Shown here: in pieces, positions 1 to 64,000 of the stretch
How positions within the stretch are numbered: position 1 is the stretch's first letter
How the letters are laid out: each line of letters starts with the position of its first letter
Source: Leeia oryzae DSM 17879
Lineage (GTDB): Bacteria; Pseudomonadota; Gammaproteobacteria; Burkholderiales; Leeiaceae
Length of the DNA: 64,000 nt
Direction: 5' to 3'
NCBI RefSeq assembly: GCF_000376945.1
Contig: NZ_AQXU01000013.1
Coordinates: 1 to 64,000 of the forward strand
Translations under genes and position numbers: made by a program
The notes under the pieces: generated by a model
What the model was told of the DNA's origin: nothing
Seen by the model: only the letters and a program-made list of their open reading frames with translations
The model's database searches: none

Positions 1-1076
1 CACAGACGATCACCGTCACGGTGACGAATGTAGATGAAGTGGCACCAGCCTTTAGCAGTGCGACGACCGGCAACGCTGACGAGAACCAGAACCTGCTGTA
101 TACCGCACAGGCCACCGATACGGTGGATTACACCAATCAAACGGTGACCTACAGCCTGAAAGCGAGCACAGGTGATATCAGTCTGCTGGACATCAATAGC
201 AGTACCGGTGCAGTGACGCTCAAGAGCGGCAATCTGGATTATGAGTCCGGCAAGACCAGCTACAGCTTTACCGTTGTTGCTGCAGATGCCACGGGTAACC
301 AGCGTGAGCGTGCAGTGACAATTGCCGTGAACAATCTGGACGAATCAACACCTGTTCCACCGCCACCAGCGCCTGATCCGTCACCTGCACCAGCACCGGT
401 GACGGAGCCGGTTACGCCTCCAAGCACTGAATTGCCTACAGCGCCGCAGGAGCCGAGTGTTCAGCAAGCCGTAACAGATACAAAAGTTGAGGTGCCATTT
501 GCAAACGTAGCGCCGGCATCTGTCGATCTGGCCCAGCCTGGTGACAGGGGTGATCGTCCGGTGGTCGAGACGCCATCGGGCTTGTCATTGCCCTCACAGT
601 CCGAGATCAATGATCATCTGACGCAGCCAGCACCCGGGGCGTTCAGGATTGCCGTGCTTAAAGCCGATGATGTCAGCCTGATTGTCTTTAATGGTGTGCC
701 TGATCAGGCGTTTGAAGTCAGTGCGACACTGGATTTCAAACTGCCAGCCGATGCATTTGTGCATACAAAAGAAGATGCGGTGGTCAAGATTTCTGCCCAG
801 CTGGCCGATGGTCGTCCGCTGCCTGGCTGGATAAAGTTTGATGCAACCACAGGGCGTTTTCTGGGGCAAGCGCCAGACGGGCAGGAAATGGAGCTGCAGA
901 TTCTGGTGATTGCCAGAGACAATGACGGTAGAGAGGCATCGGCCATTTTCAAACTGAAGCTTGGCAAGCCAAGAGAAACCAAAGTTGGGTTGAATGACCA
1001 ACTGATGCTAAGCAAACAGCTACCGGCAAACCTGCAACGGCTTGGTCGCTTGCTAAGTACCGCACGGAGTACGTAA
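1..1076 (+). CDS. C-terminal end of a large cadherin-repeat surface protein (5' end outside window)
   Basis: The frame is open from base 3 with no start codon, so the gene begins upstream; 357 C-terminal residues are visible. Bases 30-340 encode one cadherin-like repeat (DENQNLLYTAQATD..., a SLLDINSSTGAVTLKSG stretch and a closing TIAVNNLDE). A Pro-rich linker (bases 345-450) follows, and bases 690-960 encode an Ig-like putative domain with the signature LPGWIKFDATTGRFLG. Tandem cadherin/VCBS-type repeats are typical of giant secreted adhesins. The next two genes start immediately downstream and look like its export machinery. No RTX nonapeptides and no LPXTG are visible in this part. Function as adhesin or biofilm matrix protein is inferred from architecture. 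Confidence 0.8.
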   Translation, partial: QTITVTVTNVDEVAPAFSSATTGNADENQNLLYTAQATDTVDYTNQTVTYSLKASTGDISLLDINSSTGAVTLKSGNLDYESGKTSYSFTVVAADATGNQRERAVTIAVNNLDESTPVPPPPAPDPSPAPAPVTEPVTPPSTELPTAPQEPSVQQAVTDTKVEVPFANVAPASVDLAQPGDRGDRPVVETPSGLSLPSQSEINDHLTQPAPGAFRIAVLKADDVSLIVFNGVPDQAFEVSATLDFKLPADAFVHTKEDAVVKISAQLADGRPLPGWIKFDATTGRFLGQAPDGQEMELQILVIARDNDGREASAIFKLKLGKPRETKVGLNDQLMLSKQLPANLQRLGRLLSTARST

Positions 1077-2441
1077 TTGGCAGACGTCAGTCAGGTACCC
1101 AATCCGCTTTTGTCTTTGATTGAACTCGGGCGCCGTGCGCGCCGGGCCAGCTCTGCTGCAGAGCTGGCTTTTTTGCTTGTCAATGACAGCATGTTGCTGG
1201 TGCCTTATCGTCAGGCGGCATTATGGCTTGAGCACCAAGGCATGGTGGCCTTGTCTGGCGTGATTCAGCCAGAACCCAATGCCCCATATGTACAGTGGCT
1301 GTCCCGTGTGTGCAGCCACCTGCACCAGACCCGGCAACAAGCCGAGCATATCGATGTCAGCAGCCTGCCGGAAGACTTGCAAGCGGAGTGGGGTAAATGG
1401 CTGCCGGCGCATGCACTCTGGCTACCCGTTACGAGCGGGACAACCGGGCAGGAGAGCGCTGGCGGGGTGATTTATGCGGGTGCAGACAACTGGCACGAAT
1501 CCAGTATTCCCTTGCTCTCTGAGTGGGTTGATGACTGGACCCATGCCTGGCAGGGGTTCCATCGGCCAAGTGTAAAGCAACGCCTGCTAGCCTGGTGGAT
1601 GGTGCATGGGCATCGTCCCGACTACCCCTGGTGGAAGCGCCCCAAGACATGGTTGCTGGCGGCTCTGGTGCTGATTTTGCTGTTTCCTGTGCATTTGAGC
1701 GTTTTGTCGCCCGGAGAGCTGATTGCCGCCCATCCGGTTGCCGTCCGGGTTCCCATGGATGGCGTGTTCGGCCAGTTTTTGGTAACACCCAATCAGATGG
1801 TCAAGAAGGGACAAGTGCTGTTCGAGATGGATCAGGTCGCCTTGCGCGGGCGCCTGGATGTGACCCGGCAGGAGCTTGCCACAGCCCAGGCCGAATACCG
1901 CCAGCAGGCAGCGCAGTCTCTGGAAGACGGCAAGACCAACATGCAGCTGGCCACCCTCTCCGGACGTATCGAGCAGAAGCAGTCCGAACTGGATTACCTG
2001 CTGGCCTTGCAGGGGCGTTCTCGGGTGGCAGCTTCCAAGAGCGGTATTGTGATTTTTGATAATCCGAGTGACTGGATCGGCAAACCGGTGCAGACCGGCG
2101 AGCGCGTCATGCGTATTGCGTCTCCGGATGATGTGGAAATCGAGGTATGGGTCGGGGTGGCTGATGCCGTGCCGTTTCCGGATCATTCCCCCGTAACACT
2201 CTACCTTTCATCGGCCCCGTTGTCGCCGGTTTCCGGACAGCTGACCTATATGGGCTATGATGCGATTGCGCGACCGGATGGCAACTTTGCCTACCGGTTG
2301 CGTGCCAAACTGCTGCAACCCTCGGCCGGTTATCGTATCGGCCTGAAAGGGACGGCCAAGGTCTCTGCCAACTGGGTACCGCTGGTGTACTGGGCTACCC
2401 GTAAACCCTTGGCCGTGATTCGTCAGGCGACAGGCTGGTAA
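1077..2441 (+). CDS. GAF-like / HlyD-type periplasmic adaptor protein
   Basis: 454 residues. The TTG start directly follows the upstream TAA, and GGAG at 1066-1069 sits 7 bases before it, so the two genes are coupled. Residues 10-160 look like a GAF-type cytoplasmic sensor fold (weak similarity judged by eye). A single membrane helix lies at about 191-208. The periplasmic part follows: a first biotinyl-lipoyl half motif (about 222-252), a short coiled coil (255-310, rich in Gln, Ala and Glu) and a second half motif (318-347). This is HlyD/membrane-fusion organisation. It overlaps the next gene by one base (TAATG). The likely role is the adaptor of a secretion complex for the upstream adhesin. 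An N-terminal sensor domain on an adaptor is unusual. Confidence 0.8.
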   Translation: MADVSQVPNPLLSLIELGRRARRASSAAELAFLLVNDSMLLVPYRQAALWLEHQGMVALSGVIQPEPNAPYVQWLSRVCSHLHQTRQQAEHIDVSSLPEDLQAEWGKWLPAHALWLPVTSGTTGQESAGGVIYAGADNWHESSIPLLSEWVDDWTHAWQGFHRPSVKQRLLAWWMVHGHRPDYPWWKRPKTWLLAALVLILLFPVHLSVLSPGELIAAHPVAVRVPMDGVFGQFLVTPNQMVKKGQVLFEMDQVALRGRLDVTRQELATAQAEYRQQAAQSLEDGKTNMQLATLSGRIEQKQSELDYLLALQGRSRVAASKSGIVIFDNPSDWIGKPVQTGERVMRIASPDDVEIEVWVGVADAVPFPDHSPVTLYLSSAPLSPVSGQLTYMGYDAIARPDGNFAYRLRAKLLQPSAGYRIGLKGTAKVSANWVPLVYWATRKPLAVIRQATGW

Positions 2442-4540
2442 TGGCACTGCCCCCGTTACGACAAGAATTATCGCTGCTGCCTGGCCCCGCCTTGCTGGAT
2501 GGCCAGCCCAGCCATACCTTGCATGATCCGGTGCGGAATGTGTACTTTCAGCTGGATTGGCCTACCTTCGAGATCCTGAGCCGCTGGATGATGTCAGACC
2601 CGGCGCATATCATTCAGGACATCGAGCAGCATACAACCCTCACCATTACCGAAGATGACCTGATTGCCGTTGCCGAGTTTCTGGCCCAGAACGAATTGCT
2701 GCAGGTACAACCCGGACAGGCCGGCAAGATGGCAGGGCACCTGCAAAAGCTGTCTGGTAACTGGTGGCAATGGCTGCTACACCACTATTTGTTTTTTCGG
2801 GTACCACTCGTCAAACCAGACCGCTTGATTACTCGGCTGGAAAGATACACCCGGTTTGTCTTTACCCCCTGGTTTGCCTTGGCAACCTTGCTGGCATTGC
2901 TGTTTGGCGTGGTGCAGATTTATCGTGGCTGGGACAGTTTTTCCAGCACCTTGCTGGATCAGTTTTCCATCAAGGGCGTGCTGGGTTACGGGCTGACGCT
3001 GATCCTCGTTAAGGTACTGCATGAGCTGGGGCATGCCACCACGGCCAAACGGTTTGGGTGCAAGATACCGACAATGGGGGTTGCCTTTCTGGTCATGCTG
3101 CCGGTTGCCTATACCGACACCAATGATGTATGGCGCCTGACCAGCAAACAGCAACGCCTTGCCGTGGCTGGCGCAGGTATCCTGACAGAGCTCATGATTG
3201 CAATCTGGGCCGGTTTTCTTTGGTATTGGCTGCCAGACGGGTTGGCCAGATCCATCGCTTTCATGCTGGCCACTACCACCTGGGTGGCGACCGTGCTGAT
3301 CAATGCCAGCCCGTTCATGCGTTTTGACGGTTACTTCCTGTTGTCAGACTTTTTGGGGCTGCCAAACTTGCACACCCGTGCCTTTGCCTTGGCCCGCTGG
3401 CATCTGCGCGAAGTGCTGTTCGGGATCCATGCCCCAAAGCCGGAGGCGTTCTCCGCGGCACGAGAACGCCGGCTGATCCTGTTTGCATGGGCGACATGGA
3501 TCTACCGGTTATCGCTGTTCATTGGTATCGCGTTTCTGGTGTACACCTTCTTTATCAAGCTGCTGGGCATCTTGCTGTTTCTGGTCGAGGTGATGTGGTT
3601 TATCTGGCGTCCGTTCAAGCTGGAGTTCAAGGTCTGGCGCGAGCTTTGGCCTGCTATCCGGCAAGGAAAGCACACCCGACGCACGATGATCCTGGCCAGT
3701 GGCATTGTGCTGGCGCTGCTGATGCCCTGGCAAGCCAGCGTGACATCCAGTGGCTTGTTGAGGCCGCAGCAGTATGAAGTCATCTACGCACCCAAACACA
3801 GCCGCCTTGCACACAAGTTTCTGCCTGATGATGCCGTAGTCAGGGCGGGCCAGCCCTTGCTGCAGCTGGATTCACCCGAACTGGCGTTTAACATGGCGAG
3901 TAGCGAAGCCAAATTACAGGCACTGCAAACGCTGGTAGCCGTGTCCGGATTTAGCGAAGAGCAAAAGAAACAGCTGCAAGGCATGCAGGGGCAAGTACTG
4001 GCCGCCATGTCAGAACAGCTGGCACAGCGAGACATCAAGGAAAAGATGTTGCGTGTCGCGCCGTTTTCCGGGCGTTTTCGCTGGATCAACCCCGACATTC
4101 GCGAAGGGGAATGGTTGTCCGAGTCTGAGCCGTTGGCACTGATGATCGGGCAGGGCGGATATCAGGTCACCATGATGTTGCCGGAAGACGATGTGGTCCA
4201 GCTGGTCAAAGGGGATGAAGGACGGTTCTACCCGGAAAGTGCGCCGTTGCAAAGTGTCAGCCTGAAAGTCGCATCGATTGCCGAAGAGCCTGTTCATTAT
4301 CTGCAAGAGCCGTTGCTGGCGAGCCAGCATGGCGGGAGCTTGCTGGTAAGGGAAAAGAACAATGTGCTTGTTTCCGATGTGGCGCTTTATCAGGTCACGT
4401 TAACCGCAACAGACATGCCCAAAGATTTGCTCATGCATGGCTGGCGGGGCAAAGTGGTGGTGCATGGCCGCTCCAGAATTCCCGTTGTGTCGTGGGTTCG
4501 GCATGCTGTGGCGGTATTCTGGCGCGAGGCAGGCTTTTAG
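2441..4540 (+). CDS. PqqD-like / M50 (site-2-type) metalloprotease / HlyD fusion membrane protein
   Basis: 699 residues; start ATG overlaps the previous stop (TAATG). Residues 28-90 resemble a PqqD-type peptide-binding domain. A polytopic membrane region carries the M50 zinc motif HELGH at 194-198 and the second motif with Asp in PFMRFDGYFLLSD at about 291-303. Further helices lie at about 243-263, 272-290, 345-390 and 414-430. Residues 445-575 are a HlyD-like barrel-sandwich domain on the far side of the membrane. Both protease motifs look intact. The order adhesin, adaptor, M50-HlyD suggests processing and export of the adhesin, but this is inference; no ABC ATPase or TolC-type gene is in the visible part. 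Confidence 0.85.
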   Translation: MALPPLRQELSLLPGPALLDGQPSHTLHDPVRNVYFQLDWPTFEILSRWMMSDPAHIIQDIEQHTTLTITEDDLIAVAEFLAQNELLQVQPGQAGKMAGHLQKLSGNWWQWLLHHYLFFRVPLVKPDRLITRLERYTRFVFTPWFALATLLALLFGVVQIYRGWDSFSSTLLDQFSIKGVLGYGLTLILVKVLHELGHATTAKRFGCKIPTMGVAFLVMLPVAYTDTNDVWRLTSKQQRLAVAGAGILTELMIAIWAGFLWYWLPDGLARSIAFMLATTTWVATVLINASPFMRFDGYFLLSDFLGLPNLHTRAFALARWHLREVLFGIHAPKPEAFSAARERRLILFAWATWIYRLSLFIGIAFLVYTFFIKLLGILLFLVEVMWFIWRPFKLEFKVWRELWPAIRQGKHTRRTMILASGIVLALLMPWQASVTSSGLLRPQQYEVIYAPKHSRLAHKFLPDDAVVRAGQPLLQLDSPELAFNMASSEAKLQALQTLVAVSGFSEEQKKQLQGMQGQVLAAMSEQLAQRDIKEKMLRVAPFSGRFRWINPDIREGEWLSESEPLALMIGQGGYQVTMMLPEDDVVQLVKGDEGRFYPESAPLQSVSLKVASIAEEPVHYLQEPLLASQHGGSLLVREKNNVLVSDVALYQVTLTATDMPKDLLMHGWRGKVVVHGRSRIPVVSWVRHAVAVFWREAGF

Positions 4541-4553
4541 GTTGGGACTGTCA

Positions 4554-5558
4554 TTAATGGAAGGCGCTGATATTTTCCGCCCGGTGTTCTTCCTTGATGC
4601 GGTACATCCGCCTGTCTGCCAGGTCTAGCAGTTGTTCCAGGTTGCTACCGTCAACAGGGAAGAGTGCACCGCCCACACTGGCATGCAAATGAAAGGTTTT
4701 TTCTTCATGGCTGAACGGGGTATTCAGCGTTTCATAAAATCGCTGAATCGTGACATCCAGGTCAGTCTGGTTGCTGATGGATGGCAGCAGCACGCCAAAC
4801 TCATCGCCACCCAGTCGCGCGGCAGTATCTGTCTTGCGGGTAAAGTTGTCTAGCCGCTTTGCAAATTCCATCAGGAATACGTCACCTACCCGATGCCCGA
4901 AAACATCGTTGATCTGTTTCAAGCCATCCATGTCCAGAATCAGAATGCCAAAGCTGCGCGGGGTGCGGACATTTTGATGAACAAGGTTCTGCAAGCGGTC
5001 CATAAACAGGGATCGATTGGCCAAGCCCGTCAGCTCATCATGCGTTGCACGATAAAACAGGGTCTCTTTACCGTATTTGGTGGCAAAGAACATGGTTGCA
5101 CCAATCACTTCGGATAGCTGTTGCAATAACTCGGCATCGTCTTCGGTAAACCGGTTGGTGTCGACTGACATGGCTTTTAGCACGCCAACCACCGCATCGC
5201 CGTGCTTGAGCGGTAGCGCAATCATGGAGCGCAAGCCAATGCGCTGGCAGGCCTTTCTGTCTACACGATGATCGGTTTCCGAATCTTCACAAACCACGGT
5301 TTTTCCGGAACGAATGCAGTAACCGGACAAACTGTTGTTTTTCCTGAGCCGCAGGCCCAACTGAGCTTGCGCGATACCTGAGGTGGCGCGGTAGACCATC
5401 TGGTTACCTTCGACCAATTCGATGACCGCTCCCTCTGCATCAATAATGGTGATCAGCCGATCTACCACCAGTTGCATGACACTCCCCAGATCCAGCCCGA
5501 GCTTGGAAATCTCTGTCTGAAGCTGAATGACAGACATCAACTGTTTTCTGGACAGCAT
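4554..5558 (-). CDS. GAF-GGDEF diguanylate cyclase
   Basis: 334 residues, soluble. Residues 20-160 form a GAF domain with the typical segment GLRSMIALPLKHGDAVVGVL. Residues 170-325 form a GGDEF domain with the HDELTGLANR entry motif and an intact GGDEF at 250-254. An RxxD inhibitory site (RKTD, 241-244) lies five residues before it, as in feedback-inhibited enzymes. The protein should make c-di-GMP from two GTP under control of a small-molecule or redox cue sensed by GAF. It is convergent with the adhesin-export operon, only 13 bases away. c-di-GMP control of adhesin export is a common arrangement, but no direct link is shown here. Confidence 0.95.
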   Translation of the reverse strand: MLSRKQLMSVIQLQTEISKLGLDLGSVMQLVVDRLITIIDAEGAVIELVEGNQMVYRATSGIAQAQLGLRLRKNNSLSGYCIRSGKTVVCEDSETDHRVDRKACQRIGLRSMIALPLKHGDAVVGVLKAMSVDTNRFTEDDAELLQQLSEVIGATMFFATKYGKETLFYRATHDELTGLANRSLFMDRLQNLVHQNVRTPRSFGILILDMDGLKQINDVFGHRVGDVFLMEFAKRLDNFTRKTDTAARLGGDEFGVLLPSISNQTDLDVTIQRFYETLNTPFSHEEKTFHLHASVGGALFPVDGSNLEQLLDLADRRMYRIKEEHRAENISAFH

Positions 5559-5870
5559 ATTGTCCTCCGCGTGGCCATCTGTGTCCGGGAGTATACGTCA
5601 CTCCGCAGGGGTGAAAAAGCAAATGTTTGAAAATGTTATTGTACGGATCATATGCTTATTTTGTGGGGGTCTGCACTATCATGTGCTGACTTACTGTGTG
5701 CGCCAACCTGTTTTCAATATTCTACGCTTATGTCTGTCACCGTACAGATGCACCACTGTGAAGAGGCCATGATCAGGTATCCGGTCTTGTGCATGTCGTT
5801 ATTGAAACCCGGGATAAGCTGAACACAGAGATTAGCTTTGACATGTGCACCTTCTTCAGGAGGCATCCCT
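5559..5870. promoter_or_regulatory. Divergent intergenic region before the crystallin-like gene
   Basis: 312 bases without a credible gene. It must hold the promoter of the minus-strand diguanylate cyclase and that of the plus-strand crystallin-like gene. The only clear signal is the shared stress-island element at 5727-5748. A strong Shine-Dalgarno (CAGGAGG at 5857-5863) precedes the ATG at 5871. Confidence 0.5.
5727..5748 (+). promoter_or_regulatory. Stress-island operator, site A
   Basis: 22-bp element of pattern CTTATGT-N2-G-N2-A-N-CGTAC-N-GA, 122 bases before the ATG of the crystallin/glycine-zipper gene. It matches site B (6782-6803) at 16 of 22 positions, and the outer half-sites CTTATGT and CGTAC are identical. 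Confidence 0.5.
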
Positions 5871-6683
5871 ATGAAAGCAATCTTTAAAATGGCGCTGACA
5901 CTTGCCATTACGATGATTACCACCCAGGCGTTCGCCGATATTGTCTTTTATGAAAACGAAGGCTTTAGCGGTCGATCTTTTACAACGAACAGGCAAGTCA
6001 GCAATCTATACAACAATGGCTTTAATGACCGAGCCTCTTCGGCCATTGTCTTGAGTGACCGATGGGAGGTCTGTTCTGATTCTGGATTTAACGGGGATTG
6101 CATTTACTTGCGACCAGGGCGGTATTCGTCATTAGACGCGATGGGCATGAATAATAGTGTTTCTTCTGCCCGCATGATCAGCGGGACGGCCCGCTATGAT
6201 GAGCAACGCTATGCCCCGGACCCTGAGCCCGTTTATGACAACCGTCGTCGCAATCGTGAGCGTTTGTATACTGCCTATGTGACGTCAGTCCGTGCGGTGA
6301 TTGCAGATTCCGGACAGCGCTGCTGGATTGAGCGCGATCAGGTCGAGCCAGACCGTAGCCGTAGCAATGTGCCGGGTACCGTGCTTGGTGCCGTGATCGG
6401 GGGCGTACTTGGCCACCAGATCGGTAGCGGAAGTGGTCGGGATGTTGCCACTGTTGGCGGGGCAATTGCCGGTGGGGTGATCGGTTCAAATATCAGTCGT
6501 GACCGAAATAACCAGACCTATTCAAGAGATGTTCAGCATTGCAGTAACGCCAGCTATCAGACATCCCCTGACTATTGGGATGTGACGTATACCTTCCGAG
6601 GCATACAGCATCGAATCCAGATGACATACGCCCCAGGGCGCACCGTCACGGTCAATGCACGCGGTGAACCGCGCGCGTCGTAA
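5871..6683 (+). CDS. Secreted beta/gamma-crystallin-like protein with glycine-zipper 2TM domain
   Basis: 270 residues from the ATG at 5871, chosen over an upstream ATG at 5838 because CAGGAGG lies 7 bases before it and a clean signal peptide follows (cleavage after AFA, residue 22). Residues 23-105 form a beta/gamma-crystallin fold (DIVFYENEGFSGRSF; CSDSGFNGDCIYLRPGRYSSL), a type found in bacterial Ca2+-binding and stress proteins. Residues about 165-205 are a Gly-rich zipper (GAVIGGVLGHQIG ... GGAIAGGVIGSNI), as in the Rickettsia 17-kDa antigen family. It is probably an envelope or outer-membrane-associated protein. It is preceded by operator site A and followed by a clear terminator. Confidence 0.85.
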   Translation: MKAIFKMALTLAITMITTQAFADIVFYENEGFSGRSFTTNRQVSNLYNNGFNDRASSAIVLSDRWEVCSDSGFNGDCIYLRPGRYSSLDAMGMNNSVSSARMISGTARYDEQRYAPDPEPVYDNRRRNRERLYTAYVTSVRAVIADSGQRCWIERDQVEPDRSRSNVPGTVLGAVIGGVLGHQIGSGSGRDVATVGGAIAGGVIGSNISRDRNNQTYSRDVQHCSNASYQTSPDYWDVTYTFRGIQHRIQMTYAPGRTVTVNARGEPRAS

Positions 6684-6698
6684 TTGCTGTTTCTTTTC

Positions 6699-6722
6699 AT
6701 GGCCCTGCGGGGCCATTTTTTC
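6699..6722 (+). terminator. Intrinsic terminator after the crystallin-like gene
   Basis: Stem ATGGCCC (6699-6705), 4-base loop, GGGCCAT (6710-6716), followed by a run of T. Classical rho-independent form, 16 bases after the stop codon. Confidence 0.9.
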
Positions 6723-6781
6723 TCATGCCATCTTTTTGTCCACCACCTGTCACGGATGTCTGACGGCATCCATCACCCGGG

Positions 6782-6803
6782 CTTATGTACGCTAGCGTAC
6801 CGA
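6782..6803 (+). promoter_or_regulatory. Stress-island operator, site B
   Basis: Best copy of the element, containing the perfect 14-bp palindrome GTACGCTAGCGTAC at 6787-6800 with CTTAT before and CGA after. It lies 113 bases before the BON lipoprotein start. Site C at 22766-22787 is identical over 21 of 22 bases, although the surrounding DNA is not duplicated. Confidence 0.6.
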
Positions 6804-6916
6804 CCGGAGTCAGGGGGAAGGCTAGCCTTGTCTTGTTGGCGTACCCAATGTGTGTATTTGGGGCGCCGGGGTTGGTTGGTGGCATGCCTGATTCACACAC
6901 TTCTGGAGGTTCCATC

Positions 6917-7231
6917 ATGAAACCCATCGGTAAATATCTTTCTGCATTTTTCATCGCTTTTTCGTTGCTGTCTGTTGCGGGCTGCGGTTCCATGCACCGG
7001 CATCAGGAAACGGGCGCCTACATGGACGACAGGACCCTTAGCATCAAGGTGAAAGAGGCCATTTTTGATGACCCGACGCTGAAGGTGTTCGAAATCAATG
7101 TCACGACTTATCAGGGGGTAGTGCAACTGAGCGGATTTGTCCGCTCGCGGACCGATGCAAATCGGGCCATGACGGTTGCACGCAATGTCCGCGGGGTCAC
7201 GAACGTAGTGGATGACATGCAGATCAAGTAA
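6917..7231 (+). CDS. BON-domain lipoprotein (OsmY-like), copy 1
   Basis: 104 residues from the ATG at 6917, with TGGAGG 10 bases upstream. The lipoprotein signal has lipobox SVAGC (Cys23). One BON domain follows at about 40-104 (VKEAIFDDPTLKVFEINVTTYQGVVQLSGFV ... ARNVRGVTNVVDDM). BON proteins are periplasmic and bind phospholipid surfaces; OsmY is induced by osmotic and stationary stress. The paralogue at 23323-23637 has the same length and about 60% identity, so the two derive from a duplication. Its promoter region holds operator site B. Confidence 0.93.
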   Translation: MKPIGKYLSAFFIAFSLLSVAGCGSMHRHQETGAYMDDRTLSIKVKEAIFDDPTLKVFEINVTTYQGVVQLSGFVRSRTDANRAMTVARNVRGVTNVVDDMQIK

Positions 7232-7372
7232 GTAAATCGTGATTGGCCACGGCCCCTGCAGAATCTGTTGTTCTGCCGGGGCCGTAGGCACATCTGCTTT
7301 TTGCCCGTGGTGCGCTGATGATCACCGGCAAGCTCCGGATGAGATGCATCTTTAAGGGAAAGGCCCCGACCA

Positions 7373-10300
7373 TTGATTGCTGCTACCAGGTTTCTCGACA
7401 CGCTCCGTGATTATCTGCAGCCTTGCATGACGCTGTTGCGTCGCGGCAGATGGTCTCCGGCCAGCCCGGAGGAAGAACCACCGCTAAGATCCGAATTGCT
7501 CAGTGCCGAGCAGATGGCAAGGCATGGCAAGGCGTTGGCGGCGTTGCACCCGTTGGCTAGCGGCTCCGCACCAGACCTGCTGCTACCACGGCTGGCGGCC
7601 AATGAAGCGGCATTGATCAGCGTGTGTGATGTCCTGATGCTCTCTGGCGCCCACAAGCGCCGCAGCACGCCGGCGGGTGGTTGGCTGCTGGATAACTTTT
7701 ACCTGATAGAAGAACAGATACGTACCGCCAAACGGCACTTGCCCAGAGGATACAGCCGGGAGCTGCCCCGCCTGGCGCATGGCCCCTCTGCCGGGCGTCC
7801 GCGCGTGTACGACATTGCACTGGAGATGGTCTCGCATGGGGATGGCCGGGTTGATACCGAGAGCCTGAGCCGGTTCGTGACTGCGTACCAGAGCGTGACC
7901 CCGCTCAAACTGGGCGAATTATGGGCGATTCCGATCATGTTGCGGCTGGCCGTCATCGAGAACCTCCGCCGTGTCGGGATGCAGATTGCCATTGGCGCCA
8001 ATGAACGTCATCTGGCCGATGTGTGGGCCGACAAGATGATCGCAATGGCCGAACAAGACCCCAAAAACCTGATTCTGGTGATTGCTGACATGGCGCACTC
8101 CGGCCCGCCAATGGTCAGCGCTTTTGTGGCAGAACTGGCGCGGCGATTACAGGGGCGCGGGCCGGCACTGGCTTTGCCGTTGAACTGGATTGAGCAGCGC
8201 CTTGCCGAATCCGGCATGACCATCGAGCAGCTGGTGCAGCTGGAAAACCAGCAGCAAGCGGCGGATCAGGTATCCATCAGTAACAGTATTGGCAGTTTGC
8301 GGGTATTGGGTGCCATGGACTGGCGCGAGTTTGTGGAAACCATGAGCCTGGTAGAACAGACCTTGCTGGATGACCCGAGTGATGTCTACCGGCATATGGA
8401 TTTTGCGACACGGGACCGTTACCGTCATGCCACCGAAGCCATTGCCAGACAGGGACAACTGGCTGAAATCGAGGTCGCCCACAAGGCGGTCGCACTGGCG
8501 CGCGCAGGTGCCGGGCACCCGGACAGTGTGGGGGAACGGGCAGGGCATGTCGGCTTTTATCTGCTGGATAAAGGCTTGCCCATGCTGGAAGAGGCGGCTG
8601 GTGTACGCCTGCCGTATACCGAGGTTTGCCGGCGCTGGCTGGGCCGGGTGCCGCTGCTGCTGTATCTGGGCGGGATTACCCTGTTGACCGCGATCATGAC
8701 GGTCACCATGCTGATGCAGATGGCCGCTGCGGGCGTACCCGACGCGCTGTTGTGGCTGACGGGTGGCTGTTTGCTGTTGGCGGGCAGCCAGCTGGCGGTG
8801 GCACTGGTGAACTGGCTGGCCACGCTGCTGGTGATACCCCATGCCTTGTCCAGAATGGACTACACCACCGGTATTCCTGCGCATGCACGTACGCTGGTGG
8901 TGGTGCCGACCATGCTGACCAGCGCGGCCAATGTCGACAAGCTGATCGAGGACCTGGAAGTCCGGTTTCTGGCCAACCGGGATGATTCGCTGCACTTTGG
9001 CCTGTTGACGGATGTACGGGACGCGCCGCAGGAAATTTTGCCGGAAGATGCACAACTGGTGGCGCTGGCCAGCAACCGGATTGATGAACTGAACGAGAAA
9101 TATGGTCATGCCGAAGGGCGAGTCACCGATGATATTTTCTTCCTGTTTCATCGGGCACGGCGCTGGAACCCGCAGGAAAAGATCTGGATGGGCTACGAGC
9201 GCAAGCGGGGCAAACTGGCAGATTTGAATGCCCTGTTGCGTACCGACAAGCAGGGGGGCGGGCGCGAGGCATTTTCCCGCATTGTGGGCAATATCGGTAT
9301 TTTGTCCAGCGTGAAGTATGTCATTACTCTGGATACGGATACGCAATTGCCACGCGATGTGGCGCGGCAATTTATCGCCGCCATGGCCCACCCGCTGAAC
9401 CAGCCCTATTACCACGAGACCAAACAGCGGATTACCGAAGGCTATGGCATTTTGCAGCCCCGGGTTGCGATCAGCCTGCCGGGGACAAATCGCTCCCGCT
9501 ATGCGCGTTTGTATGGGGGGGAGCCAGGCATCGACCCTTATACCCGGGTGGTGTCGGACGTATATCAGGATGTCTTTGGGGAAGGCTCGTTTATCGGCAA
9601 GGGCATTTACGATGTCGATGCGTTTGAACTGGCGCTGGGCGGACGCTTTCCGGAAAACCACGTACTGAGCCATGATCTGCTGGAAGGCTGCCACGCGCGG
9701 GCTGGCTTGTTGAGTGACGTGCAATTGTATGAAGAGTATCCGGCCCGTTATCACGCTGATGTAAGCCGCCGGCATCGCTGGATACGTGGTGACTGGCAAT
9801 TGGCCGGCTGGCTGCTGCGGCGTGTGCCTTGCCAATGGCGGGCTATCGGGTCGCAACGCCGACGTAACCCGTTGTCGGCTTTGTCGCAATGGAAGCTGAT
9901 GGATAACTTGCGCCGCAGTCTGGTGCCCACGGCGCTCACGCTGCTGTTGCTGCTGGGCTGGATGACTTTGCCATCGGCCTGGGGCTGGACCGCGGCTGTC
10001 ATCGGTATCTTGCTGGCGCCCGTCTGGTGCGCTGCGATGCTGGATCTGATCCGCAAGCCGGATGATGTCTTGTTCCGGCAGCATCTGGCGGTGATTGTGC
10101 ATTCGCTGGTGCGGCATTTCATGCAGTTTCTGTTTGAACTTGCCTGTCTGCCGTATGAGGCCTTTTATACGCTGGATGCGATTCTCCGCACCAGCTGGCG
10201 CATGCTGGTTATCCGCAAGCGTTTGCTGGAGTGGACACCGTCCAACGAGGCAGAGCACCATTGGGCCAGACGCAATGGGTTGCTGGCTAGTTATCGGGCA

Positions 10301-13300
10301 ATGTGGTTTGCGCCACTGCTGGCGACCAGTGCCTGTGTGCTGATGACGGTCATTGCACCGCAAGCCTTGATCGTGGCAGCGCCCATTTTGCTGCTCTGGT
10401 TTGCCGCTCCGGGCATTGCCTGGTGGATCAGTCGTCCGCTGGTACGCCGGGACGCCGCATTGACGCTGGCACAGATCCTGTTTTTGCGTGCGCTCACGCG
10501 CCGGACCTGGGCGTTCTTTGATACCTTTGTCGGTCCGGCAGATCACTGGCTACCGCCAGACAATTATCAGGAATACCGGGTTGCGGCCATTGCCCACCGG
10601 ACATCACCCACCAATATCGGACTGGCACTGCTGGCCAACCTGACCGCTTATGACTTTGGTTATCTTCCGTCCGGCAAGCTGATCGAGCGTACCACCCAGA
10701 CCCTGGACACCATGGGCACCATGGAAAGGTTCCGCGGGCATTTTTATAACTGGTATGACACAGAAACGCTCGCGCTGTTGCCCCCGCTTTACATTTCTAC
10801 CGTGGATAGCGGCAATCTGGCCGCGCATCTGCTAACCCTGCGTGCGGGCCTGGCAGTTCTGGACGATGACCGGATCATTCACCCCCGGCTGTTCGATGGC
10901 CTGAGCGATACCCTTAACCTGTTCAACGATACTGCAGCGGGAGTGGCGGCTGCCTCGCTGATCATGTTCCGGCGAGAGTTATCGGTTGCTGCCTTGGCAC
11001 CACCGAAATACTTTGGGGATGCGTATCAATGCCTTACCCGTCTGTCCCGCATGGCTGTGGAATTGGCCGAGCATGTTTTGATGGGTGTGGTCGCCAAGAG
11101 CGATGAAACGCTGGAGTCACAGAACAACCGTCAGGATGCAACAGTATGGGCGACTGCATTGGAACGGCAATGCCAAGAAGCGCTGGATGAGCTGACGTAT
11201 CTGGCCCCCTGGCTATTATTGCCCGCCGCGCCAGACGCTCTGCACACCCTACGCGACATGACCCAGCTTACCGCGATTCCGACCCTGCGAGGTCTGACCA
11301 GTCTGGATGCAGAATGGCGTCCGGAAATCATGCGGTGCTTTGCCTCCGCGGTCACCATGGAAGAACGCGACTGGCTGATTGAACTGCAAACCAGCCTGGC
11401 AACGGGGGTAGCACGGGCCAGGGCACGCCTGGATGCGATGGATCAGCTGGCCGGGCGATGCCTTGAGTTTGCCGAGATGAAATACGACTTTCTCTTTGAC
11501 AAGACCCGGCATCTGCTGAGTATCGGTTACAACGTGGCAGAGCACCGGGCTGACCCCGGTTATTACGATTTGCTGGCGTCCGAGGCGCGGCTGGGCTGCT
11601 TTGTGGGTATTGCCCAAGGGCAACTGCCGCAGGAAAGCTGGTTTGCCCTTGGCCGCTTGCTCACCAGTACGGGGGGAGACCCGGTGTTGTTGTCCTGGAG
11701 CGGCTCCATGTTCGAATACCTGATGCCGCAGCTGATCATGCCCACCTACGACAACACCTTGCTCGACCAGACCTGCAAAGCCATGGTGGCGCGGCAGATC
11801 GAATATGGCAAGCAGCGGGGCGTGCCGTGGGGGATGTCGGAATCGGGTTACAACATGGTTGATGTGAACCTGAACTACCAGTATCGGGCCTTTGGCGTGC
11901 CTGGTCTGGGGCTCAAGCGCGGGTTGGCAGAAGATCTGGTGGTGGCCCCGTATGCGTCGGTACTCGCGCTGGTAGTGATGCCGGAAGCCGCCTGCCGCAA
12001 CCTGCAAAAAATGGCGGCTGCCGGTTTTGTGGGGCAGTTCGGCTTTTTTGAAGCCATTGATTACACACCCGCCAGACAGCGGCGCGGGCAGTCGAGTGTG
12101 GTGGTACGGTCTTTCATGTCGCACCATCAGGGGATGAGCCTGCTCGCACTGTCTTATCTGTTGCTGCACCAGCCGATGCAACGCCGGTTTGAGTCGGACC
12201 GCTTGTTTCAGGCAGTGATGCCGTTGCTGCAAGAGCGCATTCCCAGAACCACCACGCTATTCCCGCACACGGCCCGACGGTTTGATGTCCATACCGCATG
12301 GACTGCCAACCAGACACCTATCCGGATATACAGCACGCCAGATACCCCCATACCCGAAGTTCAGCTGTTGTCCAATGGCCGTTTCCACGTCATGGTCACC
12401 AATGCCGGAGGGGGCTACAGCCGCTGGAAGGATCTGGCCGTGACACGCTGGCGGGAAGATGGTACCCGAGATAACTGGGGGAGCTTCTGTTACATCCGTG
12501 ATCTGGCCAGCGGCACCTACTGGTCGAGCAACTATCAGCCAACGCTGGTGCAGCCAGACCATTTTGAGGCGATTTTTGCCGAAGGCCGGGCCGAGTTCCG
12601 CCGGCGTGACAAGGTGGCTAATGGCGATGTCGAAACCCATACCGAGATGGTTGTCTCGCCGGAAGACGATATCGAGCTTCGCCGGATACACCTGACCAAC
12701 CGGTCGTCCCAACGTCGCGAGATAGACATTACCAGTTATGCCGACGTGGTGCTGGCCCCACCGGCAGCTGATGCCTCGCATCCTGCATTCAGTAACCTGT
12801 TTGTACAAACCGAAATCCTGCCGGTGCAGCACGCCATTCTGTGTACGCGGCGCCCCCGCTCGTCGGACGATCAGGTGCCCTGGATGCTGCATCTGATTGC
12901 GCTGCACGATGCCCATGTCAGCGACGTGTCTTACGAGACAGACCGTCTGCGTTTTATCGGCAGGACCAGAACCCCTGTTGCCCCGCTCGCCATGGAAGAT
13001 GATCACGCCTTATCGGGTACCGACGGTTCGGTACTGGATCCGATTGTGGCCATCCGCTGTCTGGTCGTGCTGGAACCGGACGAGTCGATTGTGGTGGATG
13101 TGGTCACCGGGATGGCAGAAACCCGCGTGGCAGCGATGGCGCTGGTCGAAAAATACCAGGACCGGCATCTGGCAGACCGGGTGTTTGATCTGGCATGGAC
13201 CCATAGCCAGGTCGCGTTGCGGCAGCTCAATGCCACCGAAGCAGACGCCGAATTGTATGCGCGTCTGGCCAGTAGGGTCATCTACGCGGATATGGCGCTG

Positions 13301-16246
13301 CGTGCAGATGCCGCCGTGCTGGTGCAGAACCGGCGTGGCCAGTCGGGTTTGTGGGGGTATGCCATTTCGGGGGATCTGCCAATCGTGCTGTTACAGATTG
13401 CCGATGCTGGCAATATTGATCTGGTCCGCCAGATGGTGCAGGCCCATGCATACTGGCGTTTGCGTGGCCTGGCGGTGGATCTGGTCATCTGGAATGAAAG
13501 CCATGCCGGCTACCGGCAAAACCTGCAGGACCAGATCATGGGGCTGATTGCCTCTGGCATTGATGCCAGCGTGATCGACCGTCCTGGTGGGGTCTTTGTC
13601 CGACCGGCAGAACAGATTGCCACCGAAGACCGCATCCTGATCCAGTCGGTTGCCCGCGTCATCATTACCGATAGCCGTGGCTCGCTGGCCGAGCAACTGG
13701 ACCGGCGGCCCCCAGCGGAGCCGCGTGCGCCCAAACTGGTACCCAGCCGGCAACGCCGCCTGGAGACGTATCCGGACATCTCGTTGCCACAGTGGCCGCT
13801 GCATCTTGCAAACGGACTGGGCGGTTTTAGTGCCGATAGTCGCGAGTATGTCATGACGCTGGCGCCAGATGAGGTCACGCCGGCACCTTGGGTCAATGTG
13901 CTGGCGAACCCGCATTTCGGGACGGTGATATCGGAAAGCGGGATGGCCTATAGCTGGCGTGAAAATGCGCACGAGTACCGGCTGACACCATGGCATAACG
14001 ACCCTGTCAGCGATACGGGGGGCGAAGCCCTGTACCTGCGGGATGAAGAAACCGGCAGTGTCTGGTCGCCTGCGCCGCTGCCAGTGCGGGCCGACAGTCC
14101 CTATGTAGTCCGGCACGGGTTTGGCTACAGTGTGTTCGAGACCTGTCATGACGGCATTTGCTCAGAACTCTGGGTCTATGTCGCCACGGATGCACCGGTC
14201 AAGTTTTCGGTGCTGAAGCTGCGCAATGCCTCTGCCCGTTTACGCAAACTGTCTGCCACCGGGTATGTGGAATGGGTGCTGGGGGATCAGCGGGCCAAAT
14301 CGGCCATGCATGTCATGACGGAGGTCGATGCCCAGAGCGGGGCCCTGTTTGCGCGCAATCCGTACAACACCGAGTTTGCAGACCGGGTCGCGTTTTTTGA
14401 CCTGGATGAACCGGGCCGAACCCTGACCGGTGACCGGCTGGAGTTTTTGGGGCGTAACGGCACACAGCAAAGACCGGCGGCACTTAAGCGTACCCGGTTG
14501 TCTGGCAAGGTAGGGGCCGGGCTGGACCCTTGTGCCGCCTTGCAAACCGGCATCGAGCTGGCCGTGGGACAGACGCGAGAGATCATTTTCCGGCTGGGCG
14601 CCGGGCGTGATGCGGCTGATGCCGCCCGGCTGGTGAAGCGGTTCCGTGGGGCGCTGGCGGCCAAAGATGCACTGGAGGCCGTCCATCTGCAGTGGCAACA
14701 CACGCTTGGCGCTGTACAGATAGAGACGCCGGACCCGGCGATAGACACCTTGGCCAATGGCTGGCTGGTGTACCAGACGCTGGCATGCCGCATCTGGGCA
14801 CGCAGTGGCTACTATCAGTCTGGTGGCGCGTTCGGGTTCCGCGACCAGCTGCAAGACATGATGGCGTTGGTCCATACTCAACCCGCGCTGCTGCGCGAAC
14901 ACCTGTTGCTATGCGCCAGCCGGCAGTTCAAGGAGGGGGATGTTCAACACTGGTGGCATCCGCCCGCAGGCCGCGGCGTACGGACGCATTGTTCGGATGA
15001 TTATCTGTGGCTGGCGTTAGCTGTGTGCCGCTATGTCAGCTGCACCGGGGATACGGGGGTGCTGCATGAACAGGTGCATTTTCTGGAGGGTCGGCCGGTC
15101 AGCCCGGATGATGATTCGTATTACGACCTGCCGCATCAGTCGATTGAAATGGACAGCTTGTATCAGCATGCTGTGCGGGCCATCCGGCACGGCATGCGTT
15201 TTGGCGCACATGGCCTGCCGCTGATGGGGTCTGGCGACTGGAACGACGGCATGAATCTGGTCGGGCTACATGGCAAAGGCGAGAGTGTCTGGCTGGGCTT
15301 TTTCCTGTGTGATGTGCTGCGGCAGTTTGAAGGGCTTGCCCGTGCCCATGGAGACGCCATATTTGCTGACCATTGCCAGCAAGAGCACGGAGAACTGCGT
15401 TTGCGCATCGAGCAGCATGGCTGGGATGGCGAATGGTATCGTCGCGCCTATTTTGATGATGGTACGCCACTGGGTTCTGCCAGTAACAGCGAATGCCGGA
15501 TTGACTCGATTTCCCAGAGCTGGTCGGTACTTTCTGGTGCCGGTGACGTGAACCGGTCACGCATGGCCATGCAGGCGGTCAATACACATCTGGTCCGTGA
15601 TGAAGATGCACTCATCCAGCTGCTGGACCCGCCCTTTGACACGGCGGCACTGAATCCGGGTTATATCCGGGGTTACGTACCCGGGGTACGTGAAAATGGC
15701 GGGCAGTACACTCATGGCGCAATCTGGGCTGCCATGGCATATGCAGCCCTGGGCGAGCGGGAGCGGGCATGGGCTCTGCTGGACATGATCAACCCGGTCA
15801 ACCATAGCCAGACCCGACAGCAGGCTGATACCTACAAAGCAGAGCCCTATGTGGTGGCGGCCGATGTCTACGCGCTCTCGCCCCATACTGGCCGGGGGGG
15901 CTGGAGCTGGTATACCGGCTCGGCCGGCTGGCTGTATCGGCTGATCGTGGAATCCCTGCTCGGGCTCAGGCTGGAAGCCGACCGGCTGTATCTGGTCCCG
16001 TGCCTGCCAGCCGATTGGCCAGCTTGCAAGATTCACTACCGCTATCGTGCCACCACCTACCACATGGTGATTACGCAGCTATCTGGCGACGCAGAGGGCA
16101 ATGTGTCTGGCATGCAGGTGACGGTGGATGGTATCCGCCAGCCAGCCTCCTGGATTTTGCTACAGGATGATCAGGTGGATCATCAGGTGTCTGTGGTGAT
16201 TTGCTTGCCGACCATGGTGCCGGTGGGTACGGGCGGTGAGCGGTGA
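7373..16246 (+). CDS. ndvB: Cyclic beta-1,2-glucan synthase (NdvB/Cgs type)
   Basis: 2957 residues, in the size range of NdvB/Cgs. The TTG start has AAGG about 9 bases upstream; an ATG at 7427 is an alternative. Membrane helices at about 425-500 and 845-1040 flank a GT84 glycosyltransferase domain with the DxD-type motif LDTDT (Asp654, Asp656) and RHRWIRGDW near residue 800. A glycoamylase-like domain follows (about 1150-1600; SWSGSMFEYLMP). Two carbohydrate-binding/GH94 modules end with the phosphorylase-type catalytic domain containing GDWNDGMN (DWNDG at 2622-2626). The enzyme initiates, elongates and cyclises beta-1,2-glucan from UDP-glucose at the inner membrane and releases it to the periplasm for osmoadaptation. 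It lies inside a stress-gene cluster, which fits that role. Confidence 0.95.
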   Translation: MIAATRFLDTLRDYLQPCMTLLRRGRWSPASPEEEPPLRSELLSAEQMARHGKALAALHPLASGSAPDLLLPRLAANEAALISVCDVLMLSGAHKRRSTPAGGWLLDNFYLIEEQIRTAKRHLPRGYSRELPRLAHGPSAGRPRVYDIALEMVSHGDGRVDTESLSRFVTAYQSVTPLKLGELWAIPIMLRLAVIENLRRVGMQIAIGANERHLADVWADKMIAMAEQDPKNLILVIADMAHSGPPMVSAFVAELARRLQGRGPALALPLNWIEQRLAESGMTIEQLVQLENQQQAADQVSISNSIGSLRVLGAMDWREFVETMSLVEQTLLDDPSDVYRHMDFATRDRYRHATEAIARQGQLAEIEVAHKAVALARAGAGHPDSVGERAGHVGFYLLDKGLPMLEEAAGVRLPYTEVCRRWLGRVPLLLYLGGITLLTAIMTVTMLMQMAAAGVPDALLWLTGGCLLLAGSQLAVALVNWLATLLVIPHALSRMDYTTGIPAHARTLVVVPTMLTSAANVDKLIEDLEVRFLANRDDSLHFGLLTDVRDAPQEILPEDAQLVALASNRIDELNEKYGHAEGRVTDDIFFLFHRARRWNPQEKIWMGYERKRGKLADLNALLRTDKQGGGREAFSRIVGNIGILSSVKYVITLDTDTQLPRDVARQFIAAMAHPLNQPYYHETKQRITEGYGILQPRVAISLPGTNRSRYARLYGGEPGIDPYTRVVSDVYQDVFGEGSFIGKGIYDVDAFELALGGRFPENHVLSHDLLEGCHARAGLLSDVQLYEEYPARYHADVSRRHRWIRGDWQLAGWLLRRVPCQWRAIGSQRRRNPLSALSQWKLMDNLRRSLVPTALTLLLLLGWMTLPSAWGWTAAVIGILLAPVWCAAMLDLIRKPDDVLFRQHLAVIVHSLVRHFMQFLFELACLPYEAFYTLDAILRTSWRMLVIRKRLLEWTPSNEAEHHWARRNGLLASYRAMWFAPLLATSACVLMTVIAPQALIVAAPILLLWFAAPGIAWWISRPLVRRDAALTLAQILFLRALTRRTWAFFDTFVGPADHWLPPDNYQEYRVAAIAHRTSPTNIGLALLANLTAYDFGYLPSGKLIERTTQTLDTMGTMERFRGHFYNWYDTETLALLPPLYISTVDSGNLAAHLLTLRAGLAVLDDDRIIHPRLFDGLSDTLNLFNDTAAGVAAASLIMFRRELSVAALAPPKYFGDAYQCLTRLSRMAVELAEHVLMGVVAKSDETLESQNNRQDATVWATALERQCQEALDELTYLAPWLLLPAAPDALHTLRDMTQLTAIPTLRGLTSLDAEWRPEIMRCFASAVTMEERDWLIELQTSLATGVARARARLDAMDQLAGRCLEFAEMKYDFLFDKTRHLLSIGYNVAEHRADPGYYDLLASEARLGCFVGIAQGQLPQESWFALGRLLTSTGGDPVLLSWSGSMFEYLMPQLIMPTYDNTLLDQTCKAMVARQIEYGKQRGVPWGMSESGYNMVDVNLNYQYRAFGVPGLGLKRGLAEDLVVAPYASVLALVVMPEAACRNLQKMAAAGFVGQFGFFEAIDYTPARQRRGQSSVVVRSFMSHHQGMSLLALSYLLLHQPMQRRFESDRLFQAVMPLLQERIPRTTTLFPHTARRFDVHTAWTANQTPIRIYSTPDTPIPEVQLLSNGRFHVMVTNAGGGYSRWKDLAVTRWREDGTRDNWGSFCYIRDLASGTYWSSNYQPTLVQPDHFEAIFAEGRAEFRRRDKVANGDVETHTEMVVSPEDDIELRRIHLTNRSSQRREIDITSYADVVLAPPAADASHPAFSNLFVQTEILPVQHAILCTRRPRSSDDQVPWMLHLIALHDAHVSDVSYETDRLRFIGRTRTPVAPLAMEDDHALSGTDGSVLDPIVAIRCLVVLEPDESIVVDVVTGMAETRVAAMALVEKYQDRHLADRVFDLAWTHSQVALRQLNATEADAELYARLASRVIYADMALRADAAVLVQNRRGQSGLWGYAISGDLPIVLLQIADAGNIDLVRQMVQAHAYWRLRGLAVDLVIWNESHAGYRQNLQDQIMGLIASGIDASVIDRPGGVFVRPAEQIATEDRILIQSVARVIITDSRGSLAEQLDRRPPAEPRAPKLVPSRQRRLETYPDISLPQWPLHLANGLGGFSADSREYVMTLAPDEVTPAPWVNVLANPHFGTVISESGMAYSWRENAHEYRLTPWHNDPVSDTGGEALYLRDEETGSVWSPAPLPVRADSPYVVRHGFGYSVFETCHDGICSELWVYVATDAPVKFSVLKLRNASARLRKLSATGYVEWVLGDQRAKSAMHVMTEVDAQSGALFARNPYNTEFADRVAFFDLDEPGRTLTGDRLEFLGRNGTQQRPAALKRTRLSGKVGAGLDPCAALQTGIELAVGQTREIIFRLGAGRDAADAARLVKRFRGALAAKDALEAVHLQWQHTLGAVQIETPDPAIDTLANGWLVYQTLACRIWARSGYYQSGGAFGFRDQLQDMMALVHTQPALLREHLLLCASRQFKEGDVQHWWHPPAGRGVRTHCSDDYLWLALAVCRYVSCTGDTGVLHEQVHFLEGRPVSPDDDSYYDLPHQSIEMDSLYQHAVRAIRHGMRFGAHGLPLMGSGDWNDGMNLVGLHGKGESVWLGFFLCDVLRQFEGLARAHGDAIFADHCQQEHGELRLRIEQHGWDGEWYRRAYFDDGTPLGSASNSECRIDSISQSWSVLSGAGDVNRSRMAMQAVNTHLVRDEDALIQLLDPPFDTAALNPGYIRGYVPGVRENGGQYTHGAIWAAMAYAALGERERAWALLDMINPVNHSQTRQQADTYKAEPYVVAADVYALSPHTGRGGWSWYTGSAGWLYRLIVESLLGLRLEADRLYLVPCLPADWPACKIHYRYRATTYHMVITQLSGDAEGNVSGMQVTVDGIRQPASWILLQDDQVDHQVSVVICLPTMVPVGTGGER

Positions 16247-16356
16247 TATGTGGGATGGCGAACCGACGCCACACGGCTTTACTGTCACAGTGGATAAGCA
16301 ACACCGGCCTCGTTAAATCCGCATGTGGCGGATTCCAGAGGTCATCAGAGGCAATC

Positions 16357-16533
16357 ATGACCAAGCAAAACGAACAACACCACCCCAAAATCCCGGACAT
16401 CCATCCGACGACTGCCGTTCCTGCGGCACCATCTCCTTTTCCGGGGCTGGCCACCAAGCTCGGCGTCAAACCGCCGGGGCGACGCATTCTGCATCTGCCG
16501 CACCAGCAAGGCCGTGCAAGAGGCAGTAAATAA
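16357..16533 (+). CDS. Small Pro-rich basic protein of unknown function
   Basis: 58 residues from the ATG at 16357 (AGAGG 5 bases upstream). An upstream in-frame ATG at 16243 overlaps the glucan synthase end and is less likely. Composition is rich in Pro, His and Lys, with no signal peptide or membrane segment. The presence of a strong terminator 7 bases after its stop supports it as a real transcript. No family recognised. Confidence 0.5.
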   Translation: MTKQNEQHHPKIPDIHPTTAVPAAPSPFPGLATKLGVKPPGRRILHLPHQQGRARGSK

Positions 16534-16539
16534 CCCAAC

Positions 16540-16569
16540 ATCCGGTGCTGAAAATCACCGGATTTTTTT
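16540..16569 (+). terminator. Intrinsic terminator
   Basis: Perfect stem ATCCGGTG (16540-16547) / CACCGGAT (16556-16563) followed by T7. It ends the glucan synthase/small protein transcript and faces the convergent NhaA fusion gene. Confidence 0.9.
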
Positions 16570-16630
16570 ACGTTTTTTTCAGCCAACAGGGATAAATGCA
16601 TGGGGCTGGAGAGACTGGCCGACGCAGTGT

Positions 16631-18697
16631 CTATGCTGCCCGGGCAGAGGCTAGCATCGGGTCACCCAGCACTGTAGGCGGGCGTTGCTCGGCCACCTGT
16701 AACCGTTTGGGTGTGGTTAGCCAGGCCAGTACCGATAGGCCGGCGGTGGCAGAGACGATAGAGGCGCCCAGTATGCCCAGTTTGGCGGCGTTGAGCAGGG
16801 CCGGGCCAAAGGCCAGTTCTGCAATCAGCAACGCCATGGTAAAACCGATACCCGTCAGCAAGCTGCCCGCCGCCATCAGTTGCCACGAGAGTTCAAGTGG
16901 CCGCAGCGCCAGCCCTAGCCGAACCGCCAGATAACTGAATAGCATCACCCCTGCCGGTTTGCCAAATACGAAGCCCGCAAAAATGGCGAGGGTAAGTGCG
17001 CCATCTGCTGCCTGGAAATTGATGGGCAAGCCGGCATTGGCCAGGGCAAACAGCGGGATCACTGCATAGGCAACCCAGGGATGCAGCGCGACCTCCAGCC
17101 GCTCTACCGGCGGTAATGCTTCCCGGGTGGCAATGCTGGCCCGGCGAAGGTCCAGCCGGTCCGGTGTATTGCCCTGCCAATGATTGCCCAGCGGGTAGGC
17201 CATTACCCGAGCTAGAATGGCATGCAGGCGGCTGTCGCTGACCCAGCTTTGCGCGGGCGTCATCAGCCCAAGGATCAGCCCCGCCAGCGTAGGGTGCAGG
17301 CCGGAGACATCCAGCGCCAGCCAGATGGCAACGCCAGCGATGGCATACATCAGCAGGCTGCGTATGCCCAGTCGCGACATGCCAGCCACCATTGCCAGCC
17401 CGACTGCGACCAGACCCAGCGCCTGCCCGTTCAGGGCGGTCCCGTAGCCGATCGCTACCACCAGAATCGCACCGATATCATCGAAGATGGCCAGTGACAA
17501 CAGAAACAGCCGCAAGCTCTGGGGTATGCGCGGCCCGAGAATGGCCAGACAACCGATCAGAAAGGCCGTATCGGTGGCCATGACGGTCCCCCAGCCATGT
17601 GCCCCGGTACCTCTGCCTTCCAGTGCCCAAAAGAGCATGGCAGGCATGATCATCCCTCCCAATGCACCCGCCAGGGAGAGGGCCGCCATGCGTAGATTGC
17701 GCAATTCGCCTTGTACCATCTCCCGCTTCAATTCCAGCGTTCCCATAAAAAAGAACAAGGTCATCAGTCCGTTATTGATCCAGTGTTTCAGGCTATGGGT
17801 CAGTACCAGCGGCCCCAGGCGAACGCCCAATGGCTGGTCCCAGAAGGACAAAAACGGTATTGACCACGGCGAGTTGGAGAGGGCAAGCGCGAGCAGGGCG
17901 CAGAACAGCAAGGCAGCCCCGGCCGTAGCCTCGATGTGCAGGAAGCGGGTGAAACTTTTGGTGAACAGGTCTACCGGTTCTGCAGGGAGGCTGGCGAGTA
18001 CTTTGTTCATGCTGCCCAACGCCTTGTGCTGACGTTTGGGCTGGCTGGAACGGTACTTGGCGGGGCGGTGTTTGCGCAATATCGGCAAGGAGATTCGTTT
18101 TTTCAGCGTGGTTGGCTTGCGGTGGTGGCTGGCGGTGATGGGTAATCCGTGCCGGATTTGCTTGCTACGGTACATTTCCAGGTCCGCCTGCTCGATCAGC
18201 TGGCCAAGTTGCTGATGATCTTTATATACCGCCACGCCGATGCTGGCACCCACAGCCAGAGATTCATCCGCAATCCGGTAAGGTACTGCCAGGCTTTTGC
18301 GCACTTTGGCAATCACCACGGCGATGGAGGTTTTACCCTTGATTTCCGGCAGCATGATGGCAAACTCATCACCCCCTAACCGGGATGCGGTATCGGTGGC
18401 CCGCAGGTTGCTGGTCAGCCGTTTGGCCAGTTGTTGCAATAACTGGTCACCCGCGTCATGGCCCAGGCGGTCATTGATCGCCTTGAAATCATCCAGATCA
18501 ATCATCAATACCGCGAGCTGGCGCTGTTGCCGTTCAGCAATGGCCATGGCTTGTCCGAGACGGTCGTGAAACAGTCGTCGGTTAGGCAAGCCGGTCAGCA
18601 CATCGTGATTGGCGCTATAGCGTGCCAGGCGCACCATGCCGGCCAGTTTGACCAGGCGTTTGCGTAGCCGCAGATTGGATTCTTTCAAGGTTTCCAT
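16631..18697 (-). CDS. nhaA: GGDEF diguanylate cyclase fused to NhaA Na+/H+ antiporter
   Basis: 688 residues in one open frame. Residues 1-182 form a GGDEF domain: HDVLTGLPNRR at 31-41, intact GGDEF at 108-112 and an RxxD inhibitory site RATD at 99-102. A basic linker follows (183-229, many Lys, Arg and His). Residues 230-688 are a complete NhaA with Asp376 (ATDTAF), Asp406-Asp407 (AIFDDIGA) and Lys580 (GKP), matching E. coli Asp133, Asp163/164 and Lys300; the 30-residue spacing is the same. NhaA has a cytoplasmic N-terminus, so the cyclase would sit correctly in the cytosol. An internal ATG at codon 230 (base 18010) could give free NhaA, but it has only a weak, distant AAGG. NhaA exports Na+ in exchange for H+. 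Confidence 0.88.
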   Translation of the reverse strand: METLKESNLRLRKRLVKLAGMVRLARYSANHDVLTGLPNRRLFHDRLGQAMAIAERQQRQLAVLMIDLDDFKAINDRLGHDAGDQLLQQLAKRLTSNLRATDTASRLGGDEFAIMLPEIKGKTSIAVVIAKVRKSLAVPYRIADESLAVGASIGVAVYKDHQQLGQLIEQADLEMYRSKQIRHGLPITASHHRKPTTLKKRISLPILRKHRPAKYRSSQPKRQHKALGSMNKVLASLPAEPVDLFTKSFTRFLHIEATAGAALLFCALLALALSNSPWSIPFLSFWDQPLGVRLGPLVLTHSLKHWINNGLMTLFFFMGTLELKREMVQGELRNLRMAALSLAGALGGMIMPAMLFWALEGRGTGAHGWGTVMATDTAFLIGCLAILGPRIPQSLRLFLLSLAIFDDIGAILVVAIGYGTALNGQALGLVAVGLAMVAGMSRLGIRSLLMYAIAGVAIWLALDVSGLHPTLAGLILGLMTPAQSWVSDSRLHAILARVMAYPLGNHWQGNTPDRLDLRRASIATREALPPVERLEVALHPWVAYAVIPLFALANAGLPINFQAADGALTLAIFAGFVFGKPAGVMLFSYLAVRLGLALRPLELSWQLMAAGSLLTGIGFTMALLIAELAFGPALLNAAKLGILGASIVSATAGLSVLAWLTTPKRLQVAEQRPPTVLGDPMLASARAA

Positions 18698-18809
18698 GGA
18701 TATGCAGCTTCCCGGTCAGGTGGTGGTGGCGTATGAGCCGGCAACAGGCCGCTCGTCGTGATCCGGTTCAGTACATCAGACGCAGCATGCTGTCCAGCAT
18801 GCTGGCGGT

Positions 18810-20234
18810 TCACAGCCAGTACTCCCAGATTCGGGCAAAGGTTTCTTTGAGATGCTGACCCAACGAGCGATGCAACCATTTTTCCAGGGTAATTTCATCG
18901 GATTCCGCCAGGTCTTTGTCAAACATGGCTTGTAGCTGATTGCCAAATTCGCTCCCCAGCACCACCGCGTTCAGTTCATGGTTGTGCAGAAAGCTGCGCC
19001 AGTCCAGATTGGTGGAGCCGACCGTCGCCCAGACACCATCAATGAGCGCCGTCTTGGCGTGCAATATCACCCCGCGGCGTTCATAGATTTTGATGCCGGC
19101 GCGTAATAACTGCTCGTAGTAACCATGGCCTGCGTTGAGTACCAGCCAGGAGTCCGTCTGGCTCGGGAGAATCAGTTTGACATCGACCCCACGCCCGGCT
19201 GCCGCAATGAGCGCAGCTAGCAGTTGCGGGTCCGGGGCAAAATAGGCATTGGTCAGCCGTATGCTGGTTTCTGCACTGCCGATGGCAGAGAGCAGCGTGG
19301 CATAGATCAGGCTGTAAGGCTCATCTGGCGAGCTACCAATGGCACGGACAACCTGTTTGCCGGCGTGTACGGGGGGCGGGTAATAGTTTTTGGCTGCTAA
19401 CGGACTGCCTTTCTGGTTCTCCCAGGTGGCAAGAAACAGTTTCTGCAACTCGGCCACCACCGGCCCTTCTAACTGCAGGTCAGTATCGCGCCAGGTCGGG
19501 GTACTGCCGTCTGACTGGGGGTGGGATGCACGGGTGAGCGAGCTGCCGGAGTAGACCCCGCTGATATTGATGCCACCCAAAAATGCAATCCGGCCATCGA
19601 CAATCAATAGCTTCCGGTGATCGCGCTGGTTGAGTGTCCATGTCTTGCGGCTGACCAGCGGGTTGAGGGGGTTGAATTCGAGTACCTGGATGCCACTGTC
19701 AGCCAGGCGCTGAAAGAACGCCGCCGGGGTGCTCAGGGTGCCGAGGCTGTCGTGAATCAGGTTCACCTGTACGCCTTGGCGCTGCTTGTCGATCAGGGCT
19801 TGTGCAAAGCGCTGGCCAACCGTGTCGTCATCCATGACGTAGGTTTCGATGTTGATATGGTCCTGCGCCGACTGGATGGCCGCGAACATGGCCTCATACG
19901 TGGCTGGCCCGTTTTGCAGCAACTGTACCTGGTTGTCCGTGGTCAGCGGACTGCCGACAATGGCTTCTTCCAGCGCAAGATGGCGTTCAAAAATATTGGT
20001 TGTCTGCCCACTGCTGTTGAGATGGTCAAGAATGGCTTTGCTTTGGGTGGCCGACAGCGGCCCATGGAGACCATCGAGCTGGACTGGCCGGTCTGAATGC
20101 AGTGCCAGATCCGGCACGATGGTGGGCAGGCTGCTACAGCCTGTAAATAGGCCAAACAGGCACAGCAAACCGAGCCAGCGAACGATGGCGACTGCCTGAT
20201 ATCGCACAGATCGGAACGAAGGGACGGATGCCAT
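18810..20234 (-). CDS. Phospholipase D-family lipoprotein (cardiolipin synthase-like)
   Basis: 474 residues. The N-terminus is a lipoprotein signal with lipobox LFTGC (Cys33). Two HKD motifs are complete: His206-Lys208-Asp213 (HRKLLIVDG) and His392-Lys394-Asp399 (HAKTALIDG), each followed by the usual Gly/Ser and Asn (GGINIS; GSTNLDWRS). The pair of HKD sites is that of bacterial cardiolipin synthases, which join two phosphatidylglycerols or use PE. ClsA-type membrane helices are absent; the ClsC-like layout is closer, and the lipid anchor suggests periplasmic action. The GGDEF-NhaA gene follows after 113 bases on the same strand. Envelope lipid remodelling under stress is the likely job. Confidence 0.88.
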   Translation of the reverse strand: MASVPSFRSVRYQAVAIVRWLGLLCLFGLFTGCSSLPTIVPDLALHSDRPVQLDGLHGPLSATQSKAILDHLNSSGQTTNIFERHLALEEAIVGSPLTTDNQVQLLQNGPATYEAMFAAIQSAQDHINIETYVMDDDTVGQRFAQALIDKQRQGVQVNLIHDSLGTLSTPAAFFQRLADSGIQVLEFNPLNPLVSRKTWTLNQRDHRKLLIVDGRIAFLGGINISGVYSGSSLTRASHPQSDGSTPTWRDTDLQLEGPVVAELQKLFLATWENQKGSPLAAKNYYPPPVHAGKQVVRAIGSSPDEPYSLIYATLLSAIGSAETSIRLTNAYFAPDPQLLAALIAAAGRGVDVKLILPSQTDSWLVLNAGHGYYEQLLRAGIKIYERRGVILHAKTALIDGVWATVGSTNLDWRSFLHNHELNAVVLGSEFGNQLQAMFDKDLAESDEITLEKWLHRSLGQHLKETFARIWEYWL

Positions 20235-20296
20235 GTTTGCTGTCCTGTGTTTGGCCGCAGATGGAGGATGCGTCTGGATGACGGTTACTATCCTGC

Positions 20297-20455
20297 CTAA
20301 ATCCTGCCGGCCAGCAGCAGAATGACCAGAATGAAGATCACGATCCCCACCCCGCCGGATGGCCCGTATCCCCAGCCCCGGCTATGTGGCCAGGCCGGAA
20401 TGGCGCCGATCAGCAGCAGAACCAGAAGAATCAATAAAATGGTGCCTATGCTCAT
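20297..20455 (-). CDS. DUF3309 family small membrane protein
   Basis: 52 residues. AAGGAG lies 6 bases before the ATG. Sequence: a hydrophobic helix (MSIGTILLILLVLLLIGAIP), the conserved centre AWPHSRGWGYGPSGG and a second helix ending LLLAGRI. This is the DUF3309 pattern. Its function is unknown; such genes often lie in proteobacterial stress clusters with BON, GlsB and Crp-like genes, as here. It lies between the PLD lipoprotein and the collagen-like lipoprotein on the same strand. Confidence 0.88.
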   Translation of the reverse strand: MSIGTILLILLVLLLIGAIPAWPHSRGWGYGPSGGVGIVIFILVILLLAGRI

Positions 20456-20502
20456 GATGTTCTCCTTGATGTGTTGATTGCCAAGCTGTGCAACCGTCCG
20501 CT

Positions 20503-20844
20503 TCAGTAGGCGGATTCAGCAGGTGGCTGTACCACAATGACAGTGGTGTCTGTGCCGGTTTTACCGGTAGCCCCACTGGCCCCCGTTTCACCGGTACGGC
20601 CTTTGTCACCCGTTGTACCTTGTGCCCCTGTATAACCCTTGTCGCCCGGTACGCCTTGCGCTCCGGTATAACCATCAGCACCCTGAGAACCGGTCTCTCC
20701 TGCTGGGCCGGCAGGCCCGGGTACCGGTACGGCCACCACGGTGGGGTCAGGTGCGGCAGCAGGCACTGCGATGACCGTAGGCCTGTCGCAAGCACTCAGT
20801 CCTAATACGGTGATCAATGCCAATAGTGTTATCGAATGTTTCAT
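20503..20844 (-). CDS. Collagen-like (Gly-X-Y) lipoprotein
   Basis: 113 residues. Signal peptide with lipobox LSAC (Cys19), a short Pro/Val/Ala spacer, then 19 uninterrupted Gly-X-Y triplets (about residues 43-99: [12 protein letters not shown] ... GATGKTGTD) and a C-terminal [13 protein letters not shown] tail. The triplets are rich in Thr, Asp and Lys rather than hydroxyproline-type positions, as in bacterial collagen-like proteins, which can form triple helices. It is probably anchored in the outer membrane. RBS AAGGACACCCC precedes the ATG. The gene is followed on the same strand by DUF3309. Function unknown. Confidence 0.85.
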
Positions 20845-21192
20845 GGGGTGTCCTTTAAAAGCGCGTAAAGCCAGGTTGGCGTAACCGTCTTCTCTGTGTG
20901 CGCTCCCGTGTCTGAAAGTCATGGGGCGCACTTTGTATAAGGACAGCGTAGGCGTATGCCATGCACAGTTCGGTGCGCCAGCGAACACATTGGGTAAATT
21001 AATGCGGGAGACGGTAGCTGAAGGGTGCGCCAGTGGCCGATCAACGCCATCCATGACGGCGCTGACGCAGGCGTATCGGGCTTGGTTCGTTAGCGAACAG
21101 ACGGCTATGCGCTTTGGTTGCATTGTCATAGCTGTGACAACCTCCCCGATACGCCACATGTTGCGGCAAGCGGGGCTCAGTCAGAGGCTTGT
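20845..21192. other. Intergenic region, no gene seen
   Basis: 348 bases. It should contain the promoter of the minus-strand collagen-like lipoprotein. Only short inverted repeats are visible (GTTCG-TTAG-CGAAC at 21085-21098). The open frames across it have poor codon quality and no ribosome site. Confidence 0.4.
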
Positions 21193-21573
21193 ATGAATAC
21201 CTATACGCACAAATACAGAACGACTTCCATGCCGCATTACGCATTTTCTGCATTCGGGACGCCCAGCGGACCAGACAGCTCAGCGGTGGTTACTGCACCG
21301 GTCGAGCCAGAGGATGACGGATATGAAGATCACCCCTTGTATCCATTGCATTGGCAAACCACGCCCACCCGGGAAAAATTCCAGACCAAAAAGCTGCATG
21401 CAGCCGCACCGCATGCAAATGGTGGTGGCAAGCATGGCGCCAATCGCCGCTCGTCTGAAGAAGATCGCCCGCAAAAACAGCACGGGTCACCCAAAGACCG
21501 TTACGACTTTGCGCTGGATGCAACGGATACACACGGCAAAGTGAAAACCTCGCGGCATGGCAGTGCAAGATAA
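21193..21573 (+). CDS. Hypothetical basic low-complexity protein
   Basis: 126 residues from the ATG at 21193 (AGAGG 6 bases upstream). Rich in His, Lys, Pro and Ser with no signal peptide or membrane helix. The C-terminal part (EEDRPQKQHGSPKDRYDF) is highly charged and probably disordered. No family recognised. The opposite strand also has an open frame here, so coding status is uncertain. It precedes the Crp-like regulator by 132 bases. Confidence 0.35.
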   Translation: MNTYTHKYRTTSMPHYAFSAFGTPSGPDSSAVVTAPVEPEDDGYEDHPLYPLHWQTTPTREKFQTKKLHAAAPHANGGGKHGANRRSSEEDRPQKQHGSPKDRYDFALDATDTHGKVKTSRHGSAR

Positions 21574-21705
21574 CGTCACCACGCTGCCATGACAGGCACC
21601 ACCCGTCTTCACAGAGGCCACTCTGGATGCTTACCCGGCTGACGCAGTTGGCCGGTTTGCCGCCGGCGTGGCTGCCCGCTATTTCTGAATACAAAGAGGG
21701 TCTCC

Positions 21706-22410
21706 ATGCTACCAACGCTGGTTCCAGAAAATAATGGTCTGCTTTCCGCCTTGCCGCACAAAGATCGCCAACGATTACTGGCGTTGTGTGAACCGGTAAC
21801 ACTGGCTTTTGCCGACGTACTTTCCAGCCCTGGCGAGCGGATTCGTCAGGTGTATTTTCCGACGGGCAGCATTATTGCCCTGAGTGCGCCCCTGGATGAC
21901 CAGGTCAGCCTGGGGGTAGGGTTGGTGGGGGACGAAGGCATGCTGGGTGTTTCGCTCATTCTGGGCGTCAGCCGTGCCCTGCAACATGCTGTCGTACAGG
22001 GGGCCGGCTCTGCCTTGCGCATGGACCGGGTACCTTTCTGTCAGGCGCTCAAGCACAGCGAACCCCTGCAAGACGCACTAAAGCACTATTTGTATGTGCT
22101 CATGGTTCAGCTGGGCCAGAGTGCCGCCTGCTCGCACTTTCATGTGGTGGTGGTGCGTTTGGCGCGCTGGTTGCTGATGACGCAAGAGCGAGCCCATTCG
22201 GACCATTTTCATGTGACCCATGAGTTTCTGGCTGGCATGCTGGGGGTACGCCGTGTCGGCATTACCAAGGCAGCCATGGCGCTACATGACCAGCATCTGA
22301 TCAGCTATAGCCGGGGCGAAATCCGGATACTGGATCAGCACGGGCTGGAGGATGCGTCCTGCGGGTGTTACGAGGCCGACAAGGCCATCTATGAACGTCT
22401 GATGGGCTAG
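21706..22410 (+). CDS. Crp/Fnr-family transcription regulator, copy 1
   Basis: 234 residues; GAGGG precedes the ATG by 5 bases. Residues 10-130 form the cupin-like cNMP-binding fold (HVYFPTGS-type strand IRQVYFPTGSIIALS), but the usual phosphate-binding cassette is absent (GVSLILGVSRALQHAVVQ), so cAMP is probably not the ligand. No Cys cluster for an Fe-S centre. The C-terminal HTH is at about 168-200, with recognition helix around GVRRVGITKAA. A second regulator in the island (29845-30552) has the nearly matching GVRREGVTEAA, so both may bind related DNA sites. It is likely a local controller of the stress island. Confidence 0.88.
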   Translation: MLPTLVPENNGLLSALPHKDRQRLLALCEPVTLAFADVLSSPGERIRQVYFPTGSIIALSAPLDDQVSLGVGLVGDEGMLGVSLILGVSRALQHAVVQGAGSALRMDRVPFCQALKHSEPLQDALKHYLYVLMVQLGQSAACSHFHVVVVRLARWLLMTQERAHSDHFHVTHEFLAGMLGVRRVGITKAAMALHDQHLISYSRGEIRILDQHGLEDASCGCYEADKAIYERLMG

Positions 22411-22472
22411 CGGGAACCCGGCATGACATGGTTGCACATATCCCGCCATTCAATTTTGCAGGAGAACGTCTC

Positions 22473-22745
22473 ATGAGCACGCATCTATTACTCCCCCCGC
22501 TGGAAACCGGCGAAACGGGCGGCTTGCACCGTCACCTGACCACGCTGGAAGCCGCGCTGGATTATGCCCTGATCAAAAAGGGCAGTGCCCGAACGCCAAA
22601 TCGAGAAACCTGGCAAGTCACGTTTACCGCACTGGCCAAAGCCGCCAGTCGCCGGAGTACGTCTGCAGACATGTCAGTGGCACACCGTCTGCTGGCAAGC
22701 GCCATAGACGAGACCTTGCGGGCGAGAGAGTCCCGGGCTTCCTGA
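22473..22745 (+). CDS. Small hypothetical protein
   Basis: 90 residues from the ATG at 22473, chosen because CAGGAG lies 8 bases upstream; an in-frame ATG at 22428 lacks a ribosome site. Soluble, Ala/Leu/Arg-rich and mostly helical by composition (LTTLEAALDYALIKK; ADMSVAHRLLASAIDETLRAR). No family recognised. It follows the Crp-like gene by 62 bases and may be cotranscribed with it. Confidence 0.6.
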   Translation: MSTHLLLPPLETGETGGLHRHLTTLEAALDYALIKKGSARTPNRETWQVTFTALAKAASRRSTSADMSVAHRLLASAIDETLRARESRAS

Positions 22746-22765
22746 CCAGGCAGCAGATGCCCCTG

Positions 22766-22787
22766 TTTATGTACGCTAGCGTACCGA
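22766..22787 (+). promoter_or_regulatory. Stress-island operator, site C
   Basis: Second copy of the element with the perfect palindrome GTACGCTAGCGTAC (22771-22784), differing from site B only in the first base. It lies 158 bases before the GlsB-like gene. Confidence 0.6.
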
Positions 22788-22945
22788 CAGCCAAGTGTCA
22801 GGCGCATAGCCTAGCAGTGTTATCCCTTGATTCCAACCAAACGGCAGGCCGACCGGTGAAACACGCCTGCGGAATCTCCCTGTACGTGATTCAGGCAGGC
22901 GGTCATCTGCCTGAGCCGGCGACTACTTCATAAGGACTTCTTATC

Positions 22946-23200
22946 ATGACATTACTGATCTGGATTTTACTGGGCTTAATCGCCGGCTTTATCGCCAGCC
23001 TGATTGTCAGTGGTTCGGACAAAGGGCTCATCATGGACATCATTCTCGGTATTGTGGGGGCTGTCCTGGGGGGCTGGATTTTCAGCCTGTTCGGCAAAAG
23101 CGGTGTGACCGGCCTTAACGGATACAGCCTGCTGGTCGCCGTGGTCGGTGCGATTGTGCTGCTGGTGCTGTCACATGCATTCAATCGCCGGTTTCACTGA
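22946..23200 (+). CDS. GlsB/YeaQ/YmgE-family stress membrane protein, copy 1
   Basis: 84 residues, three hydrophobic helices with Gly-rich turns (GLIAGFIASLIVSG; DIILGIVGAVLGGWIFSLFG; LVAVVGAIVLLVLSHAF). This is the transglycosylase-associated/GlsB pattern, small inner-membrane proteins induced by envelope and general stress; molecular function unknown. AAGGA lies about 10 bases before the ATG. A second member (27684-27938) is in the same island. Operator site C lies upstream, and the BON lipoprotein copy 2 follows 122 bases later. Confidence 0.9.
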   Translation: MTLLIWILLGLIAGFIASLIVSGSDKGLIMDIILGIVGAVLGGWIFSLFGKSGVTGLNGYSLLVAVVGAIVLLVLSHAFNRRFH

Positions 23201-23201
23201 C

Positions 23202-23223
23202 CGTATCTCGCTCTGGGTACGGA
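23202..23223 (+). promoter_or_regulatory. Possible degenerate stress-island operator before BON copy 2
   Basis: 12 of 22 positions match site B, including TAT-N-T in the left half and GTAC-N-GA in the right half. It sits 99 bases before the start of the BON gene, the same distance range as the clear sites. Weak on sequence alone. Confidence 0.2.
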
Positions 23224-23322
23224 TATCAATTAACCCCCCGTTGCCTGTCTGTATCCCTGTTTCAGGATGGGGCCAAAGCTTGTCACCATTTTTATCTACT
23301 ATCTAACGCAGGAGGCAACATC

Positions 23323-23637
23323 ATGAAACAAGTCGCAAAATATCTGTCCACCATTCTTATCGCCGTGTCGGCACTCAGCATGGTCGGGTGCGCTTCTACG
23401 GCCAGACACGAAGGCACTGGCGAATACATGGATGATACGGTCATTACCACCAAGGTAAAGGCAGCCATCTTTGATGATCCAATGGTCAAAGTATTCGAAA
23501 TCAAAGTCGAGACCTTCAAGGGTGTGGTTCAGCTCAGCGGTTTTGTGAGCTCGCGTACCGCGGCAAACCGGGCGATTGAAATCGCACGCGGCATCCGTGG
23601 CGTGGTTTCCGTCAAGGACGACATGCGGATCAAATAA
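23323..23637 (+). CDS. BON-domain lipoprotein (OsmY-like), copy 2
   Basis: 104 residues; GCAGGAGG is about 8 bases before the ATG. Lipobox SMVGC (Cys23) and one BON domain (VKAAIFDDPMVKVFEIKVETFKGVVQLSGFV ... ARGIRGVVSVKDDM). Same length as copy 1 at 6917-7231 and about 60% identical, including an invariant C-terminal DDM-Q/R-IK. Periplasmic, lipid-anchored, likely osmotic or envelope stress. A 13-bp inverted repeat follows its stop. Confidence 0.93.
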   Translation: MKQVAKYLSTILIAVSALSMVGCASTARHEGTGEYMDDTVITTKVKAAIFDDPMVKVFEIKVETFKGVVQLSGFVSSRTAANRAIEIARGIRGVVSVKDDMRIK

Positions 23638-23657
23638 TTACGCTGTATTAACGGGGT

Positions 23658-23703
23658 GTATTGCGGCCACCTCCGGCGTCATGTCCGGGCGTGGCCGCAA
23701 TAC
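23658..23703. terminator. 13-bp perfect inverted repeat, possible terminator or processing hairpin
   Basis: Arms GTATTGCGGCCAC (23658-23670) and its exact reverse complement (23691-23703) around a 20-base GC-rich loop, 20 bases after the BON stop codon. No T-run follows, so it is not a standard intrinsic terminator. It may stabilise the 3' end or act as a rho-dependent pause site. Confidence 0.5.
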
Positions 23704-23804
23704 GTTGATGTACCCACGCAGGATCATCGCCGCGTGGTAACACCCGGCGGGCAAGCAGTTGGTAGTAGATGGCCCGGCCGGATGACGCTATCTGGAGTGC
23801 AATC

Positions 23805-24356
23805 ATGCAAAGAACCAACGAGGTAGCAGCAAAACTCTTGGGTGTGCCTTATGAATCGCTGGATGAACGTGCCCAGAAAGTGGCGCGCCATATTGCAGAG
23901 CGCAAGCACATCGCAAGAAATATCGTGAAAGAGCGGGAGGAAAAGTCAACGCGCGGCCAGCGTGCGGCAGACCGTGTGACGGCGTTTGGCGGCTCATGGC
24001 TGTTCATTTCTCTTTTTGTATTGACCATGGTGGTCTGGATTGGCTTGAACTCGTTCGTACTGGCCCGGTATGGCAACCGCTTTGATCCGTATCCGTATAT
24101 TCTGCTGAATCTTTTTCTCTCCATGCTGGCAGCCATTCAGGCCCCCATCATCCTTATGTCGCAAAACAGGCAAACCGAGAAAGACCGCATGAGCGCAGAG
24201 CATGACTATGAGGTTAACCTCAAGGCCGAGCTGGAAATCATGTTGCTGCATGAAAAAATGGATGCACTGCGGGAAGAACAATGGACAGAACTTTTGGCAA
24301 TTCAGCGAGAGCAGATTACCTTGCTGAAAAATCTGCTGGTCACCAAAGCGGTTTAA
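23805..24356 (+). CDS. DUF1003 family membrane protein
   Basis: 183 residues from the ATG at 23805, preferred to the ATG at 23769 because TGGAG lies 8 bases upstream. An N-terminal charged helix (RAQKVARHIAERKHIARN) leads to the DUF1003 core: RAADRVTAFGGSW, two membrane helices (about 67-86 and 100-122) with NRFDPYPYILLNLFLSMLAA between, then MSQNRQ and a long charged coiled coil (about 130-175). DUF1003 proteins are conserved inner-membrane proteins without assigned function. The stop codon overlaps the convergent YqjK-like gene by four bases. Confidence 0.88.
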   Translation: MQRTNEVAAKLLGVPYESLDERAQKVARHIAERKHIARNIVKEREEKSTRGQRAADRVTAFGGSWLFISLFVLTMVVWIGLNSFVLARYGNRFDPYPYILLNLFLSMLAAIQAPIILMSQNRQTEKDRMSAEHDYEVNLKAELEIMLLHEKMDALREEQWTELLAIQREQITLLKNLLVTKAV

Positions 24357-24745
24357 GAAGCAGGACGGGCCGGTGGGGCGGATGCGGGTGGGCTCTCCGT
24401 GCGGGACAATGCACGGTGATTGGCATACCAGAGCGTCAGGATACCGAGCGGGATACCAGCTAGTACCAAGGCTTTGATGCGCGTATGCCGTTTCAGAAAA
24501 ATGAAAGCCTGCACCCCGAGCGACATCAGCCGAGGGTAACCCGAGATGATAGACGCCGCTTCGCCCATCGGGCTGGCCAATAGGGTTAACGACATGGCGA
24601 CGCGTTGCAGCAGCGTCACCCTGTGCCACTCGAAGGCCATCAACGCGTAGGTACCCGCCATGTCGTTGCGATACTGGCGGCTATCGCGGATTAGTCTGGC
24701 TTTATGCAGGGACAAAGCAAGAAGCGCTGCGCGGGTGGTTTTCAT
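24353..24745 (-). CDS. YqjK-like small membrane-associated protein
   Basis: 130 residues. The N-terminus is basic and helical (LSLHKARLIRDSRQYR); two moderately hydrophobic segments follow (about 48-62 and 92-108), then a Pro/Ala-rich tail. Assignment rests mainly on position: it is the third gene of a YqjD-YqjE-YqjK-like set on the minus strand, and its ATG overlaps the stop of the YqjE-like gene (ATGA). Role unknown; the E. coli set is RpoS-linked and inner-membrane. Confidence 0.6.
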   Translation of the reverse strand: MKTTRAALLALSLHKARLIRDSRQYRNDMAGTYALMAFEWHRVTLLQRVAMSLTLLASPMGEAASIISGYPRLMSLGVQAFIFLKRHTRIKALVLAGIPLGILTLWYANHRALSRTESPPASAPPARPAS

Positions 24746-25185
24746 GGCAAGGGTTCCTCTGGGGGGGGGGCACTTGCGGCCGGGGGATGCCCGGCTTGCA
24801 GCACTTGCCGGTCGGCTTCAAACTCGGCCATGGACGCCGGCATGGATAATCGGCCCAGCCGGATCTCACTCAGGATATACATGAACAGCACCAGACTTAC
24901 CACGGCGAACAGTATCGCCAACAAAGCCAGGCTGATCCAGCCCAGCTGTGCCCAGGTAAGATACACCAGCAACAGGCTGGCGTACGCAATGGCAAACCAG
25001 GCTGACATCACTGCCATGGAAAACAGGATAAACAACCGTATCAGCTGGTGACGTACTTCAGAGAACTCGATGGCAAGCAGTTCCAGCCGGGTCAGCAGCA
25101 GACCCAGCCCGTTCCTTGCCAGACGAATCAGCCCCGTGCGCAAATCGGGCGCACGGGGCGGCAGGGTTTTATCTGGCGGGTTCAT
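24742..25185 (-). CDS. YqjE-like / phage-holin-superfamily membrane protein
   Basis: 147 residues. An amphipathic N-terminal segment (RLARNGLGLLLTRLELLAIEFSEVRHQ) is followed by two membrane helices (about 50-70 and 78-100), the YqjE/holin_3_6 pattern, then a charged tail ending PPPEEPLP. The tail is encoded over a run of ten C (24761-24770 on this strand). A gain of one C would read through into the downstream YqjK frame. It lies 9 bases after the DUF883 gene stop, so is part of that operon. Confidence 0.8.
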   Translation of the reverse strand: MNPPDKTLPPRAPDLRTGLIRLARNGLGLLLTRLELLAIEFSEVRHQLIRLFILFSMAVMSAWFAIAYASLLLVYLTWAQLGWISLALLAILFAVVSLVLFMYILSEIRLGRLSMPASMAEFEADRQVLQAGHPPAASAPPPEEPLP

Positions 25186-25194
25186 GGCATCTGC

Positions 25195-25497
25195 CTATTT
25201 GCGGCCAATGAGGAGGCCGGTGACCAGCCCGATACCGGCGGCAGCGGCAATCACGCGCCAAGGGTTTTCTTTCACGTAGTCATTGGTCGACGTTGCGACT
25301 TCCTTGCCGAGCACCACGGCATTCTCTTGCAGGGTTTGCGCCTTTTTCATGGCGATATCCAGCAGATTCATGCCACGGTGGCGATAATCATCAGCTGTTT
25401 CTCCGGTGGCTGTGGCGGCGTTATGAAACAGGTCCTGGGCATCTTTGACCAGTGCCTGAAAGTCGGCATTCATGGTATTGGGTGTATTGTCGGTCAT
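25195..25497 (-). CDS. DUF883 / ElaB-YqjD-type ribosome-associated membrane protein
   Basis: 100 residues; AAGGAAACTACC precedes the ATG. Helical soluble part (residues 1-75) followed by the signature VKENPWRVIAAAAGIGLVTGLLIGRK, one C-terminal membrane helix ending in a Gly-Arg-Lys cap. This is the ElaB/YqjD/DUF883 family; E. coli members bind ribosomes and sit in the inner membrane in stationary phase. First gene of the YqjD-YqjE-YqjK-like set and 26 bases after the ferritin-like gene. Confidence 0.92.
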   Translation of the reverse strand: MTDNTPNTMNADFQALVKDAQDLFHNAATATGETADDYRHRGMNLLDIAMKKAQTLQENAVVLGKEVATSTNDYVKENPWRVIAAAAGIGLVTGLLIGRK

Positions 25498-25523
25498 GGT
25501 AGTTTCCTTGGGTTTGCCTGCGT

Positions 25524-26060
25524 TCAGGCTAAAAGGTCACGCATGTCATCTGCGTGCTGTTCTTCGGATGCCATGATCAGGGTCAGCATCTGGCTGGTGG
25601 TCGGGTCTTTGTCCCCGATGAAGTGAATCATCTGCCGGTATGCTTCGATGGCAATCCGTTCTGCAATCAGGTTGGCTGTGATCATGCCCTTGATCTGGAT
25701 ATCATCGTTGTATTCGGCATGGCTACGCTCGATGAGCGTGGCAGGGTTAAAGTCTGGCTGGCCATTGAGCTGGACGATGCGCTCGGCCAACAGGTCGGCA
25801 TGTACTTGTTCTTCCTGGGCATGGCGCAAGAATTCCGTCTTGATCGGACCATTTTGCAGGCCATTGGCGATGAAATAATGGCGCTTATAACGCAATAAAC
25901 AGACAAGCTCGGTCGCCAGCGCGTTATTCAGCAGTTTGATCACTTCTTTTCGGTCGGCCTGATACCCTGGCGTCACGGCCCCGTCAGTGATATTGCTGGC
26001 CGCTACACGCAGCGCGGCCTTATCAATCAGGATCAGAGGTGTTGATGGGTTATTTGGCAT
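25524..26060 (-). CDS. Bacterioferritin-like diiron protein
   Basis: 178 residues with a four-helix ferritin-like core from about residue 35. The metal-ligand pattern is visible: Glu in LNNALATELVCLLRYKRHYF, EExxH-type EEQVHADLLAERI, Glu in LIAERIAIEAYRQMI, and EEQHADDM near the end. Members of this family, often annotated bacterioferritin, store or oxidise iron and limit oxidative damage. The Met used as haem ligand in classical Bfr is not evident by eye. It is upstream of the DUF883 set and downstream of the OmpA gene, all on the same strand with short gaps, so the four or five genes may form one operon. Confidence 0.88.
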   Translation of the reverse strand: MPNNPSTPLILIDKAALRVAASNITDGAVTPGYQADRKEVIKLLNNALATELVCLLRYKRHYFIANGLQNGPIKTEFLRHAQEEQVHADLLAERIVQLNGQPDFNPATLIERSHAEYNDDIQIKGMITANLIAERIAIEAYRQMIHFIGDKDPTTSQMLTLIMASEEQHADDMRDLLA

Positions 26061-26094
26061 GGTTCTCTCGTTCGGTAAGGTGGGCAGGGACGAA

Positions 26095-26961
26095 CTAGCG
26101 CGGGGTCAGCCGGCCAGCTTCATCAGACAACACAATCTCGACCCGGCGGTTTAGCTGCCGGTTGCTGTCACTATCGTTTGCAGCGACCGGAAACTCTTCC
26201 CCGTAGCCTCTGGTTTCGATACGGTCTCTGGTTACCCCCATGCCAAGCAAGGCGGAGAGGACAGCATCGGCGCGTCGTTCGGACAAGCCCTGGTTGTAAT
26301 CTGCCGTGCCTACGCTATCGGTAAAGCCTTCTATCAGCAGGTGCCGCTGTGGATTGTCATGCAGAACATCGGCGATTCTTTGCGCATTGCGCATGCCATC
26401 CGGCGTCAGGCGTGACAGGTCAGTACCGAACAGCACATCCCCGAAGGTAATGACGATCCCTCGTTGGGTTTTCTGAGTGGCCATACCGGCAAGTTGAAGC
26501 TCCAGCTGGGCGTTGCGTTCCTCACTGGCTTGCATGGCGAGTTGCGTATCCCGGTTTTGTGCGTTGGCCAGTTTTGCAGCTGCCCAGGATTGATCAGCTT
26601 CATCGGTCCGTTGGGCCAGTAAGAGGCTATTGCGTTCTGCCGTTGCATCGCGGCTATCTGCTTCGGCCTGTTTTTGCCGGGCCACCTGTTGTGTGAGTTC
26701 AATTTTCTGTCTGGCCAGGTAAGCCAGCCGGTCAATTTCTGCGCTACTTTTATGCTGTGCCGCAGCGCCATTGGCCATGGCCAGTGCATCGCTCGCGTCT
26801 CGTAATTCAAGCGGCGCATATTGCATGACGGCGGGGTTTCTTTGTGCCATCTGATATTCTTCCTGGGTATGTTCCAGCAGGCTGGTACTTCTGGGTGTGG
26901 TGCCGCACGCGGTTAAAATACCGGCAAACAGCAAGAGAGCAGGTGTCAGGTTTCTTCTCAT
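26095..26961 (-). CDS. OmpA-family lipoprotein with DUF4398 N-terminal region
   Basis: 288 residues; AAGGA is 8 bases before the ATG. Lipobox LTAC (Cys19). Residues 25-160 are a long helical, Ala/Gln/Glu-rich region of DUF4398 type. Residues about 165-288 are an OmpA peptidoglycan-binding domain: VLFGTDLSRLTPDGM, EGFTDSVGTADYNQGLSERRADAVLSAL and the Arg of LNRRVEIVL. It would tie the outer membrane to peptidoglycan. The next gene upstream (27044-27421) is a stand-alone DUF4398 lipoprotein, a recurring pair. Confidence 0.92.
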   Translation of the reverse strand: MRRNLTPALLLFAGILTACGTTPRSTSLLEHTQEEYQMAQRNPAVMQYAPLELRDASDALAMANGAAAQHKSSAEIDRLAYLARQKIELTQQVARQKQAEADSRDATAERNSLLLAQRTDEADQSWAAAKLANAQNRDTQLAMQASEERNAQLELQLAGMATQKTQRGIVITFGDVLFGTDLSRLTPDGMRNAQRIADVLHDNPQRHLLIEGFTDSVGTADYNQGLSERRADAVLSALLGMGVTRDRIETRGYGEEFPVAANDSDSNRQLNRRVEIVLSDEAGRLTPR

Positions 26962-27043
26962 GATGTATTCCTTCAGGGTGGTCGTCAGGTGGCGCTACGA
27001 TGCGGTTCCTGCCTTGGGTCTAAGGGGGCCAGCCTGCCGATGT

Positions 27044-27421
27044 TTACGGTCCCACCGGGTCATTGCCTGCCGTCAATGTATAGATATCGTGCCGTAGTGC
27101 ATTTCTGATGCTTTCCGCTTTGGCGGCATTGGCTTTGCCTTGGGCCAGCCGCGCATCCACTTCTGCTTCTTTGGCCAGCGCGCTGGCCATCTGATAATCT
27201 TTTTGTGCCAATGCAGCTCGCGCACTGGCCAGTTTTTCTTTTGCCAGATTCATTTCAAACCCGGCATGCTGTGTCGCATGAAGCGTTTCGGCCTGGTTCA
27301 TGGCTGCGCTTGCCATCGCAATATCCCGTCTGGCTGGCGTGGCCAGGCTGCTACAGCCTGCCATCAGCTGCAAAAACAGCGTGACCAGTAATGCTGATCC
27401 CCATCGTGCTTGTTTCTTCAT
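27044..27421 (-). CDS. DUF4398 lipoprotein
   Basis: 125 residues from the ATG at 27421 (GGGG 8 bases upstream); a longer in-frame start at 27529 has no ribosome site. Lipobox LMAGC (Cys23). The mature part is helical with Ala-rich heptads (MASAAMNQAETLHATQHAGFEMN; AKEKLASARAALAQKD), typical of DUF4398. It probably lies at the periplasmic face of the outer membrane and partners the adjacent OmpA protein. Operator site F lies 89 bases upstream. Confidence 0.88.
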   Translation of the reverse strand: MKKQARWGSALLVTLFLQLMAGCSSLATPARRDIAMASAAMNQAETLHATQHAGFEMNLAKEKLASARAALAQKDYQMASALAKEAEVDARLAQGKANAAKAESIRNALRHDIYTLTAGNDPVGP

Positions 27422-27510
27422 GGTGTTTCCCCGGAAAAAGCCGCCCTTGACGTTAAATCCGTCCGGCCCTTCTTCAGTAGCTACAGTTATAGGCTGCTTT
27501 AACAGATGCA

Positions 27511-27532
27511 TCGGTACGTTGACGCACATAGC
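27511..27532 (-). promoter_or_regulatory. Stress-island operator, site F
   Basis: On the minus strand this reads GCTATGT-GCGTCAA-CGTACCGA and matches site B at 16 of 22 positions, with TATGT and CGTACCGA intact. It lies 89 bases before the DUF4398 lipoprotein start, in the same orientation relative to its gene as sites A-C. Confidence 0.5.
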
Positions 27533-27683
27533 GTCGTCACGATGTGTTCTTTACTGGCAGGCATATCCGCTTGTGTTTCCTACCGCACCGACAGAACTGA
27601 CCGACTCACGGTTTCATAAGAGGGTTAATGGACCTCGCTACGCATCTTTGATCTGTCAATGTCCGGAATGAAAGGAGGGCAGG

Positions 27684-27938
27684 ATGTCACTGCTCGCATG
27701 GATTGCTTTGGGTGTTTTCATCGGCTTAATCAATAGCAAGGCATTCAAACGCCCTGATACCAATAGGCTGGTAGATATTTCGCTGGGCGTGACGGGCGCA
27801 ATGTTTGGTGGCGCCATATTTTCTGAGTATGAAGTGGCAGGATTTACCGGCATCGATTTTTACAGCCTGATTGCAGCGGCATTTTGCGCCATTCTCGCTT
27901 TGATACTGTATCGGGCCTGTTTGAAACTGCCAGTCTGA
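27684..27938 (+). CDS. GlsB/YeaQ/YmgE-family stress membrane protein, copy 2
   Basis: 84 residues; AAGGAGGGCAGG directly precedes the ATG. Three hydrophobic helices with the family's central DISLGVTGAMFGGAIFSEY and FTGIDFYSLIAAAFCAILALILYR. It diverges clearly from copy 1 (22946-23200), so this is an old duplication or separate acquisition. Small inner-membrane stress protein, function unknown. Confidence 0.85.
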   Translation: MSLLAWIALGVFIGLINSKAFKRPDTNRLVDISLGVTGAMFGGAIFSEYEVAGFTGIDFYSLIAAAFCAILALILYRACLKLPV

Positions 27939-27991
27939 GGCCGCAGTGACCGGGCTTTAGATGCACTGGCCAGGAGAAAAGAGTCGAATGT

Positions 27992-28627
27992 ATGTATCTG
28001 TTTAAACTGGAGCACAGCAGAACGGCCTATCTCACGGACTTTGCGCTATATGCGCTGGTGGTGCTGTTGCTGGCATTGTTTTTGATGCTGGGCAGTCCGG
28101 TTCAGCACCGGGTTACATTGCTGGCCATGGTCTTGCTAGGCTTGATGGGGTGGGGGTTGGTAGAGTACCTGCTGCACCGCTTTGTCTTGCACGGCGTGCG
28201 CCCGTTTAGCGACTGGCATGACGCGCATCACCAGCGTCCAGCCGCGTTAATCTATACACCGACCTTGCTCAGTGTCGGGCTGATCGTGATATTGGTTTTT
28301 TTGCCCTGGCTATGGTTAACCAATGTCTGGGATGCCACGGCGGTGACGCTCGGGCTGCTGGGTGGTTATTTTGAATATACGCTGACCCACCATGCCATTC
28401 ATCACTGGCGCAGCCATTCCGCCTGGCTAAAACAGCGCAAATTGTGGCACGGCAGACATCATTACATCCATTCAAATCTGAGCTGTTTCGGGGTGACAAG
28501 TACCTTCTGGGATATCGTGTTTAATACAGGTAAAGAAAACCGCATGAACCTGTCGCAATCGTTACGATTACTGGGGATTACCTGCGGGTTTACCTTATTG
28601 CTGGGGGTCATTTATTTTACGCACTAG
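27992..28627 (+). CDS. Fatty acid hydroxylase / sterol desaturase-superfamily membrane enzyme
   Basis: 211 residues, four to five membrane helices. The eight-histidine diiron pattern is present: HRFVLHG (about 61-67), HDAHHQ (about 75-80), HHAIHH (about 132-137) and HGRHHYIH (about 152-159). These integral enzymes hydroxylate or desaturate lipids with O2. The substrate cannot be deduced; a membrane lipid or carotenoid is likely. An AGGAG lies 15 bases before the ATG, longer than usual. A 12-bp hairpin overlaps its stop codon. Confidence 0.88.
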   Translation: MYLFKLEHSRTAYLTDFALYALVVLLLALFLMLGSPVQHRVTLLAMVLLGLMGWGLVEYLLHRFVLHGVRPFSDWHDAHHQRPAALIYTPTLLSVGLIVILVFLPWLWLTNVWDATAVTLGLLGGYFEYTLTHHAIHHWRSHSAWLKQRKLWHGRHHYIHSNLSCFGVTSTFWDIVFNTGKENRMNLSQSLRLLGITCGFTLLLGVIYFTH

Positions 28628-28658
28628 CCAATATCGCTTTATGTGGTATTGGCTAGTG
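28622..28658. terminator. 12-bp inverted repeat between convergent genes
   Basis: CACTAGCCAATA (28622-28633) and its exact complement (28647-28658) with a 13-base loop. The TAG stop of the hydroxylase gene is inside the left arm. No long T-run, but the convergent position suggests a bidirectional terminator. Confidence 0.6.
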
Positions 28659-28666
28659 TTAACGGG

Positions 28667-29479
28667 TCAGGTGCCATCCATGCGGCCATGGCAGCTGGCC
28701 TCGAATAACGCGCGGACACGTCCTTCGGCTTTGTCTGTCCATTTGGCCAGATGGGTCATGCTGCCAAGGTCACTGTGCTCTTCGCAAACCATATAGGCAT
28801 CTTTGAGAAACGCGATCAGCAGTTTGTTGTCTTCGCGCAGTTCGACCAGCATTTCCTGCACGGACAGAGTGTCGGCATCGTTATCCAGCAGGCGCTGTTT
28901 CTGGCTGATGTGTCCGATAGAGCGCAGGGTATTTCTGCCAACCTTGCGGACACGTTCTGCGATGAGGTCAGTCATGCCGATCAGTTGCATGGCCTGCTGA
29001 CCCAGCATGACATGGTAAGCAAAGAAATCCGGGCCATGCATGTGCCAGCGAAAGCCCTGGGTTTTCAGGTACAAGGCAAAAACATCGGCTAGCAGCGGGT
29101 TGAGGACGCTTGTTATGTCATTACTTGCCAGCGGATGAAAATCCGTCTGCATGACCTGCCGGACAATATGTGGCCGGACCTGCGGATGCGGCGTGCGTGC
29201 GTCACCGGTCGGGATGGACGTGATGATGGGGTGGATATCTTCTTTTGTATTGATGGTGGTACATACAGCCTGCGAGTCGTGATCATCTTCTATCCCGCAG
29301 GGCAAACCACTGAAGAAGTAGGGCGTCGGGATGATGCCTGCCTCTGCCGGGGTGGTCTGCGTTGGGTCGAGGGTTTCTGGCATCCGCTGGTTGGGTTGCC
29401 GCGCTTGTTCAGGGGTCCTGAACTGTGACCAGCGTCGGTCATTGTGTGGCTGTGGGGTAGAAATAAGGTTGGTCATCAT
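28667..29479 (-). CDS. dps: Dps-family ferritin with long N-terminal extension
   Basis: 270 residues from the ATG at 29479, chosen because GGAG lies 7 bases upstream. The last 155 residues are a Dps domain: LLADVFALYLKTQGFRWHMHGPDFFAYHVMLGQQ ... MTDLIAERVRKVG and a C-terminal helix. The first about 110 residues are Pro/Thr/Gln-rich and probably disordered. An internal ATG at 29152 (GGCAGG just upstream) would give a normal-sized Dps. His and Asp/Glu of the inter-subunit ferroxidase site are mostly kept (WH, YH, TD, AE), but the position four after the second His is Gly where E. coli Dps has Asp. It would protect DNA and sequester iron under oxidative stress. Confidence 0.82.
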   Translation of the reverse strand: MMTNLISTPQPHNDRRWSQFRTPEQARQPNQRMPETLDPTQTTPAEAGIIPTPYFFSGLPCGIEDDHDSQAVCTTINTKEDIHPIITSIPTGDARTPHPQVRPHIVRQVMQTDFHPLASNDITSVLNPLLADVFALYLKTQGFRWHMHGPDFFAYHVMLGQQAMQLIGMTDLIAERVRKVGRNTLRSIGHISQKQRLLDNDADTLSVQEMLVELREDNKLLIAFLKDAYMVCEEHSDLGSMTHLAKWTDKAEGRVRALFEASCHGRMDGT

Positions 29480-29844
29480 GGGTTCTCCAGTATTGCGCAG
29501 GGTTTGGTGAAGGAAATGAAATGAAGGGAAGGACGGCTGAGTAGCGGTATGGTTCATCGTGCCACAGTCACCTATTGGATTCTGTGCGCTGACGAACGCA
29601 GGGTTTCTGATTGGTCCGGGCATGGTCAAGCATCAAGAAAATACCAACACAAGGCAGAGATACCGGTTGTACGGTTACCAAACCGGTATGATGGTGGTAT
29701 GCTGGACTTATGTGCCTTAGCGTACATAAGTCCAGCAAGCCTCCATCTATCCATGTGCGATACTGCACAAAGCATGTTGTCATCGTCAGTTGTCTGTACC
29801 CGTAAAGCGTTAGTTTTTTCATTCATATGACGCAGGAGATGCCT
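29480..29844. promoter_or_regulatory. Divergent regulatory region dps-like / crp-like
   Basis: 365 bases with no gene. It contains operator site D inside a 13-bp perfect inverted repeat (29701-29736), and smaller symmetric sequences such as ACCGGTTGTACGGTTACCAAACCGGT nearby (written 29661-29686 in part). Both divergent genes could be controlled from here. Confidence 0.5.
29701..29736. promoter_or_regulatory. Stress-island operator, site D, in a 13-bp perfect palindrome
   Basis: Arms GCTGGACTTATGT (29701-29713) and its exact complement (29724-29736) with loop GCCTTAGCGT. The 22-bp element itself is 29707-29728 (CTTATGT ... TAGCGTAC). It sits 116 bases before the Crp-like start at 29845 and 228 bases from the dps-like start on the other strand. 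The symmetry fits a dimeric regulator acting on both genes, with autoregulation of the Crp-like gene possible. Confidence 0.55.
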
Positions 29845-30552
29845 ATGGCACCCAGACAGAATCAATTGTTATCCGTTCTGCCACCAGAGCAATGGGAACG
29901 GATTCAGGATCAGCTTGAGCTGATCGACATGCCGCTTGGAAAAGTGATTTATGAGTCAGGCAGCAAGCTGTCTCATGTGTACTTTCCGACTACCGCCATC
30001 GTGTCTTTACTCTACGTGATGGAAAACGGTGCCTCGGCCGAAATCGCTGTGGTCGGCTTTGAAGGCATTGTCGGCGTGTCGCTCTTCATGGGGGGGGAAA
30101 CTACCCCCAGCCGGGCGGTGGTCCAAAGTGCCGGCCAAGGTTACCGGCTAAAAGCGAGTCTTCTGATGCAGGAGTTCAACCGGGGCGGGCCAGTCATGCA
30201 CTTGCTGTTGCGATACACCCAGGCATTGATTACCCAGATGTCGCAAACCGCGGTGTGCAACCGTCACCATTCACTTGACCAGCAACTGTGCCGCTGGCTG
30301 TTGCTGAGTCTGGACCGGCTGGCATCCAACGACCTGGTCATGACACAAGAGCTGATCGCCAATATGCTAGGAGTGCGCCGTGAGGGTGTGACAGAAGCCG
30401 CCGGACATTTGCAGGAAGCAGGACTGATTGCCTATCGTCGTGGCCAGATTACCGTGCTGGATCGCGCAGGTCTGGAAAAACGCACCTGCGAATGCTATGC
30501 CGTGGTGAAAAAAGAGTACGACCGCCTGTTACCCCTGACTACCGCCACCTGA
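29845..30552 (+). CDS. Crp/Fnr-family transcription regulator, copy 2
   Basis: 235 residues from the third ATG at 29845, six bases after AGGAG (29834-29838). Residues 10-130 form the cNMP-binding fold (LSHVYFPTTAIVSLLYVMENG), again lacking the classical cAMP cassette. The HTH is at about 170-200 (TQELIANMLGVRREGVTEAAGHLQEAGLI). No Fe-S cysteines near the N-terminus; the two Cys at CECYA lie at the C-terminus, a feature shared with copy 1 (CGCYE). A G8 run at 30090-30097 lies inside the coding region. Site D upstream suggests self-control. Confidence 0.9.
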   Translation: MAPRQNQLLSVLPPEQWERIQDQLELIDMPLGKVIYESGSKLSHVYFPTTAIVSLLYVMENGASAEIAVVGFEGIVGVSLFMGGETTPSRAVVQSAGQGYRLKASLLMQEFNRGGPVMHLLLRYTQALITQMSQTAVCNRHHSLDQQLCRWLLLSLDRLASNDLVMTQELIANMLGVRREGVTEAAGHLQEAGLIAYRRGQITVLDRAGLEKRTCECYAVVKKEYDRLLPLTTAT

Positions 30553-30764
30553 CCATGCGTGGCCCGGCAGGCAAGGTTGTATGTTTGGGGTAACTGGTTG
30601 TTATGGATGACTTTTCTGACCTCAAGCGTGAGTGTGATGCGCGATGCTAGTTATCGCGTTGCAGACGTTTTGCCTGATGCTGTTGAGTCCCGTCCATGTT
30701 TGATATACATCAGTAGCAAGCTATCCGGGCAGGCATAGACTGAAATCTTTGCAAGGAGACAATC

Positions 30765-31160
30765 ATGGCTTTTCACCACGCAGTCGTATGGATTGATCAC
30801 CGGGAAGCACACATCATTCATTTCAACGCGGAAGACAGTACGGTTGAAATCGTGAAGACGCATTCCAAGCAGGCGCATCTGCATCATCACAGCGGTACGC
30901 TCGGTAGCGGCAAAGCCCCTACAGACCATACCTTTCTTCATGAAGTGGTTCAAAACATGGCGGATGCAGCAGAGATATTGGTGGTGGGGCCAGGTTCAGC
31001 CAAGCTGGAATTGATCAAGCATGTGCACACGCATGACCCGGCCATCTCGGACAATATTCTGGGGGTAGAAACCGTAGACCACCCGAGTGACCCGCAAGTG
31101 CTGGCATACGCCAAAAAGTATTTTTTGAAGGTAGACAACCTGCGTGGTGATCGTTTCTGA
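30765..31160 (+). CDS. Small eRF1-like (baeRF / 'translational machinery') protein
   Basis: 131 residues; AAGGAGACAATC precedes the ATG. Begins HHAVVWIDHREAHIIHFN and contains ILVVGPGSAKLELIKHVHTHDP, resembling a single-domain bacterial relative of archaeal/eukaryotic release factor 1 domain 3. His-rich centre (HLHHHSG). Proteins of this type are found in proteobacterial stress clusters and are of unproven function; a role in ribosome hibernation or rescue is only a hypothesis. It lies between the Crp-like gene and the Mg2+ ATPase. Confidence 0.7.
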   Translation: MAFHHAVVWIDHREAHIIHFNAEDSTVEIVKTHSKQAHLHHHSGTLGSGKAPTDHTFLHEVVQNMADAAEILVVGPGSAKLELIKHVHTHDPAISDNILGVETVDHPSDPQVLAYAKKYFLKVDNLRGDRF

Positions 31161-31206
31161 TCATGCTCACATGTGGTTGAAATGATCTGTTAACTCAGGC
31201 AGCAGG

Positions 31207-31237
31207 GAGCAGACCATCCGTACGATGATGTCTGCTC
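31207..31237. promoter_or_regulatory. Inverted repeat in the mgtA leader/promoter
   Basis: Arms GAGCAGAC (31207-31214) and GTCTGCTC (31230-31237) with an inner CATC/GATG pair around CGTAC. It starts 110 bases before the ATPase ATG. The core CGTACGATG on the complementary strand resembles the right half of the stress-island operator. It could be an operator or a leader hairpin. Confidence 0.4.
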
Positions 31238-31316
31238 GCCACCCCGGACGCCATGTCACGCCATGCATTGGCGTGCATACCGGCTGGGGTGGCATGTTTT
31301 CTCAAGGAGAAAACCC

Positions 31317-33908
31317 ATGCGTTGGTTAAACCGGATGTTTCCACCTGCCTCCACCACAGATTCCCGCCAACCCGCAGTGCCCGATGCTTACTGGAGCCTG
31401 CCCGCAGACAAACTGATGGGCATGCTGGGCGCAAAGCCCCAAGGTTTTTCCCAGCGTGAAGCGGCCGACAAGCTCAAGCGGTATGGCCCTAATGCGCTCG
31501 ATACCAAAAAACACGCCACCGCCCTTGGCTTGTTCTTCAACCAGTTCAAAAACCCGTTAGTGTTGATCCTGATCGTGGCTTCCGTCATTTCGATGGTCGC
31601 TTCAGAATGGATCGATGCCGGCGTGGTGCTGGCCATCGTCTTTGGTAGCACCATCCTGGGTTTTGCCCAGGAGTTTATCGCTGGCAATGCCATCGAAAAG
31701 CTCCGTTCCAAAGTCACCATACACTCGAACATCCTGCGTGATGGTCAACCGCATACCTTGCCTTCCTACCGGGTGGTACCGGGCGATGTGGTGCTGTTGT
31801 CTGCCGGTAGCCTGATTCCGGCAGATGGGCTGGTGCTGGAAGCCAATGATTTCTTCGTCAACCAGGCTGTCCTGACCGGCGAGACCTTTCCGGTTGAAAA
31901 ACGGGCAGGGGAGCTTGCGGCCAACGCATCGCTGGCCGAGCGCAGCAACTGTGTCCTGATGGGCACCAGTGTCAGCAGTGGTTCTGCCCGGGTGCTGATT
32001 GTGCATACCGGCAAATCCACGGTCTTTGGCCAGATTGCCGACAAGCTGGCATTGCGCCCGCCAATGACCGAATTCGAGCGCGGCATCCAGCGTTTTGGCT
32101 ATTTGCTGACGCGCATCATGCTGGTGATGGTAGTGGTGGTGCTGGCGGTGAACATCTTCATGGCCAAACCACCCATAGCATCACTCCTGTTTGCACTGGC
32201 ACTGGCGGTCGGGCTCACCCCGGAACTGCTGCCGGCCATTGTCAGTATCACGCTGTCGCATGGGGCCAAGCGCATGGCCAAACTCGGGGTGATTGTCCGC
32301 CGGCTGAATTCGATCGAAAATCTCGGCAGCATGGATGTCTTGTGCACGGACAAAACCGGTACCTTGACGGCGGGTGTGGTCGAGCTGGATGGTGCGGTGG
32401 ATATTGACGGGCAAGCCAGCGAGACGGTATTGCGACTGGCGGGCATGAACGCCCGCTTTCAGACCGGGTTGTCCAACGCGCTGGACGAAGCCGTGAGTGC
32501 CGCCGTGACCAAGGCGGGCATCAACTTTGATGCTGTTCAGAAACTGGACGAGATTCCCTACGACTTTGTCCGTAAATGCCTGTCAGTGGTGGTGAGCGAT
32601 GCCAAGGGCGAGCGCACCCTGATTACCAAGGGGGCGCTCGACAAGGTGCTGGCGCTTTGTAGCCATGCCGGCACAGAAACAGTACCGCTGGATCAAGCCG
32701 CCAGAACCAGTATCGAATCCCGCTTTGATGCGTGGAGCGAGCAGGGGTTTCGTGTACTGGGCGTGGCGTCACGCGTAGTGGAGTCGCGTAGCGGGGCTTA
32801 CACGCGAGAGGACGAGACAGGGCTTTGTTTTGCTGGTTTCCTGCTGTTTCTGGATCCGCCCAAACCCGATGTCCGCCAGGTTATTCTGGATCTGGCGCAG
32901 CGTGGCGTCCAGCTCAAGATCATTACCGGGGACAACCGCAAGGTGGCCCGGCACGTGGCAGAAACGGTGAATTTGCCCGTTTTAACGGTCATGACGGGGC
33001 GAGAGCTCAACGATATGGGGGACGATGCCCTCATTCACGCCGCCTGGAACACATCGGTCTTTGCAGAAGTAGACCCCAACCAGAAAGAACGCATCATCCT
33101 GGCGCTCCAGAAAACCGGGCATGTTGTCGGTTATATGGGCGATGGCATAAACGATGCACTGGCCCTGCACACGGCAGACGTGGGCATTTCGGTAGATACG
33201 GCGGTGGATGTCGCCAAGGACGCGGCGGATTTTGTATTGCTGCGCAAGGATCTGGATATCTTGCGCCAGGGTATTGATGAAGGGCGGATGACCTTTGCCA
33301 ATACGCTCAAGTATATTCTGACCACGGTCAGTGCCAACTTTGGCAACATGTTCAGCATGGCCGCGGCATCGCTCTTTCTACCTTTTCTGCCGCTGCTGGC
33401 CTCCCAGATTTTGCTCAACAACTTTTTATCGGATATTCCCGCCACCACCATCGCCAGTGACCGTGTCGACCCGGAGTGGGTCGCCAAGCCGCGTCGGTGG
33501 GATACGATATTTATCCGGGACTATATGGTGTTGTTCGGCCTGCTGAGTTCCCTGTTCGATTTTCTGACCTTTGGCACGCTGCTATGGCTGTTTCAGGCAG
33601 CGCCAGAGGAGTTCCGTACCGGCTGGTTTCTGGAATCTCTGCTGACCGAGCTGGTCATCGCGCTGGTGGTACGTACCCGGCGGCCATTCTACAAAAGCCG
33701 GCCCGGGAATCTGCTGCTGGTCAGTACCGTGATCGTGATCGGCATTGCCTTGATCTTGCCGTATCTGCCCTTCAGTGCCATCTTTGGTTTTGTGCCGCTG
33801 CCAGCCCCGCTCATGTTGGGGATGGTCGGCTTAACCTTGGGCTATGTGGTGACCGTTGAAGCCGCCAAGAAACGTTTTTATGCGCGGGCAGTCAACGCAA
33901 ACAATTAG
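31317..33908 (+). CDS. mgtA: Mg2+-transporting P-type ATPase (MgtA type, P3B)
   Basis: 863 residues from the ATG at 31317; AAGGAG lies 7 bases upstream, unlike the longer in-frame start at 31263. Order: N-terminal cytoplasmic tail, helices at about 65-105, actuator domain (TGET at LTGETFPVEK), phosphorylation motif DKTGTLT at 345-351, nucleotide-binding domain with KGA, GDGIND hinge (YMGDGINDALAL), and C-terminal helices. The NNFLSDIP segment and overall pattern fit MgtA/MgtB, which import Mg2+. It may support ribosome and membrane stability in the stress island. It ends 27 bases before the convergent RNB gene. Confidence 0.95.
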   Translation: MRWLNRMFPPASTTDSRQPAVPDAYWSLPADKLMGMLGAKPQGFSQREAADKLKRYGPNALDTKKHATALGLFFNQFKNPLVLILIVASVISMVASEWIDAGVVLAIVFGSTILGFAQEFIAGNAIEKLRSKVTIHSNILRDGQPHTLPSYRVVPGDVVLLSAGSLIPADGLVLEANDFFVNQAVLTGETFPVEKRAGELAANASLAERSNCVLMGTSVSSGSARVLIVHTGKSTVFGQIADKLALRPPMTEFERGIQRFGYLLTRIMLVMVVVVLAVNIFMAKPPIASLLFALALAVGLTPELLPAIVSITLSHGAKRMAKLGVIVRRLNSIENLGSMDVLCTDKTGTLTAGVVELDGAVDIDGQASETVLRLAGMNARFQTGLSNALDEAVSAAVTKAGINFDAVQKLDEIPYDFVRKCLSVVVSDAKGERTLITKGALDKVLALCSHAGTETVPLDQAARTSIESRFDAWSEQGFRVLGVASRVVESRSGAYTREDETGLCFAGFLLFLDPPKPDVRQVILDLAQRGVQLKIITGDNRKVARHVAETVNLPVLTVMTGRELNDMGDDALIHAAWNTSVFAEVDPNQKERIILALQKTGHVVGYMGDGINDALALHTADVGISVDTAVDVAKDAADFVLLRKDLDILRQGIDEGRMTFANTLKYILTTVSANFGNMFSMAAASLFLPFLPLLASQILLNNFLSDIPATTIASDRVDPEWVAKPRRWDTIFIRDYMVLFGLLSSLFDFLTFGTLLWLFQAAPEEFRTGWFLESLLTELVIALVVRTRRPFYKSRPGNLLLVSTVIVIGIALILPYLPFSAIFGFVPLPAPLMLGMVGLTLGYVVTVEAAKKRFYARAVNANN

Positions 33909-33935
33909 GGGGCATCCATCACCGATCGAACCGGT

Positions 33936-35408
33936 TTAATGCTCCAGCACAAAATCAATGAATCCTCGTTCAACTGACGTGGATACCAGCCGTACACGCA
34001 CGGATTGCCCGACTTTGAGCGAGGGCAGGCTGCCCTTGAGTCGCCCCTCTGCCGGTGGGGCAAAGATACGTACCCAGGTGCCCTTGTCGCTGTGTCCTGT
34101 AATGAGGGCATCGAACCGCTGGCCAATGCGGGAATGCAATAGCAGTGCTGCTTCTGATTTACGCATCTGGCGCTCGACCTTTTTGGCCGCATCCTCTTGC
34201 GAGGTACAGTGGGTGGCCAGTTCATCCAGCTCATCGTTGGTATAGGGCGGTTTGGTGCCGGTAATGGCCGCCTTGAGCAGACGTAAGGTCACCAGGTCAG
34301 GAAAGCGCCGGTTGGGCGCCGTCGAGTGCATGTAGTCCTGCACTGCCAGACCAAAGTGGCCAATGGGGGCGCCATGGGGATGTTCCACCACATATTCTCC
34401 AGACCCCATCAGTTTGACGATGACCAGCGACAGGTCCGGAAATCTGAGCGGGTCTGTCTTGTGCTGCTGGGCGAGAAATGCTTCCAGTGCCTTGCCATCC
34501 GGTTGTGCCGGCAGGGTGACACCGTATTCGTGTGCCACGTCGACAATGCGCTGCCAGCGCTCAGGCGAGCGGACAACCCGCCGGAGCGATGCACTGCCTT
34601 GTTCGGCCAGAAACCGTGCGGTACAGCCATTGGTAGCAATCATCAGTTCTTCAATCAGCTGCCGGGCACGGTTCTGCACCTGTTGCCGGATATCGGTGAT
34701 CCGGTCATCTTGAAACAGCGCCTTGGGCTGAAACGTTTCGAACTCCAGCGAGCCCTGTGCACGGCGCAGCACCCGCAATTTCTGTGCAAGCTCATCCTGC
34801 ATGCGTAACTGGGCATCCATGCCGGGGATGCGCGCCGCCGCAGCAGGCAAATCTCCTTTACCCTCAATCCAGTCAGAGACTGCATCGTAAGCCAGTTGCG
34901 CCTTGTTGCGTACCAGCGCCCGGTAGAGGGTCGCACTTACCAGTACGCCATCATCGGTAAAGGTCATCTCGTTCACCAATGCCAACCGGTCTTCGTCTGG
35001 GTTAAGCGAGGTCAGGTTGGTACTTAGCTGCTCGGGGAGCATGGGGAAAATACGGGCAGAGGTATACACCGAGGTGGTATTCAGCCGGGCATGCGCATCA
35101 ATCTCAGTCCCTTTTTTCACCAGCGCATCTACGTCGGCAACGGCCACAAATACGCGAACCTCACCATGCGATAACGGCGCTATGGTACTCAGCTGGTCAA
35201 GGTCGCGGGAGTCATCATTGTCAATCGAGCACCAGAGCAGACGGGTCAGGTCACGTATGCCGGGGTCACTGTCACGGGCCGGGGCAGTTAGCAGGCTTAA
35301 CTGTTGCAGCACCTCAGGGGAGAATTCCGGTTCCAGTCCGCGACTGAACATGGCCCAGGTGGCGATGGTCGCCAGATTGATACGGTGGTTGCTAAGTGTT
35401 CCGCGCAT
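33936..35408 (-). CDS. RNB-family exoribonuclease (short RNase II type)
   Basis: 490 residues; GAGGTGAGAC precedes the ATG. No N-terminal cold-shock domains. The RNB catalytic domain spans about 50-390 with CSIDNDDSRDLDQL (Asp63, Asp69, Asp71) and the RNA-binding loop APNRRFPDLVTLR. A C-terminal S1-like domain (about 420-490) ends the protein. In E. coli RNase II the fourth acidic residue of this motif is Asp; here it is Gln72. I believe this is usual in the short Deinococcus-like branch, but have not checked. It degrades RNA 3' to 5'. It faces mgtA and is divergent from the PAS-GGDEF-EAL gene. Confidence 0.9.
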   Translation of the reverse strand: MRGTLSNHRINLATIATWAMFSRGLEPEFSPEVLQQLSLLTAPARDSDPGIRDLTRLLWCSIDNDDSRDLDQLSTIAPLSHGEVRVFVAVADVDALVKKGTEIDAHARLNTTSVYTSARIFPMLPEQLSTNLTSLNPDEDRLALVNEMTFTDDGVLVSATLYRALVRNKAQLAYDAVSDWIEGKGDLPAAAARIPGMDAQLRMQDELAQKLRVLRRAQGSLEFETFQPKALFQDDRITDIRQQVQNRARQLIEELMIATNGCTARFLAEQGSASLRRVVRSPERWQRIVDVAHEYGVTLPAQPDGKALEAFLAQQHKTDPLRFPDLSLVIVKLMGSGEYVVEHPHGAPIGHFGLAVQDYMHSTAPNRRFPDLVTLRLLKAAITGTKPPYTNDELDELATHCTSQEDAAKKVERQMRKSEAALLLHSRIGQRFDALITGHSDKGTWVRIFAPPAEGRLKGSLPSLKVGQSVRVRLVSTSVERGFIDFVLEH

Positions 35409-35718
35409 GTCTCACCTCTTTGGCTGTCAGCGGATGCCCGCTGATTCGATTGTCCGCCTTGCCTGGCATCTTGTCACGGACTCATCCGGATGCTGGGGGC
35501 AAACCAGAAAGGTTGGCAGGTACACGAATGTTCACGTCGGCGTTGGTTGCACACGCATGACTCGGGTTTGCTTGTCTGTACGATAAACGAACGACAATAT
35601 TTTGCCCCCCAATACATTTAGCACATAGATCAACCGGGCTTAGATGCTATAACTCACCTATGGTTGTGCAATCTGTGCTTGGTATAATCAGTCATAATCC
35701 GCGGATGGAACATAAAGC
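35409..35718. promoter_or_regulatory. Divergent promoter region RNase / PAS-GGDEF-EAL
   Basis: 310 bases without a gene. An extended -10 (TGGTATAAT, 35680-35688) for the plus-strand gene lies 30 bases before its ATG; no good -35 is seen. At 35577-35594 TGTACGATAAACGAACGA matches the right part of the stress-island operator at 12 of 18 positions, 125 bases before the ATG, which is suggestive only. Confidence 0.45.
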
Positions 35719-38265
35719 ATGATGGATGGTACCCAAATACCAGATAAAGCTGGCGCTGCGCTCGATGAAAGCAGTATTGCCAGGTTATTGCTGCTTGGTT
35801 CCGGTATTGGCACCTGGGTCTGGAATATCCAGACCGGTGAGACGCGTTTTAACGAGCGTTGGGCACAGATTATCGGGTACACCCTGGCAGAGCTTGGGCC
35901 AACCAGCATCGATACCTGGGTAAAGTACACCCATCCCGATGACCTGGCTTTGTCCAACCAGATGTTGCAACGCCATTTTAGCGGGCTGGATGCGCATTAC
36001 GAATGTGAAGCCCGCATGCGCCACAAGGATGGTCACTGGGTAAAAATTCTGGATATGGGCCAGGTGCTGGTCTGGGATGATCAGGGCAAACCTCTGTGGA
36101 TGTTTGGTTCGCATCTCGACATCACCTCCAAATGGCTTGCAGAGCAGTCTCACGATGAATTGCTGGACCGGCTGCAGCGGTTATCGGCACATTTACCTGG
36201 TTTTTTGTATCAGTATCGCGTCCGGCCTGATGGCACTTCACATTTTCCCTTTGCCACGCCGGGTATTTCTGCTGTCTATGGCTGCACGCCGGAAGACGTT
36301 GCGCAAGATGCCGCCCCGGTATTTGCCGTTCTGCACCCGGATGATATTGGCCGGGTAGCGGCCAGCATCCATGAATCTGCCAAGACCCTCACCCCATGGA
36401 TTGATCGTTACCGGGTCTGTCACCCGGTCCGCGGGGTGCTCTGGGTAGAGGGTAATGCCGGCCCGGAAAAAGAGGCGGATGGCAGCATCATCTGGCATGG
36501 CTATTTGCGGGACGTTACGCTCGAGCAGATGCACGATGAACAGTTGAAGCTGCTGTCTACCGTGTTTGCCGCCAGCCAGCAGGGCATCATGATTGTCGAT
36601 GCACAGGTAAACATTGTGGAAGTGAACGATGCGTTTACCCGCATCACGGGATACACACGAGAAGAGGTGCTGGGCAAGCAGCCTTCTTTGCTCAGTTCTG
36701 GCCGGCAGACAAAAGATTTTTATCATCTGCTATGGTCAGACGTGAGCCAGAAAGGACGCTGGCAGGGAGAAATCTGGAACAGGCGCAAAAGTGGCGAAAT
36801 TTATGCAGAATTACTGTCCATTGATACGGTAAAAGACGAGCAGGGTCATCTGCAAAACTATGTGGCCATCTTTACCGATATCAGCCAGATCAAGGCCTAT
36901 CAGAATGAACTGGAGCGGATTGCCCATTTTGATGTCCTGACCGGGCTTCCCAACCGGCGGTTGCTGGGTGACCGACTGGAAATGGCCATCAACCACGCCA
37001 GAAGCAGGGGAGAACTGGTAGCGGTCAGTTTTCTGGATCTGGACGGCTTCAAAGCCATCAATGATTATTATGGCCATGCCATCGGTGATCATGTACTGGT
37101 GGTTTTGGCGGAAAGAATGCGCAAGGTCATTCGCGGGCACGATACCATTTCCCGGATCGGCGGCGATGAGTTTGTGCTGCTGATGACCGAAATCCATTCG
37201 TATATTGATGCGCTGGAAATTATCGAACGGGTATTGGTGTCTTGCAGCGAGCCCATTACCTTGCCGGATTCTTCAGATACCGTGTCTATCTCTGCCAGTA
37301 TTGGGGTCGCGCTCTATCCGGATATCCAGTTTGCCGACGAGTTGCTGCGATGTGCGGACCAGGCCATGTACCGTGCCAAGCAGCAAGGGCGCAATTGCTT
37401 TGTACTCTTTGACGCGACCAAGGAAGACGCCCAGCGCGAGCGCCACCAGTTGCTTCGGCAAATTGAGTCCGCGCTGGAGAACCATGAGTTCGAACTCTTT
37501 TACCAGCCCAAAATCAACGTCATGTCCGGTCTGGTCAGGTCCACAGAAGCACTGATTCGCTGGCGTCAACCCGATGGCAGTTACCGCGCGCCGGGTGAGT
37601 TTATCGACGTCATGTATGGTTACCCGGTCGAGCTGAAAGTAGGCCGATGGGTCATCGAGACGGCTGTGCGCCAGTACCACGAGTGGCACAGTCAGGGCCT
37701 GACCTTGCCCGTCAGTATCAACGTCTCTGTAGACCACCTGCTCAGCAAGACCTTTGTTGGCGATCTGGCAACCATTCTGAAACAGTATCAGATTGCACAT
37801 CCGGAGCATCTCACGCTAGAAATCCTGGAAACCTCGCAAATTGATGATTTCCAGCGGGTGAGAGAACGGTTGCTGGACTGCAAAGTGCTCGGGGTACGTT
37901 TTTCGCTGGATGATTTTGGTACCGGATATTCGTCACTCACCTATATGCGGCAGTTACCGGTAGACGCCTTGAAAATCGACCAGAGTTTCGTCAAAGGCAT
38001 GCTGAGCAATCCGGAGGACGAGAGCATCGTGCAGGGGATTATCGCGCTGGCGCATGCATTTGATCGTGTGGCCATTGCAGAGGGGGTCGAGACCCTGGCG
38101 CACCTGCAAAGCCTCAGGGCGCTGCATTGTGATGCCGCCCAGGGATATGGCATTGCCCGTCCCATGCCTGCCTTGCTGATCCCGGAATGGGTTGCGTCAT
38201 GGAACCATTCGCTGGAAACAAGCTCACTGATGGACATGCTCCCGAAACAAGGCAATCCCCCTTGA
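35719..38265 (+). CDS. PAS-PAS-PAS-GGDEF-EAL c-di-GMP signalling protein
   Basis: 848 residues, no membrane segment. PAS 1 (about 20-145, PAC-type HPDDLALSNQ), PAS 2 (about 150-280) and PAS 3 (about 285-400, IVEVNDAFTRITGYTREEVLGKQPSLLSSG). GGDEF at 481-485 is intact, with RxxD (RGHD) five residues before. EAL at 610-612 is intact, with EILE, DDFGTGYS, LKIDQSF and EGVET all present, so phosphodiesterase activity is expected. The segment after the EAL motif is unusual (FIDVMYGYPVELKVGRW in place of the common FIPLAEETG). A bifunctional enzyme or GTP-activated phosphodiesterase. Extended -10 promoter close upstream. Confidence 0.95.
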   Translation: MMDGTQIPDKAGAALDESSIARLLLLGSGIGTWVWNIQTGETRFNERWAQIIGYTLAELGPTSIDTWVKYTHPDDLALSNQMLQRHFSGLDAHYECEARMRHKDGHWVKILDMGQVLVWDDQGKPLWMFGSHLDITSKWLAEQSHDELLDRLQRLSAHLPGFLYQYRVRPDGTSHFPFATPGISAVYGCTPEDVAQDAAPVFAVLHPDDIGRVAASIHESAKTLTPWIDRYRVCHPVRGVLWVEGNAGPEKEADGSIIWHGYLRDVTLEQMHDEQLKLLSTVFAASQQGIMIVDAQVNIVEVNDAFTRITGYTREEVLGKQPSLLSSGRQTKDFYHLLWSDVSQKGRWQGEIWNRRKSGEIYAELLSIDTVKDEQGHLQNYVAIFTDISQIKAYQNELERIAHFDVLTGLPNRRLLGDRLEMAINHARSRGELVAVSFLDLDGFKAINDYYGHAIGDHVLVVLAERMRKVIRGHDTISRIGGDEFVLLMTEIHSYIDALEIIERVLVSCSEPITLPDSSDTVSISASIGVALYPDIQFADELLRCADQAMYRAKQQGRNCFVLFDATKEDAQRERHQLLRQIESALENHEFELFYQPKINVMSGLVRSTEALIRWRQPDGSYRAPGEFIDVMYGYPVELKVGRWVIETAVRQYHEWHSQGLTLPVSINVSVDHLLSKTFVGDLATILKQYQIAHPEHLTLEILETSQIDDFQRVRERLLDCKVLGVRFSLDDFGTGYSSLTYMRQLPVDALKIDQSFVKGMLSNPEDESIVQGIIALAHAFDRVAIAEGVETLAHLQSLRALHCDAAQGYGIARPMPALLIPEWVASWNHSLETSSLMDMLPKQGNPP

Positions 38266-38350
38266 GGCCTTGGTTCTGCTTGTCTGTAAATCTTTGAACA
38301 TAAACAAAAATATCTGATTTCCCCGCATGTCGGTGTATCGGCGTCTTTTT

Positions 38351-38372
38351 CAGACATACGCCAGCGTACGGT
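38351..38372 (+). promoter_or_regulatory. Stress-island operator, site E
   Basis: Core TACGCCAGCGTAC (38357-38369) within the 22-bp element; 15 of 22 positions match site B. It is 97 bases before the peroxiredoxin ATG. The flanks CATAC and GTATG are themselves symmetric (CATAC-N8-GTACGGTATG). Confidence 0.5.
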
Positions 38373-38469
38373 ATGCGGGTTCATGTAAACCGGCGGTCCG
38401 CATTACATCGACATTACCGTCCAAGTCAGGCAAACTATTAGTTCGTCATGTTCATCGGAGGTAAATTCC

Positions 38470-39123
38470 ATGTCTTTGCGAATCAATGATCTGGTCCCCA
38501 ACTTCAAGGCTGATACTGATCAGGGACCTATAGATTTTCATGAATGGATCGGCTCTGGCTGGGCCATTCTGTTTTCTCATCCAAAAGATTTTACGCCTGT
38601 TTGTACAACCGAATTTGGCGCAGTAGCGACGCTTGCGGACGAATGGGCCAAGCGGGGTACCAAGGTCATTGGCGTCTCTGTCGATGGTGTGGAAGCCCAC
38701 AAAAAGTGGAAAGGGGACATTGAGGGGTTCTGTGGCAGCAAGGCCGGCTTCCCCATTATTGCCGACGAAGGTCTGGCGGTCTCCAAAGCGTTTGACATGC
38801 TACCTGCTGAAGCCTACCTGCCGGATGGCCGTACCGCTGCAGACACGGCCACGGTCCGCTCGGTATTCATTATCGGGCCGGACAAAAAACTCAAACTGTC
38901 CATGACTTACCCAATGTCGGTAGGCCGCAATTTTGCAGAGGTGCTACGTGCACTGGATGCCTTGCAACTGACCTATAACGTACCACTGGCGACACCCGCC
39001 AACTGGACGAGCGGGCAGGATGTCATCGTGGCACTATCGCTTAACGATGACCAGGCTCGCGAGAAATATGGCAGTATCGATATCAAACTGCCTTACCTGC
39101 GCACCACAAAAGCCCCAGGCTAA
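38470..39123 (+). CDS. 1-Cys peroxiredoxin (Prx6 family)
   Basis: 217 residues; GGAGG lies 8 bases before the ATG. The peroxidatic motif DFTPVCTTEFG carries Cys45; the Prx6-type C-terminal extension (about 160-217) ends KYGSIDIKLPYLRTT, with no second resolving Cys in the usual place. Prx6 enzymes reduce H2O2 and lipid peroxides, resolved by a small thiol. It is the last gene of the island with a clear operator (site E). A GC-rich hairpin follows. Confidence 0.95.
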   Translation: MSLRINDLVPNFKADTDQGPIDFHEWIGSGWAILFSHPKDFTPVCTTEFGAVATLADEWAKRGTKVIGVSVDGVEAHKKWKGDIEGFCGSKAGFPIIADEGLAVSKAFDMLPAEAYLPDGRTAADTATVRSVFIIGPDKKLKLSMTYPMSVGRNFAEVLRALDALQLTYNVPLATPANWTSGQDVIVALSLNDDQAREKYGSIDIKLPYLRTTKAPG

Positions 39124-39152
39124 GGTGACGCGCAGCTAACACATGCAACGCT

Positions 39153-39179
39153 GCGATGCGGTGGGTAACCACGCATCGC
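39153..39179 (+). terminator. GC-rich hairpin after peroxiredoxin gene
   Basis: GCGATGCG-GTGG / CCAC-GCATCGC with a GTAA loop and one bulged base, 30 bases after the stop. No T-run, so termination efficiency is uncertain. Confidence 0.5.
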
Positions 39180-39207
39180 GGTGAGGTGCATATGTTCGCA
39201 GATGCGT

Positions 39208-40107
39208 TCACTGAGCCGGATTAAACCAGAACTCGGCCTGATCATAGGGCTGCGGCGTGGTCAGTCTAGGATTGGGGATCTTGAAGAGTTTTCGCTGTTT
39301 GAGGTTCAGTGATGCCAGTACTTTGCTGAATTCTGCCCTGAACATCTGGTCGAGGGTACCATTCTTGATCAAGAGGCGCATGCCTTCTTCTACCCGTTTG
39401 GCCCTAAGCAAACCGTTGTCGGTTTTGGGAAAGAAAAAATACATCGGCAGCGGGTAGTAAAGCATCAGCTGGTTTTCAATCATCATGTCCGGAAATTTGT
39501 TTCCAAACGTGATCATTTCATCTGCCACCTCGTTTACGCCGCGGCCAATTGCATCAAAACGCCCGAACATCAGCATCGGGAACAGGCTTTCATAGGTGCT
39601 TGCCGGGGTCACATTAAACCCCGCTGCCTTGTAGATACTGACGTCAGACCAGTCAGCCCCTTGCCCGACCGTGAACTGCTTCAAGTCTTCCAGTGACGCT
39701 ACCCGAGAAAATTTGGGCTGGTCTTCCGCACGAATCAGAAAGACCCGATACCCGATCAGCCCTTTATCAATGGGGATTTTGACCGGGTATAAACGCTTTT
39801 CCAGGTCGTCGGTAGAGTCGAGCACCATGGTATTGATCAGTCCGCGGTCAGACGTCATCTCGATGACCTGGCGGCTCTCGGTCATGCTCTTGGCAGACTT
39901 TATCTGGTAGGCCCCGTATTTGAATCTCGTGATGTCCAGTGCGGCCTTCAATACCCGCCAATGGTATGCATAACGCTTGTCATCCGCACTTTCCGGGCCA
40001 TTATGAATAAATACATGTTCCATGGCCCTGGCGGCATGCACGCTGGGAATGCAGCAGAAACATAAGGCAGACAACACCAGCAATCGGGCGATATGCAATG
40101 GTTTCAT
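39208..40107 (-). CDS. Periplasmic solute-binding-like protein of unknown ligand
   Basis: 299 residues with a signal peptide (cleavage near SVHA-ARA, residue 25). The fold resembles bacterial extracellular solute-binding family 3: SLEDLKQFTVGQGADWSDV, KAAGFNVTPASTYESLFPMLMFGRFDAIGRGVNEV and KNGTLDQMFRAEF. There are no permease or ATPase genes nearby, so it is an orphan. Such orphans may serve chemoreceptors or c-di-GMP enzymes. AGGGC precedes the ATG. Function unknown. Confidence 0.8.
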   Translation of the reverse strand: MKPLHIARLLVLSALCFCCIPSVHAARAMEHVFIHNGPESADDKRYAYHWRVLKAALDITRFKYGAYQIKSAKSMTESRQVIEMTSDRGLINTMVLDSTDDLEKRLYPVKIPIDKGLIGYRVFLIRAEDQPKFSRVASLEDLKQFTVGQGADWSDVSIYKAAGFNVTPASTYESLFPMLMFGRFDAIGRGVNEVADEMITFGNKFPDMMIENQLMLYYPLPMYFFFPKTDNGLLRAKRVEEGMRLLIKNGTLDQMFRAEFSKVLASLNLKQRKLFKIPNPRLTTPQPYDQAEFWFNPAQ

Positions 40108-40300
40108 ATTGGTTTTGCCCTGGTTTCAAGATGCTGAACAAGAGACATCCGACAAGTGCCGGTCGTCCTGCACATGTCCTTCTTATTATCTTAGTGCGTA
40201 AACCGAAGTTTTGACAGGGGAGATTCCGGGGGCTGCAAGAGCACATTTGACATCCATGCCCGGATAATGACTGATTGGCAAGGAGAAGCGTCTTATCCTG

Positions 40301-40765
40301 TTATGGGATTTCATGGTAAATAAAACGGGCAAGCCAAGGCACAGCTTCTTCCTCTGTATCAAAAATGAATAACGGGAAGGGGGGCTTGTTGACCTTGAGG
40401 TGGATATTGATCAAGTGCTGGATGTACCACTCGGTGGTGACATAGGCGACTGCGGTGGTAATGGAACGATAGCGTTCTTCATGCATCACGCTGGTCTGAT
40501 TCGGTGTTACAACGGGGCGCCCCGTCATGCTGACCAGTACAGGGGTAGGAGTTCGGGTAATCGCCAGACGACGTTCAACGACACTCAGCAGGCCTTCTGT
40601 CGACAACACAGGGTTGTGACCATAGTTGACCCGCATGATCCCATCCTTGCCTAAGTGAACCTTGGGGAAGGTGGTGGTGTCTGGATTCGTCATGTCTTCT
40701 TTATCTGGATTCATTGGTTCGATCATGTAGCGCGCAAGCAAAAAGCGCTGTGCATGATACTCCAT
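40301..40765 (-). CDS. STAS/SpoIIAA-like hypothetical protein
   Basis: 154 residues. AAGGAG lies 13 bases before the ATG at 40765, long spacing, so a start at an internal Met (codons 14, 18 or 25) is possible. The body alternates strands and helices (LLSVVERRLAITRTPTPVLVSM; SITTAVAYVTTEWYIQHLINIHL; PLFIFDTEEEAVPWLARF) in a way that resembles a STAS-like domain used in signalling. The resemblance is judged by eye only. No signal peptide. Monocistronic. Confidence 0.6.
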   Translation of the reverse strand: MEYHAQRFLLARYMIEPMNPDKEDMTNPDTTTFPKVHLGKDGIMRVNYGHNPVLSTEGLLSVVERRLAITRTPTPVLVSMTGRPVVTPNQTSVMHEERYRSITTAVAYVTTEWYIQHLINIHLKVNKPPFPLFIFDTEEEAVPWLARFIYHEIP

Positions 40766-40856
40766 ATTATAAAGATTTCTCCTTCAATGATTCGTTATAA
40801 AAAATATAAGCTGTTTTGTCTGTAGTTATTTATCGTGTTTTTATGTCTGGGCAGGT

Positions 40857-41201
40857 TTACATATGCCGTGCCGGTGGCGCATGTTGTAGCACCGGCATGG
40901 TCTCCACCACGGCCAGGCTTGGGCGTTCACCGGGTTTTTGATGTCGCAAGGTCAGGTATCGCAGGCAGGTCACACGCAGAAAAGAGGCAAAGTTGTCTAC
41001 CTCGCCACGGTATTCAATGATCTCGCCATACAGTTTGGTCACCAGCTGGTTCGTGGTCATGCCCTCAGACCCGGCCAGCTCAGCCAGAATGTCCCAAAAC
41101 AGGTTTTCCAGACGGATCTTGGTCACAAAGCCATGAATGCGTAGCGATCGGGACCGCGACTCATACAAAATGGGGTCAGCCTTTACGTAGATTTCACACA
41201 T
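40857..41201 (-). CDS. Ribbon-helix-helix domain protein
   Basis: 114 residues from the second of two adjacent ATGs (41201), 5 bases after GGAGG. The middle (about 20-85) is the RHH_4-type domain: SRSLRIHGFVTKIRLENLFWDILAELAGSEGMTTNQLVTKLYGEI ... FASFLRVTCLRYL. RHH proteins bind DNA as dimers through a beta ribbon, here with the basic strand around HGFVTKIRLE. It follows the DJ-1/PfpI gene after 59 bases on the same strand, so a two-gene operon is likely. Target unknown. Confidence 0.82.
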   Translation of the reverse strand: MCEIYVKADPILYESRSRSLRIHGFVTKIRLENLFWDILAELAGSEGMTTNQLVTKLYGEIIEYRGEVDNFASFLRVTCLRYLTLRHQKPGERPSLAVVETMPVLQHAPPARHM

Positions 41202-41260
41202 CATCCCCTCCGGATAATACAACGGGTGGCGTGAGATGCAGATGCCACCCGCGGCCATCA

Positions 41261-41842
41261 TCAAAGTTCGATACGAGTACCCAACACTTGCAGGAACTTG
41301 GCCAGCCAGTCAGGGTGGGCAGGCCAGGCGGGTGCAGTTACCAGATTACCATCAATGTGTGCCTTGTCGACCGGGATGTCAACAAAGTTGCCACCCGCAG
41401 CTTTCACCTCTGGTCCGCAAGCCGGATACGCACTGCAGGCGCGCTCTTTGATGACGCCAGCAGCGGCCAGTAATTGCGGGCCATGGCAGATGGCTGCAAT
41501 TGGTTTGTTTTGCAAGGCAAAATGCTGGACGATGGCAATTACCTCGGGGTTGAGGCGCAGATATTCCGGGGCACGTCCGCCCGGAATGACCAAGGCATCG
41601 TAATCTGCTGCCTTGATGCTATCGAAAGAGGCGTTCAGCGTGAAATTGTGCCCGGGTTTTTCGCTGTACGTCTGATCGCCTTCAAAGTCATGGATTGCGG
41701 TACGAACGGATTCTCCTGCCTTTTTGCCGGGGCAGACGGCGTGTACGGTGTGTCCTACCATCAACAGGGCCTGAAAGGGGACCATGGTTTCATAGTCCTC
41801 TGTGTAGTCACCTGTCAGCATGAGTATTTTCTTTGCAGCCAT
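41261..41842 (-). CDS. DJ-1/PfpI-family protein
   Basis: 193 residues from the ATG at 41842 (AGGAG 7 bases upstream). Flavodoxin-like fold of the DJ-1/PfpI superfamily: [15 protein letters not shown], the nucleophile elbow [14 protein letters not shown] with Cys, and [14 protein letters not shown]. Activities in this family include glyoxalase/deglycase, chaperone and protease; the exact one cannot be assigned. Acidic residue and His near the Cys are consistent with an active site. Likely stress protection. Confidence 0.9.
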
Positions 41843-42282
41843 GGTATCTCCTCTGTCTGGTTGTTGTTCGCACTGCATCCTGATGCCAGTACGTAAAACA
41901 TTATGCGCGCAACCACCGGGTATGCGGGTAGCATCCGGCTGCTACTCGACAGCTATTTCAAGGCACTGCCAAAGCGGGGCATTCGCACACGGCGGGTCTG
42001 GCGTTTGTGTGCGTTGCTCAATCTGCAAATCCGCTACACGGCACAAGAGAAATGTGCAAATAGTAATATGCTTATTGTTATATATTCTAAATACGGTTTT
42101 TCGAAGGCTGACAGACGTTTTGTTTTTTAACTTGTTGATATAAAAATATAAATTTAATCTCAATCCATAATTTATATGGAAAATATTTGTGATAAATATG
42201 TTTATTTATTTCCAACAGGAATATAAAATCCTTCTCATTGTTTAACGTTATTGTCCGTCTGACCGCACACACAGGATAAATC
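41843..42282. promoter_or_regulatory. AT-rich upstream region of cysB-type gene
   Basis: 440 bases without a supported gene. Bases about 42045-42240 are strikingly AT-rich (for example ATATAAAAATATAAATTTAATC) compared with the mid-50s GC of the rest. It includes the imperfect palindrome CCATAATTTATATGG at 42165-42179. AGGA lies 7 bases before the ATG of the LysR gene. This looks like a bent-DNA or nucleoid-protein binding promoter. Confidence 0.5.
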
Positions 42283-43206
42283 ATGAAACTGCAACAACTG
42301 CGCTACATGGTAGAAGTCGCCAAGCAGGGTCTGAATGTATCGGATGCCGCTGAAAAACTGCATACCTCGCAACCCGGCATCAGCAAGCAGGTACGTCTGC
42401 TGGAGGATGAACTGGGCATCGAGGTGTTCATTCGTCATGGCAAGCGGGTGGTAGGGATCACCAAACCGGGTAAAGCCGTGCTGGAAATCTCCGAGCGCAT
42501 CTTGCGTGAGGCCTCCAACCTCAAGCGGGTTGGGGATGAATTCTCCAGTCAGAATGCCGGTAGCCTCACCATTGCCACCACGCACACTCAGGCACGTTAT
42601 GCACTGCCAAGCGTGATCCAGCAGTTTCTCAAGGCGTATCCGAATGTGAGCCTGTCCATCAAGCAAGGCAGTCCGACCCAGATTTGCGAGATGGTACTGT
42701 CTGGCGAGGCCGATCTGGCCATCGCGACCGAAGGTATCGAGCTTTTCAAAGAGCTGGTGATGTTGCCTTGTTACCAATGGAACCGCAGCGTGATCGTGCC
42801 GGAAGGGCATCGCCTGCTGGATTTCTCTGAAATTACGCTGGAAGACATCGCCAAATATCCGTTGGTGACATATGACTTTGCCTTCTCTGGCCGCAGCAAA
42901 ATGCAGAAGGCGTTCCATGCCGCCGGGCTGGAGCCCAATATCGTCCTCACGGCGATTGATGCTGACGTGATCAAGACCTATGTCAGCCTGGGGCTTGGGG
43001 TCGGTATTGTGGCAACCATGGCGTTTGAGCCCGCCAGAGATGTCGGATTACGCGCCATTGATGCCAGCCATCTGTTCGAACCATCTACTACCCGGATCGG
43101 TTTTCGCAAAGATACCTATCTGCGCGGCTTCGCTTATGACTTCATCCATCTGTTTGCGCCACACCTGACGCGTGATGCCATCGAAAGACAATTAACGACA
43201 GACTAA
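42283..43206 (+). CDS. cysB: CysB-type LysR transcription regulator
   Basis: 307 residues. N-terminal winged HTH MKLQQLRYMVEVAKQGLNVSDAAEKLHTSQPGISKQVRLLEDELG, characteristic of CysB/Cbl rather than general LysR proteins, and a periplasmic-binding-like sensor (about 90-300) with TTHTQARYALP and SGEADLAIATE. CysB controls sulphate assimilation and cysteine synthesis with N-acetylserine as inducer. No cys genes are in the window, so assignment rests on sequence. A long perfect terminator follows. Confidence 0.9.
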   Translation: MKLQQLRYMVEVAKQGLNVSDAAEKLHTSQPGISKQVRLLEDELGIEVFIRHGKRVVGITKPGKAVLEISERILREASNLKRVGDEFSSQNAGSLTIATTHTQARYALPSVIQQFLKAYPNVSLSIKQGSPTQICEMVLSGEADLAIATEGIELFKELVMLPCYQWNRSVIVPEGHRLLDFSEITLEDIAKYPLVTYDFAFSGRSKMQKAFHAAGLEPNIVLTAIDADVIKTYVSLGLGVGIVATMAFEPARDVGLRAIDASHLFEPSTTRIGFRKDTYLRGFAYDFIHLFAPHLTRDAIERQLTTD

Positions 43207-43216
43207 TGACGTCTTA

Positions 43217-43263
43217 AAACACCAAGGGCCGGTTGTGAACATCACAACCGGCCCTTGGTGTTT
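43217..43263. terminator. 22-bp perfect bidirectional terminator
   Basis: Perfect 22-bp arms (43217-43238 and 43242-43263) around a 3-base loop ACA; stem starts AAACACCAAGGGCC and ends with TTT. It separates the convergent cysB-type and DHH genes and works in both directions by symmetry. Confidence 0.92.
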
Positions 43264-43301
43264 ATCGGGTTTGCTAGCCTTGCAGGCCTGGCTTATCGTG
43301 T

Positions 43302-44234
43302 TTAGCCTGCTGCCGTAATTTGCGCCACCAGTTCAGCCAGTGTTGCCGCGGCTTTGTCGTTATCAACCTGACAAGTACCGGCATTGGCATGACCACCGCC
43401 ACCGTATTTCAGCATCAACTCGCCTACGTTGGTTTTGCTGCTACGGTTCACAATGGATTTGCCGGTAGCAAACACGGTATTTTGCTTGTCACGGCCCCAC
43501 ATCACATGGATGGAAATATTGGTTTCGGGGAACATGGCATAAATCAGGAAGCGGTTAGCGGCAAAAATCGTTTCTTCTTCACGCAAGTCCAGCACCACCA
43601 GATTGCCATGGCGAGTTGAACAGCGCTGAATCTGTTCTTTGGCCTTGGCTTCATGTTCCTTGAACAGTTCCACGCGCTCTTTGACATCCGGCAATGCCAG
43701 AATGTCGCTGATGCCATGGTTCTTGCAATACTTGATCAGATCCATCATCAGCGTGTAGTTGGAGATGCGAAATTCGCGGAAGCGGCCCAAACCGGTACGT
43801 GCATCCATCAGGTAGTTCAGCAGTACCCAGTCTTTCGGGTTCAGGATTTCATCCAGCGAGAACTGGGCAGAGTCGGCTTTATCGACGGCTTCCATCATGT
43901 CATCGCTGATATGTGGAAACTTGGCTTTGCCGCCATAGTAATCGTACACAACACGCGCGGCTGAAGGAGCTTTTGCATCAATCACATGATTTTTGTTGTC
44001 ACCGGTATTGCGGATGGTTTCAGACAAATGGTGGTCAAATGCAATGTGCGCCCCTGCCACATATGGCAGGTTAGTGGTGATGTCACGATTGGTGATCTCG
44101 ATTTTCCCGTCCTGCATGTCTTTAGGATGCACAAACAGAATGTCATCAATCAAATCCAGCTCGTTGAGCAGTACGGCACAAACCAGGCCATCAAAGTCAC
44201 TTCGGGTCACAAGACGGAACTTTTGCGCAGACAT
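43302..44234 (-). CDS. DHH-family phosphoesterase (exopolyphosphatase/oligonuclease-like)
   Basis: 310 residues. DHH domain with RSDFDGLVCAVLLNEL and FDHHLSE, then DHHA1 domain with GGGGHANAG near the C-terminus; both carry the metal and phosphate ligands of the superfamily. Members hydrolyse linear dinucleotides such as pGpG or pApA, nanoRNA or polyphosphate. In a region rich in c-di-GMP enzymes a pGpG-cleaving role is possible but not shown. GGGAG lies 11 bases before the ATG. Confidence 0.9.
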   Translation of the reverse strand: MSAQKFRLVTRSDFDGLVCAVLLNELDLIDDILFVHPKDMQDGKIEITNRDITTNLPYVAGAHIAFDHHLSETIRNTGDNKNHVIDAKAPSAARVVYDYYGGKAKFPHISDDMMEAVDKADSAQFSLDEILNPKDWVLLNYLMDARTGLGRFREFRISNYTLMMDLIKYCKNHGISDILALPDVKERVELFKEHEAKAKEQIQRCSTRHGNLVVLDLREEETIFAANRFLIYAMFPETNISIHVMWGRDKQNTVFATGKSIVNRSSKTNVGELMLKYGGGGHANAGTCQVDNDKAAATLAELVAQITAAG

Positions 44235-44407
44235 AAATTGATTACTCCCTGTGTATTGGCCAGTTGTTCACTGTGCTTGATTGTTCCGGTTCATTATAGA
44301 GAACTATCATGACAGAACAAGGCTAAAAGTCGTGGTGCTGGCAGATTTCTGGCTGTCATTTAACCCCGTGCAGCCATGACCCCACACACCGATGGTATTG
44401 CATGTTC

Positions 44408-44444
44408 AAAAAAAATGACCCCAAGTCCAGCGGACTTCAGGTCA
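44408..44444 (-). terminator. Intrinsic terminator of the HDOD gene
   Basis: On the minus strand: hairpin TGACC-tg-AAGTCC / GGACTT-gg-GGTCA (44416-44444), then a T8 run (A8 at 44408-44415 on the plus strand). It lies about 40 bases after the HDOD stop. Confidence 0.88.
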
Positions 44445-44485
44445 CGATTCGGTTTGTTGCCCGGTAGCCGGATGCAAAACGCCAA

Positions 44486-45322
44486 TCACACCAGCTCGTC
44501 CAGATCGTGTGCCATGGCGGTTAGCTCTGGCAGGGCGGCCTGCATCATTCCTTTGGTAAAGTCGAACTGACTGGCAATGGCTTCAGGAAAGCTGTTTTCC
44601 AGCGCGTCTTCAATATTGTGATGTTCAATACCTGCAGCCATGAATACCGCGATATGCGTGAGCGATGCATACAGAGACGTACCCTCAGGTGCGGCCTCAG
44701 GGGCAGGATGGTAGGCAATGGCGGTCTGGATATCTACCGGGAAATTCCAGCGTCTGGCCAGTTCAGCCCCAATCTGGCAATGGTCAAACCCGAAGGTAGT
44801 CTGTTCTAACTTGATCAGATCTTGCTGACAACCAATCTCGTGACTGGCATTCAGGGCTGCCGACTCTTTAGGATGGCTGATATGGATCAGCAATTGGCCA
44901 ATGCCATGCATCAAGCCGGCAGTAAACGCCAGTTCGGGGTTCATTTTCTGCGTGCCATGCTTGGCCAGCCATTTGGCAATCGCGCCAGCATGCAGGCTGT
45001 GCTTCCAGAACGCGCCTGTATCCATTCCCGGAATGGTAGAGAACGCACCGGTAATTCCAGAGGCAATCACCAGTGTTCTCAGGCTGTTAAAACCCAGAAT
45101 CACAACGGCATCTTCAACCGAGCCAATCTTTCTGCTCGCACCATAATGGGCGGAGTTTGCCAGGCGCAATACTTTGGCCGTCAATACCTGATCTAGTGCC
45201 ACTTTTTTGGCAATGGATGAAATATCCACATTTTCTTGATTAAATGTATTGATCAGATCCTGTACGACCTTGGGAATCGTTGGCAATTGATGTGTTTTCT
45301 CGAAAACGCTTGCCATTGTCAT
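44486..45322 (-). CDS. HDOD-domain signalling protein
   Basis: 278 residues from the ATG at 45322, 8 bases after GGAG; a start at 45343 is possible but has no ribosome site. HDOD domain over about 10-205: LPTIPKVVQDLINTFNQENVDISSIAKKVALDQVLTAKVLRLANSAHYG, GFNSLRTLVIASG, and FTAGLMHGIGQLLI. The usual HD-type metal residues are incomplete, as in most HDOD proteins. These act in c-di-GMP, chemotaxis or stress signalling as protein-interaction modules. Own terminator downstream. Confidence 0.9.
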   Translation of the reverse strand: MTMASVFEKTHQLPTIPKVVQDLINTFNQENVDISSIAKKVALDQVLTAKVLRLANSAHYGASRKIGSVEDAVVILGFNSLRTLVIASGITGAFSTIPGMDTGAFWKHSLHAGAIAKWLAKHGTQKMNPELAFTAGLMHGIGQLLIHISHPKESAALNASHEIGCQQDLIKLEQTTFGFDHCQIGAELARRWNFPVDIQTAIAYHPAPEAAPEGTSLYASLTHIAVFMAAGIEHHNIEDALENSFPEAIASQFDFTKGMMQAALPELTAMAHDLDELV

Positions 45323-45820
45323 TTTTATAACTCCGTTATTCATGTCTTGCCCGTATTCTTCATATTAGGGAGTGCTGTGCGGGCATGCAACCGCAAATTT
45401 GTAGATAATTGTGTCGTATTCACGGTGAAAACCGGCTTTGCTGCTCATTCTGACATTTAATGGCATGCTGTGCGCTCAATGGATGGCCAATCCCGACGCA
45501 TCTGGAAAAAACGCATGGAGTTAAAACAAGACATTTGGGTCAGTAAGCACTTTGCCATAATCGCCTTCGGCTTATTTGCGTGATGTCAAACATCGTGCAC
45601 ATTCCGGTTCATAAAAATCCGGTTTTCTCCAGGTTGCTTGTTCTGTATTCGATTGACTGTCAAAACACATTGGATGGCGACTGATTACGGAAAGTGCCCC
45701 AAGGCAATGGCTAGGCAAATGGTCAATCAAAAGCTAAGCTATTAATAGGGCTGTTTAATACATTCGACGATCCAGGCAGATGCAAAAAGATGTACTGCCT
45801 TTTAATCATCAGGAACCTCC
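45323..45820. promoter_or_regulatory. Divergent intergenic region
   Basis: 498 bases, no gene supported. It must hold promoters for the HDOD gene and the enoyl-CoA hydratase-family gene. A GGCAG/CTGCC hairpin followed by T4 (45775-45803) lies 18 bases before the latter ATG and could act as a leader terminator. A direct repeat TCCGGTT occurs at 45602-45608 and 45619-45625. Confidence 0.4.
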
Positions 45821-46954
45821 ATGGATATCCATGTCTCAGAAAAACAGATAGCCAACGGTTTGGCCATCGGCATGATTGTCCTTGACCGGCCTACTGCACT
45901 GAATGCGTTGTCTCACGAGATGATGATGGCGCTGTCGGCGGCGTTTCATCGCTGGGCCAAAGATGATCATGTGGTCGCCATTGTTTTGCAAGGTACGGGC
46001 GAGCGGGCATTCTGCGCCGGTGGTGATATCCGGGCCATGCATCAATTATTGCAATCCCATACCGAAGCCGAAGTATTCGAGATTGCCAGTGACTATTTCT
46101 CGGTGGAATACCAGCTGGAATACCTGATTCATACCTATCACAAACCGATTCTGGTCTGGGGGCATGGCGTGGTCATGGGGGGCGGCTGGGGTCTGTTTGC
46201 TGGTGCATCCCATCGCGTGATTACCGAAACAACCAAAATGGCCATGCCGGAAGTCCATATCGGCCTCTACCCGGATGCTGGCGGAAGCTGGTTTTTGTCC
46301 CGTCTGCCCGCCAGGCTAGGCTTGTTTCTGGCGCTCACGGGCACTGCCATTGGCCCGAGAGACATCATGCGGCTCGGCATTGCGGACTACTGCATGGCGG
46401 GTAGCCAGCATGAGCAGATATTGCAAGAGTTGCATGTCATGCCCTGGAGCCGGGATACAGCACTGAACCATGACATGCTGTCCAAAATGCTGGCAGCCAA
46501 AACACAGGAGTGCACATTGACGCTGCCCGATGCAGAACTGTTCATCTTCCGTGACCAGATCAGTCAGGCGCTGCATGCCGGCAATGTCGAATCTGCCATC
46601 TCAAGGCTATTCAGTCTGAGAGGCAAAAGTCCCTGGCTGGACAAGGCACTGGATTCGATGGCGGCCGGTTGTCCGTTATCCCAGATTTTGGCGTACGAGT
46701 TGCAACGCTACGCCAAGCATCGCTCGCTTGCCGATGTATTCCGCATGGAATGGTGGGTGTCCATCCAGTGCTGCCTGAACCCGGATTTTTCTGAAGGTGT
46801 CCGTGCCCGGCTGATTCATAAAGGGGATACTCCCAAATGGCAGGCGGCCAGCGTGGCAGAGGTAAGCGACAAACTGCTGAACCGTTTCCTGACGATTCCG
46901 CCAGAGACGCCCAACCCTTTGGCCAAACTGGGACTCGCCTCCAACGGCGGATAA
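45821..46954 (+). CDS. Enoyl-CoA hydratase/isomerase family, 3-hydroxyisobutyryl-CoA hydrolase-like
   Basis: 377 residues, longer than a standard enoyl-CoA hydratase (about 260) and matching the HIBYL-CoA hydrolase class. Oxyanion-hole segments RAFCAGGDIRAMHQ and GVVMGGGWGLFAGASHRVITE, then MPEVHIGLYPDAGGSWFLSRLPARLG with the catalytic acidic residues. The expected reaction is 3-hydroxyisobutyryl-CoA to 3-hydroxyisobutyrate in valine breakdown. No other valine genes are nearby. CAGGA lies 8 bases before the ATG. Confidence 0.88.
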   Translation: MDIHVSEKQIANGLAIGMIVLDRPTALNALSHEMMMALSAAFHRWAKDDHVVAIVLQGTGERAFCAGGDIRAMHQLLQSHTEAEVFEIASDYFSVEYQLEYLIHTYHKPILVWGHGVVMGGGWGLFAGASHRVITETTKMAMPEVHIGLYPDAGGSWFLSRLPARLGLFLALTGTAIGPRDIMRLGIADYCMAGSQHEQILQELHVMPWSRDTALNHDMLSKMLAAKTQECTLTLPDAELFIFRDQISQALHAGNVESAISRLFSLRGKSPWLDKALDSMAAGCPLSQILAYELQRYAKHRSLADVFRMEWWVSIQCCLNPDFSEGVRARLIHKGDTPKWQAASVAEVSDKLLNRFLTIPPETPNPLAKLGLASNGG

Positions 46955-47061
46955 TGCATGGTGTAAGTCGATGATTACTAACACGAGTTTATTCGCTGTA
47001 TGTTTTTTGTCGCTGCGGTAAACCAACATTGAATGATGTTTTAGTTTCCCTCTTGCCGTAA

Positions 47062-47079
47062 TGTGCAATTTGTTGCACA
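47062..47079. promoter_or_regulatory. Palindromic site before the first decarboxylase
   Basis: TGTGCAA-TTTG-TTGCACA, 7-bp perfect arms, 98 bases before the decarboxylase ATG. The half TTGTTGCACACT also occurs at 53859-53870 upstream of the second decarboxylase, so one regulator may read both. Confidence 0.5.
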
Positions 47080-47177
47080 CTATCGTTTATTGAAACTCGA
47101 TTCTGCATGGCGGTACGTTCTGTGCAGGTTGATCAGAAGACAAAGCAGCGTTCAAAGAAACTGGAAGAGGCATACTC

Positions 47178-49148
47178 ATGGCAAAACCCGTCAGCAAAGT
47201 GTTGGTCATCAACGATGAAAAAATGGTACTTCGGAGCCTGACCAACGGGCTTAACAGTGCCGCCAAACATCTCGATAATCCGTTTGGCATTACCTTCACT
47301 GGCGTTACCTCTGCGCAAGAAGCGCTGGACGTACTGGGTACGGATGGCGACATCCAGACCGTGCTGATTGATGACAACCTGTATGCCTTGAACGGGGCTA
47401 AACACTCAGAGCAGAAAAGCGCACTGGAGCTGGTACATTGCATCCATAACCTGCGCCCTGAACTTGGCATTTACATCATGATTGATGAAGCCAAGCAAGA
47501 CGAAGTAGTCGACGTCCTGTTCAGCGAAGCCATCGAAGGCTACTTTTACCGCGAAGAGCGTGACTACCGTGGCTGGTTCCGCATCATCCATGCGCAGATC
47601 CGAGACAAATCCCGCACACCTTTTTATGATGCCCTGCATGATTACGTGCTGATGGCCAAAGACGCATGGCATACTCCGGGCCACTCGTCCGGTGATTCTC
47701 TGCGCGGCAGCCCTTGGGTCAATGACTTCCATGAATTTATGGGCGAACACGTGTTCCGTGCCGACTTATCTGTATCTGTCGATCAGCTGGATTCCCTGCT
47801 GCACCCCACCGGTGTGATTGAAGAAGCCCAGGCACTGGCCGCCAAAGCATTTGGTGCGCGTCGTACCTTCTTTGCCACCAACGGCACGTCTACCGCCAAC
47901 AAGGTGATTTTCCAGACCCTGCTGACCCCGGGCGACAAACTGCTGCTGGACCGCAACTGTCACAAGTCCGTGCACCATGGTGTGGTTCTGTCTGGCGCGC
48001 ATCCGATTTACCTGAATTCATCTGTGAACAAGAAATACGGCATTTTCGGTACTGTGCCTAAAAAAGCCATTTTTGAGGCGATCGAAAACCACCCGGATGC
48101 CAAAGTCCTGATCCTGACCAGCTGTACCTACGATGGCCTGCGCTACGATTTACCGCCCATCATCAAGGCTGCGCACGAGAAGGGCATCAAGGTCATCATC
48201 GATGAAGCATGGTATGGTTGCGCCCGTTTCCATCCTGCTTTCCGCCCGACCGCGCTGGAAGCCGGTGCCGACTACGCTACCCAGTCTACCCACAAAGTGC
48301 TGTCAGCCTTCTCTCAGGCCAGCATGATCCATGTGAACGACCCGGAATTCGACGAGCACAGCTTCCGCGAAAACTTCAACATGCATACCTCCACCAGCCC
48401 GCAGTACAGCATGCTGGCCAGTCTGGATGTCGGTCGTAAGCAGGCTACCATGGAGGGTTTCAAACTGCTGTCCAGAACCCTGGAACTGGTCAGTGAGCTG
48501 AAAGCCAATATCAACGCCTCAGGCGTATTCCGTGTACTGGATCTGGACGACCTGCTGCCAGAAGAAATCAAGCACGATGGCGTGCAGCTTGATCCAACCA
48601 AGGTCACCATCGACATCACCAAATCCGGTTACACCTCCGAAGAGTTCCAGAAAGAACTGTTCGAGCGTTATAACATCCAGGTCGAGAAATCCACCTTCAA
48701 TACGGTGACGCTGTTGCTGACCATTGGTACCACCCGCAGCAAGGTCTCTCGTCTGTACGATGCCCTGATGCGCATTGCCAGAGAAGCACGTCCGCCACGC
48801 CGCTTGCACCGTGCGCCGGATATTGCCGGTTTTACCGGGCTGAAATTCCTGCCGCGTGATGCCTACTATGTGGCAGGGGAAATGATGCCGATGATCGACG
48901 ATGAAGATCACCCGAATCCGGCCATGTTTGGCCGCATCTGCGCCGATCAGATCGTGCCTTACCCGCCAGGCATTCCAGCACTGGTGCCAGGTCAGGTAAT
49001 TACCGAGGAAATCCTGTCGTTCCTGCTGGGCTTGATGAGAAGCCACAAACGGACCGAAATGCACGGGGTTGTTTTTGACGGTTATGTGCCTACATTGAGG
49101 GTATTGACCCAGGCAGAAATGTCGCAATTGAAGCCTTTGGTCGAATAA
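47178..49148 (+). CDS. Fold-type I (PLP) Orn/Lys/Arg decarboxylase, short form
   Basis: 656 residues; AGAGG is 8 bases before the ATG. Residues 1-130 form a receiver-like wing domain (VLVINDEKMVLRSL). The PLP domain has WHTPGHSSGD, the cofactor Asp in IIDEAWYG and the Schiff-base Lys373 in STHKVLS. The C-terminal domain ends with PYPPGIPALVPGQ. These enzymes decarboxylate Arg, Lys or Orn to agmatine, cadaverine or putrescine, for polyamine supply or acid resistance. Substrate cannot be fixed from sequence alone. It differs in length from the second decarboxylase (51520-53796), so they are not a recent duplication. Confidence 0.92.
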   Translation: MAKPVSKVLVINDEKMVLRSLTNGLNSAAKHLDNPFGITFTGVTSAQEALDVLGTDGDIQTVLIDDNLYALNGAKHSEQKSALELVHCIHNLRPELGIYIMIDEAKQDEVVDVLFSEAIEGYFYREERDYRGWFRIIHAQIRDKSRTPFYDALHDYVLMAKDAWHTPGHSSGDSLRGSPWVNDFHEFMGEHVFRADLSVSVDQLDSLLHPTGVIEEAQALAAKAFGARRTFFATNGTSTANKVIFQTLLTPGDKLLLDRNCHKSVHHGVVLSGAHPIYLNSSVNKKYGIFGTVPKKAIFEAIENHPDAKVLILTSCTYDGLRYDLPPIIKAAHEKGIKVIIDEAWYGCARFHPAFRPTALEAGADYATQSTHKVLSAFSQASMIHVNDPEFDEHSFRENFNMHTSTSPQYSMLASLDVGRKQATMEGFKLLSRTLELVSELKANINASGVFRVLDLDDLLPEEIKHDGVQLDPTKVTIDITKSGYTSEEFQKELFERYNIQVEKSTFNTVTLLLTIGTTRSKVSRLYDALMRIAREARPPRRLHRAPDIAGFTGLKFLPRDAYYVAGEMMPMIDDEDHPNPAMFGRICADQIVPYPPGIPALVPGQVITEEILSFLLGLMRSHKRTEMHGVVFDGYVPTLRVLTQAEMSQLKPLVE

Positions 49149-49180
49149 ATACAAAATTGAGCGTGAGAAATGTAACCGAA

Positions 49181-49213
49181 ATGTAGTAAAATAGTGTTCC
49201 CCCATTACTACAT
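49181..49213. promoter_or_regulatory. 9-bp perfect inverted repeat upstream of pckG
   Basis: ATGTAGTAA (49181-49189) and its exact complement (49205-49213), 15-base spacer containing a -10-like TAGTGTT. It lies 15 bases before the ATG and could be an operator or leader hairpin that masks translation. Confidence 0.45.
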
Positions 49214-49228
49214 GAAGTCATTAAAATC

Positions 49229-51064
49229 ATGTCTCAATCCCCCCTGATGCAAGCACCGGCGTTCGTCCGACATGAACGCCTGATCGCGTGGGTGGCCAAG
49301 GTGGCTGCCCTGACAGAACCAGATCGTATTCACTGGGTAGATGGCTCTCAAGAAGAATACGATGCACTGGCAAAACAGATGGTAGATGAAGGGCGCTTGA
49401 TCCGGTTAAACCCGGAACTGCGCCCTAATTCATATCTGGCCTGGTCTGATCCTTCAGACGTTGCCCGTGTAGAAGACCGCACCTTTATTTGCTCCAAAGA
49501 CCCGAAAGACGCTGGCCCGACCAATAACTGGACCGAGCCTGACGAAATGCGTGCCACCCTCAACGGCCTGTTCAAAGGCTGTATGCGTGGTCGTACCCTG
49601 TATGTGATTCCATTTTCCATGGGTCCGCTGGGTTCGCCTATCGCGCATATTGGTGTCGAGCTGTCAGATAGCCCGTATGTGGTGCTGAACATGCGCATCA
49701 TGACCCGTATGGGCCGTGCCGTGTATGACGTACTGGGGACGGATGGAGAATTCGTACCGTGCCTGCATACCGTGGGCGCACCGCTTGCAGAAGGTCAGGA
49801 AGACGTTCGCTGGCCATGCAACGATACCAAATATATCGTGCACTTCCCTGAAACCCGCGAAATCTGGTCTTACGGCTCAGGTTACGGTGGCAATGCCCTG
49901 TTGGGTAAAAAGTGCTTTGCCTTGCGTATTGCGTCAACCATGGCGCGCGATGAAGGCTGGCTGGCAGAACACATGCTGATTCTGGGGGTAGAAAACCCGC
50001 AAGGTCAGAAAACCTACGTGGCGGCTGCATTCCCGTCTGCCTGTGGCAAAACCAACTTCGCCATGCTGATTCCGCCAAAATCCTTCAACGGCTGGAAAGT
50101 TACCACGGTAGGCGACGATATCGCCTGGATCAAACCGGGTGCAGATGGCAAGCTGTACGCCATCAACCCTGAATATGGCTATTTTGGTGTGGCACCTGGC
50201 ACGTCTGAAAAGACCAACTTCAACGCCATGGCTACCCTGAAAGAAAACGTCATCTTCACGAACGTCGCGCTGACGGACGAGGGTGATGTCTGGTGGGAAG
50301 GCATGTCCAAAGTGCCTCCAGCCCATCTGACGGACTGGACCGGCAAAGACTGGACACCGGATTGCGGCCGCAAGGCAGCGCATCCGAATGCCCGTTTTAC
50401 CGCACCGGCAAGCCAGTGTCCTTCTATTGATCCTGAGTGGGAAAATCCGGCTGGCGTACCGATTTCTGCTTTCATTTTTGGTGGTCGTCGTGCAACGACT
50501 GTACCGCTGGTGTACAAGTCATTCAACTGGAATTTTGGTGTTTACATGGCGGCAACGCTGGGCTCCGAGACCACTGCCGCAGCTGCTGGCCAGCAAGGCG
50601 TCGTGCGTCGTGACCCGTTTGCCATGCTGCCATTCTGCGGCTACCACATGGGGGATTATTTCAACCACTGGTTGAAGATGGGTAGCACTGTAGAACATGC
50701 ACCAAATATTTTCTGCGTGAACTGGTTCCGCCTGAATGAAAAAGGCGAGTTCATGTGGCCAGGGTTTGGCGACAACATGCGCGTGCTGAAGTGGATTGTG
50801 GATATCTGCCAGGGCAACGTCTCTGCGCGTGAAACCACACTGGGCTGGATGCCAAAATTCGAAGATATCGACTGGACCGGCAGTGATGTCACCAAAGATC
50901 AATTCGAGGCACTGACCAACGTTGACGTGGAAGCCTGGCAGAAAGAACTGATTCTGCACAAGGAATGGTTCGACAAGCTGGAAGACCGTCTGCCACGTGA
51001 TCTGAACCTGAAGCGCGAGCTGCTGGAACTGTCCGTCAAGCGCGAAAGCGAAACTGTCATCTGA
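49229..51064 (+). CDS. pckG: Phosphoenolpyruvate carboxykinase (GTP)
   Basis: 611 residues, typical of GTP-PEPCK. The active-site signature [13 protein letters not shown] has the hyper-reactive Cys272 and P-loop Lys274; kinase-2 region [12 protein letters not shown] follows, and [14 protein letters not shown] and the C-terminal WNFGVY are present. It converts oxaloacetate to PEP in gluconeogenesis. It lies between two amino-acid decarboxylases, which suggests growth on amino acids or organic acids. Only a weak GAAG precedes the ATG. Own terminator downstream. Confidence 0.97.
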
Positions 51065-51098
51065 CAGTCCGGATGGTAAGTCAGCAGCAACCACAAAG

Positions 51099-51120
51099 AA
51101 CCCGCTTCGGCGGGTTTTTT
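51099..51120 (+). terminator. Intrinsic terminator of pckG
   Basis: Stem AACCCGC / GCGGGTT with the stable TTCG tetraloop and a following T-run. Confidence 0.95.
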
Positions 51121-51146
51121 GTTGCATAAACCTTCAGATACCGCGT

Positions 51147-51365
51147 TCAGGCAACAATCGGTTCAAGGTTTTGTACATGTTCCAGCGTCTGTTCGCCTTT
51201 TGGCCAGCGCACCTCTGCAAACTCTTCATGCACCGCAACCACGACGCCATCGGTCTGTGTCAGCCAGCCATAAGAAGTAACCCGGTTAACCGGCATATTG
51301 CGCCGGATGCCATGTTGTTTACCCATCACCAGAAACTGGCATAGCTGCGAGAATAGCATTTTCAT
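51147..51365 (-). CDS. Small hypothetical protein
   Basis: 72 residues from the ATG at 51365 (AAGGA about 8 bases upstream); longer in-frame starts lack a ribosome site. Middle region VNRVTSYGWLTQTDGVVVAVHEEFAEVRWPKGEQTLEHVQNLEP is predicted beta-rich and looks like a small conserved soluble domain. It is convergent with pckG. No family recognised. Confidence 0.6.
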   Translation of the reverse strand: MKMLFSQLCQFLVMGKQHGIRRNMPVNRVTSYGWLTQTDGVVVAVHEEFAEVRWPKGEQTLEHVQNLEPIVA

Positions 51366-51519
51366 GTGTTCATTCCTTGATGTTACCCGGCAGGCGTGTG
51401 CGCCAACCGATATTGCATTGCAGCATATCAAGTGAATGTTACAAACAAATGGCCTGACACAATTTCGTGTGTCAGGCCATTTGGGTTACTGCTTTCTTTG
51501 CCTGTTAAGGCGAAGGGGG

Positions 51520-53796
51520 TCAGTTTTCTGTGCTATCCGTCGTCACACAGTCAACATAGTAGGTTTTGACGCCGTCTACGTGCTCAACTACCAGACCGTG
51601 AATATCTGCTTCAAAGCCAGGGAAGCGCTCGTTGAAGTCACGCGCAAACTTCAGGTATTTCACGATGGTGGTATTAAAGCGCTCACCTGGAATCAACAAT
51701 GGAATGCCCGGTGGGTAAGGTGTCAGCAGAATACTGGTGATGCGGCCTTCCAGCTCGTCAATGGACACCCGTTCAATCTCGCGGTGTGCCATTTTGGAGT
51801 AGGCTTTGGATGGCTTCAGGGCCGGTTCCATGTCCGATAGGTACATCTCGGTGGTCAGGCGTGCCACATCATTGGCCTTGTAGATACCGTGAATCTGATC
51901 ACACAGGTCACGCAGGCCAACACGCTCGTATTGCGGGAACTTGGCCACAAACTCCGGCATGGTGCGCCATAGTGGCTGGTTACGGTCGTAGGCATCCTTG
52001 AACTGTTGCAGCTCGGTCACCAGTGTATTCCAGCGGCCTTTGGTAATGCCGATGGTGAACATGATGAAGAACGAATACAAGCCAGTCTTCTCGACAATCA
52101 CACCGTGTTCAGACAGGTATTTGGTCACAATGGCGGCCGGAATGCCTTGCTCGGAGAACGAGCCATCCACATCCAGCCCCGGGGTGATCAGGGTTGCCTT
52201 GATCGGGTCCAGCAGGTTAAAGCCGTCGGCCAGGTTGCCAAAACCATGCCAGCGGTCATTGGCCTTCAGTACCCAGTCTGCCCGGTCTGCCATGCCTTCA
52301 TCGGCCAGGAATTCCGGTCCCCAAACCTTGAACCACCAAGAGTCGCCCAGCTCGTCATCTACCTTGCGCATGGCGCGGCGGAAATCCAGGGATTCGGAAA
52401 TGGATTCTTCTACCAGTGCCGTCCCGCCAGGCGCTTCCATCATGGCCGCCGCAATGTCACACGATGCGATAATTGCGTATTGCGGGCTGGTTGAGGTATG
52501 CATCAGGTACGCTTCGTTAAAGCGGTGACGGTCCAGCTGGCGGGTTTCGGATTCCTGCACCAGAATCTGCGAAGCTTGCGACAGGCCGGCCAGCAACTTG
52601 TGCGTGCTCTGGGTGGCAAACACCATCGGGTCTTTGCTGCGCGGACGGTCGCGGCCAATCGCGTGCATGCCATGGTAGAAATCATGGAAGGTCGCATGTG
52701 GCAGCCAGGCCTCATCAAAGTGCAGGGTGTCAATGAAATCACCCAGCACTTCCTTGATCATGTCCACGTTGTAGAGCACGCCATCGTAGGTGCTCTGGGT
52801 AATGGTCAGAATGCGCGGCTTTTTGTTCGGGTTCTTGGCCAGTGCTTCACGGGCAAACGGATTGGCCTCGATCTTTTTCATGATGTTCTCTGGTTTGAAC
52901 TCGTCCAGAGGAATCGGGCCGATAATGCCGTAATGGTTGCGCGTTGGCGTCAGAAACACCGGAACCGCACCACACATGATGATCGAATGCAGAATGGATT
53001 TGTGGCAGTTACGGTCCACTACCACGATATCGCCCGGTGCAACGGTTGCGTGCCAGACCATCTTGTTAGACGTAGACGTACCGTTGGTCACAAAAAACAG
53101 GTGGTCAGCATTGAAAATGCGGGCTGCATTGCGTTCAGAAGCCGCTACCGGGCCTGTGTGGTCCAGCAGCTGGCCCAGCTCGTCTACCGAGTTGCACACG
53201 TCAGCGCGCAGCATGTTCTCGCCAAAAAACTGGTGGAACATCTGGCCAACCGGGCTTTTCAGAAACGCGACACCACCAGAGTGGCCCGGGCAATGCCATG
53301 AATAAGAGCCGTCTTGTGCATAGTCTGTCAGTGCACGGAAGAACGGAGGCATCAAGCCATCAAGATACTGTTTGGCCTCGCGGATGATGTAGCGGGCCAC
53401 AAATTCTGGCGTATCTTCAAACATATGGATGAAACCGTGCAGCTCGCGCAGCACATCATTCGGGATGTGGCGGCTGGTACGGGTTTCACCATACAGGAAA
53501 ATCGGGATATCACTGTTACGGAAGCGAATCTCTTCCATGAAGCTGCGAAGCGCTTTAACGGCTTCAGACTCTTCACCTGGTTCGGAGACAAACTCTTCAT
53601 CATCAATGGACAGCACAAAAGCAGAGGCACGGCTTTGTTGCTGGGCAAAACTGGACAGGTCACCATAGCTGGTCGCGCCCAATACTTCCATGCCTTCTTG
53701 TTCGATGGCATGGGCCAAGGCACGAATGCCTAAACCGCTGGTATTTTCTGAGCGGAAATCTTCATCAATGATAACAACCGGGAAACGAAACTTCAT
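51520..53796 (-). CDS. Fold-type I Arg/Lys/Orn decarboxylase, long form
   Basis: 758 residues from the ATG at 53796, giving MKFRFPVVIIDEDFRSENTSG, the conserved N-terminus of this class; upstream in-frame starts are less likely. The wing domain (about 1-130) is followed by the PLP domain: SWHCPGHSGGVAFLKS, HFDEAWLPHATF and Schiff-base Lys400 in STHKLLAGLSQAS. The C-terminal domain (about 580-758) ends with PYPPGIPLLIPGE. Such enzymes are mostly biosynthetic arginine or inducible lysine decarboxylases. Substrate is not clear. Divergent from surE with a 491-base gap. Confidence 0.93.
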   Translation of the reverse strand: MKFRFPVVIIDEDFRSENTSGLGIRALAHAIEQEGMEVLGATSYGDLSSFAQQQSRASAFVLSIDDEEFVSEPGEESEAVKALRSFMEEIRFRNSDIPIFLYGETRTSRHIPNDVLRELHGFIHMFEDTPEFVARYIIREAKQYLDGLMPPFFRALTDYAQDGSYSWHCPGHSGGVAFLKSPVGQMFHQFFGENMLRADVCNSVDELGQLLDHTGPVAASERNAARIFNADHLFFVTNGTSTSNKMVWHATVAPGDIVVVDRNCHKSILHSIIMCGAVPVFLTPTRNHYGIIGPIPLDEFKPENIMKKIEANPFAREALAKNPNKKPRILTITQSTYDGVLYNVDMIKEVLGDFIDTLHFDEAWLPHATFHDFYHGMHAIGRDRPRSKDPMVFATQSTHKLLAGLSQASQILVQESETRQLDRHRFNEAYLMHTSTSPQYAIIASCDIAAAMMEAPGGTALVEESISESLDFRRAMRKVDDELGDSWWFKVWGPEFLADEGMADRADWVLKANDRWHGFGNLADGFNLLDPIKATLITPGLDVDGSFSEQGIPAAIVTKYLSEHGVIVEKTGLYSFFIMFTIGITKGRWNTLVTELQQFKDAYDRNQPLWRTMPEFVAKFPQYERVGLRDLCDQIHGIYKANDVARLTTEMYLSDMEPALKPSKAYSKMAHREIERVSIDELEGRITSILLTPYPPGIPLLIPGERFNTTIVKYLKFARDFNERFPGFEADIHGLVVEHVDGVKTYYVDCVTTDSTEN

Positions 53797-54287
53797 TGGC
53801 TTTAGCCTTCTATCGCGAACTGCGCTTGTGGATGGAGGGACTTTAAAACGCGCGGATTGTTGCACACTTTAGTAACGTTATAATGATAAATTGCATATCT
53901 GGCAATTTACTGTTGCAGATAGGTCAGTGTTTTGGCATTTTATGCCATTTGACTTTCAAATGACATCAAAATACACGTAAAACCTTGATCAGAGGCCAGA
54001 AGAAAACAGGACTCTCTGGTAAACTTGCTGGTTAAAATGCTGCAATGTAATCTGCTGGTTTCCATTTGAACGGGGTCGCGCGCATCAAATGGTAGACAGC
54101 CTTAAAAAGTACATATACAAACGCATATTAACAAGGGAGTCACAAGCGTTACGGATCGTTCATGAGACGAATATACGCGCTTGTGAGGGAAGCAGAATGA
54201 ATAAGATACGCTAACGGACAATATGTTCCCAAGCGTTGTCATTTATTTTCCTGCCTCCGTCATTCAATAACAGGTAGAGCCTTCTGC
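53797..54287. promoter_or_regulatory. Divergent region decarboxylase / surE
   Basis: 491 bases, no supported gene. It contains the TTGTTGCACACT half-site (53859-53870), a TGGCAT-TTT-ATGCCA palindrome (53933-53947), and a 9-bp inverted repeat (54140-54148 with 54178-54186). No ORF with a ribosome site is seen. Confidence 0.45.
54140..54186. repeat. 9-bp perfect inverted repeat upstream of surE
   Basis: TCACAAGCG (54140-54148) and CGCTTGTGA (54178-54186) with a 29-base loop. Direct relevance to surE is unknown; it lies about 100 bases before the ATG. Confidence 0.5.
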
Positions 54288-55034
54288 ATGAAATTCCTGA
54301 TCAGTAACGATGATGGCTACTTTGCGCCGGGTATCGCGCATCTTGCCAGTGCCATGCAGTCGCTTGGTAACGTCCGGGTTGTCGCACCGGAGCGTGACAG
54401 AAGTGGTGCCAGCAACTCGTTAACCCTGGACCGCCCTTTGTCATTGCGTCAGGCAAGCAACGGTTTTCAGTATGTGAATGGCACGCCAACCGATTGTGTC
54501 CATCTGGCTGTCACGGGCTTCCCGCAAGATCTGCCAGACCTGGTACTGGCCGGCATCAACCATGGCGCCAATATGGGGGACGATACCCTGTATTCCGGAA
54601 CGGTCGCAGCGGCAACGGAAGGGTTTTTGCTGGGTATTCCGGCAATGGCGTTTTCGCTGGTGGGCCGGGCGGGGCAGCACTTTGATACGGCCGCCAAAGT
54701 CGCCAGCATACTGGTCGAACAATGGCAGAAAAATCCTTGGTCATCCGTGCGTCTTCTCAATGTCAACATCCCCGATGTCCCCTTTGATGAATTGCAGGGT
54801 TTTGAGATCACGCGTCTGGGCAAAAGGCACAAGGCAGAATCCGTGATCGAATCCCGCAATCCTCGTGGCGAAGTCATCTACTGGGTAGGGCCTGCGGGGT
54901 CGGAGCAAGATAACGCACCAGGCACTGACTTTTATGCCGTCAGTCAAAAGAAGGTCTCCATTACCCCTCTGCAAATGGATCTGACCGCAAAATTACAATT
55001 AACAGAAATGAGCGATTGGTTACAGCATGGCTAA
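54288..55034 (+). CDS. surE: 5'/3'-nucleotidase SurE
   Basis: 248 residues. The metal-binding start [16 protein letters not shown] with the two Asp, the NS loop (SGASNSLTL), and [11 protein letters not shown] are all as in SurE. It dephosphorylates nucleoside monophosphates and short polyphosphate in stationary phase. It overlaps the pcm ATG by 8 bases, so translation is coupled; the operon continues to nlpD and rpoS. Confidence 0.97.
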
Positions 55035-55686
55035 TAATCTGTCTACGGGGGTAGGGATGACCTCCCAACGGACGCGTTTGCGTATGATTGAACGCTTGCG
55101 TCAGCAAGGCATCAGTGACGAGGTCGTTTTAAGCGTCATGGCTGAACTTCCTCGTCATTCGTTTGTCGATGAAGCATTGATGAGCCGTGCGTACGATGAT
55201 GTTTCCTTGCCGCTCGGGTTCGGACAGACCATCTCCCAGCCTTATATTGTGGCGCACATGACCAGCTTGCTGCGTAACGGCAAGAAACTGGGCAAAGTGC
55301 TGGAAATCGGCACGGGCTGCGGATACCAGACGGCCATTCTGGCCAAACTGGCAAAAGAGGTTTATTCGGTAGAGCGAATCGGCCCGTTACTAGAGAAAAC
55401 CCGTCTCAGACTGAGAGAGTTTCGCTTTACCAACATCCGGTTAAAGCATGCAGACGGTCATCTTGGGCTGCCCGAAGCTGCGCCTTTTGACGCCATCCTG
55501 ATGACGGCTGCAGCAAGTCATGTGCCCGAAGAACTATTGGCCCAACTGGCGCCCGGCGGCCGGCTGATCATGCCGATCGGGGCCAATGAGCAACGCTTGC
55601 ATTGTATCGACCTCTCTAGCGAAGGGCCGGTGCAAACCGTGCTGGAACCGGTCAAGTTTGTACCGTTGCTGCCTGGCCTGGGTTGA
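55027..55686 (+). CDS. pcm: Protein-L-isoaspartate O-methyltransferase
   Basis: 219 residues from the ATG at 55027. The motif I of SAM methyltransferases, [18 protein letters not shown], and the family's [12 protein letters not shown] are present. Repairs isoaspartyl damage in aged proteins using SAM. A later Met ([14 protein letters not shown], at 55057) is a possible alternative start. surE and pcm are paired as in E. coli. Confidence 0.96.
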
Positions 55687-55723
55687 TACAAGAATTTAGC
55701 TATTTCAATTTTGGAGTAATACC

Positions 55724-56698
55724 TTGCGATTTTCGCTGTGTAAAGGTTTATTGACCGGTGTTCTGTCCCTTTTGCTGCTGGCAGGTTGTGCCAGCTCATC
55801 TGGCCCAGCCCCTGTAGAGGCCCGGCAAAAGAATGGAGGGGATAACAAGGTAGTAACCGCTTCTGGCACGGCTGCGCCTGTGGTAGACCGGAAATCGCAA
55901 GACAAAGGGGATCCTCGCCCCAAGACGCATACTGTCAAAAAAGGGGAGACGCTCTACAGCATTGCACTTGAGTATGGTTTTGATTACAAAGATCTGGCTG
56001 CTTGGAATGCCATCGACAATATTCACCTGATTAAAGTAGGCCAGGTATTGTCATTGGTTGCGCCGGAAGGGGGCGTGATTACCAAGCCATTAGTCGATGC
56101 ACCCGTGACGACTACCCCCATGGTATTTGATGAGCCGAAAGCTGTCCGGCTACCCTATTCGGAAAAGAATCAGGCGCAACTGCTTGCCGGTAATCCGGTG
56201 CCAGACAAAGCCAAGCCTGCCAGCAACGCAACTGATACAAAGCCTGCGGCGCCAGCCGTTCGCGGCAATGCGCCAGAAACGGCAGCCTCGGCTTCTACCG
56301 GTACTTCTTCTGCCCAGGCCGCAGTTGATGGCCTTGCATGGCAATGGCCCGTTCAGGGCAAGGTGTTAAGCCAGTTTAACCAGACCCCGCAGGCGAAGGG
56401 GATTGATATCAGTGGCAAAAAAGGTTTGCCAATTTTTGCCAGTGAAACCGGCAAAGTCGTGTATGCGGGCAGTAATTTGCGCGGCTACGGTAAATTTGTC
56501 ATTGTGAAGCATGCAAACGAATACCTTAGCGTGTATGCCCACAACGACAAGTTACTGGTCAAGGAAGGGCAGCAGGTGACTAAGGGCCAGAAGATTGCTG
56601 AAATGGGAGATTCAGAATCCGATCAGGTCAAGCTGCATTTTGAAATCCGGCGCTATGGTAAACCGGTTGATCCCATTAAATTGCTGCCAGCCAGATAG
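55724..56698 (+). CDS. nlpD: NlpD-like LysM/LytM lipoprotein
   Basis: 324 residues from a TTG start with GGAG 8 bases upstream. Lipobox LLAGC (Cys22). LysM at about 65-110 (HTVKKGETLYSIALEYGFDYKDLAAWN). Variable Pro/Ala/Thr linker, then an M23/LytM domain (about 220-320). Zinc ligands are degenerate (the expected His of HxGID and HxHFE are Lys), so it is probably catalytically inactive and an amidase activator at division, as for NlpD. The linker is low in order. rpoS starts 201 bases later. Confidence 0.95.
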   Translation: MRFSLCKGLLTGVLSLLLLAGCASSSGPAPVEARQKNGGDNKVVTASGTAAPVVDRKSQDKGDPRPKTHTVKKGETLYSIALEYGFDYKDLAAWNAIDNIHLIKVGQVLSLVAPEGGVITKPLVDAPVTTTPMVFDEPKAVRLPYSEKNQAQLLAGNPVPDKAKPASNATDTKPAAPAVRGNAPETAASASTGTSSAQAAVDGLAWQWPVQGKVLSQFNQTPQAKGIDISGKKGLPIFASETGKVVYAGSNLRGYGKFVIVKHANEYLSVYAHNDKLLVKEGQQVTKGQKIAEMGDSESDQVKLHFEIRRYGKPVDPIKLLPAR

Positions 56699-56802
56699 TA
56701 ATTTGCCAGATATGATTTTGAGCCCTATATATAATTGGTTTGATATAAATTAAACCTGATAAAAAAAATTAAAAATCCTCTAGCTAATTTTATTCGGACG
56801 CC

Positions 56803-56808
56803 TATAAT
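56803..56808 (+). promoter_or_regulatory. Putative -10 (TATAAT) for rpoS
   Basis: Consensus TATAAT in an AT-rich stretch, 92 bases before the rpoS ATG. No good -35 is present at the normal distance; an upstream promoter inside nlpD is also expected by analogy. Confidence 0.45.
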
Positions 56809-56815
56809 CAAAAAA

Positions 56816-56883
56816 ACTGCCGCAATATTTGCAGTAAGAACTGACCTTTAAGGTCAGCAAAAGGCTGTATCAACGACGATACA
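56816..56883 (+). promoter_or_regulatory. Structured rpoS 5' leader with three hairpins
   Basis: Three consecutive inverted repeats: ACTGC/GCAGT (56816-56820, 56831-56835), CTGACC/GGTCAG (56841-56846, 56852-56857) and TGTATC/GATACA (56866-56871, 56878-56883). The last ends immediately before the GGAGG ribosome site. This could allow control of rpoS translation by RNA or Hfq. Confidence 0.5.
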
Positions 56884-56899
56884 CATGGAGGAGGGCACC

Positions 56900-57844
56900 A
56901 TGTCTAAAGATGATTATCTAGTTGATGAAAGCGTTCTGGAAGATGAGCTGGAAGAAGCAGCAGCTCAAGAGGACGGCGACGCGGTTCATGCAAGTCAAGC
57001 ATACAATCTGGAAGCGTTAAGCGATGTTACCCAGATGTATCTCAATGAAATTGGTCAGAACAGCCTGTTAAAACCCCATGAAGAGCTCGCTTTGGCGCGC
57101 CGTGTCGTTCAGGGGGATGATCGTGCTCGTTGTGAAATGATCGAGCGCAACTTGCGCCTGGTCGTTAACATTGCCAAACGTTATGCCAATCGGGGCATGA
57201 ATCTTCTGGATCTGATTGAAGAAGGCAACATCGGGCTGATGCATGCACTGGAGAAATTCGATCCAGAGCGCGGCTTCCGCTTTTCAACATATGCAACATG
57301 GTGGGTTCGTCAGAGTGTTGAACGTGCCATCATGAATCAATCCCGTACCATTCGGTTACCCGTTCATGTCATCAAAGAGCTGAACGTGTATCTGAGGGCT
57401 CAGCGCCATCTGGAAGCTACCACCGGCAGAGATCCGTCATTTGAGGATATTGCCCATTTGCTGGGCAAGTCGTTGCATGATGTGCAGTCCATGCTGGCCT
57501 TGAATGAACGTGTTACTTCACTGGACGCTCCGCTGGACATTGACCCGCTGTTGACGGTGGGTGAATCCATTGCTGACGATGAGCAGGATTCTCCGGAAGA
57601 CTTGTTGCACTCAACCGAGATGCAGGCACTGGTCCAGTCCTGGCTGATGAAACTCAATGAACGGCAGCGTGTCGTGATTGAAAAACGCTACGGTTTCAAT
57701 GACAGTGAAGTGTATACCCTGGAAGAGTTGGCTTCTGAGCTCGGACTGACTCGTGAGCGGGTCCGCCAGATTCAGATCGAAGCAACCACAACATTGCGTA
57801 AAATGCTAAAACGTAACGGTGTTCATAAAGAAGCGTTGTTTTAG
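56900..57844 (+). CDS. rpoS: RNA polymerase sigma factor RpoS
   Basis: 314 residues from the ATG at 56900 (GGAGG 9-13 bases upstream); an in-frame ATG at 56885 overlaps that site. An acidic N-terminus leads to region 1.2/2 (DVTQMYLNEIGQNSLLKPHEELALARRV; RNLRLVVNIAKRYANRGMNLLDLIEEGNIGLMHALEKFDPERGFRFSTYATWWVRQSVERAIM), region 3 and region 4 with HTH (YTLEELASELGLTRERVRQIQIEA). Master regulator of stationary phase. Many stress-island genes here are of RpoS-linked families. Confidence 0.98.
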   Translation: MSKDDYLVDESVLEDELEEAAAQEDGDAVHASQAYNLEALSDVTQMYLNEIGQNSLLKPHEELALARRVVQGDDRARCEMIERNLRLVVNIAKRYANRGMNLLDLIEEGNIGLMHALEKFDPERGFRFSTYATWWVRQSVERAIMNQSRTIRLPVHVIKELNVYLRAQRHLEATTGRDPSFEDIAHLLGKSLHDVQSMLALNERVTSLDAPLDIDPLLTVGESIADDEQDSPEDLLHSTEMQALVQSWLMKLNERQRVVIEKRYGFNDSEVYTLEELASELGLTRERVRQIQIEATTTLRKMLKRNGVHKEALF

Positions 57845-57869
57845 CGCTTGCTTCATTTATATTTGACAT

Positions 57870-57901
57870 AAAAAATGCCAGCATTTTTGCTGGCATTTTT
57901 T
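57870..57901. terminator. Bidirectional terminator rpoS / MOSC gene
   Basis: AAAAAATGCCAGC and its exact complement around ATTTTT; A-run and T-run on both sides allow either direction. Confidence 0.93.
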
Positions 57902-57950
57902 ATGGTTGTAACCCGCTGACCTCACAAGGTGTTGTGCCTGACACTTGGGC

Positions 57951-58757
57951 TTAGAACTGCCAATCCAGAATGTCGACTTCATCTCCCACCTTGATCAGCC
58001 CCGGTTTCGTCACTTCCAGATTCTGGCCAAAGCAAATCCCCCAGTCAGGCAGGTTCCGATAACTGGATAACGTCACCAAAGGTTCATTATCTGCCGATTT
58101 GATACCACTTTGAGGATCAACCGTTGTAAACACGCAGCGTTCGCAAGGTTTGCGAATGGTCAGTTCAACTTCACCAATGCGTATGCTGGCCCAGAAATCT
58201 TCTTCAAAAGCGGGCGCACCGGCAATGACAATATTGGGCCTGAACTGCAGCATGCTGACCGGCTTTTCCAACCGGTTGTTCAGGTCGGTCAGCGAACTTT
58301 CGCCCGCCAGTAATAAAGGATAACCATCCGCAAAGGAAAGGGGTATCCGTTCTTCCCGGAATCGCTGTGTTGCACTGCCAATGTAATACAGAATGCAATC
58401 GATGCCCAGAAACTGCGAGGTCCAGTCATTCGCCTTTTGACTGCCGGTATTTGCCCCGAATGTTTGCCCCCAGACGGTTGCATCCGCTGGTTGGCTCAGC
58501 TCGTCCAGCGTAAGGGACAGTATTGGCATGTCAGGGGCCTGGAGCTGGATATGCTTGTCTATGAACGTCAGCCGGATTGTTACCAGTTGCGGGTATTCAC
58601 GCCCGGTAATGAAACGGCCTTCTGGTGTGGCAATCATCCAGTGCCTGTCGAGCGGTAAGCCCATGTGGTCAGAATATGCTTCCGAAAGCGGAAATGGTGC
58701 GCCGGATTTGAGCGGGTAGGTATAGAGTGCCGAGACATGCATGGATGCATCTTTCAT
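57951..58757 (-). CDS. MOSC-domain protein (YcbX-like)
   Basis: 268 residues. N-terminal MOSC beta-barrel (VSALYTYPLKSGAP; GLPLDRHWMIATPEGRFITGREYPQLVTI) and C-terminal MOSC domain with PNIVIAGAPAFEEDFWASIRIGEVELTIRKPCERCVFTTVDP, the conserved Cys pair region that binds molybdenum cofactor. YcbX-type proteins reduce N-hydroxylated compounds. No C-terminal ferredoxin domain, so electron partner is external. A start at codon 6 (58742) is possible. Confidence 0.9.
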   Translation of the reverse strand: MKDASMHVSALYTYPLKSGAPFPLSEAYSDHMGLPLDRHWMIATPEGRFITGREYPQLVTIRLTFIDKHIQLQAPDMPILSLTLDELSQPADATVWGQTFGANTGSQKANDWTSQFLGIDCILYYIGSATQRFREERIPLSFADGYPLLLAGESSLTDLNNRLEKPVSMLQFRPNIVIAGAPAFEEDFWASIRIGEVELTIRKPCERCVFTTVDPQSGIKSADNEPLVTLSSYRNLPDWGICFGQNLEVTKPGLIKVGDEVDILDWQF

Positions 58758-58836
58758 GACAAAACAGTATGAATTCTAGTTGAAGAGCCAAAGATTCACC
58801 AGTACAGCTTTTCAACTGTATAGCTCTGTTTTATGC

Positions 58837-58854
58837 AACTGTACCGTGACAGTT
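58837..58854. promoter_or_regulatory. Palindromic operator candidate before rarD
   Basis: AACTGT-N6-ACAGTT, perfect 6-bp arms. The half ACTGTA recurs at 58815-58820 and 58888-58893. A GTAAAC-N8-GTTTAC repeat lies at 58891-58910. N6 spacing does not fit LexA (CTGT-N8-ACAG). Confidence 0.45.
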
Positions 58855-58962
58855 TATTGTATCCAACGTAGTCTGATGTCTGCAGATACTGTAAACGGGG
58901 TCATGTTTACCCTGACCTTGCTTGTCTGCAAACCACTCAGTCAATTGTCGAGGTACGTTGTG

Positions 58963-59856
58963 TTGTCTAAAAAAGGTTTGGGATACGGCTTTATGGCCTA
59001 CTTTATCTGGGGATTGTTTCCATTGTACTGGAAACCGCTCTCCGCTATTCCCGCTTTTGAGATTCTGGCCCATCGCATGGTTTGGTCTTTGGTGGTCATT
59101 GCCATCCTGCTGACGTACCGCAAAGAATGGTCAGTCTTGCAGGCCTCTTTAAGCAACCGTAAAACCGTACTGACCTTTCTGTGCTCGTCCATTTTGCTGG
59201 CGACCAACTGGGGCGGGTATATCTGGGCAGTCAACAACGACATGATTCTGGAGTGTAGCCTTGGCTACTTCATGAATCCGCTGGTCAATGTCATGTTGGG
59301 CGCTCTGGTATTAAAAGAGCATTTAAGGTCGGGGCAAAAACTGGCCATCATGATCGCTGCAGCCGGTGTGGTGTGGCTGACCATCCACCTTGGGCATCTA
59401 CCCTGGATTGCATTGCTGTTAGCGCTGTCTTTTGGCCTGTATGGGCTGATCCGCAAAACTGCCAGCCTTAACTCGCTGGAAGGGCTTTCGCTAGAAACCT
59501 TATTGCTGGCAGGGCCGGCTTTGCTATGGCTCATCTGGCGTGATACTGCAGGTATCGGCCATTTCGGTCATGTGGTCTGGTGGCAGAACCTGATGCTGGT
59601 CGGTGCCGGCATCGTTACAACTGGCCCGCTATTGCTCTTTGCCGCAGGCGCAAGACGCTTGCCATTAAGCACCATGGGGTTGTTGCAGTACATGACGCCC
59701 ACCATTCAGTTTTTCATGGGGATCTGGCTGTATCACGAGCCGTTTGATCATGCGCGTTTGCTCGGTTTTATCGCCATCTGGTGCGCATTGGCCCTCTATA
59801 CGATGGAAGGACTGTGGCAACAGCGGAAAACCATGATGGCAGCCATGCCGCAATAG
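58963..59856 (+). CDS. rarD: RarD-type EamA transporter
   Basis: 297 residues from a TTG at 58963, with GAGG 9 bases upstream; this matches the usual RarD length, whereas the longest frame adds 61 residues of non-membrane sequence. Ten helices, starting SKKGLGYGFMAYFIWGLFPLYWKPLS; TNWGGYIWAVNNDMILECSLGYFMNPLVNVMLG is typical of RarD. Role: exporter or permease of an unknown small molecule, often annotated for chloramphenicol sensitivity. Divergent from the MOSC gene. Confidence 0.88.
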   Translation: MSKKGLGYGFMAYFIWGLFPLYWKPLSAIPAFEILAHRMVWSLVVIAILLTYRKEWSVLQASLSNRKTVLTFLCSSILLATNWGGYIWAVNNDMILECSLGYFMNPLVNVMLGALVLKEHLRSGQKLAIMIAAAGVVWLTIHLGHLPWIALLLALSFGLYGLIRKTASLNSLEGLSLETLLLAGPALLWLIWRDTAGIGHFGHVVWWQNLMLVGAGIVTTGPLLLFAAGARRLPLSTMGLLQYMTPTIQFFMGIWLYHEPFDHARLLGFIAIWCALALYTMEGLWQQRKTMMAAMPQ

Positions 59857-59913
59857 AAAACGACAAAGTGGCCAGATGATAAAATCTGGCTGCATTGTCG
59901 TAGTCAGTCCTGA

Positions 59914-61218
59914 TTATTGGTGCGACGAAAGTTTCTTTTTGAAACGGTGCATGCCAAACGCCACCAGACCGGCAACCACAGGGATGCTGATGCCTGTGAC
60001 CAGTTCATAGTCCACCGCCAGTCCGGCCGCATGTAGTCCCTTGCTGGCATAGCCTACCAGGCCAACAATGTAATAAGTCAGCACGGCAACAGAAAGCCCT
60101 TCTACCGTTTCTTGCAAGCGTAGTTGAAGTGCAGCACGCCGGTTCATGGATTCCAGCAGCCCATGGCGCTGGGTTTCACTGGCAATGTCGACCCGGGTTC
60201 TCAGCAGGGCAGTCGTTCGCTGCAAGCGCAAGGATAACTGTTCTTGCCGCAGACTCACCGCATTTGACGTATGTATTGCGGGGGCCAGGCGTCGCTCCAC
60301 AAACTCTCTGAACGGTTGAAGGCCTTGAAGGCGAGACTCTCGCAACTCTTCAATCCTGCGTTCGATCAATGCATAGTAAGCCCGGGTGGCCCCAAAACGG
60401 TAGCTGCTGGTGGCAATGCTGTTTTCGAGTGCACCAGCCAGCTGTGTCATGCTGTTGAGCAGGTTCTTGTCTTCTTCAGACTCGGTCCGGATTGCCGTGG
60501 TCAGCTTGCTGAGCTGGGTTTCCATTTGTGCTAGTTGCGGCAGTAGCTGTTTGGCTACTGGTAAAGAAAGCAGAGCCAGCAGCCGGTAAGTTTCAATTTC
60601 CAGCAAACGCTGCAACATGCGACCGCTTTGACGCTGCCCCATCAATCCGTCCAGTAGCAGTATGCGTGAGGCGCCAGAGGGCAGGTACGGATCTGCATGC
60701 AAACGCAAATCGGTCAGCCCGACGCCTTTGCCATCACCGAGTTCGGAACCGATCAGATCATTGCCGGCAAAGTACGCATTGGCCAATTCTCCAAGATCCA
60801 GCCGGGTCGCCGGTTTGGGCAATACCGCGGTATGGATGGCTGCCAATACTTGTCCCGGCAGGTTGCTTAACCAGTTTTCTGGCAGCAAGGTGAGCGGACT
60901 TTCAGAAAAAATGGTATCTGTCTTGTCCCAGCACCGGATGAACGTATATCGTACAAACTCCGTATGCACATCCCAGCGAACAGTGAGCGGAGTGCTTGAA
61001 ATGGTGTGATGCGATGCATTGTCCTGGGGAGGGGCAGTGCCCAGCATGCGGCTGAGAGTCGATAGCGCCTCCCTGTGTTGCTCTACCCCCTCACTGGTCA
61101 TGACCAGCGAGGTTACTTGCGAATAGAGGGGGGCAATAAAGAAGGGTCTTGCATGCGCTTCATCATTCAGAGACCGTCTTAAAGGATGCTCGTTCATGGG
61201 TTTGATGGGGGAGGTCAT
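59914..61218 (-). CDS. DUF3422 family membrane-anchored protein
   Basis: 434 residues from the ATG at 61218 (longest frame starts at 61275). Begins HPLRRSLNDEAHARPF, the family N-terminus. Large soluble domain with WDVHTEFVRYTF and SELGDGKGVGLTDLRLHADPYLPSGASRILLLDG, a helical region, and two C-terminal membrane helices (LSVAVLTYYIVGLVGYASKG; ISIPVVAGLVAFGMHRF). DUF3422 is a conserved proteobacterial family without known function. Start codon choice is uncertain. Confidence 0.88.
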   Translation of the reverse strand: MTSPIKPMNEHPLRRSLNDEAHARPFFIAPLYSQVTSLVMTSEGVEQHREALSTLSRMLGTAPPQDNASHHTISSTPLTVRWDVHTEFVRYTFIRCWDKTDTIFSESPLTLLPENWLSNLPGQVLAAIHTAVLPKPATRLDLGELANAYFAGNDLIGSELGDGKGVGLTDLRLHADPYLPSGASRILLLDGLMGQRQSGRMLQRLLEIETYRLLALLSLPVAKQLLPQLAQMETQLSKLTTAIRTESEEDKNLLNSMTQLAGALENSIATSSYRFGATRAYYALIERRIEELRESRLQGLQPFREFVERRLAPAIHTSNAVSLRQEQLSLRLQRTTALLRTRVDIASETQRHGLLESMNRRAALQLRLQETVEGLSVAVLTYYIVGLVGYASKGLHAAGLAVDYELVTGISIPVVAGLVAFGMHRFKKKLSSHQ

Positions 61219-61310
61219 GGCCTTGGACAGTGATGGACTAAGTAAAATTACGTAGGAGTGTAACTGAAGGCACACAGGCCTCCAAGGAGAATTTCCCGAT
61301 CTGCCGATGA

Positions 61311-63728
61311 TCAGTCGGTGACTTTTTTGTCTTTGGTCTCAGAGAAATGATGGTAGAGACGCGAAATCTCATCTGGCGATGTAGGGCGTGCAAAAAGATA
61401 GCCCTGAAAGTTATTGCAACCCGTAGAGACCAGAAAATCTCGTTGCGCCCGGGTTTCTACACCTTCTGCCAGTACTTTTAACTTCAAGGCCGTCGCCATA
61501 TTGATCATGGCGTGAATCAGACCCTCATCCACATGATTGCCAGGGATACCCTTGATGAAGGAGCGGTCGATTTTCAGTGAGTGAATCGGAAACTGTTTCA
61601 GATAGGCAAGATTGGAGTAACCGGTACCAAAATCATCAATCGCCAGTTTGATGCCCAACTCTGCCAATGCCTTCAACCGGCGGATGGTATCTTCTACCTC
61701 ACGCACCAGCGAGGTTTCTGTTAATTCCAGTTCCAGCAAATGGGCCGGAAGCTGATGGCGTAACAGGGCTTCTGCCACTTCATCGACGAAATTGGGTTGC
61801 TGAAACTGAAGCGCCGATACATTGACGGCAACCACAATATTCATATTGGCTTTATGCCACACGGCGGCTTGCCGGCAAGCCTCATCCAGTACCCAACTGC
61901 CAATCTGCATGATAAAGCCAGTCTCTTCTGCAAGCGGAATAAACTTTCCGGGCGGGACAATGCCTGTCATTGGGTCTTTCCAGCGTATTAATGCTTCTAC
62001 GCTACCCAGTGTGTGACAATCCGTGTTGATCTGAGGCTGGTAATCCAGATAAAAGAGATTTTGCTTGAGTGCTGCTCGCATCGCATGGTCGAGCTTCATC
62101 CGGGACAAAAGTCCGGTATTCATTTGCTGCTGGTAAAAACGCGCTCCAGAGCGACCACGTCCCTTCACATGGTACATGGCACTATCCGCATTCTTGATCA
62201 GGTCGTCTGCCGTCAACCCGTTTTCCGGGAATAGCGCAATCCCCAGACTTGCCGTCAGGCTAAAAGCCTGCTGATCAATATCATACGGAATCGTCAGGTA
62301 ATCAATAATCCGTTTGACGACGCGTTCAGCAGCGACCTCATCGACGTCTTTCAGCAGCAGAATGAATTCGTCCCCTCCCTGGCGTGCGGCAATATCCACA
62401 GGCCTCAGACAGGCAACCAGACGTTTGGATACCTCCCGCAGAACCTTGTCACCAAAGGCATGCCCCAGAGAATCATTGATGTGTTTGAAGTGGTCAAGAT
62501 CAAGGCAAACAACGGCAAAGCTGTTGCCAGGGTAGGGAGAGGCGATCAGGGACGACAGAATATCCTGGAAGAGCGTCCGGTTAGGAAGCCCCGTCAAGCT
62601 ATCGTGCTGGGTTAGTTCTTCCAGGCGGTCTTTTGCAGCTTTTGATTCACTATTGTCTTTGATAAAAGCAACTACGGCAGCAGATGTATTGGAGTGATGC
62701 TTAAGTCGTGTCATGTAAACATCAAACGGATGCTGGATGTCAGTATTTACATTAAACAAGACTTCGCCACGCCACTCACCACTGATCTCAAGCCCATCAA
62801 GAATGTTCTGCCGGGTTTCTGTATCTGCCAGCTTTAACAGATCAGGCAGGGAGCTGGCGCCATATTCATTCAGCCTGCTTTGCAGTTGCTCAGCCTTGGG
62901 GTTGATGTGCAAGATATTCAAGGCCTGATCCAGAACGATAATCGCATCCAGATTGCATTCGAATACGGAGGCGGCCAGTGTTCTGTCTTGTTCACCGGCA
63001 ATCAGTCTGCTGATATCCCGGAAATACACCACATAGCCGATCAGCTGATGCTGGACAAATTGCGGCGTAATGGTTTGCTCAAGGTACAGACCTTGCTGTG
63101 TCTTGATAATAACCTGTTGTGGTAGCTGACTGGCGCCAAGATTCAGGTAGTTCACCAGCATGAAGTCAGCCGGTTCGGCCAACTGTGGGCCCATAACCAG
63201 ATCAACAGGCTGGTTTAAAATATCCTTGCCAAGGAGTGCATGATGCTGGAGCCATAGTGCATCAAAGGCCCGGTTATAATTCCTGATCCGCCCGGTAACA
63301 TCTACAACCACCACCGCATCCGAACAGGCTTCGAGTGTGGATTTTAATTCTGCCACTTCACGCGTCAGTTTTCGCTGTTGCGCGGTATGGTCGCTAATGT
63401 CTTTAAATACAACCAGCAATTGCACATCGTCAAGCCGTGTGATGCGTCTCCGGATCAGAATCTGGTGGCCAACGATATTTTGCAGCAGAGTTTCGGAGTC
63501 GAGTAGCACGTCCCCGGCATGTTCTCCATCCATACCGGACCAGAATAGCGCATCCTCCGGTGAAGGAAACCATTGCTGCACACTGCTGCCCAGCAATTGC
63601 TCTTTCCGCATGCCAGTCAAGGCGCAAGCCATTTCATTGGCTTCATGCACCTGCAAGGTCTCTGCGTCCACAAAAAATGCCGCATCAAAGATGCTATTGA
63701 TGCAGGCGGGGCTGAGAATTGGACTCAA
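61311..63728 (-). CDS. PAS-GGDEF-EAL c-di-GMP signalling protein
   Basis: 805 residues, soluble. Two or three PAS domains in about 10-370 (ALTGMRKEQLLGSSVQQWFP; VVVVDVTGRIRNYNRAFDALW; IIVLDQALNILHINPKAEQL), GGDEF at 451-455 with RxxD (RPVD) five residues before, and EAL at 578-580 with VAVNVSALQF, ELELTE, DDFGTGYSNL, LKIDRSF and EGVET. Both active sites look complete. Its ATG overlaps the stop of the upstream gene (ATGA), coupling it to a probable HD-GYP-type protein. Confidence 0.95.
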   Translation of the reverse strand: MSPILSPACINSIFDAAFFVDAETLQVHEANEMACALTGMRKEQLLGSSVQQWFPSPEDALFWSGMDGEHAGDVLLDSETLLQNIVGHQILIRRRITRLDDVQLLVVFKDISDHTAQQRKLTREVAELKSTLEACSDAVVVVDVTGRIRNYNRAFDALWLQHHALLGKDILNQPVDLVMGPQLAEPADFMLVNYLNLGASQLPQQVIIKTQQGLYLEQTITPQFVQHQLIGYVVYFRDISRLIAGEQDRTLAASVFECNLDAIIVLDQALNILHINPKAEQLQSRLNEYGASSLPDLLKLADTETRQNILDGLEISGEWRGEVLFNVNTDIQHPFDVYMTRLKHHSNTSAAVVAFIKDNSESKAAKDRLEELTQHDSLTGLPNRTLFQDILSSLIASPYPGNSFAVVCLDLDHFKHINDSLGHAFGDKVLREVSKRLVACLRPVDIAARQGGDEFILLLKDVDEVAAERVVKRIIDYLTIPYDIDQQAFSLTASLGIALFPENGLTADDLIKNADSAMYHVKGRGRSGARFYQQQMNTGLLSRMKLDHAMRAALKQNLFYLDYQPQINTDCHTLGSVEALIRWKDPMTGIVPPGKFIPLAEETGFIMQIGSWVLDEACRQAAVWHKANMNIVVAVNVSALQFQQPNFVDEVAEALLRHQLPAHLLELELTETSLVREVEDTIRRLKALAELGIKLAIDDFGTGYSNLAYLKQFPIHSLKIDRSFIKGIPGNHVDEGLIHAMINMATALKLKVLAEGVETRAQRDFLVSTGCNNFQGYLFARPTSPDEISRLYHHFSETKDKKVTD

Positions 63729-64000
63729 CCGTGCTCTCCCATGACAAGAGAGCGGTTGGTGTGTTCAAAGAAGTAGCTTAACTGTTTTCTGGGGGCCAGG
63801 TAGTCAAAAACAGCCTTGGGCAATTGAACGGGTTTGATTGATTGCTTGATCCCGAGATCGTTGACATGTTCCAGATTGATGACGGGAGCATGCTCACGAG
63901 CCACTTTGGGCTCGTAAGCCAGAATAGTCGGCTTTAAAGGCTTGTTCGGATTGACCGAGGTGACAATCCCGAATCTGTCATCTGTCAGTTTCACAACTGA
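63725..64000 (-). CDS. C-terminal end of probable HD-GYP-type protein (5' end outside window)
   Basis: The frame is open to the right edge of the window, so the real start lies beyond; about 91 residues seen. The tail (GIVTSVNPNKPLKPTILAYEPKVAREHAPVIN ... QLPKAVFDYLAPRKQLSYFFE) resembles the C-terminal segment found after HD-GYP phosphodiesterase domains in betaproteobacteria. The catalytic domain itself is outside, so the call is an inference. Stop overlaps the next ATG by four bases. Confidence 0.55.
   Translation of the reverse strand, partial: SVVKLTDDRFGIVTSVNPNKPLKPTILAYEPKVAREHAPVINLEHVNDLGIKQSIKPVQLPKAVFDYLAPRKQLSYFFEHTNRSLVMGEHG

Follow-up and report, generated by a model that had tools for sequence, protein, structure and literature searches.

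The window, the 64,000-nucleotide stretch of Leeia oryzae DNA that we analysed, contains a single uninterrupted frame of 688 codons on the minus strand (16631-18697) that places a GGDEF domain and an NhaA Na+/H+ antiporter on the same chain. The in-frame fusion described in the initial annotation was confirmed as a genuine feature of the sequence by translation of the ORF and by Pfam searches, which recovered both domains complete. The fusion is known from a single assembly, that of one genome. On balance, and with moderate confidence, we regard it as a genuine fusion, restricted to one lineage, of a cyclase-NhaA operon pair that was coupled in translation. The features of the frame and of its upstream neighbour are listed in Table 1.

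Table 1. Positions in the window of the fused frame, its parts and the adjacent gene.
Feature	Coordinates	Strand	Basis or remark
Fused ORF, cyclase + linker + NhaA (688 aa)	16631..18697	-	No internal stop; Pfam
N-terminal segment, aa 1-28	18614..18697	-	Kept in orthologous free cyclases (alignment)
GGDEF domain, aa 29-181	18155..18613	-	Pfam PF00990
RATD inhibitory (I) site, aa 99-102	18392..18403	-	Sequence and alignment
GGDEF active-site signature, aa 108-112	18362..18376	-	Sequence and alignment
Basic linker, aa 182-229	18011..18154	-	Variable tail of free cyclases plus NhaA junction
Internal ATG (Met230), probable original NhaA start	18008..18010	-	Aligned with NhaA start region of G099
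TGA in neighbouring frame, overlapping internal ATG (ATGA)	18007..18009	-	Frame stops
NhaA Na+/H+ antiporter domain, aa 251-657	16727..17947	-	Pfam PF06965, TIGR00773, PDB NhaA matches
PLD-family protein (cardiolipin-synthase-like)	18810..20234	-	Pfam PLDc_2/PLDc

Domains and linker of the fused frame

The cyclase half matched PF00990 with 169 bits over profile positions 1-157 of 161. The GGDEF signature and the RATD site, both reported from the sequence earlier, were present, and R99, D102 and G108-G109-D110-E111-F112 were invariant among three cyclase orthologues. With its GGDEF domain complete and its GG(D/E)EF signature intact, this half looks complete by domain and motifs and is a predicted diguanylate cyclase. 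A recognisable sensor domain was absent from the N-terminal segment (residues 1-28), which gave no Pfam match.

The NhaA half matched PF06965 with 404 bits (profile positions 2-374 of 374) and scored 312.8 bits with TIGR00773 (cut-off 254; positions 1-374 of 374). The key residues D376, D406, D407 and K580, named in the initial annotation, are all there; together with H468 they were invariant when the NhaA half was aligned with 24 homologues. These four residues align with D133, D163, D164 and K300 of E. coli NhaA, respectively, and the ion-site motifs match those of E. coli NhaA structures. Judged by the TIGR00773 model and by the residues for ion binding and transport, the NhaA half looks complete and is a predicted Na+/H+ antiporter. 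It resembles known NhaA proteins (TIGR00773 and PF06965; E. coli NhaA, PDB 4au5/1zcd) in its full-length domain and key residues, whereas the fused protein differs from them in bearing a 229-residue N-terminal extension of cyclase plus linker. In a structure model of the full chain obtained with AlphaFold, the NhaA half was modelled with pLDDT values mostly between 75 and 90. The cyclase half was left unfolded because the input alignment contained no cyclase rows, and the model is thus uninformative for the linker.

The linker proposed earlier is present and basic (residues 182-229); it was found in one genome only, so that its conservation cannot be claimed. Among orthologues, the cyclase tail from residue 182 onwards varies in length and sequence and is poorly conserved. 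Codon statistics strongly preferred frame 0 in both domains and weakly preferred it in the linker, where the scores for codons 181-229 were +3.3, -15.3 and -0.5 for frames 0, 1 and 2, respectively.

Homologues in relatives and the search for other fused chains

The closest relative with both halves is G099, a genome of the same order, in which close homologues of the cyclase (67% identity) and of NhaA (76%) lie side by side as two adjacent genes. At this locus (L053), a cyclase of 227 amino acids ends at a TGA stop (6497-6495), and the NhaA ATG at 6481 follows 13 nt past that stop in another frame. In the ~60 nt that precede the NhaA ATG, the window and G099 are colinear (about 60% identical), and this DNA is read in the NhaA frame in the window and in a different frame from NhaA in G099. 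Where G099 has its cyclase stop (GCA TGA), the window has GCA CAA. In alignments, a gap with a net change of frame falls further upstream, in the cyclase tail; its exact position shifts with gap costs. Codon preference in the G099 tail gave no clear signal as to whether the fused or the separate state is ancestral. Comparison with G099 yielded a dN of 0.17 and dS of 1.21 for the cyclase half (dN/dS about 0.14) and a dN of 0.16 and dS of 1.23 for the NhaA half (dN/dS about 0.13). Given that dN is so far below the dS of ~1.2 in each case, both halves are under purifying selection and have been kept functional since the split from the G099 lineage.

The orthologous cyclase is also free-standing in G378, which belongs to the same genus as G099, and in G150 and G248, which represent another family; NhaA is not adjacent in any of these three genomes. 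The four free cyclases, of about 200-235 amino acids, share 56-75% identity with the cyclase half and resemble it in an orthologous N-terminal segment and GGDEF domain, but each has its own stop, and NhaA is a neighbour, as a separate gene, in G099 only. The initial annotation had named separate genes in close relatives as grounds against the fusion. This objection holds in part: such genes were found for the G099 pair, and the other three orthologues are cyclases without NhaA. The fused gene was absent from the same-genus genomes G001 and G002. In these two, the best matches to NhaA (40-42%) are similar to the second NhaA of Leeia oryzae, which is encoded on contig C25 and is 40% identical to the fused NhaA half. 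Beyond G099, the nearest relatives of that half are mainly of alphaproteobacterial type (63-70% identity).

No second chain covering both halves was found in genomes of the family, order, class and phylum (1,624 genome scans, repeats included). Likewise, a GGDEF-NhaA fusion was found neither among 80 named NhaA loci, nor in 72,556 plasmids (80% query coverage, E <= 1e-20), nor in 50,697 phage records. Genome searches sample species, and the absence of a second fusion in them does not prove uniqueness. A conserved GGDEF-NhaA fusion family was rejected, as these searches gave no second member with both domains on one chain. Since G099 has separate genes, the remaining cyclase orthologues lack an NhaA neighbour and the searches returned no fused homologue, the protein is not a conserved enzyme type. 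A general link between GGDEF proteins and NhaA was likewise rejected, with an adjacent cyclase only in G099 among about 100 NhaA loci. In two gammaproteobacterial loci (L126 and L127), which encode a nearly identical NhaA of 443 amino acids, the GGDEF genes found about 0.7 kb upstream of it on that strand are different ones; by a rough estimate, this does not look like an excess over GGDEF gene density. An open frame of 928 amino acids around NhaA in G002 was rejected as a fusion in favour of a normal NhaA gene of 446 amino acids.

The initial annotation knew of no described enzyme of this layout. That view held for GGDEF-NhaA chains, of which no other was found, and a literature search returned no paper on such a protein. 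The joining of a GGDEF domain to a transporter does have a precedent in the ammonium transporter-GGDEF proteins (PDB 8qj3, 8qpf). In those proteins, however, the transporter belongs to another family and the GGDEF domain is C-terminal (chain residues about 460-630); given that the transporter here is NhaA and the GGDEF domain N-terminal, membership in that group was rejected. A second partial likeness is a DsbA/thioredoxin-like-NhaA protein (L052:853-2781), in which an N-terminal soluble domain is also fused to NhaA, but the partner there, read from the sequence as DsbA-like, is unrelated to GGDEF.

Proposed origin of the fusion and its alternatives

On this reading, the ancestor would have carried an operon in which a small diguanylate cyclase, encoded on its own, and an accessory NhaA stood head-to-tail and were coupled in translation. 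An indel with a net change of frame in the cyclase tail, which is expendable, would then have brought cyclase and NhaA into one frame with no stop between them. The Shine-Dalgarno match before Met230 is weak (-3.5 kcal/mol, a value attained by 28% of random ATGs), and there is practically none at the G099 NhaA start (-1.5 kcal/mol). These weak matches suggest that NhaA translation already depended on cyclase translation before the fusion, and since the two would have been coupled in this way, fusion would have been a small step.

It is also quite possible, with chances that we put a little below even, that the fused DNA is real but functions as two proteins or two independent domains, either because most of the NhaA comes from the internal ATG or because the fused chain behaves as a normal antiporter and a normal cyclase with no cross-talk between them. 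Met230 lies at the probable original NhaA start and, because this ATG is retained, free NhaA could also be made. The lack of conservation of the linker, which falls within the variable tail, and of any identifiable sensor residues or conserved contact surface also agrees with independent halves. On the other hand, the weak Shine-Dalgarno match makes strong independent initiation at Met230 unlikely, and membrane tethering by itself would change the location of the cyclase.

The main rival to a genuine fusion is a sequencing or assembly artefact, in which two overlapping genes would have been joined by an error of one base (mod 3) within the final ~30 codons of the cyclase (18010-18103). Misplaced ORF boundaries caused by single-base errors are known from bacterial genomes (PMC2330054). 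From codon 198, the neighbouring frame (frame 1) contains no stop until the TGA at codon 229; with the tail shifted into this frame, that TGA would terminate the cyclase. Because this TGA overlaps the NhaA ATG, a one-base (mod 3) difference, falling within a ~94-nt stretch, separates the fused gene from two overlapping genes, and the resulting ATGA is a common operon junction. The separate cyclase and NhaA of relatives point the same way, as does the occurrence of the fusion in a single assembly. Against an artefact, the assembly is 99.97% complete in 25 contigs, every large gene and every Pfam domain that was tested in the window is intact, and the stop position of G099 is substituted (TGA to CAA). 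In addition, codon preference, summed over codons 201-225, is about 8 nats better for frame 0 than for frame 1. This modest signal would confine any sequencing error to the last few codons. We consider an artefact unlikely.

For a genuine fusion of the operon pair, ribosomes would produce a single chain of ~75 kDa. Because the N-terminus of NhaA is cytoplasmic, the GGDEF domain would lie in the cytoplasm, and the topology put forward in the initial annotation is compatible with an N-terminal GGDEF domain. A basic tether of ~47 residues would hold this domain at the NhaA N-terminus, while the NhaA half would transport as usual. GGDEF cyclases act as dimers. E. coli NhaA is also a dimer, with cardiolipin at the dimer interface in cryo-EM structures (PMC13408996), and an NhaA dimer would most likely draw two GGDEF domains together and so permit cyclase activity. 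Synthesis of c-di-GMP would then be localised to the membrane and restrained by the RxxD site.

The link between ion homeostasis and c-di-GMP put forward in the initial annotation is hypothetical, as is every form of coupling of transport to c-di-GMP. At low pH, the cytoplasmic N-terminal tail of E. coli NhaA blocks the cytoplasmic funnel, which it leaves at alkaline pH (PMC13408996), and the conserved Arg-Phe of this plug aligns with R251-F252 of the fused chain. Control of the cyclase by pH or Na+ through the NhaA N-terminal tail is thus possible in principle. It is improbable, in our estimate, that the protein is a true sensor in which the NhaA half serves as a pH- or Na+-responsive input for the cyclase, by analogy with the ammonium transporter-GGDEF proteins. 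The solved structures of those proteins and the alignment of the plug residues speak for such a role; the single occurrence, the unconserved linker, the N-terminal rather than C-terminal position of GGDEF and the existence of free cyclase orthologues without NhaA speak against it. The probabilities attached to these readings overlap, because a real but uncoupled fusion and a sensor are both versions of a real fusion. A further proposal, that of a new kind of signalling transporter whose NhaA dimer and pH-gated N-terminal tail switch the cyclase on and off so that Na+ or pH directly sets the c-di-GMP level, is likewise improbable.

If translated, the protein would be the sole cyclase-NhaA chain found, one indel away from a two-gene operon, and would offer a natural test of how operon neighbours turn into multidomain proteins. 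It would also allow a test of whether an antiporter-tethered cyclase couples ion homeostasis to c-di-GMP. If the frame were an assembly error, the locus would be an ordinary overlapping gene pair, and all that would remain is a cyclase and an NhaA that share an operon in two genomes from different families.

Genomic neighbourhood

The PLD-family gene lies upstream of the fused ORF on the same strand and ends 112 nt before it. No consensus promoter or terminator-like site was found on the minus strand between the two, and the PLD-family gene is a possible operon partner. That its product might supply cardiolipin to the fused NhaA is only a thought. Farther upstream, an ORF of 218 amino acids (20503-21159, minus strand) encodes a lipoprotein-like segment followed by a collagen-like Gly-X-Y repeat. 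On the plus strand, an ORF of 2957 amino acids (7373-16246) with GH94 and glucoamylase-like domains resembles cyclic beta-glucan synthase; in G099, G378 and G248, a homologue of it lies beside the orthologous cyclase gene.

A second, ordinary cyclase of GAF-GGDEF type is encoded nearby (4554-5558, minus strand). The 3.8-Mb genome of Leeia oryzae is rich in c-di-GMP signalling proteins: 64 matches to the fused protein were obtained, two of them through NhaA and about 62 through GGDEF. Fewer matches were obtained in the same search for G001 (29) and G002 (44).

Follow-up and report, generated by a model that had tools for sequence, protein, structure and literature searches.

Between two divergent genes of Leeia oryzae DSM 17879 lies a long palindrome, site D. 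The question it raises is whether D serves the regulator gene on its right, the Dps-like gene on its left, both genes together, or an RNA read from it, and why its arms are so long. The window is the whole stretch of DNA that was analyzed, 64,000 nucleotides in length, and its features are collected in Table 1.

The palindrome and its surroundings

The preliminary description placed a 13-bp perfect palindrome at 29701-29736, and the palindrome is real (GCTGGACTTATGT-GCCTTAGCGT-ACATAAGTCCAGC, arms fully complementary). The arms in fact reach 14 bp, or 24 nt if imperfect pairing is allowed. The flanking genes had been called dps-like and crp-like; the left gene encodes a ferritin/Dps domain and the right gene a Crp-type HTH domain, so both names stand.

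By itself, a perfect inverted repeat is nothing unusual in this genome: 21 with arms of at least 12 bp occur in 217,690 bases, approximately one per 10 kb. Many of the 21 resemble terminators by our reading. The longest, at 43217-43263, is perfect, with 22-bp arms and a 3-base center, and resembles a bidirectional terminator.

An exact search of the genome with the D arm returns only D's own two places, and with up to two mismatches there are 43 places versus 82 for the reversed pattern. A repeated mobile element end is rejected, as the D arms are not repeated elsewhere in the genome. Among 399 genomes of the order, the intergenic stretch that holds D matches its own genome and none of the 398 others. 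The separate palindrome that abuts the long inverted repeat occurs at a single place in the genome at up to two mismatches, and could be an operator, on the dps side, for a different regulator.

Table 1. Features of the window in and around site D and at the other operator-like sites.
Feature	Position	Strand	Details
Operator-like site ahead of crystallin/glycine-zipper gene (5838)	5729-5748	+	score 16.2
Operator ahead of BON-domain gene	6784-6803	+	TATGTACGCTAGCGTACCGA; score 24.1; TAGCCT at +30
Weak site within BON-domain frame	7136-7155	.	score 11.5; may be chance
Operator-like site	16247-16266	+	score 17.4; immediately past stop of 2957-aa frame
Operator	20970-20989	-	score 21.7; TACGCT at +30 toward collagen-like lipoprotein, - strand
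Operator-like site	21082-21101	.	score 21.5
Second Crp/Fnr-type regulator (paralogue)	21706-22410	+	37% identical
Operator	22768-22787	+	score 24.1; TAGCCT at +30; upstream of small membrane-protein-like frame starting 22947
Operator-like site	27511-27530	.	score 20.2; between divergent genes 27044-27529 (-) and 27684 (+)
Weaker operator-like site	27572-27591	.	score 13.4
Dps-like ferritin-domain protein, long N-terminal extension	28667-29479	-	Pfam Ferritin 55.3 bits, residues 126-247 of 270
Operator-like site, dps side	29581-29600	-	TGCGTTCGTCAGCGCACAGA toward dps; score 19.4
Separate palindrome	29660-29689	.	ATACCGGTT-N12-AACCGGTAT; abuts long inverted repeat
Imperfect inverted repeat	29690-29747	.	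24-nt arms (29690-29713 / 29724-29747), 21/24 pairs; potential hairpin
Perfect palindrome	29700-29737	.	14-bp arms (29700-29713 / 29724-29737), 10-nt center
Operator D core	29709-29728	+	TATGTGCCTTAGCGTACATA; center 29718/29719; matrix score 23.2
Predicted -10 element of regulator gene	29748-29753	+	TATCCA; 30-35 bases right of D center, family geometry
Operator-like site	29752-29771	.	CATGTGCGATACTGCACAAA; score 18.0; overlaps predicted -10 end and start; possible brake
Crp/Fnr-type regulator, 235 aa	29845-30552	+	HTH_Crp_2; Foldseek matches GlxR, CRP, FNR, NtcA

The regulator and its paralogue

The regulator on the right is a member of the Crp/Fnr family by its HTH domain, sequence, and fold. 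HTH_Crp_2 scores 57.1 bits in Pfam (cut-off 27), and the cyclic-nucleotide-type beta-roll scores 26.7 bits as cNMP_binding (cut-off 27.5). The structure model, of medium confidence (mean pLDDT 66) and applied to the fold class only, matches whole Crp/Fnr chains in Foldseek. NtcA, GlxR, FNR, and other solved Crp/Fnr structures are matched in both sequence and fold, at 13-23% identity among the fold matches listed. NtcA identity is ruled out, with 30.6 bits versus the NCBI cut-off of 244.95. The start is likely the ATG at 29845, which by reading follows AGGAG; translation might instead begin upstream, at the ATG at 29827.

The nearest named record to the protein is from Uliginosibacterium gangwonense, and the gene is present in one of the five genomes of the family of G033. 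A plasmid search matches only the gene part, at 60-80% identity (8 of 43 records listed), and public plasmid records label the relatives "Crp/Fnr family transcriptional regulator." An alignment of 15 regulators, the paralogue at 21706 among them, shows no variation at cysteines 138, 215, and 217 (C-terminal CxCY), nor does a 24-sequence set. They might form a metal or redox sensor, which is a lead only.

The operator core and its family

The D core fits the motif TATGTGCG-N4-CGCACATA. Of 185 regions taken from other genomes, 133 carry this motif ahead of the orthologous Crp/Fnr-type gene; the other 52 lack a site at the cut-off. The consensus TATGTGCGNNNNCGCACATA has 16 letters, and a site is called when at least 12 of the 16 agree. 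By this measure the first set holds a site in 80 of 101 upstream regions (window included). Markov controls average 2.15 such regions and never exceed 4, and the first 450 nt of the same genes hold none. The second set is composed of 85 other loci, with no upstream stretch identical to any in the first, and 54 of these have a site versus 1.2 in controls.

Dyad counting, which tallies spaced inverted repeats and is blind to the motif of the window, gives the same answer ahead of 100 orthologous genes, 7 of whose regions are in the wrong orientation. GTGCG-N4-CGCAC ranks first, and TATGT-N10-ACATA, the core of D, is among the top dyads. Site center and aligned coding start are separated by a median of 116 bases (first set) or 116.5 bases (second set); the center of D lies 108 bases ahead of 29827.

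On these comparisons, the D core is the predicted docking site of a Crp/Fnr-type regulator. The element appears to be of an ordinary kind and is well supported by comparison. No description of the family motif was found among the open-licence papers searched.

The abundance of long perfect inverted repeats in this genome would permit a palindrome that arose by chance and has no regulatory meaning. The core nevertheless scores 23.2 with a matrix trained on external sites and sits at the usual place of the family, and a chance origin is close to negligible.

Promoter geometry and probable self-activation

The sites of this family stand at a fixed distance from a -10 element. The pattern TAnnnT, with its offset counted from the site center (+30 to +35), begins at +30 in 51 of 133 non-window sites, while other offsets have a mean of 1.31 and a highest count of 7 (29 and 31 set aside). 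By set, the counts are 33 of 80 (first, window included) and 18 of 54 (second). Since a -10 hexamer spans -12 to -7, a hexamer that begins 30 bases from the center places the site center near -41.5, where class II activators bind. Class II promoters of E. coli CRP are alike; in the part of PMC5957442 that treats them, a two-fold symmetric TGT-N10-ACA site is centered at -41.5.

The same geometry recurs away from the regulator's own promoter. Such sites number 111 in 64 of 100 loci, with TAnnnT at +30 in 35 of them (both sides counted) and a next highest offset count of 4; a Markov control contains no sites. The motif, its placement ahead of the gene, the -10 distance, and the clustering are thus features established at the level of sequence comparison.

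At D itself the geometry predicts a transcription start near 29760, and a regulator-side start downstream of the palindrome looks likely. The hexamer TATCCA keeps the TA and lacks the final T of TAnnnT, which leaves the case at D weaker than the case for the family. A simple sigma-70 scan of 29480-29860 returns no promoter-like site, which fits an activator-dependent promoter and equally fits no promoter.

The motif ahead of orthologous genes and the -10 at class II distance lead us to interpret D as a class II operator, from which the protein encoded at 29845-30552 probably activates its own gene. An operator with autoregulation had already been proposed for D. Comparison supports the proposal through the two counts above (133 of 185 and 51 of 133), with "probably" attached to the autoregulation.

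We infer binding and activation along the following lines. A regulator dimer would bind the 20-bp core of D, overlapping the -35 region, and recruit RNA polymerase to the start near 29760, thereby raising its own production. The protein would also act, perhaps jointly with the paralogue at 21706, on about 11 further sites between 5.7 and 29.8 kb of the window, including the dps site at 29581 and the site at 29752, over the regulator's own start. The latter could limit the self-activation loop as a possible brake. Both paralogues are candidates to act at D and could share sites.

Some Crp/Fnr regulators repress themselves. FixK2 is termed negatively auto-repressed in a portion of PMC9104804, and D might by analogy be a repressor site for negative autoregulation of the regulator gene; the additional site at 29752, which covers the predicted start, would suit such a role. 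However, a center at -41.5, with the -10 held at one distance from it in 51 of the 133 sites, is activator geometry, and it is repeated at sites outside the regulator's own promoter. Negative autoregulation through D is improbable on this evidence.

The Dps-like neighbor

The Dps-like protein carries approximately 125 residues ahead of its ferritin domain. An N-terminal stretch of this length is unusual for Dps. A Dps gene adjoins the regulator in none of 80 named loci when flanks of as much as 3 kb are considered. The dps neighborhood is therefore a local arrangement, and D is to be assigned to the regulator.

The preliminary description suggested that D might be a master switch, taken here as a switch for both genes. 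D is symmetric and located between them, and a far-side -10 at +30 in 7 of 80 first-set sites suggests that two-way use may exist elsewhere in the family. Three points weigh against a shared operator, at which a single bound dimer would control both genes: toward dps, D has no TAnnnT at +30; dps is closer to a site of its own, 29581-29600; and the neighbor is absent from all 80 loci. The master switch is therefore weakly grounded, and joint control from D is decidedly unlikely.

The RNA hairpin question

The imperfect inverted repeat would fold strongly if transcribed. Its predicted RNA energy is -40.6 kcal/mol on the + strand and -35.8 on the - strand, with z-scores for the two strands of about -8.5 and -8.8; the DNA value is -21.5. 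An intrinsic terminator at D is not supported, as a simple scan of 29480-29860 finds no terminator-like site (GC-rich stem then T run). A known structured RNA is likewise not supported, with no Rfam match across the window at the gathering threshold.

Conserved flank symmetry across the family is rejected. The duplex energy of the flanks gives a permutation p of 0.0002 for all 137 sites and 0.011 minus three outliers, but the excess of -0.88 kcal/mol compares with -0.91 and -0.64 at centers shifted by -60 and -100. Because shifted centers are similarly strong, conserved flank pairing is dropped, and a position-wise test also finds no consistent pairing at positions 11-35 from the center in 80 family sites. 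The fold is more stable on the + strand by a mean of 1.2 kcal/mol (p 0.004); this bias is set aside as evidence, since shifted segments differ by 0.7 kcal/mol in the same direction.

A hairpin role in RNA, such as attenuation or stabilization of a leader, would be in keeping with the stability on both strands and with the neighboring palindrome at 29660-29689. Yet the predicted start lies downstream of the palindrome, the region has no terminator-like site, the stretch matches its own genome only among the 399, and some shifted centers show flank pairing at least as strong as that of the family sites. The earlier suggestion of a hairpin finds little support here, and such a role is highly improbable.

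Rarity and origin of the extra arms

Perfect pairs beyond the core were counted in 310 distinct sites with a matrix score of at least 14. The run is 0 in 214 sites, 1 in 69, 2 in 16, and 3 in 5; longer runs are 4, 5, and 7 in one site each, 8 in two, and 9 in one, the window. With a mean pair frequency of 0.29, the expected number of runs of at least 8 is 0.016, and three are seen, so long arms are unlikely by chance given the operator. Comparable arms occur in 4 of 310 sites (window, L072, L027, and L071), and the letters differ in each. The L071 operator, with 7 perfect extra pairs, lies 708 bases past the aligned start, near the end of the regulator gene. Relatives L056 and L032 have no extended arms.

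The extended arms are lineage-specific and outside the recognition code. The extra symmetry is most likely a lineage-specific by-product, e.g., of template switching at an imperfect palindrome. According to part of PMC8794818, a single template-switch event is able to generate an inverted repeat or to make an existing one perfect. The arms of D would resemble such one-step products at an imperfect palindrome.

Alternatively, the arms could be a selected DNA symmetry, giving tighter binding or a cruciform, and not a mutational by-product. The tail of the distribution would agree with selection: four sites have 7-9 perfect pairs with similar arm lengths in all four, only one site each has 5 or 4 below them, and runs of at least 8 outnumber the expectation (3 versus 0.016). 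What speaks against selection is that the arm letters differ across the four sites, that 80 family sites lack positional flank symmetry, that L056 and L032 lack the arms, and that the choice is post hoc. Selection for the arms is unlikely.

A more speculative proposal, of low probability, is that the window, L072, L027, and L071 make up a small operator class, re-made independently, with 7-9 extra pairs per side and unrelated letters. The 34-38 bp would then be an operator combined with an extruding cruciform or hairpin, supercoiling or read-through transcription would gate self-activation, and the site at 29752 would be the brake.

Other operator-like sites in the window

D had been described as the only clear site between the divergent genes, which is refuted by 29581-29600 and 29752-29771 (scores 19.4 and 18.0). 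The matrix used here was trained on 79 sites from other genomes, with the window excluded, and hits are taken at 10 or above. The window has 12 such hits, D ranking third by score. No hit occurs in the 53,690 remaining contig bases or in 100,000 bases taken from another contig. When the window is resampled three times under a Markov model, 0, 0, and 4 hits reach this level; at 12 or above, the window has 11 versus 0, 0, and 1.

A direct pattern search of the genome with one mismatch finds 29 places versus 32 for the reversed pattern, which is no excess. With zero mismatches it finds 7 places, 6 of them in the window, but this count is partly circular because the pattern was picked after viewing the window sites; the external matrix therefore serves as evidence.

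TAnnnT stands at +30 on either side in 3 of the 12 window sites (6784, 22768, and 20970). Two of the three, 6784-6803 and 22768-22787, are 16 kb apart and have identical 20 bases and an identical -10, TAGCCT, at equal distance. Toward dps, CACGAT (29556-29561) lies at class II distance from 29581-29600. Downstream of the site at 16247, a small frame with a GAGG-type ribosome site (16358-16532) is a possible unannotated target.

Relation to known systems and implications

The half-site of E. coli CRP is TGTGA, as given in part of PMC8465061, whereas the site here has TGTGC then G. SdrP (TTHA1359) of Thermus thermophilus is described in the same portion of PMC8465061 as a Crp/Fnr-family activator of oxidative-stress genes, probably class II. 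Its site, AWTGTRA(N)6TYACAWT, has the TGT-N10-ACA frame seen in D; it differs in its inner letters, which are A/T in SdrP, from a different lineage, and CG here.

The analysis yields a putative binding motif, a predicted promoter geometry, and candidate targets for a large Crp/Fnr clade in the Beta- and Gammaproteobacteria. "Stress" would be a provisional label for the target genes. Dps-like, BON, and glycine-zipper genes are among the candidate targets near the regulator, so a local program of cell-envelope and protection functions may be under the control of this clade.
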